Assembly (NCBI RefSeq): GCF_012271765.1 | Contig: NZ_VRKO01000010.1 | Coordinates: forward strand, 690,884 to 754,883 | Length of the DNA: 64,000 nt | Origin: Erwinia rhapontici | Lineage (GTDB): Bacteria; Pseudomonadota; Gammaproteobacteria; Enterobacterales; Enterobacteriaceae | Reading direction: 5' to 3' | In this document: one piece after another, positions 1 through 64,000 of the stretch | How positions within the stretch are numbered: the stretch's first letter is position 1 | Layout: the number at the start of each line of letters is the position of its first letter | The notes under the pieces: model-generated | Seen by the model: only the letters and a program-made list of their open reading frames with translations | The model's database searches: none | What the model was told of the DNA's origin: nothing | Made by a program: the position numbers and the translations under genes

Positions 1-342
1 GGTATGTCAGCGCAGCAGTTCGTCACCGCCGTTGAACGTGAAGAGATTGCTGTGCTGGTGAAACTGCCAGGCGTGGGTAAGAAAACCGCTGAGCGCTTAG
101 TGGTGGAAATGAAAGACCGCTTCAAAGGGATGCACGGCGATCTGTTTGCCACCGATGCACCGTTTGCACTGACCAGTGAAATGCCGACAGAAGCCGCCAA
201 CGATGCCGAAAGCGAAGCCGTTTCTGCCCTGGTGGCGCTGGGGTATAAACCTCAGGAAGCCAGCCGCATGGTCAGCAAAGTGGGTAAACCGAACGCCGAC
301 TGCGAAACATTGATTCGCGAAGCCCTGCGCGCCGCTATTTGA
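1..342 (+). CDS. ruvA: RuvA, Holliday junction branch migration subunit (3' part only)
   Basis: The window opens inside this gene; only about the last 113 codons are present. RuvA tetramers bind Holliday junctions and load the RuvB motor for branch migration in recombinational repair. The visible part holds the second helix-hairpin-helix ([13 protein letters not shown]) and the C-terminal domain III that contacts RuvB ([16 protein letters not shown]). The frame is open from base 1, so the start lies outside the window. ruvB follows after 13 bases, the normal ruvAB operon arrangement. Confidence 0.97.
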
Positions 343-355
343 TTTGAGGTAGAGC

Positions 356-1366
356 ATGATTGAAGCCGACCGCCTGGTCTCCGCCGGGGTCATCACCGAA
401 GAAGAAGTTATCGACCGCGCTATCCGCCCGAAAATGCTGGCAGAGTACGTTGGTCAGCCGGTGGTGCGTGAACAGATGGAAATCTTCATCGAAGCCGCTA
501 AGAATCGCGGTGATGCGCTCGACCATCTGTTGATCTTTGGCCCGCCGGGCCTGGGAAAAACCACGCTGGCAAATATTGTTGCTAACGAGATGGGCGTTAA
601 CCTGCGTACCACATCCGGCCCGGTGCTGGAGAAAGCAGGCGATCTGGCGGCGATGCTGACCAACCTCGAACCTCATGATGTCCTGTTTATTGATGAGATC
701 CACCGACTGTCGCCCGTGGTGGAAGAAGTGCTGTACCCGGCGATGGAAGACTATCAGCTGGATATTATGATCGGGGAAGGCCCGGGCGCGCGTTCGATTA
801 AACTCGACCTGCCGCCGTTTACCCTGATTGGCGCTACCACGCGCGCGGGCTCACTGACGTCACCGTTGCGTGACCGTTTCGGCATTGTGCAGCGTCTGGA
901 GTTTTACCGGGTAGAAGACTTGCAGCACATCGTTGCCCGTAGTGCGTCCTGCCTCGGGTTGCCATTGAGTGATGATGGCGCGCTGGAAATCGCCCGCCGT
1001 GCTCGCGGTACGCCGCGTATCGCTAACCGACTGCTGCGCCGCGTGCGTGACTTTGCCGAGGTGCGTGCGAACGGCAGTATGAGCGGTGACGTGACCTCAA
1101 AAGCACTGGATATGCTGAGTGTGGATACCGAAGGTTTCGACTATATGGACCGCAAACTACTGCTGGCGATTATCGATAAATTTATGGGTGGCCCGGTCGG
1201 GCTGGATAACCTGGCGGCGGCAATCGGTGAAGAGCGCGAAACCATCGAGGACGTGCTGGAACCGTATCTGATCCAGCAGGGCTTTATTCAACGCACGCCG
1301 CGTGGCCGTATGGCCACCCAGCATGCTTACAAGCACTTCGGCATCGACCGACCAGAATCACAGTAA
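356..1366 (+). CDS. ruvB: RuvB, Holliday junction branch migration ATPase
   Basis: AAA+ motor that, as hexamer rings on RuvA-bound junctions, drives branch migration. The 336-residue protein has the usual family length. Walker A GPPGLGKT lies at about residues 62-69 and Walker B DEIH at 113-116. [19 protein letters not shown] stretch carries sensor and arginine-finger residues, and the C-terminal winged helix has the RTPRGR motif. The ATG is preceded by a GAGGTAGAG ribosome site. It is the last gene of the ruvAB operon. It converges on znuB with a short gap. Confidence 0.98.
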
Positions 1367-1395
1367 GTAGGGGCGAGGGATGCCTCCTTGCCCGT

Positions 1396-1420
1396 GCAAA
1401 AACGGCGGGTTACACCGCCG
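1396..1420 (-). terminator. Rho-independent terminator of znuB
   Basis: On the minus strand the stem CGGCGG / CCGCCG (bases 1415-1420 and 1403-1408) is followed by a run of five T. The znuB stop codon lies in the loop, so the terminator is fused to the end of the reading frame. Confidence 0.7.
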
Positions 1421-2195
1421 GTTTCTTCACCATACTCAGCATGAACATCACCGCTGCCCCCAGCACCACAGAAGGGCCGGCTGGCGTATCGTAGAAGGCA
1501 GAGAAGGTCAGACCGATGGTCACGGCCATAATGCCAATGACCACCGCCAGTGCCGCCATCTGCTCCGGTGAGCGGGCAAAACGGCGGGCGGTGGCGGCAG
1601 GGATAATCAGCAGTGAGGTGATGATCAACGCCCCGACAAATTTCATCGCTACCCCAATCGTCAGCGCCGTGATCAGCATCAGAATCATTTTGGTCCGCTG
1701 AATATTGACGCCATCCACCTGCGCCAGCTCAGGGCTGATGGTGATTGACAGCAGGGCACGCCATTGCCACGCCAGCAGAAGCAGAACCACCGCCACACCC
1801 GCGACAATCGTCCACAGATCGGTTGGTGTCACGGCCAGCAGGTCACCAAACAGATAGGCCATCAGATCCACACGCACGTCAGACATCAGGCTGACCACCA
1901 CCATGCCCAGCGACAGCGCACTGTGCGCCATAATGCCCAGCAGGGTATCAATCGCCAGATGCGGACGACGCTCCAGCCACACCAGCACCAGCGACAACAG
2001 CAGAGTGACTACGATCACTGCATAAAACGGACTGACATTAAGCAGCAGGCCAAAAGCTACGCCCAGCAAGGAGGCATGTGCCAGCGTGTCGCCAAAATAG
2101 GACATGCGACGCCACACCACAAAGGAACCCAGCGGCCCGGCTGCCAGCGCCAGTAATACGCCTGCTAACCAGCCGGGTAATAATAATTCAATCAT
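1410..2195 (-). CDS. znuB: ZnuB, high-affinity zinc ABC transporter permease
   Basis: Inner-membrane permease of the ZnuABC zinc importer, ABC-3 family. The frame stays open upstream, but the ATG at 2195 gives 261 residues starting [12 protein letters not shown], the length and start of the E. coli protein. It is almost entirely hydrophobic helices, with the typical [21 protein letters not shown] segment near the start. It overlaps the end of znuC by 8 bases, so the two are translationally coupled as znuCB. Confidence 0.96.
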
Positions 2196-2946
2196 GACGG
2201 CCGGTCCCTTTGCGCAAAATAATTCGTCCCTGGAGATCGTGACGATGGTTGTGATGGTGGCGATAAATCGCCAGCTGTTCAGCACCGCGTTGGCCGAACA
2301 TCGAGATAAATTCAGGGTGTTTGGACACCGCTTCTGGCGTACCCGAACAGCAGATATGGTGATTGAGGCACAAGACCTCGTCGGTTTTCGCCATCACCAG
2401 ATGCAGGTCGTGGGAGACCATCAGCACGCCGCAGTTGAGTTCGCGGCGCAGCTGGTCGATCAGGTCATACAGCGCCACCTGACCGTTGACGTCAACGCCC
2501 TGCGTGGGTTCATCAAGCACCAGTAGCTGCGGCTGGTTGAGCAGTGCTCGTGCCAGCAGCACACGCTGCATTTCGCCACCGGAGAGTTTTTGTAGCGGGT
2601 ATTCCAGCAGATGAGCCGCCTGCACGCGTTTCAGCGCGGGCAGAATATCGTCTGACTTTACCCCAGGTCGCAGACGCATAAAGCGCGCAACCGTGAGGGG
2701 CAGGGTGACATCAAGATGGATTTTTTGCGGCACGTAACCAATACGCAGTTGCGCCGGGCGCAGCAGGGTACCGGCGGTGGGGGCAATCAGCCCGAGCACC
2801 ACGCGCACCAGCGTTGATTTACCGGCCCCGTTCGGCCCGAGCAGGGTCAGAATTCGGCCAGGTTGCAGCGAAAGTGACACATCGGACAGGACACGGCGCT
2901 GTCCAAAGCTCACAGAAATTTTTTCAAGGGTGATCAAAGATGACAT
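2188..2946 (-). CDS. znuC: ZnuC, zinc ABC transporter ATPase
   Basis: ATP-binding subunit of the ZnuABC importer, cytoplasmic face of the inner membrane. Walker A GPNGAGKS is at residues 37-44, the ABC signature LSGGE at 122-126 and Walker B LLVLDEP at 142-148. The histidine-rich tail ([10 protein letters not shown]), typical of enterobacterial ZnuC, is kept. It is divergent from znuA across a 77-base gap that holds a Zur-type operator. Confidence 0.97.
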
Positions 2947-2971
2947 GTCGATTACTGGTTGCAGAAAATTA

Positions 2972-2994
2972 CGAATGTTATAATATCACAATCC
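2972..2994. promoter_or_regulatory. Zur operator between znuCB and znuA
   Basis: The segment GAATGTTATAATATCACA within this span matches the known enterobacterial Zur box (GAAATGTTATA, AT-rich dyad) between the divergent znuA and znuCB promoters. The dyad also contains a TATAAT-like -10. Zinc-loaded Zur would repress both units. Seen: the dyad and its position. Inferred: Zur control. Confidence 0.8.
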
Positions 2995-3023
2995 ATCAGC
3001 TCTTCACGATGGATTGAATCATT

Positions 3024-3983
3024 ATGTTACACAAAAAAACACGTGCCTTATCAATGCTCGCAGGCATGAGCATTGCCGCTTCGCTTGTGCTTCCTGCCCA
3101 TGCAGACGTTGTTGCCTCCGTTAAACCTGTTGGATTTATCGCTGCCGCGATTGCGGATGGCGTCACACCGGTGAATGTTTTGCTGCCCGATGGTGCCTCA
3201 GAGCATGATTATGCCTTGCGTCCTTCCGACATTAAACGCTTAAAAAGCGCGGATTTAGTGGTCTGGGTTGGCCCGGAAATGGAAGCGTTTATGACCAAAT
3301 CTGCCGCCAGTTTGCCCGCACAAAAGAACGTCGAAATGAGTGCCCTCCCAGGTGTGAAAGGCTTGCTGCTGAAGGGCGGCGAAGACGAAGAAGAAGAAGA
3401 GCATGAAGCACATGCGGGGCATTCGCATGAGGCTGCTGACAGCCACGATCACCACCATCATGGTGAGTATAATATGCATCTGTGGATGTCTCCGGAGATC
3501 TCAAAGCAAACGGCGATTGCAATCCATGGAAAATTGTTGGAACTTATGCCGCAAAGCAAGGACAAACTAGACGCAAACCTGCAGCACTTTGAGGCAGAAT
3601 TGGCGTCAGCCGATGCGAAAATCAGTAAACAGTTGGCCCCGGTTAAAGGCAAAGGGTATTTCGTTTTTCATGATGCTTACACTTACTTTGAAAAACACTT
3701 CGGTCTGACCCCATTAGGTCATTTTACCGTCAACCCTGAGATCCAACCCGGTGCGCAGCGTTTACATCAAATACGAACACAGTTGGTTGAGCAAAAAGCA
3801 GCCTGCGTTTTTGCTGAACCACAATTCAGGCCAGCCGTGATAGAGGCCGTTGCCAGAGGGACCACCGTGCGTTCGGGCACACTGGATCCACTCGGGACGG
3901 ACATCACCCCAGGTAAAGACAGCTATGTGACATTCCTCTCACAGTTGTCCAGCCAGTATGAGAGCTGCCTGAAAGGAGAATAG
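3024..3983 (+). CDS. znuA: ZnuA, periplasmic zinc-binding protein
   Basis: Substrate-binding protein that passes Zn(II) to ZnuB. An N-terminal signal peptide ends near ...[14 protein letters not shown]. The cluster A-I fold ligands are present: the [13 protein letters not shown] histidine region, and the [13 protein letters not shown] and LDPLG segments. A histidine/acid-rich loop ([16 protein letters not shown], then DHHHH) at about residues 121-150 is the zinc-sensing loop typical of ZnuA. At 319 residues it is slightly longer than the E. coli protein. mepM follows after 12 bases. Confidence 0.96.
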
Positions 3984-3995
3984 AGGAACATTTAA

Positions 3996-5321
3996 GTGCA
4001 GCAGATATCCCGCGCTGTCGCCATGGCGTTTAATAATTTACCCCGGCCCCACCGCATTATGTTGGGGTCGCTGACCGTTGTAACGCTGGCCGTCACGCTG
4101 TGGCGGCCTTACGTTTATCATCCGGGTAACGAAAGCCCGATTGTTAAAACCGTCGAGCTCGATAAAAATCAACTACGTACCTTGCTTCCTGAAGCCAGTG
4201 AGCCGATAGATCAGGACACCCCATCCCCGGCTGACGATGCCCCGAAAGATGAAATCGATGAAGACGTTCCGGATGAAAGCGGCACGCACGATTACGTTGT
4301 TTCAACAGGTGATACCCTCAGCAGCGTGTTAAACCAGTACGGCATTGATATGTCGGAAATCAACATGCTGGTGAAAAGCGATAAAGATTTGCGCAACCTG
4401 CAAGTCGGGCAGCAACTCTCATGGTCGCTGAACGACAATGGTGATTTACAGCGCATTACCTGGGAAGTGTCCCGCCGTGAAACGCGCACTTACGACCGCT
4501 CCGGTGACGGCTTCAAACCCTCTTCTGCCATTCAGAAGGGAGAGTGGCAAAACAGCGTATTAAGCGGTGTGGTCAACGGCAGTTTTGTCAGCAGTGCCAG
4601 GAAAGCGGGGCTGTCCAGCAGTGAAATCAGCGCGGTGATTAAATCCCTGCAATGGCAGATGGATTTCCGCAAGCTGCGTAACGGCGACAAGTTCTCCGTA
4701 CTGATGTCGCGCGAAATGCTGAATGGTAAAAGCGAGCAGAGTGAACTGGCTGGCGTGCGCCTGAACAGTGGTGACAAAGATTATTACGCGATCCGTGGGG
4801 CAGACGGTAAGTTCTATGACCGTAACGGTTCCGGCCTGGCGCGTGGTTTTATGCGTTTCCCAACCGTGAAACAGTATCGCGTGTCATCGAACTTTAACCC
4901 GCGTCGTTTAAATCCGGTAACCGGGCGTGTTGCGCCACACAAAGGCGTGGACTTTGCTCTGCCAGTGGGGACGCCAGTGCTGGCTGTCGGTGATGGTGAG
5001 GTTATCGTTGCTAAACGCAGCGGTGGGGCGGGTAACTACGTTGCCGTTCGCCATGGACGTCAGTATATGACGCGCTATATGCATCTGAAGAAGCTGCTGG
5101 TGAAACCCGGTCAGAAAGTGAAGCGTGGCGATCGCATCGCGCTTTCCGGTAATACGGGGCGTTCTACGGGGCCACACCTGCACTTTGAAATCTGGATTAA
5201 CAATCAGGCAGTGAACCCGTTGACGGCCAAACTTCCGCGTATGGAAGGGTTGACCGGTAAAGACCGTCGCGATTACCTGGCGAAAGTGCGCGAAGTCGTG
5301 CCTCAACTTCGCTTCAAGTAA
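3996..5321 (+). CDS. mepM: MepM, murein DD-endopeptidase (M23 family)
   Basis: Cleaves D-Ala-mDAP crosslinks so that new peptidoglycan can be inserted during elongation. It starts with GTG, as alignment to E. coli MQQIARS shows. A membrane anchor lies at about residues 20-38, a LysM-like/OapA domain around 99-145, and the M23 zinc peptidase domain in the C-terminal third, with HKGVD near residues 315-319 and HLHFE near 394. At 441 residues it matches family length. It sits 12 bases after znuA and is likely co-transcribed with it. Confidence 0.96.
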   Translation: MQQISRAVAMAFNNLPRPHRIMLGSLTVVTLAVTLWRPYVYHPGNESPIVKTVELDKNQLRTLLPEASEPIDQDTPSPADDAPKDEIDEDVPDESGTHDYVVSTGDTLSSVLNQYGIDMSEINMLVKSDKDLRNLQVGQQLSWSLNDNGDLQRITWEVSRRETRTYDRSGDGFKPSSAIQKGEWQNSVLSGVVNGSFVSSARKAGLSSSEISAVIKSLQWQMDFRKLRNGDKFSVLMSREMLNGKSEQSELAGVRLNSGDKDYYAIRGADGKFYDRNGSGLARGFMRFPTVKQYRVSSNFNPRRLNPVTGRVAPHKGVDFALPVGTPVLAVGDGEVIVAKRSGGAGNYVAVRHGRQYMTRYMHLKKLLVKPGQKVKRGDRIALSGNTGRSTGPHLHFEIWINNQAVNPLTAKLPRMEGLTGKDRRDYLAKVREVVPQLRFK

Positions 5322-5340
5322 GATTGCTGCACATAAAAAA

Positions 5341-5370
5341 GCCGATGGTGGATGCCATCGGCTTTTTTTT
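5341..5370 (+). terminator. Rho-independent terminator of the znuA-mepM unit
   Basis: Perfect stem GCCGATGG / CCATCGGC with a short loop, followed by eight T. An A-tract precedes it. Confidence 0.92.
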
Positions 5371-5456
5371 AGCCTAAACAGGCGCATTCACGGCAATAAC
5401 TTTGCAAAATCTTCCGTCAGCACTATCATAAGCCCGTTATTGTTCGAGGCCAGTGC

Positions 5457-6428
5457 ATGGAAAACAGAAAAAATAATCAAATTGAGTTCATTCCCACGTT
5501 TAACAAAAGTTTCTTATTGCCACGCTATTGGGGAAGCTGGCTGGGTGTTGGCGCATTTGCCAGTCTGACGCTGGTGACCCCACGTCTGCGTGACCCGTTA
5601 TTGGGTGCATTAGGTCGTCTGGCAGGGAAATTTGCCCGCAGTGCGCGCCGTCGTGCACAGATTAACCTGTTGTACTGCATGACGGATAAGTCAGAGCAAG
5701 AACGCGAAGCGATCATCGACGAGATGTTTGCCGTTGCCCCGCAGTCGATGGCGATGATGGCCGAACTCGCCCTGCGGCCGAAGAACGCAAAGAAGCGTAT
5801 TCGCTGGCACGGACGTGAGATTATCGATGATTTGCAGAATGACGGGCAGAATGTCATTTTCCTGGTACCCCACGCCTGGGCCGTCGACCTGCCGGCGATG
5901 GTGCTGGCGTCTGAAGGGCAGCCGATGGCGGCGATGTTCCATAACCAGAGCAATCCGGTAATGGATTACGTCTGGAACCGGGTAAGACGCCGTTTTGGCG
6001 GTCGTATGCATGCGCGTAACGACGGCATCAAACCGTTTGTCCTGTCTATCCGTCAGGGATACTGGGGCTATTATCTGCCGGATCAGGATCACGGTGCAGA
6101 GCAGAGTGAATTCGTTGATTTCTTCGATACTTACAAAGCTACGCTACCCGCGGTAGGGCGTATGATGAAAGTCTGCCGGGCGAAAGTGGTACCGCTCTTC
6201 CCGGTGTATAACAGCAAACGCCACTGTCTGGATATTTATCTACGTCCGCCGATGGACGATCTGCCGGATTCTGATGATGCTTCACAGGCTCGCCGGTTGA
6301 ATAAAGAAGTGGAAGATTTTGTGCGTCCGCATCCGGAGCAGTACACCTGGATACTCAAGTTGCTGAAAACACGCAAACCCGGTGAGAAAGAACCTTACGA
6401 TCGCAAAGAACTTTATCCAAAGAAGTAA
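5457..6428 (+). CDS. lpxM: LpxM, lipid A myristoyltransferase
   Basis: Late acyltransferase that adds the secondary myristoyl chain to Kdo2-lipid A at the inner membrane. The 323 residues match E. coli length. One N-terminal hydrophobic segment is followed by the LpxL/LpxM catalytic HX4D motif (HAWAVD, near residues 139-144) and the conserved blocks AMFHNQSNPVMDYVW and GYYLPDQDHG. The C-terminus WILKLLKTRKPGE is typical. The N-terminal 120 residues diverge more from E. coli than the catalytic core. Confidence 0.96.
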   Translation: MENRKNNQIEFIPTFNKSFLLPRYWGSWLGVGAFASLTLVTPRLRDPLLGALGRLAGKFARSARRRAQINLLYCMTDKSEQEREAIIDEMFAVAPQSMAMMAELALRPKNAKKRIRWHGREIIDDLQNDGQNVIFLVPHAWAVDLPAMVLASEGQPMAAMFHNQSNPVMDYVWNRVRRRFGGRMHARNDGIKPFVLSIRQGYWGYYLPDQDHGAEQSEFVDFFDTYKATLPAVGRMMKVCRAKVVPLFPVYNSKRHCLDIYLRPPMDDLPDSDDASQARRLNKEVEDFVRPHPEQYTWILKLLKTRKPGEKEPYDRKELYPKK

Positions 6429-6434
6429 TACTGG

Positions 6435-6466
6435 CAGGGGACAACGCGCTATGTTGTTGTCCCCTG
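6435..6466. terminator. Hairpin between lpxM and the convergent exporter gene
   Basis: Perfect 11-bp arms (CAGGGGACAAC / GTTGTCCCCTG) around a 10-base loop between two convergent stops. There is no clear T-run on either side, so it may stop or stabilise transcripts rather than act as a classic terminator. Confidence 0.5.
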
Positions 6467-6471
6467 GCCGA

Positions 6472-7698
6472 TCAGTTCAGTGAGGAACGACGCTTCCATT
6501 CCCGCAGAAATGCCCGTACTAACACGCACCACACCAGACCGCAGGCCAGATTCGCCAGGCTGAAAGCGCGGGCACCGTCGCTAAAGTAAGCAAACTTCGC
6601 CAGCTCAATCCCCAACGCAAACACCAGAATACTCACCATGCCGAGCATTGCGGCGACACTGCCTTTGCCTGCCTGGCTGGAAAACAACGTCAAACGGTAC
6701 AGACCCGCGTTCACCAGTCCGGTGCCAAAACCGTAGAGACTGAGCCCGGCAGTCAGCCACAGGTAGCTGTGCTTGTCGATAACGGAGGCCAGTGCGGCGA
6801 TCCCAAGGCCCAGTAAAATCGGCCAGGCGCCCAGGCGCAGCGGTTGATCGATAGGCACGCGAGAGGCAAGCTTGCCCAGGGTCAGGTTCCCGGCAATCAT
6901 GGCGACGAATACGGGAAGCTGCAACAGTGCGTAATCCAGCCGTGTCAGCCCCTCATCGTGGATTAGGATCACGGGCGACAGCGCCACCCAGGCCAGGCAC
7001 GGGATGGTCACCAGGCCTATTGCCAGTGAACCACTCATCACCTGACGGTCTTTCAGCAGGGCCAGATACCCTTTGCCCAGAGAGGGAAGTGACAGCGACA
7101 TCTGCGGGTCACCGGCCGTTTCCGGCATGGTACGCCACAGGCCCAGAAGGGCAATGGCCGTGACGGCACCAAACAGCCAGAACATGGTACGCCAGTCACT
7201 GATTTCCAGAAATGCAGCCCCGGCCAGCGGACCCGCGAGCGGAGCCAGCAGCGCAACGTTGGCCATTAACGCCATGATACGCACGCTAAGGGCTTCATCG
7301 AAGGCTTCCTGTATCGCGGCATACCCCACGGCGCCAATGAAGCACAGGCTGATTCCCTGCAGGAAACGCAGCAGGATAAATTGCTCGATGCTCTGCACCC
7401 AATGGGTCGCCATACAGGTCAGCATGAAGAAGGTAACTCCGGCGAGCATCACCGGGCGCCGACCCAGCTTGTCCGACAGGGGGCCCAGCAACCACTGCAA
7501 CACAATGCCGCCAATCAGATAGGCCGTCAGAGAGGCTGATACCCATTCTGGCCCAACGTTAAATTCCTGAGTGACCAGCAACATACCGGGCTGAATCATA
7601 TCGTGGGCGATATAGGTCGCAAACTCGAAGAGGACTAATGACAATGGGAATATCAGGTGTCGACGGGTCAGGTTCGACAGTGGAACAAATGACGCCAT
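6472..7698 (-). CDS. MdfA-family multidrug efflux transporter (MFS, 12 TM)
   Basis: Proton-coupled drug exporter of the inner membrane. The 408 residues align with E. coli MdfA/Cmr almost end to end. The membrane-buried acids of MdfA (E26 and D34) correspond to E25 and D33 in LFEFATYIAHDMIQPG. MFS motif A GPLSDKLGRRPVM and the FLQGISLCFIGAVGYAA block are kept. E. coli has no gene between lpxM and pykA, so this is an insertion or lineage-specific gene; it may be a paralogue of a true mdfA elsewhere. A GGAGGG site precedes the ATG. Confidence 0.88.
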   Translation of the reverse strand: MASFVPLSNLTRRHLIFPLSLVLFEFATYIAHDMIQPGMLLVTQEFNVGPEWVSASLTAYLIGGIVLQWLLGPLSDKLGRRPVMLAGVTFFMLTCMATHWVQSIEQFILLRFLQGISLCFIGAVGYAAIQEAFDEALSVRIMALMANVALLAPLAGPLAGAAFLEISDWRTMFWLFGAVTAIALLGLWRTMPETAGDPQMSLSLPSLGKGYLALLKDRQVMSGSLAIGLVTIPCLAWVALSPVILIHDEGLTRLDYALLQLPVFVAMIAGNLTLGKLASRVPIDQPLRLGAWPILLGLGIAALASVIDKHSYLWLTAGLSLYGFGTGLVNAGLYRLTLFSSQAGKGSVAAMLGMVSILVFALGIELAKFAYFSDGARAFSLANLACGLVWCVLVRAFLREWKRRSSLN

Positions 7699-7936
7699 TC
7701 TGGCTCCCTCCAGGGGGTGGTGTAATGCAGCAGCGTGTCAGCTTTCGGAACCGCGCTAACATAACGCATTCTCGCCCGATCACAATGCATAAATATGAAG
7801 GTGAGGTAGGTGGCCATTTAACGGCATCACATGATGGAGAGTTGAGGGGTAATACGCTTTGCAGAGTGAGTCTAAAGCGAGCACGAAGTGGGAGTGGAAT
7901 ATATTGGGCCTTGCGGCCCAATATATTCAGGCGGAA

Positions 7937-9379
7937 TTACTCAACGCGCAGCACACGGCTGGTATTGGTGGTTCCGGTGGTGCTCATCACATCGCCCTGG
8001 GTAACGATAACCAGGTCACCTGACATCAGGAAGCCTTTTTCACGCAGCAGATTGATAGCGTCATGCGCAGCGACAACGCCATCATTATTGCTGTCGAAGA
8101 AGACCGGGGTGACACCACGATACAGCGCGGTCAGATTCAGCGTGCGCTCATGGCGCGACATCGCGAAAATTGGCAGACCTGAGGTGATACGTGAGGTCAT
8201 CAGCGCAGTACGGCCTGACTCGGTCATGGTGATAATGGCCGTGACGCCCTGCAGATGGTTCGCTGCATACATCGCCGACATCGCAATGGCTTCTTCGATG
8301 TTATCGAACTGCACATCAAGACGGTGTTTGGAGACGTTAATGCTTGGGATTTTTTCTGCGCCCAGGCAGACTTTCGCCATCGCTGAAACGGTTTCTGCCG
8401 GGTACTGGCCTGCTGCCGTTTCTGCAGACAGCATGACGGCATCGGTGCCGTCGAGCACGGCGTTAGCCACGTCCATGACCTCTGCACGCGTCGGCATCGG
8501 GTTAGTGATCATCGATTCCATCATCTGGGTGGCAGTGATCACAGAACGGTTTAACTGGCGAGCACGACGGATCAGGGCCTTCTGAATACCGACCAGCTCC
8601 GGATCACCAATCTCAACGCCCAGATCGCCCCTGGCCACCATCACGACATCCGAGGCAAGAATGATGTCATCCATCGCTTCCTGGCTGGCAACGGCTTCAG
8701 CACGTTCCACTTTGGAGACGATTTTTGCATCACAGCCGGCTTCACGTGCCAGACGACGTGCATAGTTGAGATCTTCACCACAGCGGGGGAAGGACACGGC
8801 CAGGTAGTCGACGCCAATTTTGGCGGCGGTCAGGATATCGGCTTTGTCTTTTTCCGTGAGCGCTTCGGCTGACAGGCCACCACCGAGTTTGTTGATGCCT
8901 TTATTGTTCGACAGTGGCCCACCAACGGTCACTTCGGTGAAGACTTTCATGCCCTGGACTTCCAGTACCTTCAACTGTACACGGCCATCATCCAGCAGCA
9001 GGATATCGCCCGGTACCACATCGGCAGGCAGACCTTTATAATCGATCCCCACTTTCTCTCTGTCGCCTTCGCCTTTGCCCATGCTGGCATCCAGCAGGAA
9101 TTTTTCCCCGATATTCAGGAAAACCTTGCCTTCTTTAAAGGTAGAAACGCGGATTTTCGGCCCCTGAAGGTCACCCAGAATCGCGACATGCCGTCCCAGT
9201 TTAGCGGCAATCTCGCGCACTTTGTCGGCGCGCATTTGGTGATCTTCTGGCGTGCCATGTGAGAAGTTAAGACGAACGACGTTGGCGCCGGCAGCGATGA
9301 CTTTTTCGAGGTTATTATCGCGATCGGTAGCGGGGCCCAAGGTGGTTACAATCTTGGTTCTTCTGAGACGACGAGACAT
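7937..9379 (-). CDS. pykA: PykA, pyruvate kinase II
   Basis: Converts phosphoenolpyruvate and ADP to pyruvate and ATP. At 480 residues it equals E. coli PykA. Conserved pyruvate kinase blocks include [22 protein letters not shown], the catalytic [12 protein letters not shown] and ATQMMESMI, and the [11 protein letters not shown] hinge. The C-terminal allosteric domain ends with [10 protein letters not shown]-like residues ([13 protein letters not shown]). The start ATG follows an AAGGAAA site. In E. coli pykA is a HexR target; hexR lies nearby. Confidence 0.97.
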
Positions 9380-9484
9380 AGAGTTTCCTTAGCTAGGGAG
9401 ACCTAAAGTGATGTGTAGAGTATTCACTTAAGAGGTCTAAAGATGATTATCTATTCAGATGTACGGTTTAGTTATTCATTCTCG

Positions 9485-9523
9485 TACGCCAGCCTTCTTC
9501 TGCATTCGAATAAGGCTGGCGTA
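9485..9523. repeat. 12-bp perfect inverted repeat upstream of pykA
   Basis: Arms TACGCCAGCCTT (9485-9496) and AAGGCTGGCGTA (9512-9523) with a 15-base loop. It lies in the 302-base gap between the chemoreceptor stop and the pykA start, both on the minus strand. No T-run follows on either strand, so a terminator role is weak. The rest of the gap (9380-9484 and 9524-9681) shows only promoter-like AT-rich sequence. Confidence 0.65.
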
Positions 9524-9681
9524 GTGTGAAGGCCTCGACTGATACAATACTGACACAACCCGCCAAAGTCACTCCTATCGTAAGACATTCCCTTAAGAAT
9601 GACCTTGGTGGTGCAGGAACCTGCTATAACCTTGACGCCGCGCGAGGATAAAGAAGAGCGCGCCTAAAGGTGTTGATGTGA

Positions 9682-11625
9682 CTAAAGCCGATTCTCCTCC
9701 GTGCGGAACACCGCCACCAGCTCGCGTAATTGATTCGCACGCGCGGCAAGCTCGTCTGCCGACGACGCTGATTGTTCAACCAGAACGGCGTTCTGCTGGG
9801 TGACCTGATCCATCTGATTCACCGCAATATTGATCTGCGCAACACCCGCACTCTGCTCCTGTGAGGAGGAGGCAATGTCGTTAACCAACTGGGCCGTCTG
9901 CTCAATCGCTGAGACACTTTGCTTCACTTTGTCCCCTGCATCCTGCGCCATAGAAATACCCTGACGGGCATTTTCAACCGAGTGGGTGATCAACTGCTTG
10001 ACCTCTTTAGCTGCACTGGCGGAGCGCTGAGCCAGCGCTCTGACTTCGGCCGCCACAACCGCGAACCCTTTTCCATGTTCACCCGCACGTGCGGCCTCAA
10101 CGGCAGCGTTCAGTGCCAGAATGTTGGTCTGAAACGCGATACTGTCGATCACACGGATAATTTCTTCAATCTGACCGGCACTGGAGCTGATCTTTTGCAT
10201 TGACTCCAGAACGGACTCCATGGCTTCCCCGCCCAGCAGCGCAGCATCGGTTGCTGAACTGGCCATGCCGGCAGCGTGGCGGGTGTTATCCGCATTCTGC
10301 AAAATAATCGATGAAAGTTGTTCCATGCTGGCAGCAGTTTGAGCGAGAGAGGCGGCCTGTTCTTCTGTGCGTGCTGAGAGATCGCCATTTCCCTGTGCTA
10401 TCTCTTCAGAGGAGGTGGCGATGGTTGTCGCATTATTTTTTATATCGGCAACCAGTTCCGAGAGGCGGTGACGCATTTGCATTAAGGAGTGAATTAGCGC
10501 CGCCATTTCATTGGTGCCGTTAACCTGAACCTGAGACGTCAAATTACCCGAGGCAACCTCTCTGGCAACGTGTGCCACATCACGCAGCGGATCAGTGATG
10601 GAACGGATGATATAAATCGCCAGTGTCACAACGATAAGCATAATCGTTGCCAGCACGCCTAACAGTTCATATTGATTATATCTATGTTCACTTATCTGCG
10701 CCGACAGCATGTTATCTAATTCATCCGCTGCTTCATTGGCGAAGGTAGAGTACTGATTGATAGCATTGGTGAAAACAGCAACAAATTCGGTCGGTTTGAG
10801 ATTATTCAGACTACGATTCACAAAGACAGCTTCTGCCATTTTCAATGCTTCATCGGTTTGTTTAAAAGCATTGCTCGTGCGAGTACTGAATTTTGTGCGC
10901 AAAGAATGATCGGTCTCGAATGATTTCAGCAGATTGTCATTATAAAGACGCAGGGCATTTCTGCCATTCAGTATCTGAAACTCCATGCGGGCATAGTCGC
11001 TGTCGTTAATACCTTCCTTACTTGCCAGTAATGAGGTACCCCGGGCACGGATCTGCCCGAGTGTTTCAGTCAATTCCGGCAACCGGTTAAAGGTGCTGAT
11101 GATAAACTGATAAGTATTTAAATCAGGATCCAGTGATAATCCGTAGAAATCGACGACCTGCATATTGGTATCGAGCAATGTACGTATCAGCTGGGCATGG
11201 TGCGTTAAACTGGTTGCCAGGGTTAAATTTCGGTTATCTATATCAGTTTGTAGTTGACGCCAAAGGCCGGTCAGCCTGCTAAAACTTTGCAGGGCAGCAC
11301 TTTCACTGGCCGAGGAGCGCAATGTGCCCTGAATGGCATCGCTTAATACGTTGATCTGTTCTTTCAATGCCAGCCTTGCCGGTGCATCGGGCGTGTTTTG
11401 AGCGATAGCGATGGCGGCTTCTGCACGATGGCGCTGCATAAGATTCAGCAGTACCAGCATCTGTTTTTCAACGGGGATGCCCTGTAGTTCTAACTCTTTT
11501 GCACTGATCTGCTGATTTCCCTCATCAATAAATAAGGCGGTAGGTACAGCAAAAAGTATCAGTGCAAAGAAAGCAAGGAGCATGAATTTTGCAGGCAGGT
11601 TGATATTATTCAGTATCTTTTTCAT
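9682..11625 (-). CDS. Methyl-accepting chemotaxis protein
   Basis: Transmembrane chemoreceptor that signals to CheA/CheW. TM1 lies at about residues 13-32, followed by a periplasmic helical domain of about 285 residues. TM2 is at about 318-340, then HAMP (340-395) and the coiled-coil signalling domain. The conserved hairpin tip is near residues 491-535 ([29 protein letters not shown]). It ends EENRL with no NWETF-type tail, so it would not tether CheR/CheB by pentapeptide. E. coli has no gene here. The ligand cannot be read from the sequence. Confidence 0.93.
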
Positions 11626-11999
11626 TTTGTATTTATTTCCACAGGTGAAATTTTAGTACTAAAAATGTGCTGTTAATGCATTGTGCTCAGTTTGTATTTT
11701 TTGTCAGAGCCAAAATGTAGTGATTAACGAAAATGAATAAACTGATTTTTTTTAAAAGCATTTTCATGCCATGACGGGCAATAAGTTGTTTTTACCAATT
11801 GGTCGATTAATTTTTATGAATTATAGGTAGGGATTCGCGATTGTCCACGAGGTAAATAGATGATATTTATTAACGTGACTTTTGAATCCAATTCATTATC
11901 AGTAAGTTGATTTTTATCGTTATTTTTAGATTTAGCTGTTTATATGGTCACGATGGTTTTAATCGATCATACGTATTTCTTATGGTTTGAAAAAAAGAT

Positions 12000-12026
12000 T
12001 TAAGTTTTGCTCAATAATGCCGATAA
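12000..12026 (+). promoter_or_regulatory. Sigma-28 (FliA) promoter, plus strand
   Basis: TTAAGTTT, an 11-base spacer, then GCCGATAA. Against the enterobacterial FliA consensus TAAAGTTT-N11-GCCGATAA this is 7/8 and 8/8 with exact spacing. It points toward hexR, away from the chemoreceptor, and has no recognised gene downstream on its strand. Confidence 0.75.
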
Positions 12027-12063
12027 GCGGTTTTTTGAGATACGTATCTTATTATTAGGTGAA

Positions 12064-12156
12064 ATGAGTAAATTATTACCTGTTCTTATCGCTGTGGGGG
12101 GAGCGGATACATCGACACAGTGGCAGTATCAATCTGCTCTGTTGATTACATTCTGA
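12064..12156 (+). CDS. Possible 30-residue peptide downstream of the sigma-28 promoter
   Basis: ATG at 12064 opens a 30-codon frame starting MSKLLPVLIAVGGAD, 38 bases after the sigma-28 -10 box. An AGGTG lies just ahead of the ATG. No family is recognised. Chance frames of this size are common, so this is listed only because of its position. Confidence 0.2.
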   Translation: MSKLLPVLIAVGGADTSTQWQYQSALLITF

Positions 12157-12241
12157 GGGTAGGACATTTTTTTGTTTCATAGCAGCCAGCGTGGGGCCAG
12201 ATGAATGTCCCCCACGCGATGACGCGATAAAAATGGCTCAC

Positions 12242-13114
12242 TCAATGCGCTTTCAGCACAGAATCAGGGCTGTCTTTGTCGAATCGGGATTCTCTGAGCG
12301 CCTCTTTAACCCGCTTAAGATTATCGCGGAATTTTGCTCCGCGCCGCAGGGTGAAGCCGGTGGCCAGCACATCAATCAGCGTTAATTGCGCCAGGCGCGA
12401 CACCATCGGCATATAAATATCGGTATCTTCAGGAACATCCAGCGTCAGGGCCAGCGTGGCCTCGCGCGCCAGTGGCGACCCGGGAGAGGTGATGGCCAGT
12501 ACCGTGGCATCGTTTTCCCGCGCCATCATCGCCAGCTCAACCATATTTTTGGTGCGACCGGTATGGGAGATCAGCACCATCACATCGCCTTCACCGCTGT
12601 TCATGCAGCTCATGCGCTGCATCACAATGTCATCGGAATAGATCACCGGCACATTGAAGCGGAAAAATTTATTCATTGCATCGTGTGCCACGGCAGCAGA
12701 AGCCCCCAGACCGAAGAAGGCAATTTTCTTTGACTGGGTCAGCAGATCGACGGCACGATTAACGGCACCGACATCCAGACTTTGTTTCACCCGATCCAGC
12801 CCGGCCATCGCGGACTCGAAAATTTTCCCTGAGTAAGACTCAACGCTGTCGTCCTGTTCAACGTTGCGGCTGACATAGGGCGTTCCGCTGGCCAGGCTTT
12901 GTGCCAGCTGCAATTTGAAGTCAGGGAAACCTTTGGTTTTCAGCCGGTGGCAAAAGCGATTCACCGTCGGTTCGCTTACGCCCGCCGCGCGAGCCAGCAG
13001 GGCAATGCTTGAGTGCATGGCAGTGGTGGGAGAATCGAGAATGACTTCGGCAACTTTGCGCTCTGATTTGCTCAGATTTTCCAGCTGTGATTGAATTTTT
13101 TCCAGCATATTCAT
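12242..13114 (-). CDS. hexR: HexR, central carbon metabolism repressor
   Basis: RpiR-family regulator that senses KDPG (6-phospho-2-keto-3-deoxygluconate). It has 290 residues: an N-terminal HTH_6 domain (about 1-77, with SEPTVNRFCHRL as recognition helix) and a C-terminal SIS sugar-phosphate domain (about 120-260, with FFGLGASAAVAHDAMNKFFR and ISHTGRTKNMVELA). Divergent from zwf, a known target in enterobacteria. Its effector KDPG is the substrate of Eda encoded just beyond. Confidence 0.96.
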   Translation of the reverse strand: MNMLEKIQSQLENLSKSERKVAEVILDSPTTAMHSSIALLARAAGVSEPTVNRFCHRLKTKGFPDFKLQLAQSLASGTPYVSRNVEQDDSVESYSGKIFESAMAGLDRVKQSLDVGAVNRAVDLLTQSKKIAFFGLGASAAVAHDAMNKFFRFNVPVIYSDDIVMQRMSCMNSGEGDVMVLISHTGRTKNMVELAMMARENDATVLAITSPGSPLAREATLALTLDVPEDTDIYMPMVSRLAQLTLIDVLATGFTLRRGAKFRDNLKRVKEALRESRFDKDSPDSVLKAH

Positions 13115-13500
13115 AGTGCTACCCGTTCATACATTCTGACGATTTCAATCAAAGGAGAAATCGATGTCATTTTGTAGAGAATATACAATGCGCTACAGCC
13201 TCGGTGGCAGTAGCATAACGACATTAATTTACATTTTTTGCCAGAGTTTGAGCTGTGTCTGATTTTCAGAATGGTAAGAACAGTAACAAAAATGACGAAA
13301 AATTACGCACAATCTGATGGTAGGCCTCCGAAGGTTGCCACTAAATTAAGCATTGATTGAATACATTGTGCCGCAGTGGCCTCCCCTGGTTTACGAGGAG
13401 CAGGCAAAAGCAGTACATTGTATTGAAACAAAATTACAATAAGAGTCTGTCCGACTACGGAATCTCAGGGACAGGCTAATCCTGCAACGAGGAGAATGAA
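13115..13500. promoter_or_regulatory. Divergent hexR-zwf control region
   Basis: 386 bases without a gene. TGTAGAGAATATACA at 13173-13187 is a TGTA-N7-TACA dyad like published HexR sites. A looser TGTA...TTACA element is at 13419-13438. An ACGAGGAGA ribosome site precedes zwf. HexR binding is inferred; zwf is also SoxS/MarA-activated in E. coli but no clear box was confirmed here. Confidence 0.45.
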
Positions 13501-14976
13501 ATGGCGGTTACACAAACAGCCCAGGCATGCGATCTGGTAATTTTCGGTGCCAAAGGCGATCTTGCGCGCCGGAAACTGTTGCCCTCTCTGTATCAATTGG
13601 AAAAAGCCGGTCAGATCCATGAAGATTCACGCATTATCGGCGTTGGCCGTGCGGAATGGGATAAGGCTGCTTATACCAAGGTGGTGCGTGAGGCACTGGA
13701 AACCTTTATGAAGGAGAAGATCGACGAAGCGCTGTGGGATAAACTCAGCAGCCGTCTCGATTTCTGCAACCTGGATGTGGATGACCGCAGCCATTTCCCT
13801 CGTCTGGGAAAAATGCTCGACCAGAAAAAACGCGTCACCATTAACTACTTCGCGATGCCGCCAAGCACCTTCGGAGCCATCTGTAAGGGCCTGGGTGAAG
13901 CGAAGCTGAATGCGCAACCTGCACGCGTTGTGATGGAAAAACCACTGGGTACGTCTCTGGCAACATCGCGCGAGATTAACGACCAGGTGGGTGAATACTT
14001 CGAAGAGAACCAGGTGTTCCGCATTGACCACTATCTCGGTAAAGAGACGGTACTCAACCTGCTGGCGCTGCGTTTTGCTAACTCCCTGTTTGCCTCTAAC
14101 TGGGATAACCGTACCATCGATCACGTGCAGATCACCGTGGCGGAAGAAGTGGGGATCGAGGGCCGTTGGGGTTACTTCGATAAAGCGGGCCAGATGCGTG
14201 ATATGATCCAGAACCATCTGTTACAGGTGCTGACCATGGTGGCCATGTCGCCGCCAGCCGATCTCTCTGCGGATCGCATTCGCGACGAAAAAGTGAAAGT
14301 TCTGCGCTCCCTGCGTCGTATCGATCACACCAACGTGCGTGAAAAAACCGTACGCGGTCAGTACACCTCCGGTTTTGTACAGGGCAAAAAAGTCCCTGGC
14401 TATCTGGAAGAAGAGGGGGCGAACAAATCCAGCACCACCGAAAGCTTTGTCTCCATCCGCGTGGACATCGACGACTGGCGCTGGGCTGGTGTTCCGTTCT
14501 ATCTGCGTACCGGCAAGCGTCTGCCAACCAAGTGTTCAGAAGTGGTGGTGTATTTCAAAAACCCGGCACTGAACCTGTTTAAAGACACCTGGCAGGAACT
14601 GCCACAGAACAAACTGACCATTCGTCTGCAGCCGGATGAAGGCATGGATATTCAGATCCTGAACAAAGTGCCAGGGCTGGATCACAAACATAACCTGCAA
14701 ACCACCAAGCTGGACCTGAGCTTCTCAGAAACCTTCAATCAGTCGCATCTGGCGGATGCCTATGAGCGCCTGCTGCTGGAAACCATGCGCGGTATCCAGG
14801 CCCTGTTCGTGCGTCGTGACGAAGTTGAGGAAGCCTGGAAATGGGTTGACTCCATTATGGATGCCTGGTCTTCCGATAAAGAAGCACCTAAGCCTTATCA
14901 GGCGGGAACATGGGGGCCTGTGGCTTCCGTGGCCATGATCACCCGTGATGGTCGCTCGTGGAATGAATTCGAGTAA
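13501..14976 (+). CDS. zwf: Zwf, glucose-6-phosphate 1-dehydrogenase
   Basis: Oxidises glucose-6-phosphate to 6-phosphogluconolactone with NADP+, the entry to the oxidative pentose phosphate pathway. It has 491 residues, as in E. coli. The coenzyme fold begins VIFGAKGDLARRKLLPSLY (residues 13-31); the active-site block RIDHYLGKE is near residue 178. The C-terminus FE is preceded by GTWGP. It is followed by its own terminator and then eda; edd, which sits between them in E. coli, is absent. Confidence 0.98.
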   Translation: MAVTQTAQACDLVIFGAKGDLARRKLLPSLYQLEKAGQIHEDSRIIGVGRAEWDKAAYTKVVREALETFMKEKIDEALWDKLSSRLDFCNLDVDDRSHFPRLGKMLDQKKRVTINYFAMPPSTFGAICKGLGEAKLNAQPARVVMEKPLGTSLATSREINDQVGEYFEENQVFRIDHYLGKETVLNLLALRFANSLFASNWDNRTIDHVQITVAEEVGIEGRWGYFDKAGQMRDMIQNHLLQVLTMVAMSPPADLSADRIRDEKVKVLRSLRRIDHTNVREKTVRGQYTSGFVQGKKVPGYLEEEGANKSSTTESFVSIRVDIDDWRWAGVPFYLRTGKRLPTKCSEVVVYFKNPALNLFKDTWQELPQNKLTIRLQPDEGMDIQILNKVPGLDHKHNLQTTKLDLSFSETFNQSHLADAYERLLLETMRGIQALFVRRDEVEEAWKWVDSIMDAWSSDKEAPKPYQAGTWGPVASVAMITRDGRSWNEFE

Positions 14977-14994
14977 TCTGTCCTGACAGGTTAA

Positions 14995-15016
14995 GCCCGC
15001 TTCGGCGGGCTTTTTT
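14995..15016 (+). terminator. Rho-independent terminator of zwf
   Basis: Stem GCCCGC / GCGGGC with a TTCG tetraloop, followed by six T. It separates zwf from eda transcriptionally. Confidence 0.93.
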
Positions 15017-15077
15017 GTGGGCAAAATACGGCTTCATAAAAAATGAACCTGCATTTTAAAAACACAACGATCGCGTA

Positions 15078-15140
15078 GACGCTCGCGGTGCTTCTCCTGT
15101 ATGGTAGATCGCATAATCACTTCCTGACGCCGCGAGCGTC
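15078..15140. repeat. 11-bp inverted repeat with 41-base loop upstream of eda
   Basis: Arms GACGCTCGCGG (15078-15088) and CCGCGAGCGTC (15130-15140) are perfect complements. They lie in the stretch where edd would be in E. coli, 60 bases before eda. It could be a leader structure or operator of eda. Confidence 0.65.
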
Positions 15141-15199
15141 ACTTTTGCCTGCTACGATCCACCAGGACGGAAGGCAGGCCAGACAGGAGAACGTCGTTG

Positions 15200-15838
15200 A
15201 TGAGTAACTGGAAAACAAGCGCTGAACAGATTCTGAAAACAGGCCCGGTTGTGCCGGTGATCGTGGTGAACAAGCTTGAGCATGCTGTTCCGATGGCGAA
15301 AGCATTGGTAGCGGGTGGTGTGCGTGTGCTGGAAGTGACGCTGCGCACGCCCTGCGCGATGGATGCCCTGAAGGCCATGGTGAGAGAAGTGCCTGAAGCG
15401 ATTGTTGGGGCAGGCACCGTGTTGAACGCGCAGCAGTTGAAAGAAGTCACCGATGCGGGCGCGCAGTTTATCATCAGCCCGGGCCTGACCGAGCCGTTGC
15501 TCAGAGCCGCTGTAGACGGCTCAGTGCCGTTGATCCCGGGAATCAGCACCGTGTCTGAATTGATGACCGGTCTTGATTATGGTCTGCGTGAGTTTAAATT
15601 CTTCCCGGCGGAAGCTAACGGCGGCGTGAAAGCCTTACAGGCGATTGGCGGGCCTTTCCCACAGGTACGTTTTTGCCCGACGGGCGGCATCTCGCCGGCT
15701 AACTACCGCGACTACCTGGCGCTGAAAAGTGTGCTGTGTATTGGTGGGTCGTGGCTGGTGCCAGCGGATGCGCTGGAAGCGGGAGATTATGACCGTATTA
15801 CCCGCCTGGCGCAGGAAGCCGTTGCCGGGGCGCGATAA
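15200..15838 (+). CDS. eda: Eda, KDPG/KHG aldolase
   Basis: Cleaves KDPG to pyruvate and glyceraldehyde-3-phosphate; also acts on 4-hydroxy-2-oxoglutarate. The ATG at 15200 (MSNWKTSAE) aligns with E. coli MKNWKTSAE and gives 212 residues; a TTG one codon earlier is the alternative. An AGGAG site is 10 bases upstream. The class I aldolase motif with the Schiff-base lysine ([14 protein letters not shown]) and the phosphate-binding [11 protein letters not shown] are present. Without edd nearby its main role may be hexuronate catabolism. Confidence 0.96.
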
Positions 15839-15843
15839 AACCG

Positions 15844-15867
15844 CAAGGGGCGGAATTCCGCCCCTTG
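15844..15867. terminator. Shared terminator hairpin of eda and purT
   Basis: A 24-base perfect palindrome with 10-bp arms (CAAGGGGCGG / CCGCCCCTTG) around AATT, between the convergent stops. On the minus strand CGGTTTTAT follows. Confidence 0.75.
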
Positions 15868-15884
15868 AATAATCCGCAGGTCTG

Positions 15885-17063
15885 TCAGCCGCTGACTTTT
15901 ACGCTGGCAGCGGCACTGATGGCACGCTGCACCGCCTCTTCCATGTCATTGCCCGTTGCCAGTGCCACACCAAGACGGCGTTTGCCCTGAATTTCTGGCT
16001 TGCCAAACAGGCGCAGTTGCAGCCCGGCGCCCAGTGCAGCAGACAGGTTGGCGAACTGCACATTATTGCTGTCCAGCTCTGGCAGGATCACCGCTGATGC
16101 TGCCGGACCGTACTGGCGGATGCCGCCGACTGGCAGACCGAGGAACGCGCGCACATGCAGCGCGAACTCGGAGACGTCCTGAGAAATCAGCGTGACCATG
16201 CCGGTATCATGCGGGCGTGGCGACACTTCACTGAACACCACCTCATCACCGCAAACAAACAGCTCAACGCCAAACAGGCCGCGTCCACCCAGTGCATTCA
16301 CCACTTTTTCAGCAATCTCCTGCGCACGTTTCAGTGCGAGCTCGCTCATCTGCTGCGGCTGCCAGGATTCGCGATAGTCGCCATCTTCCTGACGATGTCC
16401 GATAGGCGCGCAGAAGTGAATGCCGTCGACAGCATTGATGGTCAGCAGGGTAATTTCGAAATCAAACTTCACCACGCCTTCAACGATCACCCGACCGGCA
16501 CCGGCACGGCCACCCTGTTGTGCATATTCCCATGCAGCATCCAGCTGTGCGGCTTCACGGATAAAACTCTGCCCTTTACCGGAAGAACTCATCACGGGTT
16601 TTACGATGCACGGGAAACCGATCTCATCAGCGGCGGCCAGGAAAGCCTCGCGGCTGTCGGCAAAGCGGTAGGATGACGTCGGCAACGCCAGATCTTCCGC
16701 AGCAAGGCGGCGAATACCTTCACGGTTCATGGTCAGTTTCGCGGCGCGTGCGGTCGGCACTACGTGCTGTCCCTGTTTTTCCAGTTCGATCAGCATATCG
16801 GTGGCGATCGCTTCAATTTCCGGCACCACGAAGTCCGGCTTTTCCTGCGCGACCAGTGCGGCCAGGGCTGCGCCATCCAGCATATTGATCACATGGCTGC
16901 GGTGGGCAACGTGCATCGCAGGGGCATCGGCATAGCGATCCACGGCGATCACCTCCACACCCAGACGCTGGCATTCCAGCGCTACTTCTTTGCCCAGTTC
17001 ACCGGATCCCAGCAGCATTACACGGGTTGCATTAGGGCGCAGCGCAGTTCCAAGAGTTGTCAT
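15885..17063 (-). CDS. purT: PurT, formate-dependent GAR transformylase
   Basis: ATP-grasp enzyme that makes formyl-GAR from GAR, formate and ATP in purine synthesis. It has 392 residues, as in E. coli. The N-terminal Rossmann-like part has [11 protein letters not shown]; the ATP-grasp region has [16 protein letters not shown] and the metal-binding [25 protein letters not shown] PurR-type box lies about 45 bases upstream. Confidence 0.97.
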
Positions 17064-17105
17064 AATCTCTACCTGAATGGATTGAAAAAAACGCGCGAAG
17101 TATAA

Positions 17106-17121
17106 ACGAAAACGTTTGCGT
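17106..17121. promoter_or_regulatory. PurR operator of purT
   Basis: ACGAAAACGTTTGCGT differs by one base from the PurR consensus ACGCAAACGTTTGCGT and lies just upstream of purT. Confidence 0.85.
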
Positions 17122-17165
17122 AATCATCCGCACTTTACGCTTGAGTGAAAAAAGCGACGCTGCTA

Positions 17166-17185
17166 CACTGTATAAAAATACAGTT
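17166..17185. promoter_or_regulatory. LexA box of yebG
   Basis: CTGTATAAAAATACAG within this span is a close match to the SOS box CTGT-N8-ACAG, 17 bases before the yebG start. E. coli yebG is a known SOS gene. Confidence 0.92.
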
Positions 17186-17201
17186 AAACAGGACGAAAAT
17201 C

Positions 17202-17498
17202 ATGGCTGTTGAAATCAAATACGTTGTCGTCAGAAAAGGTGAGGAAAAGATGACATTTGCCAGCAAGAAAGAAGCCGATGCTTACGACAAGATGCTCGAC
17301 CTGGCGGAAGTCTTTGCCGACTGGCTGACCGCCAGCCCGCTGGAAATGGAAGAACAGCAGGGTGAAGCGCTGGGGCTGTTTATGGCGGAAAATAAAGACG
17401 CGCTGCAACAGATCCTCCGCACCGGTAAACTGCCTGAAGAGAGCAGTGCGGCTGATAACAGCGACGCATCTGATGAAGGCAAACTGCGCGCGGTGTAA
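17202..17498 (+). CDS. yebG: YebG, SOS-induced protein of unknown mechanism
   Basis: Small DNA-damage-inducible protein. The frame opens upstream, but ATG 17202 (MAVEIKYVVVRKGEEKMTF) matches the E. coli start and lies after an AGGACG site. At 98 residues it is close to E. coli (96). It has an N-terminal beta-rich part and an acidic C-terminus. A LexA box overlaps the promoter. Its molecular activity is not known. Confidence 0.94.
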   Translation: MAVEIKYVVVRKGEEKMTFASKKEADAYDKMLDLAEVFADWLTASPLEMEEQQGEALGLFMAENKDALQQILRTGKLPEESSAADNSDASDEGKLRAV

Positions 17499-17512
17499 CC
17501 CGCCCCTGCTGT

Positions 17513-17536
17513 GGCTGATCTTTTTTCTGATCAGCC
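17513..17536. terminator. Hairpin after yebG
   Basis: Arms GGCTGATC / GATCAGCC with a TTTTTTCT loop between the convergent yebG and the next gene. The T-run is in the loop, so strength is uncertain. Confidence 0.5.
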
Positions 17537-17546
17537 GTTCAGATCA

Positions 17547-18365
17547 TTATGTGCTCAGCACACTGCGCAATGACGCCATCGCTGCCTGTGCCGTTGCCAG
17601 CGGGTCAGCAGCGTGGCGTTGATCGTTAAATACTTCCAGGCCTATTGGCCCCTCGTAACCGATCTGCTGCAAATGCGCTAACAGCGCCTTCAGTGGGTAT
17701 TGGCCCTCACCGGGTAACAATCGGTGATGCCGGGCCGTATCGACCAGATGCTTTGCATCCGGCTGCTCATTCAGATCGGACAACTGCACCAGAAAAATCC
17801 TCTCTGCCGGAATACCGGCCAGGTCTTCCAGCGTTCTCTGGCGTACAAAAATATGAAAAGCATCCACCACCAGCCCCAGATTGGGTGCGTCAATTTGCTG
17901 GATAAGCTGCCATGCCTGGGCGGTGTTATTAATATGCTGGCTCCAGGCCATCGCCTCATACGCTACGCGCAGGCCATGATCTGCCGCCTGCTGCACCAGC
18001 CAGCGTAAATCCGCTTCGATACGTTCTGTGCAACAGTGCGGATGAGTGGATGCCGGCACCAACAGCGTTGATGCGCCAAGGCGTTGCGCCGTTGCCATCA
18101 TCTGTAAGGCTTCATGCCGTTTATCCTCACGCAGGCTCTCTGGCGCCCCATCAAAATCCAGCAGCACCTGGTAATCCGTCAGCCCGAGGGAAAGCTGCTG
18201 GCAGAGATCGGCCAGCGCGGCGGCATCGCCCACGGCTTCACTCACATCCTGCTGCCACAATTCCACCTGACTGAAACCCGCCGCTGCAGCTGCACGCAGT
18301 TTCTCTTCACTGCTGCCACCGAGCAGGATGGTATTGATAAACAATGGGTTCGCCGAAAATGCCAT
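17547..18365 (-). CDS. TIM-barrel sugar phosphate isomerase/epimerase-like protein
   Basis: A xylose-isomerase-like (AP endonuclease 2) TIM barrel of 272 residues from ATG 18365; an AGGAG lies 11 bases upstream. Likely metal-binding residues are in VELWQQD, VAYEAMAW, LVVDAFHIF, VQLSDLNE and IGLEVFND. The pattern is that of 3-dehydroshikimate dehydratases and hydroxypyruvate isomerases, but the substrate cannot be fixed. It occupies the place of yebF in E. coli. Confidence 0.8.
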   Translation of the reverse strand: MAFSANPLFINTILLGGSSEEKLRAAAAAGFSQVELWQQDVSEAVGDAAALADLCQQLSLGLTDYQVLLDFDGAPESLREDKRHEALQMMATAQRLGASTLLVPASTHPHCCTERIEADLRWLVQQAADHGLRVAYEAMAWSQHINNTAQAWQLIQQIDAPNLGLVVDAFHIFVRQRTLEDLAGIPAERIFLVQLSDLNEQPDAKHLVDTARHHRLLPGEGQYPLKALLAHLQQIGYEGPIGLEVFNDQRHAADPLATAQAAMASLRSVLST

Positions 18366-18565
18366 TTGTATCGATTCTCCTCTGCGTAATTTCCTTTTCA
18401 GGGTAGAGGCAATGCAACCATCCAACAACTTATCCACGACTGACTGCAGGATATCTGTCCATCTGCCGCTGGAAACAACGGGAAATTTTACAGCCTTTTC
18501 ATCGTTTGACGTTTCCTGACGTGTGCTGCTTTATTGTGGTGTTTTCGGGTAATGAAGGACTGACT

Positions 18566-19219
18566 ATGAGCAACTGGCTGCAACAGATTCAGACGGTATT
18601 AGGCAAGGCAGGCAAATCCTCCTCTGGCGGAGAAGGGCTGAGCAAAATGCTGGCCCCCGGTGCACTCGGTGGCCTGGCGGGATTGCTGATTGCCAGTAAA
18701 TCTTCCCGCAACCTGTTGATGAAGTACGGGAAGAACGCCGTAATCATCGGCGGCGGTGCTGCTGCGGGTGCCCTGTTGTGGAATAAGTACAAACAGCGTG
18801 TCAGTGAAACCCATCAGGATCAGCCTGAGTTTGGTCAGCAGAGCTCCCCGGTCGACCGTCGCGCCGAGCGTCTGATTGAAGCGCTGGTCTTTGCGGCCAA
18901 AAGTGACGGCCATATCGACAACGATGAGCGTAAAGCCATTGATGAACATATTCGCCAGTCTGGTTTAGGTGCGCAGGGCGAGCAGCTGGTGCAGCGTGCC
19001 ATTGACTCTCCGCTTGATCCGCAGAAGCTGGCGGCCGATGTGAAAAACGAAGAAGAAGCGCTGGAGGTCTATTTCCTCAGCAACCTTGTCATCGATGTTG
19101 ACCACTTTATGGAGCGCAGCTATTTGCAGGCGCTGGGCGATGCCTTGAAAATCCCACAGGACGTGCGTCAGTCGATTGAAACCGACATTCGTGCCGAGAA
19201 GCAGAAGCTCCCTGCCTGA
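18566..19219 (+). CDS. yebE: YebE, DUF533 inner-membrane protein
   Basis: Tellurite-resistance TerB-like/DUF533 protein. ATG 18566 ([13 protein letters not shown]) gives 217 residues, close to E. coli YebE (219). A hydrophobic glycine-rich segment ([16 protein letters not shown], then [14 protein letters not shown]) is followed by an all-helical cytoplasmic domain with [16 protein letters not shown]. In E. coli yebE belongs to the Cpx envelope-stress regulon; no CpxR box was confirmed here. Confidence 0.93.
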
Positions 19220-19236
19220 TAGATCAGTTAATCCTT

Positions 19237-19260
19237 CGCGGGTGAACACTGTCACCCGCG
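19237..19260. repeat. Hairpin after yebE
   Basis: Perfect arms CGCGGGTGA / TCACCCGCG around ACACTG, followed by A-rich sequence. It may act as an end-of-transcript structure for yebE. Confidence 0.5.
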
Positions 19261-19363
19261 CAAAAAAATCCCCTGAAAAGCACGTTGTTGCACTGATAAC
19301 GGCTTGTTAATCAGTCTGGTTGCTGCCAACCTTACACACAGGCACAGCAACTGCGAAGAGACT

Positions 19364-21424
19364 ATGACACCTCCTAAAGCGAATAAAATTCCCCATCAGA
19401 TGACCCTGCACGGTGATACCCGTATCGATAATTATTACTGGCTGCGCGACGACGAGCGCGAAGCGCCAGAGGTGCTTGCTTATCTGCGGGCTGAGAACGA
19501 CTACTGTCAGCAACAGTTGCTGCCGCAGCAGGCCTTACAGGCGGAGCTGTTGCAGGAGATCATCGACCGCATTCCTGCCCGTGACCATTCGGTGCCTTAT
19601 GTGAAGCGGGGATATCGTTATCAGAGCCGCTATGAAGAGGGGAATGAATACACGATTTACGCCCGTCAGCCCGCCGACACGAAGACGCCGGACCACTGGG
19701 ATACGCTGCTGGATGGCAATCAGCGTGCTGCTGACCATGAGTTTTATACCCTGGGCGGCGTGGCGATCAGCCCGGATAACCAGAAAATGGCCGTGGCAGA
19801 AGACTTCCTGTCACGCCGGGTGTACGGCATTCGTCTGTGCAACCTTGAGAACGGCGAGTGGTACCCGGAAGTGCTGGAAGGCGTCTCCTCCGCGATGACG
19901 TGGGCCAGTGATTCGCGAACCCTCTACTATGTGCTGAAAGATAAAAAGACGCTGCTGCCGTATCAGGTATGGCGGCATACGCTGGGCACGCCGCAGCAGC
20001 AGGATCAGTTGGTGTATGAAGAGGAAGATGACACCTTCTACGTCAGCGTTTACAAAACCACGTCCGAAGAGTTTGTGGCGATTGCTCTCGGCAGCAGCAC
20101 CACCAGTGAGATCCTGTTGCTGGATGCCGCTGATGCCGATGCTCAGCCCCAGCTGTTCTCTGCGCGGCGTAAAGATCATGAGTACAGCGTGGACCATTAT
20201 CAGGGGCAGTTCTATGTGCGTTCCAACCGGGATGGCAAGAACTTCGGGTTGTACCGCAGCGACAGTGCAGATGAGCAGCAGTGGCAGCCGCTGATTGCGC
20301 CACGGGATACGACTGTGCTGGAAGGCTATACGCTGTTCCGCGACTGGCTGGTGGTGGAAGAGCGTCAGCAGGGGCTGACCAGCCTGCGTCAGATAAACTG
20401 GCAAAGCGGTGAGAGCACCAGCATTGCCTTCGACGATCCGGCCTATGTGACCTGGATTGGCCATAACCCGACGCCGGACAGCAGCAAAGTTCGCTACGGC
20501 TACTCATCCATGACCACGCCGGATACGCTGTTTGAACTGGACCTGGACACCGGTGAGCGTGAAGTCCTTAAGCAGACGGAAGTGAAAGGGTTTGATGCGG
20601 CGCGCTATCGCAGCGAACGCCACTGGATCACCATGCGTGATGGCGTCGAGGTCCCCGTTTCACTGGTGTACCGTAAAGACAGCTACCAGCCGGGAACCAA
20701 CCCGTTGCTGGTTTACGGTTATGGTTCTTACGGCAGCAGTATGGATGCTGATTTCAGCGCCAGTCGTCTCAGCCTGTTGGATCGCGGGTTTGTCTTTGCC
20801 CTGACGCATATTCGTGGCGGCGGTGAGATGGGTCAGCAGTGGTACGACGATGGACGTCTGCTGAATAAAATGAACACCTTCCATGACTTTATCGATATCA
20901 CCGATGCGCTGGTGGAGAAAAAGTACGGCGATGCGGAAAAACTCTATGCGATGGGCGGAAGTGCCGGTGGGTTGCTGATGGGCACCGTCATTAATATGGC
21001 CCCGGAGCGTTTCAAGGGGGTCGTCGCGCAGGTGCCGTTCGTGGATGTGGTGACGACGATGCTGGATGAAACCATTCCGCTTACCACTGGCGAATATGAC
21101 GAGTGGGGCAATCCGGCTGAGGAGCAGTATTATCACTACATCAAACAGTACAGCCCGTATGACAACATTAAGGCGCAGGATTATCCGCATCTGTTGATCA
21201 CCACCGGTCTGCATGACTCCCAGGTTCAGTACTGGGAGCCAGCAAAATGGGTGGCTAAGCTACGTGAGCTGAAAACCGATAATCATCTACTGTTGCTGCA
21301 AACGGATATGGACTCTGGTCATGGCGGAAAGTCAGGCCGTTTTAAAGCCTATGAAGGGGTGGCGCTGGAGTATGCATTTCTTATCGGGCTGGCCAGCGGC
21401 CTGCTGACCACACCCGCGGCTTAA
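19364..21424 (+). CDS. ptrB: PtrB, oligopeptidase B
   Basis: Serine peptidase of the prolyl-oligopeptidase family that cuts short peptides after Lys/Arg. ATG 19364 gives 686 residues, identical to E. coli length; the longer upstream frame lacks family similarity. The N-terminal propeller domain is followed by an alpha/beta hydrolase domain with the nucleophile elbow GGSAGG (about residues 529-534) and the catalytic His in DSGHGGKSG near residue 650. It overlaps the exoX stop by 4 bases. Confidence 0.96.
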
Positions 21425-22086
21425 TCCGTCGCACTCAACGCCCGCTGCATGGCACTGCGTAAGTCGGGCTTCAGATCCGTGATATTTTTTAGCATCCACT
21501 TTAAATATCCCGGATCTTTCTTCGCCACATCATCCACTTTCTGCCCGCGATACTTACCGAACGGGAAGGTATTAAACGATCCCTGCACCTGCATCCGACG
21601 GATCATCTCTGGCGCATCCCAGCCGCTGAACGACATAATACGGATCAGCAGCGCCGCAGTGATGTAGCAGTCATATAGCGCAAGGTGGGCATGTAAATTT
21701 TCCGGCGGCGTCACCTCCAGCTGTAAGGATTCGCGCAGCGCCAGATTACTGTATTTCAGGCCCGGCCACAGGCGGCGCGAAAGCGCCATTGTGCAGATCC
21801 ATTCACCGGGCATCTCTGGCAGCATACGGCGGTCAAAGCTGGCATTGTGCGCCACATAATAAGGGCTGCCGTGATAGCGGCCGATCGCCTGCTCAATGGT
21901 GGGTTTCCCCCGCACCATGGCCTCGGTAATTTTATGGATGGCCATGGCTTGATGGCTGATAGGGCGGTCGGGTGAGATCAGGTCGCTCATTGGATTGACG
22001 ATTTGTCCGTCAATCACATCCACCGATGCCACTTCGACAATACCACCCTGCAGGCCGCAGGTTTCCGTGTCTATCACGCGTAACAT
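21421..22086 (-). CDS. exoX: ExoX, DNA exonuclease X
   Basis: DEDDh-family 3'-5' exonuclease on single- and double-strand DNA. The first ExoI motif IDTETCG is at residues 5-11, the second in AHNASFDRR and the third in HLALYDCY. The C-terminal half has [22 protein letters not shown], the ExoX-like domain that binds DNA ends. At 221 residues it is E. coli length. Confidence 0.95.
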
Positions 22087-22098
22087 AGCTTCTCCCGT

Positions 22099-22857
22099 TT
22101 ACAGAACTGACGGGCAGGGTAACGAATGCGCCTCTCCTTGCCAATGATTACCGCTACGACGGGCAATAATCAGTTGCTCGCCTTCGCCCCCGCGTATGAC
22201 CTGGCGTCCGGTCGCGTCCCAGAAAGCACTTTTACCCGCACACTGGTAGCCGCCCGTGGGCCAGGCGTGATTCGCCATCACCACGGCCATTTGATAATCA
22301 CGCGACCAGCGGGCGAGGTAGCTGCAGTCGGTTTCATATCCCTGCTCGGAAACCAGCACGCTGGTGGCATAGAGATCGGCACCGCGAACGGAGGCATCAC
22401 GGGCAAAGGCTTCCACGCTGATATCGGCACAAATGGCCAGCGCCACCTGATGACGCTGATATCCAAATAACGGCACCGTATTACCTGCCGCGAAAATCTC
22501 TTTTTCCTGACCGTACAAATTGCGCTTACTGTAGGCGATGCGCGTACCGTCCGGCAGGAATGTCAGTGCGGAGAGGCGAACATTATTGTCCGCCTTTAAT
22601 GGCAGACCGATGCTGATGCCCATCTGATGCTGCTGCGCCGCGTGGGCAAAGGGTTGCAGCCGTTCGTCGTCCAGCGAGAGCGCCAGTTCAGCCATCAGCG
22701 GAAGCTCATAACCGGTCAGCGAAAGTTCAGGGAACATCAGCAGTTCAACGCGCAGCGACGCGGCCTGCTGGATAAATTCGAGGTGGTGGTGAATATTCCA
22801 GGCGATATCGCCCGGACGGGAACCTGACTGTGCTGCCGCGATAGTCCAGCTGGACAT
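22099..22857 (-). CDS. yobB: YobB-like carbon-nitrogen hydrolase (nitrilase superfamily)
   Basis: Amidase/nitrilase fold protein. The catalytic triad is visible: Glu in FPELSLTGYE (near residue 44), Lys in YSKRNLYG and Cys in ICADIS. It has 252 residues; K-12 YobB is shorter. Its place next to exoX and before holE matches E. coli yobB. The substrate is unknown. An operon with exoX is likely (12-base gap). Confidence 0.85.
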   Translation of the reverse strand: MSSWTIAAAQSGSRPGDIAWNIHHHLEFIQQAASLRVELLMFPELSLTGYELPLMAELALSLDDERLQPFAHAAQQHQMGISIGLPLKADNNVRLSALTFLPDGTRIAYSKRNLYGQEKEIFAAGNTVPLFGYQRHQVALAICADISVEAFARDASVRGADLYATSVLVSEQGYETDCSYLARWSRDYQMAVVMANHAWPTGGYQCAGKSAFWDATGRQVIRGGEGEQLIIARRSGNHWQGEAHSLPCPSVL

Positions 22858-22925
22858 AAAAAAACCACCCTGAAGAGTAAAGTAAGGCCTTCATCTCAAC
22901 CGAAGCGGGAGCAAAAAACAAGCCA

Positions 22926-23156
22926 CTATTTTTGTTTAGGTTCGTACGGCAGACGCGAGAGTGACAGGGAGGCCTGGCGGTAGTGAGTCAGACGCTCACG
23001 GAACCACTCCTGTAGCGCTGGCGGTTGCTCACGCAGCACCATTTCGGCAATAACCGGCATGTTATAGCGTTCTTTAAACGCCACCCCGGCAGCGGCCAGA
23101 TCAACGTTGATTTTGTCTTTATCTGTCTGCGGCAATGTGGCCAGATTGTAGCTCAT
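22926..23156 (-). CDS. holE: HolE, DNA polymerase III theta subunit
   Basis: 76-residue subunit that binds and stabilises the epsilon proofreading subunit. The [20 protein letters not shown] block is nearly as in E. coli ([20 protein letters not shown] here). The C-terminal LSRLPYEPK is kept. Stands alone, divergent from yobA. Confidence 0.96.
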
Positions 23157-23323
23157 GGTATTCCCCCCCTTAGTGTGTGGCAGAAAATAATGCAGAAGGC
23201 ACGGATTAGCAAGTCTGACGGCCCATTGATAGTCGCTATCACCTCGACACCCGTTTTTAAGCGGAGTATTCTTTCGCCCTCAGGCAGCAAGGCGCTGCGA
23301 TTTGCTAAGGATCATTGCGACAT

Positions 23324-23686
23324 ATGCGACATTTCTTCAGGGTTTCCGGCTTCTTACTCGCCGCACTGTTTACCCAACAGGTTTCCGCTCATGCCCACCT
23401 TAAAAGCCAGTATACCGCGGTTAATCCCGCCGGTAGCGAATGGCCTGAGTCACTGACCATCTCCTTCAGCGAGGATATCGAGCCAGCATTTAGCGGCGTG
23501 GTCGTCAGCCGTACGGACAACAAGCCGGTCGATCAGATCAAAGCCGCCCTTGACCCGAAACAGCACAATACCCTGCGGGTACAGTTTAAACAGCCGCTGA
23601 GCAGTGGTGAGTACAAGGTGACATGGCATGTGCTGTCAGTAGACGGCCATAAGACCAAAGGGAACTACACCTTCAACGTGAAGTGA
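23324..23686 (+). CDS. yobA: YobA, periplasmic CopC-type copper protein
   Basis: CopC/YobA family. ATG 23324 starts a signal peptide (MRHFFRVSGFLLAALFTQQ) cut after VSA, so the mature protein would begin HAHL; that N-terminal His and the VDGH motif (HVLSVDGHKTKGNYTF) are the CopC copper ligands. A TTG nine bases upstream is closer to an AGGA, but it is less likely. It abuts yebZ by one base; in E. coli the pair is linked to copper handling. Confidence 0.92.
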   Translation: MRHFFRVSGFLLAALFTQQVSAHAHLKSQYTAVNPAGSEWPESLTISFSEDIEPAFSGVVVSRTDNKPVDQIKAALDPKQHNTLRVQFKQPLSSGEYKVTWHVLSVDGHKTKGNYTFNVK

Positions 23687-23687
23687 T

Positions 23688-24578
23688 ATGTCACTCACGG
23701 GCTTCTATATTCTGTGCCGCTGGCTGCATTTCTGCGCACTGATGTCGCTGGTCGGGGCCGGAGTCACCACGACGTTGCTGGCTCCGGCACGTTATCGCGC
23801 CGATCTTACCCGGCGGCTGATGCCGTTAATCCGGGTGAGTACAGGGCTGACGCTGCTGAGTGCGGTACTGTTGCTCGCGGCACAGACAGGACAGATGGGG
23901 GACGGCTGGCAGGATACGCTTGAAGGTGATATCTGGCTGGCGGTGCTACAGACGCAGTTTGGCCGCGCATGGCAGTGGCAACTGGCGCTGGCCGTACTGT
24001 GTTGTCTGGTGCTGTGCTTTCGCAGACGACTGAGTGGGCAGTTGTGCCAGCAGACGGTGTTGCTGTTAGCCGTATTGCAGCTCTGCGGGCTGGCCTTTAC
24101 CGGACATGCTGCGATGCTGGATGGCTGGAGCGGTGTATTCCAGCGCGCCAATCAGACAGTGCATCTGCTGAGCGCGGCATTCTGGGCGGGTGGCCTGCTT
24201 CCTGTCGTTTACCTGATGCGCGCAGCGCGGAGCCCCGAGCATCGTTACGATGCCATTAGCACCATGATGCGTTTTTCTCGCTACGGTCATCTGGCCGTCA
24301 TGCTGGTGGTCATCAGCGGGGTGATCAATGCGTTGCTGCTGCTCGGCTGGCCGCCTGCCAGTTTCCGCCTCTACAGCCAGCTGCTGGTGCTGAAATCCCT
24401 GCTGGTTGGCGTAATGATGGGCATTGCTCTGTTTAACCGCTACTGGCTGGTACCGCGTTTTCAGCATAGCGGGGCAGGGGCGCAGCAGTCGTTTATCACC
24501 AGTACGCTGGTGGAGATCGCTCTGGCGGCGGTGGTACTGCTGGTGGTGGGCATTTTTGCCACACTCGAACCTGCCTGA
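23688..24578 (+). CDS. yebZ: YebZ, CopD-type inner-membrane protein
   Basis: CopD family membrane protein of 296 residues with about eight hydrophobic helices. Conserved features include LCRWLHFCALMSLVG, FTGHAAM and NQTVHLLSAAFWAGGLLP, with family histidines. It follows yobA by a single base, so the two are co-translated. Proposed to move copper across the membrane together with YobA. Confidence 0.93.
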   Translation: MSLTGFYILCRWLHFCALMSLVGAGVTTTLLAPARYRADLTRRLMPLIRVSTGLTLLSAVLLLAAQTGQMGDGWQDTLEGDIWLAVLQTQFGRAWQWQLALAVLCCLVLCFRRRLSGQLCQQTVLLLAVLQLCGLAFTGHAAMLDGWSGVFQRANQTVHLLSAAFWAGGLLPVVYLMRAARSPEHRYDAISTMMRFSRYGHLAVMLVVISGVINALLLLGWPPASFRLYSQLLVLKSLLVGVMMGIALFNRYWLVPRFQHSGAGAQQSFITSTLVEIALAAVVLLVVGIFATLEPA

Positions 24579-24640
24579 TCAACACCTGTTTTCGCTTATC
24601 CCGATTCAGTTTATGTTTTATCGTTTGAGGTACTAACAAG

Positions 24641-24979
24641 ATGAAAAAGTTGGCATTATTTTGCGTCGCACTGGGCATCAGCAGCAGTGCAATGGCTGGC
24701 ATCGAAACCGTGAGCCGTTTCGATATGGGCAAAGAGAACTGGCCGTTTGTGCGTGAAGAGATGATGTTAAGCTGTGAAAAAGGCAACGTGCTGCTCGCCA
24801 TTAACGATGGCACGCTGGTGCAATATCCGCTGAATGATGCGGCGGAAGCCAAAGTCAAAGCGGGCCAGATAAAGGCCGGATTCCCAATCAGTAAGATTCT
24901 GGCTGACGACCCGGCCAACCCGGGCCAGAAGAAGAGCCTGGCCCCGATTATCGCGCGCGCCGAAAAGCTCTGTAACTGA
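24641..24979 (+). CDS. yebY: YebY, small exported protein of the yobA-yebZ cluster
   Basis: 112-residue DUF2511 protein with a signal peptide (MKKLALFCVALGISSSAMA). The mature part keeps TVSRFDMGKENWPF, two cysteines, VQYPLNDAA and SLAPIIARAEKLC, aligning with E. coli YebY (113 residues). Third gene of the cluster. Function unknown, perhaps metal-related by context. Confidence 0.93.
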   Translation: MKKLALFCVALGISSSAMAGIETVSRFDMGKENWPFVREEMMLSCEKGNVLLAINDGTLVQYPLNDAAEAKVKAGQIKAGFPISKILADDPANPGQKKSLAPIIARAEKLCN

Positions 24980-25149
24980 TTGCACGACGCTGGCGCATAC
25001 CTTTCGGTGCGCCAGTTATTTCCCATTCCACTCTCGCTGAAAAGCGCAGCCCGCCCGTTTCTGCCGCCGCGATCACAATGCTAACAATCAGTTATTACGT
25101 TGTTTACAACTGGCTGGTAAACCCCCACAACTGGTCTATCTTTTAAAGT

Positions 25150-25249
25150 GCAAGGCGAATCGCCTGCAATAATGCCAACTTTTAGCGCACGGCTCTGAAA
25201 AGAGCCCTTTCCCTGGACCAAAGACAGGAATCGTCTTTGGTCTTTTTTT
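25150..25249 (+). ncRNA. sdsR: SdsR (RyeB) small RNA
   Basis: The segment GCAAGGCGA... with the core ATGCCAACTTTTAGCGCACG matches E. coli SdsR, a sigma-S-dependent, Hfq-bound sRNA. Its 3' end is a terminator, GACCAAAGAC / GTCTTTGGTC followed by seven T. A TCTATCTT -10-like element ends about 6 bases upstream. It lies after yebY, its usual place. In E. coli an antisense RNA, RyeA/SraC, overlaps on the other strand; its ends cannot be set here. The mid stem (GGCTCTGAAAAGAGCC) differs in sequence from E. coli but pairs. Confidence 0.92.
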
Positions 25250-25278
25250 GGATAGTACGTTAAAACAATCACTTAGAT

Positions 25279-25890
25279 TTAAATCAATGAGTTACATCCC
25301 ACCCTGTTACACCCCATTACACCCTGTAGGAACCTCTGTAGACACTTAGTCGGAATGTTGTCTTTAAGTTTTTTCGACTTATCGTCAACCATGCCGAGCT
25401 TTTCCAGCACCCAGTCAATGCCGTTCTGCAACTCAGTCAGCGGTGAAAGTACGAACTTAATCCCGGCGGCCAGCAGCTCACCAAACTGCTTGCCCATATC
25501 ACCCGCCGCTTTCAGTTCATCCTGGGTTAACTTGACCGGTTCAAGCAGCCCTTTGAACTTGTCCCATACCCCGCCGAGCTTATCCCCCAGCCAGTCAAAG
25601 GCGGGCTTGAGCGGTGCAAATGCATCAGCGATTGGCCCCATTGCAGCGGTAAAGCCCGCGGCCATCCCTTTCAGAAATTCGCTGATAGGCTCCCAGTATT
25701 TCCTGATAAGCAACGCACCCGCGACGATGGCGGCGGCCACCAGAACAACCGGCAGGGAGATGGCACCGAGGGCGGCAACAATCATTTCCCCGGCCACGCT
25801 GAAAGCAACGCCCATTTTGCCGCCGATTGAGATGATCGTATTGATGCCCGAAATCACCGGCCACGACGCCAGACCAATTGAACCCAGCGC
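25279..25890 (-). pseudogene. Tape-measure protein (P2 gpT) fragment
   Basis: About 180 codons similar to the hydrophobic and C-terminal parts of P2-like tail tape-measure proteins, including VVLVAAAIVAGALLIRKYWE and FLKGMAAGF, then LSPLTELQNGIDWVLEKLG. Full-length P2 gpT is over 800 residues. The N-terminal side is cut at about 25890 where portal sequence begins on the other strand. At the other end the frame runs out of the homology into the repeat region. Not functional. Confidence 0.85.
25291..25326. repeat. Short TTACAYCC repeats near the prophage edge
   Basis: Three close copies: TTACATCCC, TTACACCCC and TTACACCCT, beginning at about 25292, 25307 and 25317. Their position between SdsR and the phage fragment suggests arm-type integrase sites of an attachment region, but that is an inference. 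Confidence 0.4.
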
Positions 25891-25894
25891 CCAC

Positions 25895-26353
25895 ACCCTC
25901 TACCGCCGCAAGTATTACCAGAACGGCGCGCACGCGGGTTATATCCTGTATATGACGGACGCCGCGCAGAGCAGCAGCGACATTGAGCAAATGCGAAAGG
26001 CAATGCGCGACACTAAAGGCGAGGGCAATTTCCGCAACCTTTTTATGTATGCGCCGAACGGAAAGCCGGATGGGATTAAGATCCTGCCCCTGAGCGAGGT
26101 CGCCCCCAAAGATGACTTTTTCAATATCAAAAAGGCCAGCCGTGACGACCTGCTTGCCGCGAACCGGGTGCCGCCTCAGATGATGGGCATTATCCCTGAC
26201 AATGCTGGCGGCTTTGGTGATGTGGTGAAAGCGGCACAGGTGTTTGTTAGGAACGAGCTGACGCCATTGCAAGAACGGATGAAGGAGATTAATTCATGGA
26301 TAGGGAATGAGATCGTATCATTCCGGCCATATATTCTGGAAATTAATAGTTAA
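25895..26353 (+). pseudogene. Portal protein (P2 gpQ) C-terminal fragment
   Basis: About 150 codons of a P2-type capsid portal: LYRRKYYQNGAHAGYILYMT, NLFMYAPNGKPDGIKI, PLSEVAPKDDFFNIKKASRD, NRVPPQMMGI and VFVRNELTPLQ. It ends naturally with FRPYILEINS. The N-terminal half is missing; it joins the tape-measure fragment at 25890-25895. No start codon of its own. Confidence 0.88.
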
Positions 26354-26367
26354 TAATATATGGCTCT

Positions 26368-27138
26368 TTATGAGCTATATCCTCTTTGCTTTCGTTTCTT
26401 TTTCCACTTGTAAATTTTTTTTGGAAAGTAGTATTTTAAGTTATAAAAAAATTCACCAAATTTATCGGATTGTGTTTGATTCAAAATTCTGTGCTCGCTT
26501 CTGATAAAAAGAAAAACATTAAGAAATGGATCATCAACCCGCTCCTGAAACTCTTCACAACTATATTCATTCACTCGCTTGAGAGACTCGTACTCAGCCT
26601 TAATATTATCAGGGTTCATGAAAGCAGCCTTCTCCCATTGAGTGCGAATGAAAGGAGAGAAGAAAGAAATATTTTCTTTTACATGCCCCATTACTCTATC
26701 AAAGCGCTCTAAAAAATCCTTTTTGTCTAAGTGCATAACTGGTGATTGATTCATATCCCACATTTCCACTTTGCTTCTGTTATGCACCCTATATTCATCT
26801 GCAACCTTTCTGTGAAATTCTATCAGTGACTTGCTACTTTCGAAATCAACATAATCGTATTTAGCTGGGCCGTAATGCTGTTCAAGCCAATGAAGTTTTT
26901 CATATTCGTTTACTGCACGTTCGAGTGTTTTATCCTCGGATACATATGGTGTGTTTGTTTTTAATTTATAATCGTAAAGAAGTAAATCGCACACATCAAA
27001 ATAGACCTTGTCGTAAACTCTTAACTTTTCATTTCTTCTTGTAATACTGGCTTGACGTAAGGTGTTGACAAACCCCAAACACGAGATAAAAAAACCCCCA
27101 ATAGATATATAAATTGATAAGTTGTTATCAGTTTCCAT
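26368..27138 (-). CDS. Unrecognised AT-rich membrane-anchored protein, prophage accessory gene
   Basis: 256 residues from ATG 27138, preceded by AGGGTGG; an upstream extension to 27219 is less likely. One hydrophobic helix near the N-terminus (SIYISIGGFFISCLGFV, about residues 7-23) is followed by a charged helical cytoplasmic part with no known catalytic motif, and a very basic C-terminus (KKIYKWKKKRKQRG). A+T content is far above the chromosomal genes. It is intact although flanked by decayed phage genes, and lies between the portal 3' end and cos, an accessory-cargo site in P2-like phages. Function unknown; a lysogenic conversion or phage-exclusion role is a guess. Confidence 0.7.
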   Translation of the reverse strand: METDNNLSIYISIGGFFISCLGFVNTLRQASITRRNEKLRVYDKVYFDVCDLLLYDYKLKTNTPYVSEDKTLERAVNEYEKLHWLEQHYGPAKYDYVDFESSKSLIEFHRKVADEYRVHNRSKVEMWDMNQSPVMHLDKKDFLERFDRVMGHVKENISFFSPFIRTQWEKAAFMNPDNIKAEYESLKRVNEYSCEEFQERVDDPFLNVFLFIRSEHRILNQTQSDKFGEFFYNLKYYFPKKIYKWKKKRKQRGYSS

Positions 27139-27323
27139 AATCCACCCTCTGACTAAATTCTCATGTGATTGATAATTTTTCACTTCAAAATTGCATCGCT
27201 CAAGAAACATGTCCAACACATTGATTTTAAGCCTGTAGGAACATTTTTAGAAGCGTATATACCATCCAATATGCTTCAGCGCTGTTGTATCGCTCGCATA
27301 CATGTTTGCACCCCTCGCGCGCA

Positions 27324-27342
27324 ATGCTATCCCCGCCACGCC
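27324..27342 (-). other. P2/186-type cos site
   Basis: Read on the minus strand the 19 bases are GGCGTGGCGGGGATAGCAT, one base different from the 186 cohesive end as I recall it (GGCGTGGCGGGGAAAGCAT) and close to P2. Its distance from the portal 3' end agrees with P2-like genomes once the accessory gene is allowed for. Confidence 0.8.
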
Positions 27343-27727
27343 TGCCCGCTTTAGTGGCCTCATTTCATGCAACTGCACGATCCTCACGAAGCTGCGCCGC
27401 AACTGGTGTGGTGAGGAGTGTGGGGCAGGGGATCCTACATGCGGATCCATGCACTCTACACATGCATAGCTACAGGCCACCGATTCGATGGCCTGTAAGG
27501 CAGTTTAATGAATGACGCGGAAGAGGTGGAAACCGTGTACACCTTCAGTAACGATCTGGCGATGCGCCGTGATGTAGATATTAGCCTCAGCAGCAGTAAT
27601 CGCATAGCCGGCACCAATAACCCGTTGAACAACGTCAGCCGTGGAAATTTCGAGAAAATTTTCCTGATACTGCTGCTGTGGGATCTCTGTTTCTTACTGA
27701 AGCTTAAGGTTTTATTGTTCCATATCG
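27343..27727. other. Gene-free stretch right of cos
   Basis: No gene recognised. It contains an inverted repeat TACAGGCCA / TGGCCTGTA (27471-27497, 9-bp arms) and open but unconvincing frames on both strands (plus strand 27508-27759; minus strand ending near 27508). It is probably eroded phage sequence. Confidence 0.5.
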
Positions 27728-28252
27728 CTATTTCTGTAAAGGCGAGTAGCCATCTATAGTGAATTTGAACTGCTGATCACCAGCCTGGAAAAAAGGAGCT
27801 TCAATAAAGAGTGTCTTATGTGATTGTAACTTCTTGATAAATTCAGATGAGTTCTTGAAGAAAATCACATTAGAGCTGCCATCTGCTGCGCCGCCCATTG
27901 AAAATTTTTGAACTTTTTCATTATCAAACTTCACCGAAACATGGCATTCACTAAAAGAACTGCACAAAAACTGTCCTTTACTAATTACAAGCATCGCTTC
28001 CGTGGGGACCAGGTCTTCTGGTTTTTGACCTTCTTTGAGTTCAATTTTTTTGGAGCGAAGAACAATACTCATACTTGAACCACCGTTATAGGGAAATTCA
28101 AAATTTACTTTGTTCTCCGAGTCATTCTGATTATATTTCTGTGCGGTGCCACGCATTTCATCGTTTTGGTAAGCTGTGTGCCAGATGTTGGCATAACAGC
28201 TTGAAATCGTTAAGACGAAAGCGGAAAGGGTAGTTACGGCTCTGGTTATCAC
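27728..28252 (-). CDS. Secreted protein of unknown function
   Basis: 174 residues with a signal peptide (MITRAVTTLSAFVLTISSCYA), then a beta-rich domain. Blocks such as DEMRGTAQKYNQNDS, FEFPYNGGSSM and SKGQFLCSSFSECHVSVKFD resemble a family of small exported proteins often found in enterobacterial prophages and islands. Two cysteines could form a disulphide. The start is GTG in a 4-base GTGA overlap with the upstream gene, so the pair is translationally coupled. AT-rich. Function unknown. Confidence 0.72.
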   Translation of the reverse strand: MITRAVTTLSAFVLTISSCYANIWHTAYQNDEMRGTAQKYNQNDSENKVNFEFPYNGGSSMSIVLRSKKIELKEGQKPEDLVPTEAMLVISKGQFLCSSFSECHVSVKFDNEKVQKFSMGGAADGSSNVIFFKNSSEFIKKLQSHKTLFIEAPFFQAGDQQFKFTIDGYSPLQK

Positions 28253-28581
28253 TTCACAATCTCCTGCTTAATGACCACTTCACGGGGTTTCAGTTGCTGA
28301 ATAGCGCGACAAATGCAGTATGGGATCACCGCCCATGCAAGGCCCATCGCTGCACCGGCAGCTTGTTGGGGGGCGCTGTCAGCGGCCCAAACCATCACGA
28401 CACCTTGAATAAAACCAATAACTGAACAGATAATGGACAACTTCCACATTTTTTTTCGTCCCTTTCCTATAGCCATTAACAATTTTATATATATTAACAT
28501 CATTAATGTGGGTGGCAATAAAAATGCGAGCGGACTCACATGCTTAATAATGAAATCAACCCCCCATGTTAAAGCCCCCAC
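28249..28581 (-). CDS. Small inner-membrane protein
   Basis: Up to 110 residues with three or more hydrophobic helices (SPLAFLLPPTLMMLIYIKLL, LSIICSVIGFIQGVVMVW, AAGAAMGLAWAVIPYCI) and a charged tail. The GTG at 28581 sits right on a GGAGG, so translation may begin later, for example at the GTG at 28539. It overlaps the secreted-protein gene by GTGA. No family recognised; the two may work together at the envelope. Confidence 0.6.
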   Translation of the reverse strand: MGALTWGVDFIIKHVSPLAFLLPPTLMMLIYIKLLMAIGKGRKKMWKLSIICSVIGFIQGVVMVWAADSAPQQAAGAAMGLAWAVIPYCICRAIQQLKPREVVIKQEIVK

Positions 28582-28720
28582 CTCCGTTTGCTTTTCCCCC
28601 TAACATAACGCAGTATCTTCAACGGCTTGCCGCTACATGGGCAACTTGCACTGCGGCGTTACGCTGCCACGGGTTCCGATGCCCGATATCAATAAATCAC
28701 ATGTACAAAAGGGTATTGCG

Positions 28721-28975
28721 ATGGGAACCATGTTGGGGCTGCTGGGATTGATGTTGGGTGCATGGGCGGTACGCAGTATCTGTATGAAACCCATAAACAA
28801 TGTGAAGAAGGTGATCCTTGCGCTGATTGCCGGGCTGTATTTTCTCTCGGCAGGCGGGATAGGGGGCACGGAAGAGGACAAGATCCCGTACGTTATCGTT
28901 GCGATGCTGATTGGGGCGGCGGTGGTGTGGTACGGAAATCGTGTCTATAAAGACGATGCCGCCAACGAAGAGTAA
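28721..28975 (+). CDS. Small membrane protein of unknown function
   Basis: 84 residues from ATG 28721 with AAAAGGGT ahead of it; longer starts at 28637 or 28679 lack a ribosome site. Three hydrophobic helices (TMLGLLGLMLGAWAV, VILALIAGLYFLSAGG, YVIVAMLIGAAVVWYG) and an acidic end. No family recognised. Confidence 0.6.
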   Translation: MGTMLGLLGLMLGAWAVRSICMKPINNVKKVILALIAGLYFLSAGGIGGTEEDKIPYVIVAMLIGAAVVWYGNRVYKDDAANEE

Positions 28976-29043
28976 AGCCAACATTTGGCCCCTGCAATGA
29001 CGTTGCAGCGGAATGCTGCTCACTGCCTCTCAAGGAACCTCGT

Positions 29044-29403
29044 ATGACCGATCGCGCCACGCCTAATCTGCCCTCCCGGAGTTTCACTGAGACAGAACAT
29101 TTTTATCGTCAGATAGGTTTTACCACGCAATATAAAGATGAGTACTGGTTGATTATGCTGCGTGGGGACCTGACGCTGGAGTTTTTCCCGCATCAGGATC
29201 TTGACCCTTACAGTAGCTGGTTTAGCTGCTGTCTGCGGCTGGATGATCTCGATGGGTTTTATGCGGTGTTGCAGGCGGCCGGCATTGAGGAGAAGTGCGA
29301 AGATTTCCCGCGTATTCATCCGCCCGTGGAACAACCCTCGGGGCTGAAAATGGCGGCTCTGGTGGATCATGATGGAACGTTGATTCGCTTAATCAGCAAT
29401 TGA
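29044..29403 (+). CDS. VOC-family protein, bleomycin-resistance-like
   Basis: 119 residues of the glyoxalase/bleomycin-binding (VOC) fold: LPSRSFTETEHFYRQIGF at the start, LTLEFFPHQDLDPYSSW in the middle, and MAALVDHDGTLIRLI at the end, as in Ble/BRP drug-binding proteins. AAGGAA lies ahead of the ATG. It may bind bleomycin-type drugs, but many chromosomal homologues have no tested role. Confidence 0.82.
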   Translation: MTDRATPNLPSRSFTETEHFYRQIGFTTQYKDEYWLIMLRGDLTLEFFPHQDLDPYSSWFSCCLRLDDLDGFYAVLQAAGIEEKCEDFPRIHPPVEQPSGLKMAALVDHDGTLIRLISN

Positions 29404-29506
29404 GCCAGTCGGATACCTGAGAGTTGCCGCCGACAACAAGCACACGGTGCCCAAATACGTCAGCCGTCATCGTTGTGCTAACGGTCAGCGTTCTTGTGAA
29501 CACGAT

Positions 29507-29533
29507 AGAAAAAAGTGGGGCTGATTCAGCCCC
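29507..29533 (-). terminator. Terminator of the AI-2E-family gene
   Basis: On the minus strand the stem GGGGCTGA / TCAGCCCC with a one-base loop is followed by ACTTTTTTC, 9 bases past the stop codon. Confidence 0.88.
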
Positions 29534-29541
29534 GTTGTTGT

Positions 29542-30717
29542 TTATGGTTTGCTCTTGTGCTCGAGCTTCTCTTTTTCCAGCTGTTCTCTTTCCTGACCCT
29601 CTCTCTCCTGATTTTCCTGATGTGTCTGACCTTCTTCAATAAAGTCAGGATCAATCCCATCGGTATTGCCTTTATGGTCCTTACCGGACAACAGGTTCCA
29701 GCAGGAGATAAACAGCGCGGCAATCAAGGGACCAATCACGAAGCCATTGAGACCATAGATTTCCATGCCACCGAGGGTCGAAATGAGAATCAGGTAGTCC
29801 GGCATCTTGGTGTCTTTCCCCACCAGCAGTGGGCGCAGGATGTTATCGATAAGACCGATGACCACCACAAAGAAGAACGTCAGTGCCAGGCCCTTCACCA
29901 TCGCACCGGTGAAGAAGAAATACAGCACCACAGGCAGCCAGATAATCGCTGAACCAACCGCCGGGATCAGTGACAGGAAGGCCATCAGCGACCCCCATAA
30001 AATACTGCCCTGAATATCCGCAAACCAGAATGCAATACCCCCCAGCGCACCCTGTACTGCAGCTACGACGATGGTGCCTTTAACCGTTGCGCGTGATACT
30101 GCCGCAAACTTCACAAACAGATGTTGTTTAACAAACTGCGACAGCGGAATGGCATCCAGCGCCAGGCCGACAAGATAGGCTCCATCTTTCAGAAGGAAGA
30201 ACAGCAGATACAGCATCACACCAAAGCCGATGGCAAAGCTGAAGGTGCTTTTACCAATCATCATCAGGCTACCCGCAAAGAACTGGCCGCCTTTCATCGC
30301 CACACCAGACAGCTTTTCCTGAATGGCACTGGCATCGTTCATGTTGTTTTCTTGCAGGAAGTGACGCAACCAGTCGGGCAAATGATTGATAACGCTTGCT
30401 GCCACCGTGGTGAGCTCGGTCTGGTTACCCTGCAAACGGTTGTAGAGGGCGTTGAACTCTACCGCCAGTGAGGAGGCGACCACGGCCAGTGGGATAAATA
30501 CAATCAGGCAGATCACCAACAACGTCAGCAGCGATGCCAGGCCGTTTTTATCGCCAAGATGTTTTCTGATTTTGGTTTTAAGTGGATGGAAAATAATCGC
30601 CAGAATGGCGGCCCAGAGGATCGCCGAAAAATAAGGCCCCAGGATGTGAAAAAAAGCCAGCGTGGTTGCCGCCAGTATAAAGATAAAGAATCCCTTACTA
30701 ATGCCCTGAATGATCAT
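29542..30717 (-). CDS. AI-2E transporter family membrane protein
   Basis: 391 residues of the AI-2E (formerly UPF0118) family, related to YdiK, PerM and TqsA. About eight hydrophobic helices with family blocks: PYFSAILWAAILAIIFHPL near the start, LPDWLRHFL, and FLSLIPAVGSAIIWLPVVL then GLIDNILRPLLVG in the second half. A hydrophilic tail rich in Glu/Lys/Gln (EGQEREQLEKEKLEHKSKP) is unusual in length. Members export autoinducer-2 or ions; the substrate here is not known. Confidence 0.88.
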   Translation of the reverse strand: MIIQGISKGFFIFILAATTLAFFHILGPYFSAILWAAILAIIFHPLKTKIRKHLGDKNGLASLLTLLVICLIVFIPLAVVASSLAVEFNALYNRLQGNQTELTTVAASVINHLPDWLRHFLQENNMNDASAIQEKLSGVAMKGGQFFAGSLMMIGKSTFSFAIGFGVMLYLLFFLLKDGAYLVGLALDAIPLSQFVKQHLFVKFAAVSRATVKGTIVVAAVQGALGGIAFWFADIQGSILWGSLMAFLSLIPAVGSAIIWLPVVLYFFFTGAMVKGLALTFFFVVVIGLIDNILRPLLVGKDTKMPDYLILISTLGGMEIYGLNGFVIGPLIAALFISCWNLLSGKDHKGNTDGIDPDFIEEGQTHQENQEREGQEREQLEKEKLEHKSKP

Positions 30718-30843
30718 TTTATTGTCTCTGTTTATGGTCTCGGTAATGAACGTATTCCCTTTGATCGCTAAAAATAGACCACGCTCCGGTTACCAGCAAT
30801 GTTCGCCGGAAAATTTAAAGGAAATGAAGTCTAAGCAACGGTA

Positions 30844-31638
30844 TCAGGTCTGTTGACCAGGCCAGCGATAAATTTTATGCGCCAGCAGGGAGAAATCAGA
30901 TTGATACCCTTCGCCGCTGGCTTTCATCATGGCGCGCAGTTGCGTCAGCGGCGTGCTGCAATGCCCGACGCTGGCATAGATCACCACATTGCCACTGGGC
31001 GTGGTGCAATAGAGCACAGTGCGAAACAGGGTTGTGAGTGCATCGGAAAACGCGGAGTCTTCATCCGGGGCCTGAGGATGGTTCAGTACCAGCCAACCGT
31101 TGGGCTGTAACGTTTGCGCGCATTGACGCAAAAACTCACGTGAAGACTGCAGTGGCACAATGGCGCTGGCGGAATACAGGTCAGAAAAAATCAGTGAGTA
31201 GCGGGCAGGGTCTGCCTGCGCCATGAAATCGGCGGCATCTTCCACCCGATATTGAATATCTGGGGTTACCGGCAGGTGAAAATGCGCCAGGGCAACATCC
31301 AGCACCACCTGACGCAGCTCCACGGCATCAATGACGATCTGTGGGTTACCTGCAAACAGCGGTCGTATCAGGCATCCGCCACCCAGACCCAGCACCAGAA
31401 TGCGGTTCGCGGGAGTCAGCGCCGTAGCCATCAACATGGCACAAATGTATTTATGTACGGGGATCATCGGGTTGCTTTTCTGCATTTTGCTTTGCTCGAA
31501 AACCCGGTCAAAGCTCAGAAGGCGGTAGACCTTGTTATCGATCACGGTGACCTCACCGTGTGCATCCTCAGCGGTGGCCACAATGTCGCCCCGAATGCGA
31601 AACAGCATGGAAGAAGTGTAAACATCGTTGTCAGACAT
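30844..31638 (-). CDS. Spermidine-synthase-like (SpeE-fold) methyltransferase
   Basis: 264 residues from ATG 31638; the frame runs further upstream without similarity. Rossmann-fold motif I ILVLGLGGGCLIRPLF, motif II IDAVELRQVVLDVA, an acidic VEDAADFM and FSDLYSASAIVP correspond to the polyamine synthase core. The N-terminal domain is short, and the aminopropyl-acceptor Asp motif is not clearly conserved, so a different small-molecule reaction is possible. Confidence 0.7.
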   Translation of the reverse strand: MSDNDVYTSSMLFRIRGDIVATAEDAHGEVTVIDNKVYRLLSFDRVFEQSKMQKSNPMIPVHKYICAMLMATALTPANRILVLGLGGGCLIRPLFAGNPQIVIDAVELRQVVLDVALAHFHLPVTPDIQYRVEDAADFMAQADPARYSLIFSDLYSASAIVPLQSSREFLRQCAQTLQPNGWLVLNHPQAPDEDSAFSDALTTLFRTVLYCTTPSGNVVIYASVGHCSTPLTQLRAMMKASGEGYQSDFSLLAHKIYRWPGQQT

Positions 31639-31940
31639 GATGGTGATTCCGTGGCTCTCAGCCGGAGCCGAGCCCTTGATGATCATTTTTATACTATGTT
31701 TACATTTAACCGCAGGGCAGAGCAATGCGTGTTGCTCGCATAAAGGCAGCCCCTGACGGTTTTTACCCGCAAGAAATCACGCAAAATATCGTAGCATGAG
31801 GGTTTCATGATGAAATAAGGACGATTCAACCCCACTTTCTGCCATCATGGCTTGTGCATCATCGCCCGGCACTCTACGATGTCAGGTGGCCCGGTGCTGC
31901 GGATAACCGTAACACTGATGACTGGCCAGGAGCCTGTTGC

Positions 31941-32234
31941 ATGAAAAGCGAGAAAGAAATTTCCATCGACCAGTTTACGGATGATGAAAAAGTATTGGTG
32001 GAGCAGCGGGTTAAAACGTTGACCGATAAACTCAGTCACGTCGCCAGTAAGAAAGAAGAGAAAGAAATCCTCAAAGAGGCCAAGCGGTTAGTGATGAAAG
32101 AGCGCGTTGTGCGCGAAAGCAGCAAAGTGGTACTGGCTAAGAAACCGCGTAAACCGTCTGCGGCAAAAGAGAGCGAAGTGAAAGATTTTAGCTGGAGTGG
32201 TTCACTGCGTAAAAATCCGCGCGCACTGAAATAA
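31941..32234 (+). CDS. Small basic protein of unknown function
   Basis: 97 residues from ATG 31941 with AGGAG nine bases upstream. Very rich in Lys and Glu: an N-terminal helical part (DEKVLVEQRVKTLTDKLSHV) and a basic low-complexity C-terminus (KKPRKPSAAKE, SLRKNPRALK). It could bind nucleic acid. No E. coli counterpart at this place. Confidence 0.6.
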   Translation: MKSEKEISIDQFTDDEKVLVEQRVKTLTDKLSHVASKKEEKEILKEAKRLVMKERVVRESSKVVLAKKPRKPSAAKESEVKDFSWSGSLRKNPRALK

Positions 32235-32285
32235 TTCTGTTATCGGGGCTGTGATGGCCCTTGTATTCCTGTCTGCTTATCTCGC

Positions 32286-32393
32286 CTATCCCACGATAAT
32301 CAAATGTACCAGTCGCGCCAGCACCTCAATAATTAATAAACTGCCTGTGGTAATCAGGGCCAGCGTCAGATAAAACTGCCTGCGTTTGCTCAT
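32286..32393 (-). CDS. Candidate 35-residue membrane peptide
   Basis: MSKRRQFYLT followed by a single hydrophobic helix to the end (LALITTGSLLIIEVL, then LVHLIIVG). The basic N-terminus plus one helix is the pattern of many enterobacterial small membrane proteins. The ribosome site (ACAGAG) is weak. It lies alone between the basic protein and rsmF in a 284-base gap. Confidence 0.35.
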   Translation of the reverse strand: MSKRRQFYLTLALITTGSLLIIEVLARLVHLIIVG

Positions 32394-32518
32394 CTCTGTG
32401 AAATCCGTGAAGGTCAGAAAGACATCATTTTAAAGCAATTGCGATAAACCATGCCTCAATATCGTGCCAATTGGCCGTGCCATAACGTCAATGGCGGCTC
32501 CGAAAAACCGCCAGTGAG

Positions 32519-33955
32519 TTACACGCTGAACAGCTTGCCGTCGCGTACCAGTTCTCGGGGGTAGCTATTTTTAATGCGGCTACCGACCTTTTTGGCTATA
32601 CCAATCGGCTGCTGCTGATAACAAATGATCAGCTCATCACCCGGCAGTTCACGCTCAGGATAGATATCCCGCCCACGATACCACTCTTCCGCTTCACTGC
32701 TGCTCAATTCAATAGCATGAGGTGCCGCCGGATCAGCCAACGCGATAGCGGCTTCATGCTGCCAGCGGTAACCTTTCGGGAATGTTTCTGCCAGCTTCAG
32801 GCCGATTCGAGAGAAACGTACGCGGCCCAGCAATGCTTCTATCGCGCGCGGGAACAGCCACAGCTCTTTGTCACGCTGCCACAGCGCCATGTCATCTTCC
32901 CAGCGCAGTCCCGATTTTGCCGCCGCGGCGATCACCTCTTCCTGCTGTTTACGATTGAGCGGGCTGAAGGGCGGTTTCCCCACTTTATAGCCGGGCACCG
33001 GCAGAGGAGGCACGCTTGCCGTTTTGCGCAGACGTGCAACAAAGAAGCCTTCGCTGTCGAAAATGTGCGGGAACACATGGAGGAAACCCTCCGACGTGGC
33101 CGCCTTTTCCGCTCCCTCGAACAGCGAGTTCAGGGGTTCAATCTCTACGGCATCCGGGTACTGTTCCTGCAACCAGGTAATGACCTGCTGATTTTCACTG
33201 CGGTTCAGGGTGCAGGTGGAGTAAACCAGCGTGCCACCCGGGCGCAGGGCATGAAACGCACTGTTGATCAAATCTTGCTGCGTGGCGGCAATCTCGGCGG
33301 TGCTGGCTTCAGACCAGTTACGCAGGGCGTCCGCATCTTTGCGGATGACACCTTCACCCGAGCAGGGGGCATCCAGCAGAATAGCGTCAAAGCACTCGGG
33401 TAGCGCCGGGCCGAAGACGCGTCCATCGAAATGGGTCATTGCGGTATTGCTCACGCCGCAGCGGCTAAGGTTAGCGTGCAGCACTTTCACGCGGCTGGCG
33501 GAGAATTCATTGGCAAGGATGGCGCCATGATTCTTCATCCTGGCAGCAATCTGCGTGGTTTTTGAACCTGGCGCTGCCGCCATATCCATAATCCGCTCAG
33601 GAGAGGTATCACCGGAAAACAGTGCACTGACCGGTAGCATCGAGCTGGCTTCCTGGATGTAGAACAGCCCGGCGAGGTGTTCAGCGGTGCTGCCCAGCGG
33701 CAGCGTGTCGGCATCGTCACGGCTGATCCAGAATCCTTCTGCACACCAGGGAATCGGCGTTAATGCCCACTGATACGGCGCCACCTGTAGGAGAAAGTCC
33801 GCCACGCTGATTTTTAACGTATTGACGCGAAGGCTGCGGCGAAGAGGTTGCTCACTGATGGCGAGAAAACGTTCGTATTCGGTGTTATCTGGCAGTAACT
33901 GCTGCATTTGATCGAGAAAGGCTTGCGGAAAATAGACGCGGGAAGAGTGAGACAC
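32519..33955 (-). CDS. rsmF: RsmF, 16S rRNA m5C1407 methyltransferase
   Basis: NOL1/NOP2/Sun-family methyltransferase of 16S rRNA. It has 478 residues, as in E. coli. The SAM-binding [16 protein letters not shown], the catalytic-cysteine DAPCSGEG and the second cysteine [12 protein letters not shown] are present. The C-terminal PUA-like region ends [20 protein letters not shown]. The start is GTG, chosen by alignment of VYFPQAFL with E. coli VYFPDAFL. Confidence 0.96.
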
Positions 33956-34066
33956 AGGCTGAATCCAGGGGAAATAAGTGCTTGCAGTTTAGCATGGTCA
34001 TGACAGTGGTAAAAAATAAGAAGCCAAAAAAATCTGTTTTTTTCCTATAAAATGTCGCGGATAAAG

Positions 34067-34100
34067 AGCGGGGCCTTATGTTGCGACATAAGGCCCCGCT
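34067..34100. terminator. 15-bp perfect hairpin between rsmF and letB
   Basis: Arms AGCGGGGCCTTATGT (34067-34081) and ACATAAGGCCCCGCT (34086-34100) around TGCG. It follows the letB stop on the minus strand, with CTTTATC after the stem rather than a long T-run. Confidence 0.65.
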
Positions 34101-34122
34101 GTGTTTTGCCCTGTTTACACCA

Positions 34123-36756
34123 CTACTGTGGCAGTGCGGTACCCCATTTGCGCCACTCTTTCGGTTCCTCTTCCTCCAGCAGGAAGTGTTTACCGGAAGA
34201 GGCTTGCGGAGCCAGCGGCACGGTTGGTGGTGTGGCGAAGGCGATACCACCCTGAATGAACTGCTGGAAGGTTCCGGTTTTCACCACCCCACCGATCAGC
34301 CCAAATTTCAGGTTGTAGCCCGATGCCAGCCAGAACACCGAGTTATTACGCACGAGGTGTTGATATTTCTTACTGATGCGCAGCGTAATCTGTACGCGGT
34401 CGGCCATTGCTCCCAGTGATGTCCCTGTCACCGTACCGACTTCCACGCCGCGGAACAGCACTGGCGTACCGACCGACAGTGAACCGCCTTCCGGTGCGTC
34501 CATCACCACATTCAGTCCGTCAAGATAACGCGCATCGGTGATGGTGGATTCCTGGAGCTCAAAGGTGCGCTGAGCTCGGCCTTTGCCCGGGTCTACGTTG
34601 ATATAAGGCTGAAGCAAGGTTTCCAGGTGGTTAACGCCGGCAGCCGAAATCTGCGGCGATACCACGGAGAAGCGGGTGCCAAGACGGGCGAAATCCTGCA
34701 CGTATTCAGGGTAGAGCACCGCTTTGGCGATCACCTGATTATTATCGGCCCCCAGTGCCAGTGATTCTAACTGCCCAATGGTGATACCGAGATAGCGGAT
34801 AGGCATACCCGCTGACAGCTTACTGGCATCATAAGTCCGCAGGGTGATCTGGCTGCCCACGGCGCGGGCTGTGGTCTCTGAGTCATACAGAACGCGTTTA
34901 TCCTGACGGGTTAAACCGACGCCCGCACCGGATAAATTATCAAAGCTGATGGCGCCCTTCAGTGCACGATTCAACGGTGAGGCCTGCACGGTCAGGCCGC
35001 TACCGTTCAACTGCACGCGTGCACCGCCTTCGGCCCAGAAGACGCTGCTTTGTGTCAGCAGGCGTCGGTACTCCGGCTTGATATGTACGTTGACGTCGAA
35101 AGCATCGGAGCGAGGGTTCACGCTGACAATCTCACCCACCTGGAACTTACGGAAAAGCACCACAGAACCTGCCTGGATGTCGGGCAGACTGCTGGCGGTC
35201 AGGGTGAGGGTGGTGGGCAGAGTGTCACCGAGAATGCCTTCCTCCGCTTTCTCGCTGTTGGCATACAGCGGATAACGGGTTTTCACCGCGCCTTTGTTAC
35301 CCGGATCGAGGCGAATGCCCCCGTCGACCCACTCGCGGGCGCTGGCGCCCAGCACTTCCATTCCGTCTATGCCGAGCTTCACATCCAGGCGGCTGTTAAT
35401 GATAAATTTGCTGTCACCATGCACCAGATGGCGGTACTCGGCCGCCACGGCAACATTAAAGGTTACGCCTTTTTCATTCAGGGTACGCTTGATCACCTGT
35501 CCAATGCGCATTCCGTGCAGCATCAGCGGCTGCCCGGCATCAATGCCGTAGCTTTCCGGGGCATTGAGCGTCAGCTCAAGCGCGTTGGGTTGCTGTAACA
35601 GCGATTCATTGCTTGGCAAGACCGTATAATGATTTTGTGGCTCACCGTCACCCGGGATCAGCTCAAGCGTATTGCCTGTCAGCAGGCTGCTGAGGCTGGT
35701 ATCGCTCAGGCTAATTTTCGGGCTACGCATTTCAATGCGGGTTCCCGTGCGCATCAGGCTGGTCACGGACGGGTCGAGGGTCAGTTCACCGCTGACTTTG
35801 CCGCTGTCCAGCAGCGTCATTTTTGTCAGCGTGCCGACCTCCAGTCCCTGATACATCAGCGGAGTACTGCCTTCTTTCAAATTCTTACCATCTGGCAGAT
35901 CGAGCGAAATCATCACGCCGCGCTGGCTTTGCGCCAGGTCAGGGTAGAGGGCATAGGTGTCGTCGGATTTCGCGGCCTCCGATGTTTCTGGTGAATCGAA
36001 AGCAATAGCGCCATTGACCAGTGCGGCCAGGCTTTCCAGCTGCACTTTTGCACCGCTGAGGCCGACATCAGCTTTCACGCCTGAAACATTCCAGAAGCGG
36101 CTCTCTTTTTTCACCAGATTAGTGAAACGCCGTTCAATCAGTACGTCGATGGTCACGCCCTTGTTGCCCGAATTCAGGCTATAGTCGTAGACGCGTCCGA
36201 CCGGGATTTTGCGGAAATAGACCAGCGATCCGCTGTTCAATGCACCGAGATCCGGGGCATGTAAGTGGATCATCATTTCACCCGTATTGACGCGGTATTT
36301 CGGCTGAGTATCCAGCGCAACAAAGTTCTCGCGCGGTTCGCCTTTACCGGGCATCATCCCGATGTAGTTCCCGCCAACCAGCGCATCCAGGCCGGAAACA
36401 CCGGCCAGTGAGGCTTTGGGCGTGACCAGCCAGAACTGCGTATCTTCACGCAGCGCATCCTTCATATCGCTTTTAATACTGGCCTTGATCTTAATGGTGC
36501 GCAGATCGTCAGTCATGCTGATGCCCTGCACCAGACCGACTTCCACCCCCTGGTAACGCACTGGCGTGCGGCCGGGCACAATACCGTCGGCGGTAGCGAA
36601 ATCGATGGTGACCGTGGTGCCGCGCTCCTGGTAATTGGTCCAGATCAGCCAGCCGGCAATCAGCAGCGCAATAAAGGGCAGCAACCAGAACGGCGATATT
36701 TTGCGCCGATTTTTGATGCGTGCGCTAGTCGGTGTAGTCGGCGTTTCCTGTTGCAT
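34123..36756 (-). CDS. letB: LetB (YebT), MCE-domain lipid transport tunnel protein
   Basis: Multivalent adhesion protein that forms a periplasm-spanning lipid channel between inner and outer membranes. ATG 36756 (MQQETPTTP) gives 877 residues, the E. coli length; a longer frame overlaps letA further without support. One N-terminal membrane helix ([17 protein letters not shown]) is followed by seven repeated MCE domains; the repeats show as [11 protein letters not shown]-like blocks ([44 protein letters not shown]). Its start overlaps the end of letA by 32 bases. Confidence 0.95.
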
Positions 36757-37969
36757 GAGCATCCCAAAGTAAACGGCTATCCAGCCACTCAACGGCAAGG
36801 ATAGTAAGTATGACCGCCGATCCGAAGTAGAACGCAGCGGGTCCCATTGTAAAAGCCAGAAGCTGGTCGCGATTGACCAGCGACATGGTTAACGAAATAA
36901 CGAAGAGATCGAGCATTGACCAGCGGCCAACCCATTTCACCACGCGCAACAGGCGTATGCGGGTTTTCAGCCCCTGTTCGCAATTAAAGTGAATGCTGAT
37001 TAACAGCGTCAGTAACACGATGACCTTAGTGAAGGGCACCAGAATACTGGCAATAAACACCACGGCGGCCACCGGAATATTACCGGAGGCCAGCGAAAGT
37101 ATCCCGGAAAGAATCGTGTCTTCCTGACGCGCGCCGTTCAAATAGATGATTGAGATCGGCAGCAGGTTTGCCGGGATCAGCAACACGATGGAGGCAATCA
37201 GTGATGCCCAGGATTTTTGCAGGCTGAAGTGGCGGCGAAAACGCAGTGGAGTGTGGCAGCGTGTGCAACGTCCACGATCATCGGCGACCCCGGTGTGGTG
37301 GCAGCTCAGACAAACCTGCAATTGTACGAGGGGGACATTGGGGTTTGGCTGCGGATAAAAACGATGCCACAGCTGTTCAACATTCAGGTGAATTAACGTC
37401 AGCAGGCTCAGTAGCGTCAATATAATGAAAGCAATCAGCCCAATGCCTGGCGTAATCGCCGCATAGTCCTGAACCTTGATGGAGGCAATGGCGACGCCCA
37501 CCAGATAAATATCCAGCATCACCCACTCTTTTAAGCGGTCGAGCATCAGGAGCACCGGGCGCAGGTTCATGCCCAGTTTTTCACCAAAATAGAGGTAAGC
37601 AATGGAGGCGACCAGCGTCACCGGTGCACCAATGGTACAGAACGCCACCATCGCAGCGGTGATCACATCGCCCTGTTGCGCCATCTGCATGATGCCGCCC
37701 AGCAGGCTGGCATAAATATTGGTTCCCAGCAGACGCACCGACATTAACGATTCATTAAATGCGAACGGCATCAGCAACATCATGGTGACGGCCATGGCCG
37801 CCAGACGCGTCATTGACCAGTCACGTCCATTAAGGATAAGCGCATTGCAACGCGGGCAGTGTGCTGACTGGCGTGATTTCACATCTGGTAAGGAAAAAAG
37901 GGTATCACATTGGGGACATCGCTGATAACGTGCCTGTGGCAGAGCATGACTGATGGCGTGTATTTTCAT
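36725..37969 (-). CDS. letA: LetA (YebS), inner-membrane partner of LetB
   Basis: PqiA-family membrane protein thought to feed lipids to LetB. It has 414 residues, slightly shorter than E. coli (427) at the N-terminus. Two zinc-ribbon cysteine sets are visible: CPQC...CPRC (about residues 18-42) and CLSCHHTG...CTRCHTP. Two PqiA transmembrane modules carry [15 protein letters not shown]-like ([15 protein letters not shown]) and [13 protein letters not shown] motifs. First gene of letAB. Confidence 0.95.
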
Positions 37970-38192
37970 ATTCCCGATCGTGCTTTAGCCCAAACAGCGC
38001 AGGTGCAGGGCAGGGTTAGGCTGATTAACGCCATGAGAGCAAGACTCAGTATAGCCATGCTTCAGTATTCGGATAATTCTAAGGTTATAGTAACTAACAG
38101 AATGATTCATCTGATCCGCTGGTTTTTTAATGCTTAATTTTTCGGGCGATGCAGCCTGACGGTGTCGTCTTCGTTTCTACAATGGTTAAACA

Positions 38193-38693
38193 ATGACAAA
38201 AGCAGAATTTTATACCGACCTCAATCGTGATATGCGTGCCTTACTCAGTGGCGAAACCAGCTTTCTGGCGGTGATGGGCAATTGTAGCGCGCTTTTATAC
38301 GAACGTCTTGATGGGGTTAACTGGGCAGGTTTTTATTTGTTAACGGAAGAAAAAACGCTGGTTCTGGGGCCATTCCAGGGGAAAATCGCCTGTGTGCGTA
38401 TTCCTGTGGGGCGTGGTGTCTGTGGAACGGCCGTGGCAGAGAATACCGTTCAGCGCGTTGATGATGTGCACGCATTCCCCGGACATATCGCTTGTGATGC
38501 CGCCAGTAATGCAGAAATTGTGTTGCCGCTGGTGGTTAATGGCAGTGTTATTGGTGTTTTGGACATTGATAGTGTGGAATATAACCGCTTTGACAGTGAG
38601 GATGAAGCGGGGCTAAAAGCGTTGACGGACGGGCTTTGTGAGGTGCTTGCCGGATCGGATGTGGAAAAATTTATTCACATGAAACGCACCTAA
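38193..38693 (+). CDS. msrC: MsrC, free methionine-(R)-sulfoxide reductase
   Basis: GAF-domain enzyme that reduces free Met-R-sulfoxide. It has 166 residues (E. coli 165). The conserved cysteines are in IACVRIPVGRGVCGTA and HIACDAASNAEIV; NWAGFYLL and GVLDIDS complete the pocket. Divergent from letA. Probably a single-gene unit. Confidence 0.95.
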   Translation: MTKAEFYTDLNRDMRALLSGETSFLAVMGNCSALLYERLDGVNWAGFYLLTEEKTLVLGPFQGKIACVRIPVGRGVCGTAVAENTVQRVDDVHAFPGHIACDAASNAEIVLPLVVNGSVIGVLDIDSVEYNRFDSEDEAGLKALTDGLCEVLAGSDVEKFIHMKRT

Positions 38694-38789
38694 AGCGCTG
38701 GATCACGTAGCAATTGCTGATGGTGTCATTATAATGACGCCTGTTCATGCCCGCGCTGATTGGCAAACCCGTTGTAATCAGGAAATTTC

Positions 38790-39482
38790 ATGGAAAATCA
38801 ACCTAAGTTGAATAGCACCAAAGAAGTCATCGCCTTTCTGGCAGAGCGTTTTCCACAATGCTTTAGCGCAGAAGGGGAAGCACGACCACTTAAAATCGGC
38901 ATCTTTCAGGATTTAGTCGACCGCGTGCAGGGCGAAATGAACTTGAGCAAAACTCAGCTTCGTTCAGCACTGCGTCTTTACACTTCCAGCTGGCGCTATC
39001 TTTATGGCATCAAAGCTGGCGCAGCGCGTGTTGACCTTGATGGTAATGCCTGTGGCCAACTGGACGAACAGCATGTTGAACATGCGCGTAAACAGCTTGA
39101 AGAAGCCAAAGCGCGTGTGCAGGCACAACGCGAACAGCAGCAGGCGAAAAAGCGTGAAGCGGGTGAAGAAACCACACCGCGTCGTCCGCGCAAACCTGTT
39201 CGTAAACCTGCGGCAGAAGGTGAGCAGCCACGTAAAGTGCGCAGCAAACCCGCTCGTCCTCAGGTCGAATCAGGCTCTTCCGCACCTCGTGTAGAAACTC
39301 AGCCGGAGCCACGCAAACCGGTTACCGACACATCAGCGTTGCAAGTTGGCCAGAGCATTAAAGTTACCGCAGGTAAAAGTGCAATGGATGCCACTATTTT
39401 GGAAATTTCAAAAGATGGCGTTCGGGTGCAGTTAGCTTCCGGCCTGGCAATGATAGTACGCGCAGAACACTTGCAGTTCTGA
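38790..39482 (+). CDS. proQ: ProQ, RNA chaperone
   Basis: FinO-domain RNA-binding protein that stabilises sRNAs and mRNA 3' ends. It has 230 residues. The FinO domain (about 1-120) contains [14 protein letters not shown] and [19 protein letters not shown] long basic linker rich in Lys/Arg/Pro follows, and the C-terminal Tudor-like domain has [20 protein letters not shown]. It lies 19 bases before prc; the two are likely co-transcribed. Confidence 0.97.
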
Positions 39483-39501
39483 TACGGAGGCTAATCAGGG
39501 C

Positions 39502-41547
39502 ATGAACACTCTTTTTAAAAGCACCATCATTGCGGGCCTGTTTATCGCAGGCAATGTTTTTGCGGCTGACAATATCTCGCGCGCCGATCAAATCCCGCAG
39601 TTACATCAGGAAGCACAGCATGCCACTGTCAGTGAGCGTGTGACCTCCCGTTTCACCCGTTCCCATTATCGCCAGTTCGATCTCGACAAAGATTTTTCCG
39701 TTAAAATCTTTGAGCGCTATCTGAACTTGCTCGACTACAGCCACAATGTGTTGCTGGAGTCGGATATTACGCAATATGCGGACAAGAAAACGACGCTGGG
39801 CGACGAGTTAAAAACCGGCCAGCTTTCGGCGTTTTATGATCTCTACAATCTGACACAGAAACGCCGTTTTGAACGTTATCAGTACGCACTCTCCGTGCTG
39901 AATAAGCCGATGGTTTTCACCGGCAATGACACCATTGATATCGACCGCAGCAAAGCGCCATGGCCTAAAAGCACCGCAGAGCTCAACGCCCTGTGGGACG
40001 CGAAGGTCAAATATGATGAGCTGAGCCTCAAGCTGGCCGGTAAAGATGAGAAAGAGATCCGTGAAGTTCTCACTAAACGTTATCAGTTCGCGGTACGCCG
40101 TCTGGCGCAAAGCAACAGCGAGGACGTCTTCCAGCTGGCAATGACGGCATTTGCGCACGAAATTGATCCGCATACCAACTACCTCTCTCCACGTAACACC
40201 GAGCAGTTCAATACCGAAATGAGCCTGTCTCTGGAAGGTATTGGTGCGGTGCTGCAAATGGATGATGACTACACCGTGATCAATTCCATGGTGGCGGGTG
40301 GCCCTGCTGCTAAAAGCAAAACGATCACCGTTGGCGATCGTATTGTCGGTGTTGGCCAGCCAGGTAAGCCGGTGGTCGATGTGATCGGCTGGCGTCTGGA
40401 CGATGTGGTTGCGCAGATTAAAGGACCAAAAGGCAGCAAAGTGCGCCTGGAAATCCTGCCTGCCGGTAAAGGAACCAAAACCCGTACCGTCACGCTGACG
40501 CGTGAGAAAATCCGTCTGGAAGATCGCGCGGTAAAAATGACCGTGCACAACGTTGGCAAACAGAAAGTCGGCGTGCTGGATATCCCCGGCTTCTATGTTG
40601 GTCTGACCGATGACGTGAAAGTGCAGTTGCAGAAACTGCAAAAGCAGAATGTTGACAGTATTGTTATCGACCTGCGTACTAACGGCGGTGGGGCTCTGAC
40701 GGAAGCGGTATCGCTTTCTGGTCTGTTTATCCCTGGCGGCCCTGTTGTGCAGGTGCGTGATAATAACGGCAAAATTCGTCAGGATAGCGACAACGACGGT
40801 GTGACCTATTACAAAGGTGCGCTGGTGGTGCTGGTTGACCGCTTCAGTGCTTCAGCGTCTGAAATCTTTGCCGCTGCAATGCAGGATTATGGCCGTGCGC
40901 TGATTGTCGGTGAACCGACGTTCGGTAAAGGCACCGTGCAGCAGTATCGCTCACTGAACCGTATCTACGATCAGATGTTGCGCCCTGAGTGGCCAGCGTT
41001 GGGATCTGTACAGTACACCATTCAGAAGTTCTATCGTATCAACGGCGGCAGCACACAACGGAAAGGGGTGACCCCTGATCTGCTGATGCCGACCGGCGTG
41101 GAAGCGGTGGAAACCGGCGAGAAGTTTGAGGACAATGCCTTGCCGTGGGACAGCGTTAAAGCCGCGACCTACGTGAAAATGGGTGACCTCAAGCCGCTGG
41201 AACCGAAACTGATCCAGCAACATCAGGATCGCATCGCGAAAGATGCAGAGTTCCAGTACATCATCAAAGATATTGCTCGTTTCAATGCGAATAAAGAGAA
41301 GCGCAATATCATCTCGCTCAATCTGGCCGAGCGTGAAAAAGAGAACCGGGAAGATGATGCTCTGCGTCTGGAACGCATCAATGCGCGTCTGAAAGCAGAA
41401 GGCAAAAAGGCCCTGGTGAAACTGGACGATTTGCCGAAAGATTATAAAGAGCCTGACCCGTATCTCGATGAAACGGTGAAGATTGCTGAAGACTTGGCGC
41501 AGCTGGAAAAACAGCAGCCGCCAGCGACCCCAGCCGCGGCGAAATAA
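39502..41547 (+). CDS. prc: Prc (Tsp), tail-specific periplasmic protease
   Basis: C-terminal processing protease that, in E. coli, degrades MepS and processes PBP3. The signal peptide is cut after NVFAAD-like residues (GNVFAAD). A PDZ domain spans about residues 240-320. The catalytic Ser/Lys dyad is in VDRFSASASEIFAAA and GEPTFGKGTVQ. It has 681 residues against 682 in E. coli. Terminated by a strong hairpin. Confidence 0.97.
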   Translation: MNTLFKSTIIAGLFIAGNVFAADNISRADQIPQLHQEAQHATVSERVTSRFTRSHYRQFDLDKDFSVKIFERYLNLLDYSHNVLLESDITQYADKKTTLGDELKTGQLSAFYDLYNLTQKRRFERYQYALSVLNKPMVFTGNDTIDIDRSKAPWPKSTAELNALWDAKVKYDELSLKLAGKDEKEIREVLTKRYQFAVRRLAQSNSEDVFQLAMTAFAHEIDPHTNYLSPRNTEQFNTEMSLSLEGIGAVLQMDDDYTVINSMVAGGPAAKSKTITVGDRIVGVGQPGKPVVDVIGWRLDDVVAQIKGPKGSKVRLEILPAGKGTKTRTVTLTREKIRLEDRAVKMTVHNVGKQKVGVLDIPGFYVGLTDDVKVQLQKLQKQNVDSIVIDLRTNGGGALTEAVSLSGLFIPGGPVVQVRDNNGKIRQDSDNDGVTYYKGALVVLVDRFSASASEIFAAAMQDYGRALIVGEPTFGKGTVQQYRSLNRIYDQMLRPEWPALGSVQYTIQKFYRINGGSTQRKGVTPDLLMPTGVEAVETGEKFEDNALPWDSVKAATYVKMGDLKPLEPKLIQQHQDRIAKDAEFQYIIKDIARFNANKEKRNIISLNLAEREKENREDDALRLERINARLKAEGKKALVKLDDLPKDYKEPDPYLDETVKIAEDLAQLEKQQPPATPAAAK

Positions 41548-41554
41548 GCCCAAC

Positions 41555-41582
41555 AGGCACAGCATTCGCTGTGCCTTTTTTA
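41555..41582 (+). terminator. Rho-independent terminator of proQ-prc
   Basis: Stem GGCACAGC / GCTGTGCC with ATTC loop followed by six T. Confidence 0.93.
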
Positions 41583-41732
41583 TTCCCTCCTGGCGTGGTG
41601 CGTAAAAAGTAAGACAAAGTGTAAAGTTATGTCTTTTTAAGCACTTAAAGATTAAGAGTGCTTGAAATGCACAGTATTGACCTTACGATGGTGTTACGCG
41701 AATAGCGGAATAACTGAGGAAGAATAAATTTT

Positions 41733-42614
41733 ATGATGCGTATTGCTCTTTTCCTGTTAACCAACCTTGGGGTTATGGTGGTGTTCGGGCTGATCCTCAG
41801 CCTGACAGGGATCCAGTCAAGCAGTGTTATGGGCCTGATGATCATGGCGGGTCTGTTTGGCTTCGGCGGTGCGTTTGTTTCACTGCTGATGTCGAAATGG
41901 ATGGCGTTACGTTCCGTCGGCGGTGAAGTGATTGAACAGCCGCGTAATGAAACCGAACGCTGGCTGATGGAAACCGTAGGCCGCCAGGCACAGCAGGCAG
42001 GCATCGCGATGCCGCAGGTGGCTGTGTACCATGCGCCCGATATCAATGCTTTTGCAACGGGTGCGCGTCGTGATGCTTCACTGGTCGCGGTATCAACCGG
42101 CCTGTTGCAGAACATGAGCCGTGATGAAGCAGAAGCGGTGCTGGCACATGAAATTAGCCATATCGCTAACGGTGACATGGTCACCATGACGCTGATTCAG
42201 GGTATTGTGAACACCTTTGTGATCTTCATCTCGCGTATTTTAGCGCAGCTGGCGGCAGGCTTTATGTCTGGCAACCGCGATGAAGAAGGGAGCAGCAACG
42301 GTAACCCGATGGTGTATTTTGTGGTTTCAATGGTACTGGAGCTGGTCTTTGGTATTGTTGCCAGCATCATCACCATGTGGTTCTCACGTCACCGTGAGTT
42401 CCATGCGGACGCGGGGGCTGCACGTCTGGCCGGCCGTGAGAAGATGATTGCCGCGCTGCAACGCCTTAAAACCAGTTATGAGCCACAGGAAGCCAGCAGC
42501 ATGATGGCGTTCTGCATCAACGGGAAGTCTAAGTCGCTGAGTGAGCTGTTTATGTCTCACCCGCCGCTGGACAAACGTATTGAAGCGCTGCGTAGTGGTG
42601 AATACCTGAAGTAA
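41733..42614 (+). CDS. htpX: HtpX, membrane zinc metalloprotease
   Basis: M48 protease for quality control of inner-membrane proteins. It has 293 residues, as in E. coli. The zinc site HEISH lies at about residues 139-144 ([14 protein letters not shown]), and the downstream ligand Glu is in [13 protein letters not shown]-terminal and central hydrophobic helices are present. In E. coli it is under Cpx and heat-shock control; the upstream GTAAAAAGTAAG is CpxR-like but weak. Confidence 0.96.
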
Positions 42615-42634
42615 CCACCCACCTTTTTAAGTAA

Positions 42635-42661
42635 AAAACCCGCCTTCTGGCGGGTTTTTTT
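42635..42661. terminator. Bidirectional terminator between htpX and yebQ
   Basis: Stem AACCCGCC / GGCGGGTT with TTCT loop, T-run on the right and A-run on the left, between convergent stops. Confidence 0.92.
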
Positions 42662-42665
42662 ATGC

Positions 42666-44039
42666 TCAAACGTTACGTGGTTGAGTGATGCGCAGGGCGC
42701 TGACCAGCGCGGCTACGGTGGCGAAGCTGCCTGCCAGTAGCAGCGAAAGATGAGTACCCTGGGTGGCAAAGAGGTTAAACATCAGTGCCACCAACGCAGC
42801 ACCGCTGGCCTGACCCAGCAGTCTTGCCGTACCCAGCATCCCGCTGGCACCCCCGCTACGATGGCGCGGGGCAGAAGAGATAATTGTGTGGTTGTTGGGC
42901 GACTGGAACAGACCAAATCCGGCACCGCACAGTATCATTCGCCAGATAATATCGCCGTCAGCCGGGCTGGCAGGCAACAAAGCCAGAGCAAATAACCCGC
43001 TGGCAAACATTGCCAGCCCAATAGCGCCCAATAGCCCGGTGTGAACGCGTTCAATCAGCCTGCCAGCAATCGGTGCCATCACCATGGTGGCCAGCGGCCA
43101 CGGCGTTAGCAGCAGCCCCGTGGCGACCTCGCTCCGCCCCAGTGCGCTTTGCAAAAAGAACGGCAGTGAAACCATCGCCAGCATCTGCGCACAGAAAGAA
43201 CAGACCGATGTGCCAATTGACAATGCAAAGACCGGGATGCGGAAAAGATCCACCGGCAGCAGCGGAAATGTCATTCTAAGCTGATGGCGAATAAACAGGG
43301 TGCCAACAACCAGGAGCAACAACAGCTCTGCCAACAGTAGCCTGCCATCCACCCCCTGGGCGAACCCACTCAGCAGCGAGATAAGCAGGCCGAAGGTGAG
43401 AGCGTTCATCACACCGCTGGCGACGTCAAAACGCTGCCCCTGAGACTTCTGCTGATTGTCTGGCAGGAAACGCAGGGCGAGATACAGTGCGGCAATGCCG
43501 ACCGGGATATTGATCAGAAACAGCCACTGCCAGGAGGCGAAAGACAGTATCGCAGCGGCCACCGTTGGCCCCGCGGCGCTGGAGACGGCGACAATCAGCG
43601 AATTAATTCCCATACCGCGCCCGAGGTGGCGCTGGGGATAGATAATACGTATCAGTGCGGTGTTGACGCTCATCAGCGCTGCGCCGCCGAACCCTTGCAA
43701 CACGCGGGCGAAGGTTAACATGCTCAGTGAGTCAGAAAGCGCGCAGAATAATGACGTGCAGGTAAACAGCACCAGGCCGCACTGGTAAACGCGGCGATAA
43801 CCCAGCATATCACCCAGAAAAGAGAGCGACAGCAACGAGACAATAATCGCCAGCTGGTAGGCATTCACAATCCAGATGGACTGTGCCGGGCTGGCATGAA
43901 GCTCGCGGGCGATGGTCGGTAGTGCGACGTTGGCAATGGCACCATCAAGCACAGCGACAGTAATGCCGAGCGCAATGGCCACAATGGCCCCGTAGCGTTG
44001 GGGTAACGGTAAACCGTCAGTCGGTGATTCAGGCGGCAT
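42666..44039 (-). CDS. yebQ: YebQ, MFS transporter (DHA2, 14 TM)
   Basis: Putative drug exporter of the inner membrane. It has 457 residues, as in E. coli YebQ. Conserved blocks: AVLDGAIANVALPTIA in TM1, FLGDMLGYRRVYQCG (motif A), RVLQGFGGAALMSVNTALIR and the DHA2 signature PQRHLGRGMGINSLIVAVSSAAGPTV (given here only as landmarks at about residues 135-160). Divergent from kdgR, which in E. coli is also next to it. Substrate not established. Confidence 0.93.
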   Translation of the reverse strand: MPPESPTDGLPLPQRYGAIVAIALGITVAVLDGAIANVALPTIARELHASPAQSIWIVNAYQLAIIVSLLSLSFLGDMLGYRRVYQCGLVLFTCTSLFCALSDSLSMLTFARVLQGFGGAALMSVNTALIRIIYPQRHLGRGMGINSLIVAVSSAAGPTVAAAILSFASWQWLFLINIPVGIAALYLALRFLPDNQQKSQGQRFDVASGVMNALTFGLLISLLSGFAQGVDGRLLLAELLLLLVVGTLFIRHQLRMTFPLLPVDLFRIPVFALSIGTSVCSFCAQMLAMVSLPFFLQSALGRSEVATGLLLTPWPLATMVMAPIAGRLIERVHTGLLGAIGLAMFASGLFALALLPASPADGDIIWRMILCGAGFGLFQSPNNHTIISSAPRHRSGGASGMLGTARLLGQASGAALVALMFNLFATQGTHLSLLLAGSFATVAALVSALRITQPRNV

Positions 44040-44179
44040 GGTGATGAAATAGTCAGAGGGGCGAATATCACCATGCTAATGGTTTTTACGATTTTTTCCA
44101 GTCTGTAACTGGCTGAAAACTATCACCGGATGTGTCCGTCATCACGCGCAGGTCGTTGCACACTCAGGGTGCGGGCCGT

Positions 44180-44201
44180 ATAATGGAAATAGCGTTCCAT
44201 T
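44180..44201. promoter_or_regulatory. IclR-type operator overlapping the kdgR promoter
   Basis: AATGGAA-N6-TTCCATT is a perfect 7-bp dyad (44182-44201) of the TGGAA/TTCCA type bound by IclR-family regulators. It overlaps a TATAAT -10 at 44179-44184, so KdgR could repress its own gene. The dyad is seen; autoregulation is inferred. Confidence 0.6.
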
Positions 44202-44227
44202 TTTTATAAAACACTTAAAGGTAAAAC

Positions 44228-45019
44228 ATGATCAGTGCCGATTCAGATAAACAACCAGACTCCGTCTCTTCGGTCATGAAAGTGTTTGGCATTTTGCAGG
44301 CGCTGGGCGAGGAACGTGAAAATGGAATCACCGAGCTTTCGCAGCGGGTGATGATGTCGAAAAGTACCGTTTACCGTTTTCTGCAGACCATGAAAACCCT
44401 GGGCTACGTCTCACAGGAAGGGGAGTCTGAGAAGTATGCGCTGACCCTTAAACTGTTCGAGCTGGGCGCAAAAGCATTACAGAATGTCGATCTGATCCGC
44501 AGTGCCGATGTACAGATGCGTGATATTTCGCGTCAGACGAAAGAAACGATCCACCTTGGGGCCCTGGAAGAAGACAGTATTGTTTACATCCATAAGGTGG
44601 ATTCATTATACAACCTGCGTATGTATTCCCGTATTGGTCGTCGTAATCCACTCCACAGCACGGCAATTGGTAAAGTGCTGCTGGCCTGGCGAGACCGCGC
44701 AGAAGTCGAGGAGATTCTGACGGGTGTCGAGTTTACCCGCAGCACGTCAAGGACGCTCGACAGCGCTGCAGCACTGTTACCTGCGCTGGACCAGGTGCGT
44801 TCTCAGGGCTTTGGTGAGGATAATGAAGAGCAGGAAGAAGGTCTACGCTGTATTGCGGTGCCAGTCTTTGATCGCTTCGGCGTGGTGATTGCTGGTCTGA
44901 GTATTTCATTCCCGACCATTCGTTTCTCAGAAGAACATAAAAAAGGATACGTCGCGATGCTGCATCAGGCGGCGAAAAACATCTCCGAGCAGATGGGCTA
45001 CCACGACTATCCTTTCTGA
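44228..45019 (+). CDS. kdgR: KdgR, IclR-family repressor of pectin/hexuronate genes
   Basis: Repressor released by 2-keto-3-deoxygluconate; controls kdgT, kdgK, eda and pectinolysis genes in enterobacteria. It has 263 residues: an N-terminal winged helix (KVFGILQALGEERENGITEL, with KSTVYRFLQTMKTLGYV as recognition region) and a C-terminal IclR effector domain (RIGRRNPLHSTAIGKVLLAW). eda in this window is a likely target. Confidence 0.95.
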   Translation: MISADSDKQPDSVSSVMKVFGILQALGEERENGITELSQRVMMSKSTVYRFLQTMKTLGYVSQEGESEKYALTLKLFELGAKALQNVDLIRSADVQMRDISRQTKETIHLGALEEDSIVYIHKVDSLYNLRMYSRIGRRNPLHSTAIGKVLLAWRDRAEVEEILTGVEFTRSTSRTLDSAAALLPALDQVRSQGFGEDNEEQEEGLRCIAVPVFDRFGVVIAGLSISFPTIRFSEEHKKGYVAMLHQAAKNISEQMGYHDYPF

Positions 45020-45057
45020 TACGGAATGGGCCAGCAGTGCGCTGGCCCGATTGTCTG

Positions 45058-45294
45058 TCAGTTGTCGACCACTTCCGAGCTCTTCCTCAGCAGAGGACAG
45101 TCTGTCACGCCGATGATCCCGCTATCAGTATGCAGATACTGCGCAATCACCATGCCGCGTGCTGTCAGATACTGGCACTGAAGCCCCATTCCCGCGACAT
45201 TTTTGTTGCTGCCTGTCAGAACGCCATAGCCTGTCAATAGCATTGCCAGCCAGATGATGACCAGCAATGCAACGATCCGTAGCAAAAATTTCAT
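45058..45294 (-). CDS. yobH: YobH, small exported/membrane protein
   Basis: 78 residues (E. coli 79). One N-terminal hydrophobic segment (LLRIVALLVIIWLAMLLTGYG), then a short periplasmic part with two cysteines (GLQCQYLTARG, TDCPLL). Convergent with kdgR as in E. coli. In E. coli mgrB comes next; it is not found here. Function unknown. Confidence 0.9.
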   Translation of the reverse strand: MKFLLRIVALLVIIWLAMLLTGYGVLTGSNKNVAGMGLQCQYLTARGMVIAQYLHTDSGIIGVTDCPLLRKSSEVVDN

Positions 45295-45524
45295 GTGTAT
45301 CCCCTTATTATTGTTCAGGCGGTGTCCTCACTGCCCGCGCTAAGCATAGCACCATGCAGGTTACTGGTACTAAAAACGATAAGAGGATACTGAAAGCGCG
45401 GAACATTTCTGTCGCAGTACGTTGAGTATTTTGTGATGCAGCTATCAATTAACGCCCGAGCAGGTAAAATCATCTCGGCGGCGCTAACGTACTTCGGTAG
45501 CCCATTTTCAGTTTTGAGGCATGT

Positions 45525-45800
45525 ATGAACGAAATGACGACAGGTGCGATGGATATCGCATCAATGGGTGTGGTGACTGTCCTGGTCATTATTGGGCTGG
45601 TAGTCTGGTTTTTTGTTAATCGGGCCAGCGTCAGGGCAAATCAGCAAATTCAGTTGCTGGAAGCGCTGCTGGAAGAGCAGAAAAAACAAAATGTGTTGCT
45701 GCGCCGTCTGACCGATTCGGTTGCGGGTAAAGAGCAGGCAGAAAAAACCACGGATACCGCTGAGAACAAAGATTTTACCCGTCTGATTCCGGAGCGTTAA
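45525..45800 (+). CDS. yebO: YebO, small membrane protein
   Basis: 91 residues (E. coli 95). An N-terminal membrane helix (MGVVTVLVIIGLVVWFFVNRA) is followed by a coiled-coil stretch QLLEALLEEQKKQNVLLRRL. It has the yebO position, but the following gene is an MBL hydrolase rather than yobF. Function unknown. Confidence 0.9.
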   Translation: MNEMTTGAMDIASMGVVTVLVIIGLVVWFFVNRASVRANQQIQLLEALLEEQKKQNVLLRRLTDSVAGKEQAEKTTDTAENKDFTRLIPER

Positions 45801-45819
45801 TTTCATCAAGGAGCCGTCA

Positions 45820-46824
45820 ATGGCCTGGCAGAATCCCTGGTACGACCCTGAAAAACCTCACCATACCCCGGAGGGGTTTCGTAACCTGGAGCCAGATTTG
45901 CGCCAGAACGGCGATCTCAAACGCTGGCGGCAAGAACGTAAGCAGCAGGGATTACCCCGGCCCCCGGCGCAAGGCTATGAACAGTTCATCAGGCAATGGT
46001 GGCAGCCCGCCGATCTTAGCGGTGAACAGGATGCCGTCTGGTGGCTGGGTCATGCCTGCATGCTGCTACGTACCGCCGGACATTATACCCTGATCGATCC
46101 TGCGCTCTCATTACGCGCTTCCCCCCTTAGTTTTTATGGTCCACAGCGTCAAACGCCGTCTGCGCTGGCGATTGAGGATTTACCCAGGCTGGATGTGGTG
46201 CTGATCTCCCACAATCATTACGACCACCTTGATCGTCCAACGATAAAAAAAATTCTACGTCGTTTTCCGCAGGTCACCTTTGTGGTGCCGCTAGGATTGG
46301 AAACGTGGTTTAAGCATCGCGGTGCACGTCAGGTCGTGCCGCTCGACTGGTGGCAGCAGACTCAGGCGTACGGGTTAACCTTTCACGCAGTGCCTGCACG
46401 CCACTGGAGTATGCGTACGCTGTGGGACCGAAATCGTTCATTGTGGTGCGGCTGGGTCATAAAAAGTCAGACGCTTAATTTCTGGTTTAGCGGCGACAGC
46501 GGTTATTGGGAGGGGTTACTGGAGATCCCAAGACGGTTAGGGCCGTTTACACTTGCTGCCTTGCCGGTCGGTGCTTATGCACCAAAATGGTTCATGCAGT
46601 CTCAGCATATGGACCCTGACCAGGCCGTCTCGCTCCATCAGGCAATAGGTGAGCCTGTGACGATCCCGATCCACTGGGGGGTATTTGAGCTTGCCGATGA
46701 ATCACTGGATGAACCCCCTCAGGTACTGGAGCAGGCAATGCTGTCCGCAGGGCTGGATTTGACCCGTTTTAAGCCGTGGATAATCGGAGGTAAAATGCTG
46801 CTGGATAATATCGATTCGGATTGA
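45820..46824 (+). CDS. MBL-fold metallo-hydrolase
   Basis: 334 residues of the NAPE-PLD/UlaG-like lactamase superfamily. The metal motif is HNHYDHLD (SHNHYDHLDRPT); other ligands lie in WLGHACMLL, ARHWSMRTL, FSGDSGY and the late PIHWGVF. The Trp-rich N-terminus (MAWQNPWYDPEKPHHTPEGF) is typical of the family near E. coli-type 'outer membrane/lipid' MBL proteins. It is 19 bases after yebO, with an AAGGAG site. No E. coli counterpart at this place. Substrate unknown. Confidence 0.85.
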   Translation: MAWQNPWYDPEKPHHTPEGFRNLEPDLRQNGDLKRWRQERKQQGLPRPPAQGYEQFIRQWWQPADLSGEQDAVWWLGHACMLLRTAGHYTLIDPALSLRASPLSFYGPQRQTPSALAIEDLPRLDVVLISHNHYDHLDRPTIKKILRRFPQVTFVVPLGLETWFKHRGARQVVPLDWWQQTQAYGLTFHAVPARHWSMRTLWDRNRSLWCGWVIKSQTLNFWFSGDSGYWEGLLEIPRRLGPFTLAALPVGAYAPKWFMQSQHMDPDQAVSLHQAIGEPVTIPIHWGVFELADESLDEPPQVLEQAMLSAGLDLTRFKPWIIGGKMLLDNIDSD

Positions 46825-47363
46825 CCTTAACTCTGTTTTCTTATATCGCAGTGAAAATTAAGAACCCGGATCTAATAATGCAAATAGAGTGATTTGATTG
46901 TGATAATACGCGGGGTCAGATCAATGCTTTTAAATGGGGCAATGAGTTAGCGACTTTCATGATTTTGGTGCAATACAAATATACACTGGCGCTAATGCCG
47001 GATTTTTGTACAAGTGGAGGTGGCCTTACTCCCGTTATTGTGTGTTTATCAACGATAACTTTCGTCAATGCTTTGCCATATTTATGCAATAATTTTCGCG
47101 CAAAATATAAGGTTTACACCTTATCAGCATAGACTTCATGGCATCTGCGGTTTAAAATATCGCTCAGCCTGAGCAGGCAGTGAAAGGGGGCAGCAGGGGA
47201 ATGAGGTGTTCATCGTTGATGAAGCGTCATGCATGTACGTGCAATCTGTATCGGCTATCGTTTCAAATGTGTGCGACATCACTATCTCTGTTTAAAAATG
47301 ACTTGCCATTAATTAACGGATATGTGATAAAACATTCGGGTAAAACGAGGTACAGTTCTGTTT
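46825..47363. other. 539-base gap before yobF
   Basis: No gene recognised. AT-rich with a dyad ATAAGGT / ACCTTAT (47107-47124). It probably holds the promoter and leader of yobF-cspC. Short open frames on the plus strand (e.g. 47180-47383) do not resemble proteins. Confidence 0.5.
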
Positions 47364-47438
47364 ATGTATGGCATCTTCAGTAAAGAAGTTCTGAGTAAAG
47401 ACGTTGACGTTGAATTCCACTTCCTTGCCGATCTTTAA
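47364..47438 (+). pseudogene. yobF: YobF, shortened by an in-frame stop
   Basis: The 24 codons [20 protein letters not shown]... match the N-terminus of E. coli YobF ([20 protein letters not shown], 47 residues). A TAA at 47436 ends the frame; past it, in the same frame, ASCSYVSGFSV resembles E. coli ASCSNVSVLSM. So a stop has arisen inside an ancestral yobF, or the protein is naturally short here. Codon 2 is TAT instead of Cys. It keeps its place just upstream of cspC. Confidence 0.75.
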
Positions 47439-47520
47439 TTTAGTGCCTCATGCAGTTATGTCTCTGGTTTTTCTGTAAGTAAAGCCCACGGGCGAATAAA
47501 CACTCTAAGGAATTTGCAAA

Positions 47521-47730
47521 ATGGCAAAGATTAAAGGTCAGGTTAAGTGGTTCAACGAGTCTAAAGGTTTTGGTTTCATCACTCCTGCTGACGGCAGCAA
47601 AGATGTATTCGTACATTTCTCTGCAATCCAGGGTAATGGCTTCAAAACTCTGGCTGAAGGCCAGAACGTTGAGTTCGAAATTCAGGACGGCCAGAAAGGC
47701 CCTGCTGCTGTGAACGTCACCGCTATCTAA
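47521..47730 (+). CDS. cspC: CspC, cold-shock-family RNA chaperone
   Basis: 69 residues, by eye identical to E. coli CspC. RNP1 KGFGFI and RNP2 VFVHF are present. Constitutive Csp that stabilises rpoS and stress mRNAs. AAGGAA lies eight bases upstream of the ATG. Codon use is strongly biased, as in highly expressed genes. Confidence 0.98.
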
Positions 47731-47790
47731 TTTTCGATCTGAGCCTGTCATTGCCGCCCTGCGTGTAATCCAGGCTGAAATCTGAATACT

Positions 47791-47822
47791 AAAGCCTCGT
47801 CAGAAATGACGGGGCTTTTTTG
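47791..47822 (+). terminator. Rho-independent terminator of cspC
   Basis: Stem AGCCTCGTCA / TGACGGGGCT (one G-U pair) with a GAAA loop, followed by six T. Confidence 0.9.
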
Positions 47823-47893
47823 CGTCATTGTCTGCGGGATTTTCATCGGGGTTTACAGTAAACTGCCGCGTCATCTGTTTATGGAGTGTTGTT

Positions 47894-48751
47894 ATGTCGT
47901 ACCAGTGTCCTCTCTGCCAGCAACCGCTGCTGTTTAATCAGCGTATTTACAGCTGCTCAAATCATCATCAGTTTGATCAGGCGAAAGAGGGCTACGTCAA
48001 TTTGTTGCCGGTACAGCATAAACGCTCTAAACAGCCGGGTGACAGCGCTGACATGATGCAGGCAAGACGCAACTTCCTGGATGCCGGGCACTACCAGCCG
48101 CTGCAACAACAGGTCTGTGATTTACTGGTGCGTGTTTTGCCACAGCCGCCTGTCAGCGTGCTGGATATTGGCTGTGGGGAGGGGTATTACACCCATGAAG
48201 TGGCCAACCGCCTGGAAGCGCAGGGGGAGGCGAAAGTCTACGGTCTGGATGTGGCGAAGATTGCCGTTCGTGCCGGGGCAAAGCGTTATGGCAACGTTGA
48301 GTTCTGCGTGGCTTCCAGCCATCGTCTGCCGTTCAGTGATAATCAGTTTGATGCCGTGCTGCGCATCTACGCACCCTGCAAGGCTGAGGAGTTGGCACGC
48401 GTAGTCAGACCTCAGGGCTACGTGTTGACAGTGACGCCCGGTCCACGCCATCTGATGCAGTTTAAAGCGCTGATTTACCAGGATGTGCAGTTGCACGATA
48501 CCACGCCTGAAGAGATGCCTGGCTTTACGCTGGTCGAAGAGCAGCAGCTAAGCTATCCCATGACATTGAACAGCGAAGAGTCTGGCGCCTTGTTGCAGAT
48601 GACGCCTTTCGCCTGGCGTGCGCGCCCTGAAGTGTGGGGAATTCTTGCCACCACCGAACAGTTCTCCTGTGAGACCGACTTCACCCTGCGTCTGTGGCAG
48701 CGCGACAGCGCTTCTGTCATCGCGATGGATGTTAGCGACTCTCCAGCATAA
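47894..48751 (+). CDS. rlmA: RlmA, 23S rRNA m1G745 methyltransferase
   Basis: Methylates G745 in 23S rRNA. ATG 47894 ([12 protein letters not shown]) gives 285 residues, somewhat longer than E. coli (269) at the C-terminus. The N-terminal zinc finger has CPLC...CSNHH (C5, C8, C21, H25), and SAM motif I is [12 protein letters not shown]. Its 3' end overlaps yobD by 20 bases in convergent direction; mntP, next to it in E. coli, is missing. Confidence 0.95.
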
Positions 48752-49190
48752 CCTGATAAATCTTCTCCAGATCGTCGAGCTGACGCACATGGATCAGTAA
48801 ACGACGGTTTTCCAGTGCAATCACCAGCACGCCATCTTCAGACAGGTTGATGGCGCTGATACGCCCCCAGGGGATAAAAACGTTAGCGTAGAAAAAACCA
48901 TGCTGCTTTAGCAGCAGCTTCGGTGCGCGTATCCAGAATAACCACGCCGTCAACGCACCCAGCGCCATGAGCAACAGAGTGGTGATCTGCGGACCCTGGT
49001 CACTCACATTCTTGTATAAGAGAATACCCAGCAGGACGATGAAAATCAGGCTGTCGAGCTTATTACGCCGTTGCAACAGGACTTTCAGCCGCGTTGGACC
49101 CTGCAAACGGTCCATGATCAGTTCGTCGTAAAGCCCATAAAGAAAAATCAAAACAATAAACAGAATAATCAGGTAATCAGTCAAAAACAT
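48732..49190 (-). CDS. yobD: YobD, inner-membrane DUF986 protein
   Basis: 152 residues from ATG 49190, the E. coli length. Three hydrophobic helices ([46 protein letters not shown]) and a soluble C-terminus with [19 protein letters not shown]. It follows the manXYZ terminator, as in E. coli. Function unknown. Confidence 0.93.
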
Positions 49191-49198
49191 ATCAGCGT

Positions 49199-49229
49199 CC
49201 AAAAAAAGGGCCAGACTGTGCTGGCCCCT
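49199..49229 (-). terminator. Terminator of manXYZ
   Basis: On the minus strand the stem GGGCCAG / CTGGCCC is followed by seven T. A second GC-rich hairpin (GCCCCC / GGGGGC) lies closer to the manZ stop at about 49264-49280. Confidence 0.88.
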
Positions 49230-49308
49230 GAGAGAATATGTGATGAACACATCCTGGTTCAAGCCCCCAGGAGGGGGCTCGAATGATTTAGCGTTTAGTG
49301 ATACGTTG

Positions 49309-50157
49309 TTAAACGCCCAGCAGGCCGACCCAGTAACCGAAAATACCAATCACGAAGAACCCCATGATAATCCACAATGCGTTGACTTTGCGACGCAGCA
49401 GCCACATACACCCGAAGGTCAACAGCAGCGGAATTAAGCCCGGCATCAACTGATCAAGAATGGATTGCACAGTGGTGACCGTAGTTTTTCCGGTCTGGTC
49501 AGTGATCCTCGATACCACCAGCGGCACGTTAACGTGGGTCCATTTGTTGACCAGCGCCCCCATCACAAAGAGGCCGAGAATGGACGCCCCCTCAGTCAGT
49601 TTTTGCAGGAAGCCGCCGCCCATATCACTGACGATATCCACCCCTTTGCGGTAGCCATAAGCCACGCCGTAATAACGTACCAGTAAACGCACCAGGTTAA
49701 ACAGTACGAAGAACAGCAGTGGGCCCAGCAGGCTGCCACTCATGGCGATACCCGCACCCAGTGCCGCAAATACCGGGCGCACGGTTCCCCAGAAGATCGG
49801 GTCACCCACGCCGGCCAGCGGCCCCATCAGGCCCACCTTGATACCGTTAATCGCGGCATCATCGATGGCGGCACCGTTCGCACGCTGCTCTTCCATCGCC
49901 ATCGTTACGCCGAGCACGGGTGCGGCAACGTAGGGATGGGTATTAAAGAATTCCAGATGGCGTTTGATCGCCTGTTTACGGTCGTCGTTGTTCTCCGGAT
50001 ACAGACGGCGGATCACCGGCACCATGGAATAACAGAATCCCAGCGCCTGCATACGTTCGAAGTTCCACGAACCCTGGAACAGGTTTGAGCGTAAGAACAC
50101 ACCGCGGATGTCGCCTGGTGTTAATTTCTTCTGCGTAGTGGTAGTTGTATCAACCAT
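49309..50157 (-). CDS. manZ: ManZ, mannose PTS permease IID
   Basis: Membrane IID subunit of the mannose/glucose phosphotransferase system. ATG 50157 (MVDTTTT) matches E. coli; 282 residues. Blocks LFQGSWNFERMQALGFCYSM, PLAGVGDPIFWGT and LTEGASILGLFVMGALVNKW are conserved. Last gene of the operon. The complex is also the entry route of some phages and bacteriocins in related bacteria. Confidence 0.97.
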   Translation of the reverse strand: MVDTTTTTQKKLTPGDIRGVFLRSNLFQGSWNFERMQALGFCYSMVPVIRRLYPENNDDRKQAIKRHLEFFNTHPYVAAPVLGVTMAMEEQRANGAAIDDAAINGIKVGLMGPLAGVGDPIFWGTVRPVFAALGAGIAMSGSLLGPLLFFVLFNLVRLLVRYYGVAYGYRKGVDIVSDMGGGFLQKLTEGASILGLFVMGALVNKWTHVNVPLVVSRITDQTGKTTVTTVQSILDQLMPGLIPLLLTFGCMWLLRRKVNALWIIMGFFVIGIFGYWVGLLGV

Positions 50158-50172
50158 TTCTCTCACCTTTCC

Positions 50173-50973
50173 TTAATCGAGTTCGTTATCAAGGTCATTA
50201 TTCGCCGGGCCTGAGGCCTGCGCACCAGCAACACGGTTATATTTCGGTGCCAGCTGGATGTACAGGATGGCCATCACCACACCAATCACGCCCAGCGCAA
50301 CCAGGTTGAAGCTGGTGAATGCCGCGGTCACGAAACCGAGGTAGAAGAACGGCATCAGATAACCGGCACGCATCATGTTAATCACCATCGCGTAACCCAC
50401 CACCACGATCATGCCACCGGCAATATTCAGGCCGTTAGTGACCACGTCTGGGATCGAGTTCAGCAGTTCCTGCACGATGTGGGTGCCCACAGAGACGCCA
50501 ACAATCAGTGCCGGGATGGCGATACGCATCGCCTGCAATACCAGCGCAGAGACGTGGATCCATGAGATAGCGGTTAAATTACCTTTTTCGGCTGCCTTAT
50601 CGGCCGCATGCTGGAAGGCAACGGTGATGGTACGCACGATGATGGTCAGCACCTGACCAGCTGCTGCCAGCGGGATAGCAAGGGCAATACCAGCACCCAC
50701 GCTCTGCCCACCCGCAATAACCAGAATGGTCGAGATGATAGACGCCAGTGCGGCATCCGGGGCCACGGCGGCACCGATATTCATCCAGCCCAGCGCGATC
50801 ATCTCCAGCGTACCACCGATGATAATGCCTGTTTTCATATCGCCGAGAACGGCGCCAATTAACGTACAGGCCACTAATGGCCTGTGGAACTGAAATTCAT
50901 CGAGGATTGATCCCATACCTGCAATACAGGCGACGATAAAAATCAGAACAATTTGCAGCGTGGTAATCTCCAT
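50173..50973 (-). CDS. manY: ManY, mannose PTS permease IIC
   Basis: IIC subunit forming the sugar path with ManZ. ATG 50973 (MEITTLQIVL) gives 266 residues, as in E. coli. Hydrophobic throughout, with GTLEMIALGWMNIGAAVAPD and AFQHAADKAAEKGNL. It is 15 bases before manZ. Confidence 0.97.
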   Translation of the reverse strand: MEITTLQIVLIFIVACIAGMGSILDEFQFHRPLVACTLIGAVLGDMKTGIIIGGTLEMIALGWMNIGAAVAPDAALASIISTILVIAGGQSVGAGIALAIPLAAAGQVLTIIVRTITVAFQHAADKAAEKGNLTAISWIHVSALVLQAMRIAIPALIVGVSVGTHIVQELLNSIPDVVTNGLNIAGGMIVVVGYAMVINMMRAGYLMPFFYLGFVTAAFTSFNLVALGVIGVVMAILYIQLAPKYNRVAGAQASGPANNDLDNELD

Positions 50974-51030
50974 TACACTTTTCCTCTTTAATGCCAGAAC
51001 GGAGTTCAACCTGAAACATCAGGCCACGGG

Positions 51031-51990
51031 CTACTGAGCTATTTTGCCGATCAGGTCCATCATTTTCAGTTTCTGATCGCTGGAGACTTTGCGCACTTCC
51101 AGCTCGATACCGCGTTCGTTGAGTTTTTTAAACGCCTCAATATCTTTGGCATCGACCGAGACAGCATTATTCACCTGGGTTTTCCCCTGACGAAATGCCA
51201 TACCACCAATATTCACTGAGGGGATCGTCACACCTTCTTCGACCAGGCGAACAACGTCGGTGGGATTGGTAAATAACAACATGACTTTGTCTTTGCCATA
51301 TTTTGGGTTATTCCACACACGGATCATCTTGGCGACATCCACCACATGAGCGGTAACGCCGGGTGGGGCAACCTGAGTGAGAAGCGTTTTACGGACGTTG
51401 TCGGCGGCGACTTCATCACTGACGACAATAATACGTGTGACGTTAGTTTCTTTGGTCCAGCGTGTGGCAACTTGCCCGTGGATCAAGCGGTCATCGATAC
51501 GTGCCAGCCCGATTTTCATATGCTCACCGGGCTGAAGGGGAGCCTGCGGAGCGGCAGGGGCTTTTGTTATAGCGGCAGGCGTGGCTTCAGGAACTTTGGC
51601 TTTCAGTGCTTTGACGCCCTCGCGCCCGGTTTCAACGGCCAGTGCGACCAGTTCATCGAACGTGGGGTTATCGTCACGTGCCATCAGCACTTCGACCAGC
51701 ATCGGAATATTGACCCCGGCGACAACGTCATAACCTGGTTTATCGACAACAAGGCGGCTGGCGGCGTTAAACGGGCTGCCTCCCCATGTATCAACCAGAA
51801 ACAGCACGCCCTGCGTACTGTCCATCTCAGCCAGCCGCGCCTGGTATTTCTCCATCAGCGTTTCGGCGTTTTCCCCGGGGACAAAGTCGATCCAGCCGAC
51901 ATTTTCCTGTTCCCCTAACAGCATTTCGGCGGTTTTCAGCAGTTGCTCTGCTGCCCAGCCGTGCGTGCCAATCATAATAGCAATAGTCAC
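51031..51990 (-). CDS. manX: ManX, mannose PTS IIAB
   Basis: Cytoplasmic phosphotransfer subunit. The IIA domain has the phospho-His in IGTHGWAAEQ (H10). An Ala/Pro linker lies at about residues 133-152. The IIB domain has phospho-His in RIDDRLIHGQVATRW (near residue 171). It has 319 residues (E. coli 323; the linker is shorter). It starts with GTG behind a strong AGGAGG site. First gene of manXYZ. Confidence 0.97.
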   Translation of the reverse strand: MTIAIMIGTHGWAAEQLLKTAEMLLGEQENVGWIDFVPGENAETLMEKYQARLAEMDSTQGVLFLVDTWGGSPFNAASRLVVDKPGYDVVAGVNIPMLVEVLMARDDNPTFDELVALAVETGREGVKALKAKVPEATPAAITKAPAAPQAPLQPGEHMKIGLARIDDRLIHGQVATRWTKETNVTRIIVVSDEVAADNVRKTLLTQVAPPGVTAHVVDVAKMIRVWNNPKYGKDKVMLLFTNPTDVVRLVEEGVTIPSVNIGGMAFRQGKTQVNNAVSVDAKDIEAFKKLNERGIELEVRKVSSDQKLKMMDLIGKIAQ

Positions 51991-52143
51991 TTGCTACCTC
52001 CTGTATCAGTTGGCAACGGCTTTGTCTGCAAGCCGCGCGAGGTTCACCTGAATCCTGTTGCATCCAGTATGATTGAGGTCCAACTTTTAGTGCAGCGCGG
52101 TGAGAATGTATCAGCGCCTTTAAACACACAGCGTAGTAACGGG

Positions 52144-52189
52144 AATTATTTTAGTACGCGAAAAAATAAATTATGTGACGGTGCTCAGC
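52144..52189. promoter_or_regulatory. Mlc/NagC-like operator and CRP-like site upstream of manX
   Basis: An AT-rich imperfect dyad (AATTATTTT ... AAAATAAATT) with a CGCG centre lies at 52144-52172, followed by TGTGA-N6-TCAGC at 52175-52190. E. coli manX is repressed by Mlc and activated by CRP, so the pairing is expected. Exact boxes are not proven. Confidence 0.45.
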
Positions 52190-52319
52190 TATTTAGACGT
52201 TAATCGCGATTTCTGGAACGTTGATGAAACATTATCCAGAAATGTGCAGCACGCCGCGGGAGTGTAAGAAATTATTTTGACGCGCATGTTTCACCTGATA
52301 GAGTAGGGATCCTTTTTCA

Positions 52320-52507
52320 ATACAGGAGTAACGGGCCTCAGCCCTCCCTATGGACTGTCACCGAAGTCGCTCAATGATGCCGCCGGGCTTTCCGGTACCG
52401 CTTTTAACGTCTCCTGACGTAACCGTACATTCCTCTTGTTGTCATCCCTGCTGCACGCTCATTCGAACGTCTGCTGCGTATTGCCGTTCCTTTTTCCGGA
52501 GTCTGTC
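52320..52507 (+). other. Possible structured leader of yoaE
   Basis: Gene-free with several short hairpins (GGGC-CTCA-GCCC, CCGGGCTTTCCGG, ACGTCTCCTGACGT) before a CGGAG ribosome site. It does not show the conserved core of the yybP-ykoY manganese riboswitch found before other TerC-type genes, as far as can be judged by eye. Confidence 0.3.
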
Positions 52508-54070
52508 ATGGAATTTCTCTTAGACCCCTCAATCTGGGCAGGTCTCTTCACGCTCATCGTTCTTGAGATCGTGCTGGGTATTGATAACCTGGTCTTTATT
52601 GCCATCCTCGCTGACAAACTGCCACCGAAGCAGCGCGATAAAGCGCGTCTTATTGGCCTGTCGCTGGCGCTGATTATGCGTCTGGGACTGCTGTCGCTGA
52701 TTTCATGGATTGTGACGTTAACCACCCCGCTGTTTAGCATTGGCGAGTTCAGCTTCTCCGGACGCGACCTTATTCTGCTGCTCGGGGGACTTTTCCTGTT
52801 GTTCAAAGCCACGATGGAACTCCATGAACGGTTGGAAAACCGCGACATGAACGCCGGCGGGAATAAAGGTTATGCCAGTTTCTGGGCAGTAGTGGTGCAG
52901 ATCGTTATTCTTGATGCCGTGTTCTCGCTTGATGCCGTGATCACAGCGGTCGGGATGGTAAACAACCTGGCGATTATGATGACGGCCGTGGTGATCGCGA
53001 TGGGTGTGATGTTGCTGGCGTCTAAGCCGCTGACAAACTTCGTCAACGCGCACCCAACGGTAGTGGTGCTGTGTCTGAGCTTCCTGCTGATGATTGGTCT
53101 CAGCCTGGTGGCAGAAGGCTTTGGTTTCCATATACCAAAAGGTTACCTGTATGCCGCGATTGGCTTCTCAATCCTGATTGAGTTGTTCAACCAGATTGCG
53201 CGCCATAACTTTATGCGCCATCAGGAAAGACGACCAATGCGTGAGCGTACCGCTGAGGCGATTCAGCGCCTGATGGGGGGCCGCCGCCAGAGCGAAAATC
53301 ACAACAGTGAGAGTAGCGAAGTTGCCGCGATCATGCCGCAGGAAGCGTTTAAAGACGAAGAGCGTTACATGATTAATGGCGTACTGACGCTGGCTTCACG
53401 CTCCGTACGCAGCATTATGACGCCACGCGGTGAGATCTCCTGGGTGGATGCAACGCGCCCGATGGACGAAATTCGCCTCCAGCTTCTGGACACGCCGCAC
53501 AGCTTATTCCCGGTCTGTCGTGGAGAGCTGGATGAAATCATCGGCGTGGTGCGTGCCAAAGAGCTGCTGGTTGCCCTCGATCATGGTATTGATGTTGCCA
53601 GCTTTGCCTCGGGCACACCGCCGATTATCGTGCCGGAGACGCTTGACCCGCTGAATCTGCTGGGCGTGCTGCGCCGCGCCAAAGGCAGCTTTGTGGTCGT
53701 GACCAATGAGTTCGGTGTGGTGCAGGGGTTGATTACGCCGCTGGATGTGCTGGAAGCGATTGCGGGTGAATTCCCGGACGAAGATGAAACCCCGGATATT
53801 ATCGCAGATGGTGATGGATGGCTGGTGAAAGGCGGTACGGATCTGCACTCGCTGCAGCAGTTGCTGGATACGCAGGAACTGGTAAGGCCGGAAGACGATC
53901 ATGCATCGCTGGCGGGTCTGTTGATTGAGCAGAAAGGGCAGTTACCTAAGCCTGGTGAAGTCATTGAGCTACTGCCACTGCGCTTTCAGATTATCGAAGC
54001 CACTGATTATCGCATTGACCTGGTTCGTGTGACGAAACAGCGCGATGAGCACGACGAAGACGAACAATAA
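52508..54070 (+). CDS. yoaE: YoaE, TerC-family membrane protein with CBS and CorC domains
   Basis: 520 residues (E. coli 518). The N-terminal TerC domain has seven or so helices ([38 protein letters not shown]), with the acidic residues typical of the family. Two CBS domains follow ([33 protein letters not shown]), then a CorC/HlyC transporter-associated domain near the end. Probably a metal-ion transporter; the ion is not established. ATG 52508 chosen over the longer upstream frame by alignment and a CGGAG site. Confidence 0.95.
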
Positions 54071-54104
54071 AAAAAGGGCGCCAGGTCTTCACCGGGCGCC
54101 CCTT
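54071..54104 (-). terminator. Terminator downstream of pdeD (minus strand)
   Basis: Stem GGGCGCC / GGCGCCC with T-run on the minus strand (the AAAAAAA after yoaE). It lies past the pdeD stop. Confidence 0.75.
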
Positions 54105-54116
54105 AACAATATTGTT

Positions 54117-54148
54117 ACGGGCAGAACCTGCAAAGGTCTGCCCGTTTT
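54117..54148 (+). terminator. Terminator of yoaE
   Basis: Stem CGGGCAGA / TCTGCCCG followed by TTTT, just before the convergent pdeD stop. Confidence 0.75.
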
Positions 54149-54151
54149 CGA

Positions 54152-55714
54152 TCAGGCATCCAGTGTTTCTTCATGATTCACCAACCAGTCAGGGAAATCC
54201 CCTAATGGCATCGGGCGGGCATAGAAGTAACCCTGCAACACATCCACGCCTTTCTCACGTAGATAAGCCGCCTGCTCTGCGGTTTCCACCCCTTCGGCTA
54301 CCAGGCTGATATTCAGCCGTTGCGCCAGCGAGATCACCATGTCGGTCACCGTCGCATTAATCGCATCTGTTCCAATCGCCGCTGTGAACACCTTATCGAT
54401 TTTGAGCACGTCCGGGCTGAGTGTCTTCAGGTAGGAGAGCGAACTGTGCCCCGTACCAAAGTCATCAATAGCCAGTTTGACCCCAATCTTATGCAGATGG
54501 GAGACGACGCGCTGATCAACAACCGGCAGTGAATCACGCTCTGTCAGCTCAACGATAAGCTGAGGTTTCGGGTTTGCCGGCCACCACAGACGCTGTAAAT
54601 CATCAATAATCGCCCGATCGTGGAAGTGACTAGCTGCAACGTTGATAGCAATATGGAACGACTTACAGCCAGGCAAATCGGGCAGATGGCGAACCACCTC
54701 GCTGATAACAAAACGTGTCAGCGGGGCAATCAGATTCTGCCGTTCAGCCAGCGGGATAAACACATCCGGCGGTATCCATCCCTGACGGGGATTATGCCAG
54801 CGTAACAGCAGTTCAATACCGTCGCAGGCGCCGCTGCGAGCGTTGATCAGCGGCTGACAGTAAACCATAAACTCACGTGCGGTAATGCCATAGCTGATTT
54901 GCCAGGACAAACTCATGCGGTTGGCGGTTGCCAGCCAGACAATGTATCCCATCAGTAAACTTAACAGCAGCGCCAGTGGCAGTTGCGAAGGTACCGTCAT
55001 CAATGCCAGACGGGAAGGGGATGGCCCAAAAAGTGTAATAGAGAACGGGTAACGTAACGACGATTCTTCGTAGCTGACTTCATCTTCCGACGGCACCGCC
55101 GTTTCGATCATTGGGTTGCCGTATTCGAGACTCTTCCCACCGACATTGAAAATGGCGCGTTCTACCCAGGGGAGCGTTGGCTCCAACAGATAGTTGGTCA
55201 TCAGCTCAATGTTGATGATCTGAATAATACCTGAACGGTTATCCAGCGAACGCGGTGTCCAGAACAATAATACCGGAGACCCCTTAATCAGATGCTCATC
55301 CACCGCCAGCAGCATTCGCTGGTTATTCACCGCCAGTTCAGGGTAGTTATCAGTAAATGGAATATCCGAACTGCCATAAATGCTCGAACAATAAATCCGG
55401 TCTTCATCGACCAGTAAAATGGATCTGACCGTCTGTAATGACGCCAGTTTCTCAATCAGTGGGAAACGGATTTCACCACAGGTGAGCCCTACCAGACCAA
55501 TGGTGTTATTCGCCGCCACATCCAGTGGCGAAAACATGCGATCAAAACGCTGGATGGCATTATCGGCAAATGTGCGCGACTGCTGCTCTATTCGGCCTTT
55601 CTCTTCCATAAAACGGAAGGTTAATGTGAGAATGAGCACCAACGCGGCAACAACCGCAGCGATGAGTAACCGCTTACGGCGAAACTGTCCGAATACTTCC
55701 TGGGACATTTGCAT
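54152..55714 (-). CDS. pdeD: PdeD (YoaD), cyclic-di-GMP phosphodiesterase
   Basis: Membrane enzyme that hydrolyses c-di-GMP. An N-terminal helix (LLIAAVVAALVLILTLTFRF) is followed by a periplasmic CSS domain with the TCGE...YCSSIYG redox motif, a second helix near residue 250, then an EAL domain: IELLLRWHNPRQG (EAL signature in its ELL form), AIDDFGTGHSSLSYL, VKLAIDD metal ligands and LVAEGVETAEQ. The residues for activity seem intact. It has 520 residues; E. coli YoaD is 532. Confidence 0.92.
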   Translation of the reverse strand: MQMSQEVFGQFRRKRLLIAAVVAALVLILTLTFRFMEEKGRIEQQSRTFADNAIQRFDRMFSPLDVAANNTIGLVGLTCGEIRFPLIEKLASLQTVRSILLVDEDRIYCSSIYGSSDIPFTDNYPELAVNNQRMLLAVDEHLIKGSPVLLFWTPRSLDNRSGIIQIINIELMTNYLLEPTLPWVERAIFNVGGKSLEYGNPMIETAVPSEDEVSYEESSLRYPFSITLFGPSPSRLALMTVPSQLPLALLLSLLMGYIVWLATANRMSLSWQISYGITAREFMVYCQPLINARSGACDGIELLLRWHNPRQGWIPPDVFIPLAERQNLIAPLTRFVISEVVRHLPDLPGCKSFHIAINVAASHFHDRAIIDDLQRLWWPANPKPQLIVELTERDSLPVVDQRVVSHLHKIGVKLAIDDFGTGHSSLSYLKTLSPDVLKIDKVFTAAIGTDAINATVTDMVISLAQRLNISLVAEGVETAEQAAYLREKGVDVLQGYFYARPMPLGDFPDWLVNHEETLDA

Positions 55715-55918
55715 CAGTAACCACCCTTAGATCAAGACGCGTATATAGAGACCGAATACCAATTATCGGCAACTGAGGCATTAAGTTTAGTAGTGTTGAA
55801 GAGAAAAGCTGAATGGCTCAAAAACAGGAACTTACTCTCACAAGACACGCCAAAACACTTTAGCTATTTCCTGCTGTTGGCGATAGCCGGGAGCTAAACT
55901 ATTTTTGCTGAATGGCGC

Positions 55919-55948
55919 AAAAAGAAACGCCACCGGGGAGGTGGCGTT
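55919..55948 (-). terminator. Terminator of sdaA
   Basis: Arms AACGCCACC / GGTGGCGTT, then TCTTTTT on the minus strand. Confidence 0.9.
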
Positions 55949-55954
55949 GATGAA

Positions 55955-57319
55955 TCAATCACACTGGACTTTTATCGCCAGTCCACCGCGCGATGTCTCG
56001 CGGTATTTAGCATTCATATCCTTGCCCGTCTCGTACATGGTCTCGATCACTTTATCGAGTGAGACGCGCGCTTCGCTGGTACGGCGCATCGCCATACGGG
56101 CGGAGTTAATCGCTTTTACCGAGGCAATCGCATTACGTTCAATGCACGGCACCTGCACCTGTCCGGCAACCGGGTCACAGGTCAGCCCCAGATTGTGCTC
56201 CATGCCGATTTCCGCCGCCACACAGACCTGCTCCGGGCTAGCCCCCAGCAGTTCTGCCAGACCCGCCGCCGCCATGGAGCAGGCAACGCCCACTTCACCC
56301 TGGCAACCGACTTCCGCGCCGGAGATAGAGGCGTTCATTTTATACAGAATGCCAATGGCGCCAGAGGCCATAAAGTAACGGGTAAAGATTTCAGGGGTGA
56401 CAGGCTCAATAAAGTGGTCATAGTAAGCCAGTACCGCAGGGACGATGCCGCATGCGCCGTTAGTCGGTGCCGTCACAACACGGCCACCGGCCGCATTCTC
56501 TTCATTCACGGCGAGAGCAAACATATTGACCCAGTCGATGACAATCATCGGGTCGCTGGACATTTTATCAGAGGACACCAGCAGGCGGCGCAGCGCCGAA
56601 GCACGGCGCGGTACACGCAGTGGGCCTGGCAGCACGCCTTCAGTGTTCAACCCGCGATCGATACATTCACGCATCGTCTGCCAGATATCGGTGAAATAGC
56701 GCTCGATATCGGCACGGCTGTGCACGGCCTGTTCGTTCTTCATGATCATGCCGGAGAGCGACAGTCCGGTCATCTGGCAGTGGGCCAGCATCTCTTTTGC
56801 CGAGTTGAACGGATAAGGAACGGCGACTTCATTCACCACCGATTTACCGAAGTTCTCTTCGTCAACAATAAAGCCGCCGCCAACAGAATAGTAGGTTTTG
56901 CTGTAGATACGCAGGTCGCCAGCAAAAGCGTGAATGGTCATGCCATTCTCATGCAGCGACAGGTTATCGCTGCGGAACACCATGCCGCCTTCACGTGGGA
57001 AATCAACTTCGTGGGCACCGCTGGCCAGCAGCAGGCGCTGGCGCTCTTCGACATCACGGATAAAGGCAGGGATAGCATCGATATCAACGCTTTCCGGCGA
57101 GGCGCCAGACAGCCCCATAATAATGGCGATATCGGTATGGTGGCCTTTGCCCGTCAGGGACAGAGAACCATAGACATCGACAGCAATACGCGTCACCGAA
57201 GAGAGCTGGCGATTGTTCACCAGATCGTCGACGAACTGTTTGCCGGCTTTCATTGGGCCAACCGTATGAGAACTTGACGGGCCAATGCCGATCTTAAACA
57301 TGTCGAAAACGCTAATCAC
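55955..57319 (-). CDS. sdaA: SdaA, L-serine ammonia-lyase I
   Basis: Iron-sulfur L-serine deaminase giving pyruvate and ammonia. It has 454 residues, equal to E. coli. The N-terminal beta domain has IGPSSSHTVGPM; the catalytic domain has the Fe-S cysteine regions GCQGEVGVACSM and LTCDPVAGQV, plus APTNGACGIVPAVL. The gene is monocistronic with its own terminator. A 360-codon frame antisense to it is a shadow. Confidence 0.97.
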   Translation of the reverse strand: MISVFDMFKIGIGPSSSHTVGPMKAGKQFVDDLVNNRQLSSVTRIAVDVYGSLSLTGKGHHTDIAIIMGLSGASPESVDIDAIPAFIRDVEERQRLLLASGAHEVDFPREGGMVFRSDNLSLHENGMTIHAFAGDLRIYSKTYYSVGGGFIVDEENFGKSVVNEVAVPYPFNSAKEMLAHCQMTGLSLSGMIMKNEQAVHSRADIERYFTDIWQTMRECIDRGLNTEGVLPGPLRVPRRASALRRLLVSSDKMSSDPMIVIDWVNMFALAVNEENAAGGRVVTAPTNGACGIVPAVLAYYDHFIEPVTPEIFTRYFMASGAIGILYKMNASISGAEVGCQGEVGVACSMAAAGLAELLGASPEQVCVAAEIGMEHNLGLTCDPVAGQVQVPCIERNAIASVKAINSARMAMRRTSEARVSLDKVIETMYETGKDMNAKYRETSRGGLAIKVQCD

Positions 57320-57511
57320 GTTGTACGCTCCTTGGAGGATTTTTAATCACGCAGTGGGAGAAGATTTCGGGTACCCACAATTTGCGTGAAATATAAATGA
57401 AAAAACGCCGTATTGCAGTGATTTGGATCGCCATGTGGCAATAATCTGGTGAAAAATAATGTAAAGGCGCTTTTTGAAGCAACTAATGGCTGTATTTTAG
57501 CCTGTTTATCG

Positions 57512-58084
57512 TTATTTAGCCACTTGCAGGCTCAACTGGCGAATAATTCCGGCGGTCATACCCCAGATAAAGTAGTCATCGAACCATGAAAGCCAGACGC
57601 GGTGCATCTGTCCTGAGCGCTGGATATCCAACGGCGCATAACGCCCGAGACGCAGCGCTTCACGCAACGGCATCTCAAATACCGATTCCACTTCATCTTC
57701 ATTTGCATGCCAGTTAAGACCCGGCGGCAGCACGCCAACCACTGGCGTGACCTGAAAACCGGTGCTGCTGGTCACCGGGGGCAGCACGCCAATAACCCGC
57801 ACAGCATCGGGCGGTATGGCGACTTCTTCCTGCGCTTCACGCAGGGCGGTAGCCACCAGAGAAGCATCGCTGCTGTCCATCATGCCTCCGGGGAAAGCCA
57901 CCTGGCCCGCATGCTTGCGCAGTGACGCGGCGCGACGTGTCAGCAGTAACGTCGGTTCAGGATGCGCAATAATCGGCACCAGGACTGCAGCCTGTCGACG
58001 AGGCAAATTTTGCTGGCCTGCCTCTGGCAGTTGCAGCATGAAACGCGTCAGAAAGCGCGTGAGTGATGGATGCTCAGCGTTCAT
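57512..58084 (-). CDS. nudL: NudL, Nudix CoA pyrophosphatase
   Basis: 190 residues (E. coli 192). The Nudix box is [22 protein letters not shown] (positions about 66-88; key residues G, E, REAQEE). The CoA-type motif lies just upstream ([20 protein letters not shown]). Predicted to hydrolyse CoA or related diphosphates. Its start overlaps pabB by 11 bases, so translation is coupled. Confidence 0.93.
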
Positions 58085-59441
58085 CAGGCGGTGACTCCAG
58101 GCAGGGCAAAATGCGATTCACTTTATCAAACGTCTCCTGATACTCAGAGGCTTCATCGCTGTCGGCGACAATACCGCCGCCGGCAGCACAATATAGCGTA
58201 CTGTCTTCAGCAATCAGGGTGCGAATGGTGATGCTGGTATCCATCCGCCCGCAGACGCTGATATAGCCGATACTGCCACACCAGGCATTACGCCGTTGAG
58301 GTTCCAGCGTTTCAATAATTTCCATCGCCCGTACTTTTGGTGCGCCGGTAATGGACCCGCCGGGGAAACAGGCGCGCAGTAAATCACAGGCGGTCAGCTC
58401 AGGCTTCAGCACGGCGGTAATGGTGCTGACAAGATGATGTACTGCCGGGAAAGGCTCGACGACAAATAACTCAGGGACGTTGACACTGCCCGGCGTTGCT
58501 ACCCGACCGATATCATTGCGCAGCAGATCCACAATCATCAGATTCTCGCTGCGATCCTTCGGTGACTGCGCCAGCTTCTCGCCTTGCAGGCGATCGGCAA
58601 CCGGGTCCGCGAGGCGGGGGAGTGTGCCTTTAATCGGGCGGGTTTCAATCTGCCGGTGGCGCAGTTTAATAAACCGTTCCGGAGAAAGGCTGAGGAGCAC
58701 GCTGCCTGGCAGACGGATAAAGGCGCTAAACGGCGCGCGGTTAGCACGGCACAGCAGTAAAAAGGCCTGCCATTCATCACCGCAATAACGGGCGGCGAAG
58801 CGCTGCGCCAGATTGACCTGATAGCAGTCACCGGACAGTAACCACTGTTGCACCTGACGAAATTTTTCGCCGTATTGCTCACGCGTCATATTCGCCTGCC
58901 ACGCGCTGGTGAGCTGGAAGGGGACGGCGGGTGTTGCCTGCTGAGCATCCAGCCACGCCAGACGCGCTGCGAGGTCGCCCTGAACCACCAGCGTTAGCGT
59001 CTTCTTGTGATGATCGGCGATTAACGCCCAGTCATAGATGCCCACCGCCATATCCGGTGTGGTCAGCTGTTGATCGGCCGTCGTGGGTATTCGCTCAAAA
59101 CGGCGGCCCAGATCATAACCAAACAGGCCAAGTGCGCCACCCTGAAAAGGCAGGTCATCCTGCTGCTGCGCCTGTAATCCGCAGGCTGTTAACTGCTGCT
59201 GGAGCAGCGCCAGCGGATCGTCTTCGCTGACGCAGCAGGTGCTATCCTGTTCAATCACGGTCTGGATACCGCGCGTGGTCAGCGTCACCCGGGGGTCAGC
59301 GACCATAATATCGAATCGGTTATCACTGTGATCGGCGAAACCGGAATGCAGCAGCATCGCCCAGGGCCGATGGGACAGGCGGGCAAAATGATGCTCAACG
59401 GCATCTGGCGTATACTTGAGAAGATGATAAACAGGCGACAT
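58074..59441 (-). CDS. pabB: PabB, aminodeoxychorismate synthase component I
   Basis: With PabA it converts chorismate and glutamine to 4-amino-4-deoxychorismate for folate. It has 455 residues (E. coli 453). The chorismate-binding part has PIKGTLPRL (the PIKGT motif with the catalytic Lys), [16 protein letters not shown] and [16 protein letters not shown]. First gene of pabB-nudL. Confidence 0.96.
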
Positions 59442-59557
59442 GGTTTTTCAGCAGAGAAAATTTCAATGAGACGCCAAGCGTGACATATTTTTATGCTGCT
59501 GGCATCTCTTTGTCGCCCGTGGAATAATCCGCACCGCAAATCACCCCAGGAGTCACT

Positions 59558-59788
59558 ATGTCTACAGGATTACCCGCGTTATCACACGAACAGCAGCAGG
59601 ACGCGGTTGAACGCATTCATAAGCTGATGTCAGAGGGAATGAGCAGCGGCGAGGCGATTGGCCTGGTGGCAGCTGAAATCCGTGAGAACCACACTGGCGG
59701 CAATGTTCCGGTGATGTTCGATGAAGATGAAGAAGATTACATGGGTGACAACAACCACGACGACGAAGAAGAAGAGTACGACGAATAA
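59558..59788 (+). CDS. yoaH: YoaH, small UPF0181 protein with an extended acidic tail
   Basis: 76 residues against 59 in E. coli. The core [19 protein letters not shown] and [13 protein letters not shown] aligns well. A tail of about 20 mostly acidic residues ([20 protein letters not shown]) replaces the short E. coli end. An AGGAG site precedes the ATG. Divergent from pabB. Function unknown. Confidence 0.92.
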
Positions 59789-59824
59789 GTGGTTAACCCC
59801 TGCCAGCCCGGCAGGGGGAAAGCA

Positions 59825-60169
59825 TTACCTGGCAGCAATCACTTTAATTTCGACCAGATATTTCGGGTTCATCAGGTTGGCCTGCACTGTGCAGCGCACC
59901 GGTGCGTTACCTGGAGACACCCACGCATCCCACGCGCGATTCATCGCCGCAAAATCCGATTTATTCACCAGAAAAATGGTGGCATCCAGAATCTTACTTT
60001 TGTCTGAACCGACGCGAGTCAGTAGTTTATCGATCACCGCCAGGGCATTCGCCGTCTGCGCTTCAGCATCGTCATCCAGATTTTCCGGCACGCTGGTGTA
60101 ATACACCGTATCGTTATGTATAACGGCTTCGGACATACGATGTTCAGGATCAATACGTTCAATGGTCAT
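59825..60169 (-). CDS. yoaB: YoaB, RidA/YjgF-family protein
   Basis: 114 residues from ATG 60169, as in E. coli. The RidA fold signature is APVRCTVQANLMNPKYLVEI, with the arginine that in true RidA binds the imine carboxylate (PVRC). Possible 2-iminoacid deaminase, not proven for YoaB. Confidence 0.93.
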   Translation of the reverse strand: MTIERIDPEHRMSEAVIHNDTVYYTSVPENLDDDAEAQTANALAVIDKLLTRVGSDKSKILDATIFLVNKSDFAAMNRAWDAWVSPGNAPVRCTVQANLMNPKYLVEIKVIAAR

Positions 60170-60301
60170 GCTGGCTCCTTTTAAATGCACTCAAAACCGC
60201 GACAGACTGGCACAGATTAGCGGTGCCTGTCATCTAAAGGGTGGAGTGCGCTGGCGGATACTGCCATAATCACTGTCGTTTTAACCAGGTGGTGAGGGTA
60301 T

Positions 60302-62221
60302 GTGGTAGACGATTTTGCAGCAGATGGCGCTCTGGCGCAGGCGATTCCCGGCTTCAGGCCACGTGAACCTCAGCGTGAGATGGCGGCTGCGGTAGCGCGT
60401 GCCATTGACAGCAAAAGTGAGCTGGTCGTGGAAGCCGGAACCGGTACGGGGAAAACCTATGCCTATCTGGCCCCGGCGCTGCGTTCGGGAAAAAAAGTGA
60501 TCGTCTCGACCGGATCAAAAGCGTTGCAGGATCAGCTTTACAGCCGCGATCTGCCAACGGTGGCAAAAGCGCTTAAATTCAAAGGTATCATGGCGCTGCT
60601 CAAAGGGCGGTCCAACTATCTCTGCCTGGAGCGACTGGAGCAGCAGTCGATGGCCGGGGGCGAGCTGGCGGTGCAGGCAATGAGCGATCTCGTTCATCTG
60701 CGCGGCTGGTCAAACGAAACGGTGGATGGTGATATCAGCACCTGCGGTGGCGTAGCGGAAGACAGCACCATCTGGCCGCTGGTCACCAGCACCAACGATA
60801 ACTGTCTGGGCAGTGACTGCCCGCAGTATAAAGACTGTTTTGTGGTGAAAGCGCGACGTAAAGCGATGGATGCTGATGTGGTGGTGGTCAATCATCATCT
60901 GTTCCTGGCCGATATGGTGGTGAAGGAGAGTGGCTTTGCCGAGCTGATCCCCGATGCCGACGTGATGATTTTCGATGAAGCACATCAGGTTCCGGATATC
61001 GCCAGCCAGTATTTCGGGCAACAACTTTCCAGCCGCCAGCTGCTCGATCTGGCGAAAGACATCACCATTGCCTACCGCACCGAAGTCCGTGATATGCAGC
61101 AGCTCCAGAAGTCGGCCGATCGCCTGGCGCAAAGCACTCAGGATTTTCGTCTGTCATTAGGCGATCCCGGTTTTCGCGGTAACCTGCGAGAGCTGCTGAG
61201 CAACCCGCAGATCCAGCGTGCCCTGCTGCTGTTGGATGATGCACTTGAACTGTGTTACGACGTGGCGAAACTCTCACTGGGGCGCTCTGCGCTATTGGAT
61301 GCGGCATTCGAACGTGCGTCACTCTATCGCGGGCGCCTGAAACGCCTGAAAGACACCACGCAGCCCGGTTTCAGCTACTGGTATGAATGTAACGCGCGTA
61401 ATTTTGTACTGGCGTTGACCCCGCTCTCCGTTTCCGACCGTTTCCGTGAAGTGATGGATGAACGCCCGGCGAGCTGGATATTTACCTCAGCGACGCTGGC
61501 GGTGAATGAACAGATGACACACTTTGTTGAACGGCTTGGCGTGGGGAAGGCGGAGACGTTGATCCTCAACAGCCCGTTTGATTTCGCCCGCCAGGCGCTC
61601 CTCTGTGTGCCGCGTAACCTGCCTTCACCCAATCAGCCTGGCGGTGCCCGCCAGTTGGCCAGAATGATGAAACCGCTGATTGAAGCCAATAATGGCCGTT
61701 GCTTCTTCCTCTGTACGTCACACCAGGTGATGCGTGAGCTGGCGGCCGAGTTCCGCGCCTCCATGACGCTTCCTGTTTTGCTCCAGGGGGAAACCAGCAA
61801 GGGACAGATCCTCAAGCAGTTTGTTGCGGCAGGCAATGCACTGCTGGTGGCGACGAACAGTTTCTGGGAAGGGGTGGACGTGCGTGGCGATGCATTATCA
61901 CTGGTGATTATCGATAAGCTGCCGTTTACCTCGCCAGAGGATCCGCTACTGAAAGCCCGCATGGAAGACTGCAAAGTGCGTGGCGGTGAGCCGTTCGACG
62001 ATGTGCAACTGCCCGATGCGGTGATCGCGCTTAAACAGGGTGTTGGACGTTTGATTCGTGACGTTGACGACCGTGGCGTGCTGGTGATCTGTGATAATCG
62101 TCTGGTGATGCGTCCTTACGGGGCGGTATTTCTTAACAGCCTGCCGCCAACGCCGCGCACGCGCGATCTGCAAAAAGCCGTGGACTTTCTCCAGTCAACG
62201 ACGCAGCAGTCATTAATCTAA
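60302..62221 (+). CDS. yoaA: YoaA, XPD/DinG-family iron-sulfur helicase
   Basis: DNA helicase tied to replication repair; E. coli YoaA works with the HolC (chi) subunit. It has 639 residues. Walker A EAGTGTGKT is near residue 45; DEAH (IFDEAHQVPD) near 223. Fe-S cysteines are in SNYLCLERLEQ and NCLGSDCPQYKDCFV. Motif VI QGVGRLIRD closes the core. GTG start, chosen by alignment to MTDDFA; an out-of-frame ATG lies two bases earlier. Confidence 0.95.
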   Translation: MVDDFAADGALAQAIPGFRPREPQREMAAAVARAIDSKSELVVEAGTGTGKTYAYLAPALRSGKKVIVSTGSKALQDQLYSRDLPTVAKALKFKGIMALLKGRSNYLCLERLEQQSMAGGELAVQAMSDLVHLRGWSNETVDGDISTCGGVAEDSTIWPLVTSTNDNCLGSDCPQYKDCFVVKARRKAMDADVVVVNHHLFLADMVVKESGFAELIPDADVMIFDEAHQVPDIASQYFGQQLSSRQLLDLAKDITIAYRTEVRDMQQLQKSADRLAQSTQDFRLSLGDPGFRGNLRELLSNPQIQRALLLLDDALELCYDVAKLSLGRSALLDAAFERASLYRGRLKRLKDTTQPGFSYWYECNARNFVLALTPLSVSDRFREVMDERPASWIFTSATLAVNEQMTHFVERLGVGKAETLILNSPFDFARQALLCVPRNLPSPNQPGGARQLARMMKPLIEANNGRCFFLCTSHQVMRELAAEFRASMTLPVLLQGETSKGQILKQFVAAGNALLVATNSFWEGVDVRGDALSLVIIDKLPFTSPEDPLLKARMEDCKVRGGEPFDDVQLPDAVIALKQGVGRLIRDVDDRGVLVICDNRLVMRPYGAVFLNSLPPTPRTRDLQKAVDFLQSTTQQSLI

Positions 62222-62270
62222 CGGCGATGTGCTATGATGCGCGCCGAAAATTTTCTCCCCTGAGGTTAGT

Positions 62271-62972
62271 ATGTCCACGCGAATTTTAGCCATTGATACG
62301 GCAACGGAAGCCTGTTCGGTCGCACTACTGAATGAAGATCGGTTGCTGGCACATTTTGAACTTTGTGCCCGGGAACATACGCAACGCATCCTGCCGCTGG
62401 TGCAGCAAATTTTGCAGGAAGGCGGCGTTGCGCTGAAGGACCTGGATGCGCTGGCCTTTGGCCGCGGGCCCGGCAGTTTTACCGGTGTGCGTATTGGCAT
62501 CGGCATTGCTCAGGGGTTATCGCTGGGGGCAAACTTGCCGTTAATCGGCGTGTCGACACTGAAAACCATGGCGCAGAGCGCCTGGCGTCTGCACGGTGCC
62601 AGCCGTGTTCTGGCGGCGATTGATGCGCGGATGGGCGAAGTGTATTGGGCCGAATATCAGCGTGATGAGCAGGGCAACTGGCAGGGTGAAGAAACAGAAG
62701 CCGTGCTGAAACCCGATGCCGCAGCGGCGCGGATGGCAGCGCTGAGCGGGCAGTGGGCCTGTGTGGGCACCGGCTGGCAAGCCTGGCCGCAGCTGGCAGA
62801 AAACAGCGCGCTGGCATTGACGTTATCAGACGTGACGCTGCCCTGCGCCGAAGATATGCTGCCGCTGGCACAACAGGCGCTGGCAGCCGGTATGACCGTC
62901 GCCCCCGAACATGCTGAACCGACCTATCTGCGTAATGAAGTGACATGGAAAAAATTACCGGGCCGCGAGTAG
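62271..62972 (+). CDS. tsaB: TsaB, t6A37 tRNA modification complex subunit
   Basis: 233 residues (E. coli 231). ASKHA fold without an intact catalytic site: [15 protein letters not shown] at the N-terminus, [17 protein letters not shown] and [14 protein letters not shown]. It scaffolds TsaD and TsaE for threonylcarbamoyl-adenosine synthesis. It follows yoaA by 49 bases and is probably in the same unit. Confidence 0.96.
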
Positions 62973-63030
62973 TGGCAGCAACTATTTGAGTCGGTAGCAG
63001 TCGAAGTAGCATAACAATGGGGGAGTTTCT

Positions 63031-63627
63031 ATGCGTAAATCCAGTGTCTGGCAGTGCAGTGTTCTGTTCTTAGCGTCGCTGGTATTAAGCGGCTGTGTTA
63101 CCGTGCCTGATTCGATAAAAGGGCATTCAGAGACCCCGCAACAGGATCTGGCGCGAGTGCTGAATGCTCCTGAGCTGTTTATTGGCCAGGAGTCACGTTT
63201 TGGCGGTAAGGTCCTCAAGGTGGACAATCGTAACGGGATGACACGCCTGGAGATTGCCGCAATGCCCCTCGATGAAGGCGCCAGGCCGACGCTGGGTTCA
63301 CCGTCTATTGGCCGCATTTTTGCCGATGTGAACGGCTTTGTCGATCCGGTCGATTTTAATCAGCAGATGGTCACCGTTGTCGGCACTATTAGCGGGACTG
63401 AGAAAGGCAAAATTGGTGATGCGCAGTATAACTTTGTGGTCATCAAGGTCACAGGCTATCAGCGCTGGCATATGTCCCAGCAGATCGTTACCCCGCCGCA
63501 GCCAATTGATCCGTGGATCTGGTACGGTCCAGGCTATGGCCGCCATCGCGGAGGCTACTGGGGCCCCGCTCCCTGGGGTTACTACAATCCCGGTCCCGCT
63601 CAGGTGCAGACCATTCTTACCCCATAA
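63031..63627 (+). CDS. yeaY: YeaY, Slp-family outer-membrane lipoprotein
   Basis: 198 residues (E. coli 193). The signal peptide ends in the lipobox LVLSGC; residue +2 is Val, which permits outer-membrane sorting. The Slp domain has [21 protein letters not shown] and [15 protein letters not shown] Gly/Pro/Tyr/Trp-rich tail ([20 protein letters not shown]) is typical of YeaY. Followed by a strong terminator before fadD. Confidence 0.94.
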
Positions 63628-63652
63628 TTCGTATCGTATAAAAGAGACACGG

Positions 63653-63688
63653 CAGATCCGCTGGATATCAGCGGATAGGCCTTTTTTA
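63653..63688 (+). terminator. Terminator of yeaY
   Basis: Stem ATCCGCTG / CAGCGGAT inside an outer GGC/GCC pairing, followed by six T. Confidence 0.9.
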
Positions 63689-63755
63689 ATTGATTCTCTC
63701 AGGATGAGAGAAATTTAGTGATGGGCTTCGCAACCTCTCAATAGAGACCTGAGCA

Positions 63756-63772
63756 AACTGGTACGCTGAGTT
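63756..63772. promoter_or_regulatory. FadR operator of fadD
   Basis: AACTGGTACGCTGAGTT agrees with FadR sites of the AnCTGGTnnGnnnnGTT type and lies about 40-70 bases before the fadD start, as in E. coli. Confidence 0.78.
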
Positions 63773-63843
63773 AAAATAATGTTAACAGGCGCTGAAAGGT
63801 TGAGGCTGCGATGACGACAAATTATCATTTTCGAGGTGATTCC

Positions 63844-64000
63844 TTGCATAAGGTTTGGTTAAACCGTTATCCGGCGGATGTTCCGGCGGAGATTAATCCT
63901 GATCGTTATGGCTCTTTAATCGATCTGTTTGAACACGCGGTATTGCGTTACGCTACGCAAACGGCGTTTATCAATATGGGGAAGAGTCTTACTTTCCAGC
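63844..64000 (+). CDS. fadD: FadD, long-chain acyl-CoA synthetase (5' part only)
   Basis: Activates fatty acids to acyl-CoA on uptake. Only 52 codons are inside the window. The TTG start ([13 protein letters not shown] after the first residue) aligns with the E. coli TTG start [14 protein letters not shown]; a GAGGTGA site sits just ahead. An in-frame ATG at 63811 could add 11 residues. [11 protein letters not shown] leads into the adenylation domain beyond the window. Confidence 0.95.

Follow-up and report, generated by a model that had tools for sequence, protein, structure and literature searches.

The window analysed here, a stretch of 64,000 nucleotides, contains a short P2-like prophage remnant that begins directly after the end of the small RNA gene sdsR/ryeB, at 25249 (Table 1). 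In the passages cited, the attachment site of Salmonella phage PhiW104 falls inside the final 23 bp of ryeB (PMC7380047); in several genomes of the same genus, the match to the left flank of the remnant also stops at 25249–25251. Inside the remnant, cos, an accessory gene and the end of the portal gene gpQ follow one another in that order, with the accessory gene convergent with gpQ and the sole gene in the interval. The accessory gene is flanked by the gpQ end and cos; of the gpA side of cos the remnant shows nothing. A sequence-only reading had sited the gene in the portal–cos interval of a P2 remnant, and the portal PHROG match and the cos 19-mer on either side bear this out. Both landmarks resemble those of a viral contig, L037: the gpQ remnant is 86% identical to its portal over 151 residues, ungapped, and an 82-column block including cos is 89% identical. 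When the wider region was searched as DNA, 210 phage records and 2,641 of 5,426 E. coli genomes matched, with the listed matches falling in its gpQ and cos parts; the DNA of the accessory gene itself matches none of those genomes. Two other AT-rich ORFs, both of unknown function, lie on the minus strand of the remnant, one (27728–28252) with distant matches (25–29%) in seven phage records and in phrog_1848, and one (28249–28581) matching phrog_12304.

Table 1. Features of the P2-like remnant and its insertion site, in window coordinates
Feature	Position	Strand	Basis
Accessory gene, 256 aa, one predicted N-terminal membrane helix	26368..27138	-	ORF, translation, relatives, alignment A5
P2-type portal (gpQ) 3' end, C-terminal 154 residues, 5' part lost	25889..26353	+	PHROG 68, E 1.7e-73
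Tail tape-measure gene fragment	25279..25896	-	PHROG matches, e.g. phrog_28 at 1e-18
cos site 19-mer	27324..27342	-	16/19 bases as in P2 cosR; identical in L016, L019 and L037
Whole inserted remnant, ~3.3 kb	25252..28587		Missing in G020, which has 44 bp there instead
sRNA gene sdsR/ryeB	25153..25249	+	Rfam match (RF00111 and RF00101 cover sdsR/ryeB and ryeA/sraC)
ryeA/sraC	25111-25253	opposite to sdsR/ryeB	Rfam (RF00111, RF00101)

The accessory gene is real, and the length of its ORF is not a product of chance. Its frame runs on the minus strand from an ATG at 27138 to a stop codon ending at 26368; a longer ORF is possible from a GTG at 27219, and the alignment with the nearest relative starts at the ATG. 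At the gene's own base frequencies, an open frame of 256 codons has a probability of 6e-10 per given frame, and the five other frames across 26340–27240 hold 16–34 stops apiece. GC content is 34.5%, compared with 47–63% in 500-base segments outside about 25–29 kb. The protein has a single hydrophobic stretch (residues 9–27), predicted to form an N-terminal membrane helix, with a net charge of -2 before it (residues 1–8), +4 after it (28–47) and +10 over the basic tail formed by the last 25 residues. The coordinates, the 256 residues, the AT-richness, the one membrane helix and the basic tail of the sequence-only reading thus all stand. A comparable single helix is found in all five relatives described below, and the residues that follow it are net positive in all six members. 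By the positive-inside rule, we place the long C-terminal part in the cytoplasm.

The predicted structure is all helical, from poor models (pLDDT 38.7 from the single sequence; pLDDT 55.3 and pTM 0.44 from six sequences). A Foldseek search of the predicted fold against the PDB and viral models returned no match at E≤0.001. The best VIA-align hit, a Wadjet JetABC chain at Z 6.1, may reflect no more than a common arrangement. By sequence, the window protein has no match among solved structures, and profile A2 gave two matches there, at E 0.84 and 1.7. Across the structure searches, made with these poor models, and the domain scans, no fold or catalytic motif was recognised in the family.

That the protein is undamaged while its phage neighbours are truncated had been taken as a sign of selection for keeping it. 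This argument is weak, as the gpQ remnant is equally free of damage and aligns across 151–154 residues without a gap, stop or frameshift. Decay here is by deletion, so an intact frame in such a remnant is unremarkable. The gene could be a passenger of a decaying remnant in the window's host, unexpressed and without selection, a possibility that is compatible with a defence role for the family and to which we give less than even odds. All 256 codons are open, which speaks for maintenance, but the state of gpQ means that intactness needs no selection; the remnant measures about 3.3 kb, a crude consensus scan for sigma-70-like promoters, covering the gene's strand between cos and the gene, found none, and a six-row profile run over 37 genomes of the genus and 178 of the family recovered the window copy only, that is, one carrier among the 37. 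In a comparison with L037, codon positions 1, 2 and 3 differ at 34%, 26% and 62%, and dN is 0.37 (NG86), while synonymous sites have changed too much for an estimate. We see in this pattern a constraint on the protein between elements, which bears on the gene's history and is no proof of selection in the remnant.

The suggestion that the protein belongs to an undescribed family has held up, since it matches no Pfam, NCBIfam or PHROG family. For the window protein, PADLOC gave one weak match, to pAgo (E 0.0029, 14 bits, residues 72–139), which we took as chance. Relatives are rare. Scanning 37 genomes of the genus, 392 of the family and 369 of the class with the single protein recovered the window copy only, and the same scan of genome-contig and viral-contig collections found none, as did a search of the viral contigs with alignment A1; tblastn found no match for the window protein or the L034 protein among 50,697 phage records and 72,556 plasmid records, and none for the L037 and L041 proteins among the phage records. 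An order-level scan of 394 genomes yielded one relative, G614 (E 1e-29), and a two-row alignment search then reached Candidatus Scalindua (43% identity), Vreelandella neptunia (41%) and Alteromonas profundi (31%). The Alteromonas profundi and G614 matches were counted as one member because the same genes occur in both contigs; this relative lacks a usual start codon at the conserved N-terminus. Two viral contigs, L037 (57% identical) and L041 (41%), supplied the others. With a four-row profile, 249 genomes of the phylum gave nothing beyond the window copy, and 147 genomes of G614's family gave G614 and one weak match, in G1172 (E 0.0042, 17.1 bits), which was left uncounted. L055:112-837, an ORF from a same-genus locus, was compared as a further candidate and rejected (hhalign probability 2.7%, E 0.017). 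The family as assembled here has six members; the five others share 29–57% identity with the window protein, and alignment A5 shows 36 invariant positions. In its tree, the window protein and that of L037 group at 100/100 and L041 is unplaced, a pattern compatible with one or with two entries into P2-like phages. Literature searches over a part of the literature found no such family, and an unnamed family is not searchable by name.

Both viral relatives occupy the same part of a P2-like genome as the window copy. The 4,624-bp L037 contig reads gpA end, an ORF with a SocA/Panacea domain, a 189-aa ORF, cos, the relative and the gpQ end, and L041 reads gpA, a 114-aa ORF, the relative, a 228-aa ORF, gpQ and gpP, with cos not located; the names gpA and gpP are our reading of these ORFs, not profile matches. 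L037 thus repeats the window's own order of cos, gene and gpQ. Like both viral relatives, the window copy is P2-like cargo near gpQ, and it belongs to the cos-proximal gpA–gpQ hotspot of P2-like phages. Other cargo in these contigs includes the SocA/Panacea-domain and 189-aa ORFs of L037 (1772–2851) and the 228-aa ORF of L041 (11515–12201), which has hydrophobic stretches; the 189-aa and 228-aa ORFs have no Pfam or PADLOC match.

Homologues near gpQ were thus found in L037 and L041, as a survey proposed in the sequence-only reading would look for, but in none of 18 loci of the same genus. These loci (L043–L060; 291–3,611 bases as cut) are gpQ matches with a cos match nearby, from a search that scored at most eight candidates per genome; a few shorter gpQ matches without cos were excluded. 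Length (90 aa or more) and overlap were the sole criteria for picking ORFs from them, which gave 44 in 17 of the 18 intervals, and the best score of any of these against the family was E 0.034 (4.9 bits). The gpQ side of cos thus carries ORFs in 17 of 18 same-genus loci, compared with no annotated gene there in P2. The 44 ORFs match 179 PADLOC families at E≤1e-5, a count of families and not of ORFs, as one ATPase may match many; 104 control ORFs from 20 regions (stretches at fixed steps in four genomes) match 26. Among the matches listed are 25 of the 179 hotspot families and 25 of the 26 control families. Pfam domains in the hotspot ORFs include RloB, putAbiC, ThsB_TIR, AbiEii-type AAA, C5 methylase and HNH. 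The commonest, DUF1493, occurs in 6 of the 44 and was counted as non-defence cargo. The same-genus interval is rich in defence-type genes and fits the published E. coli P2-like hotspot, for which the passages cited give 1,650 arrangements across 18,150 loci and report that old-tin and three of eight further systems cloned from the locus were active (PMC9122126); in the cited part of a selection screen, four of 21 defence systems sat at the P2 hotspot position (PMC9519451).

Hotspot cargo need not be defensive. The gene could serve lysogenic conversion or phage maintenance, for example a change of the host surface or prophage upkeep, and precedent comes from the E. coli hotspot, where, in the passages cited, about a fourth of the phages carry partition genes and other non-defence cargo is also present (PMC9122126). 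The window protein has no recognised defence domain, as this explanation would have it, but phage upkeep leaves unexplained why all three chromosomal relatives have a restriction or abortive-infection-type gene within 2 kb, and we regard it as unlikely.

Judged by their ORF lists, these chromosomal relatives lie outside P2-like phages. The one in Scalindua adjoins the gene of a full-length type IIG/ISP restriction–modification protein (1206 bits). Upstream of the Vreelandella relative, a full-length PD-Lambda-4_A protein (1003 bits) ends 1.5 kb away; the relative itself adjoins an HNH ORF whose type IV match is weak. The Alteromonas relative is preceded directly by an FtsZ-like gene and, before that, at 1.8 kb, by an AbiZ-like (DUF6161) gene (E 5.5e-24). 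Because only six members were found, the neighbourhood argument rests on these three loci, and its weight is carried by the long, full-length matches: a PADLOC match alone is weak evidence, since the 104 control ORFs match 26 families. The PADLOC scan covered 16 chromosomal neighbour ORFs, a chosen subset of those around the relatives, and matched five of six in a first batch and none of ten in a second; four neighbour ORFs from the phage contigs gave no match. The AbiZ-like and FtsZ-like GTPase genes of Alteromonas profundi (L033:7851-10852) are possibly a tubulin-like defence operon; a literature search for AbiZ with FtsZ-like proteins or DUF6161 found no papers.

The window protein might instead be one half of a multi-gene system, for example a membrane effector that has lost its sensor or antitoxin partner here. 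The two Alteromonas genes that precede the relative speak for this, as does the 228-aa ORF, with its hydrophobic stretches, that separates the relative from gpQ in L041. No neighbour is common to the ORF lists of the six loci, however, and in both the window and L037 the gene stands alone between cos and gpQ, which makes this reading quite improbable; the lack of a shared partner gene fits a one-gene system.

From location, neighbours, spread and architecture, we conclude that the accessory gene, whose family is undescribed, probably encodes a single-gene, membrane-tethered candidate protein for phage exclusion or abortive infection (probability about 0.6 for defence). As cargo of the gpA–cos–gpQ hotspot of a P2-like prophage, it would protect the lysogen from other phages. 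The anchor, with its N terminus out and C terminus in, would hold the helical domain at the cytoplasmic face of the inner membrane, where that domain may sense a cue of infection; the protein could then block infection at the membrane, either as an abortive-infection effector that damages it or as a stop to DNA entry. If the role is defence, a mechanism acting at the membrane has, in our judgment, roughly even chances. We would give similarly balanced odds to the wider proposal of a new, rare family of one-gene, membrane-tethered putative anti-phage proteins, spread from Planctomycetota to Gammaproteobacteria and acquired by P2-like phages into their cos-proximal hotspot. The gpA–cos–gpQ interval of these phages is well established as a place where new anti-phage systems are found. 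The present family, for which Pfam, NCBIfam and PHROG have no model, occupies it in three elements and lies close to defence genes in three further loci, all chromosomal. It offers a concrete candidate for phage defence that is cheap to test, with the 36 invariant positions as a start for mutants.

Among known systems, HEPN RNases carry an R-x4-6-H motif in a HEPN fold. The family has an invariant R148/H152 pair, which is R-x3-H, the one match was PF18867 in one of five relatives (E 0.054), and the fold model is too poor to judge by; a HEPN identity would be possible but has no support here. The putAbiC proteins (PF16872, putative phage abortive infection protein) also have membrane helices at the N terminus, followed by a cytoplasmic domain of similar size, and one member, P0002, lies within a same-genus gpQ–cos interval. 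Motifs matched by eye had offered a lead to kinship, which failed when six sequences were compared with twelve (hhalign probability 1.5%, E 0.035), and hmmscan found PF16872 in none of the six family members. The old and tin genes of P2 (NC_001895) had been invoked as a parallel from next to cos. Like the window gene, they are accessory genes beside cos in the gpA–gpQ interval, and Tin, at 253 aa, is close in length to the 256 aa here; unlike it, they are found towards gpA from cos and the window gene towards gpQ, where the cos–gpQ gap of P2 has no annotated gene. Kinship with Tin (hhalign probability 0.3%, E 0.22; profile search 2.8 bits) and with Old (profile search -0.9 bits) found no support; the parallel is one of place beside cos. 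The window protein, which has no Pfam match, differs in this from the single-protein DUF4238 system known at the P2 hotspot of E. coli. In kind they are alike, each a single protein encoded at this locus with a molecular function yet to be described, and the DUF4238 system, in the passages cited, protects against T7 (PMC9122126).
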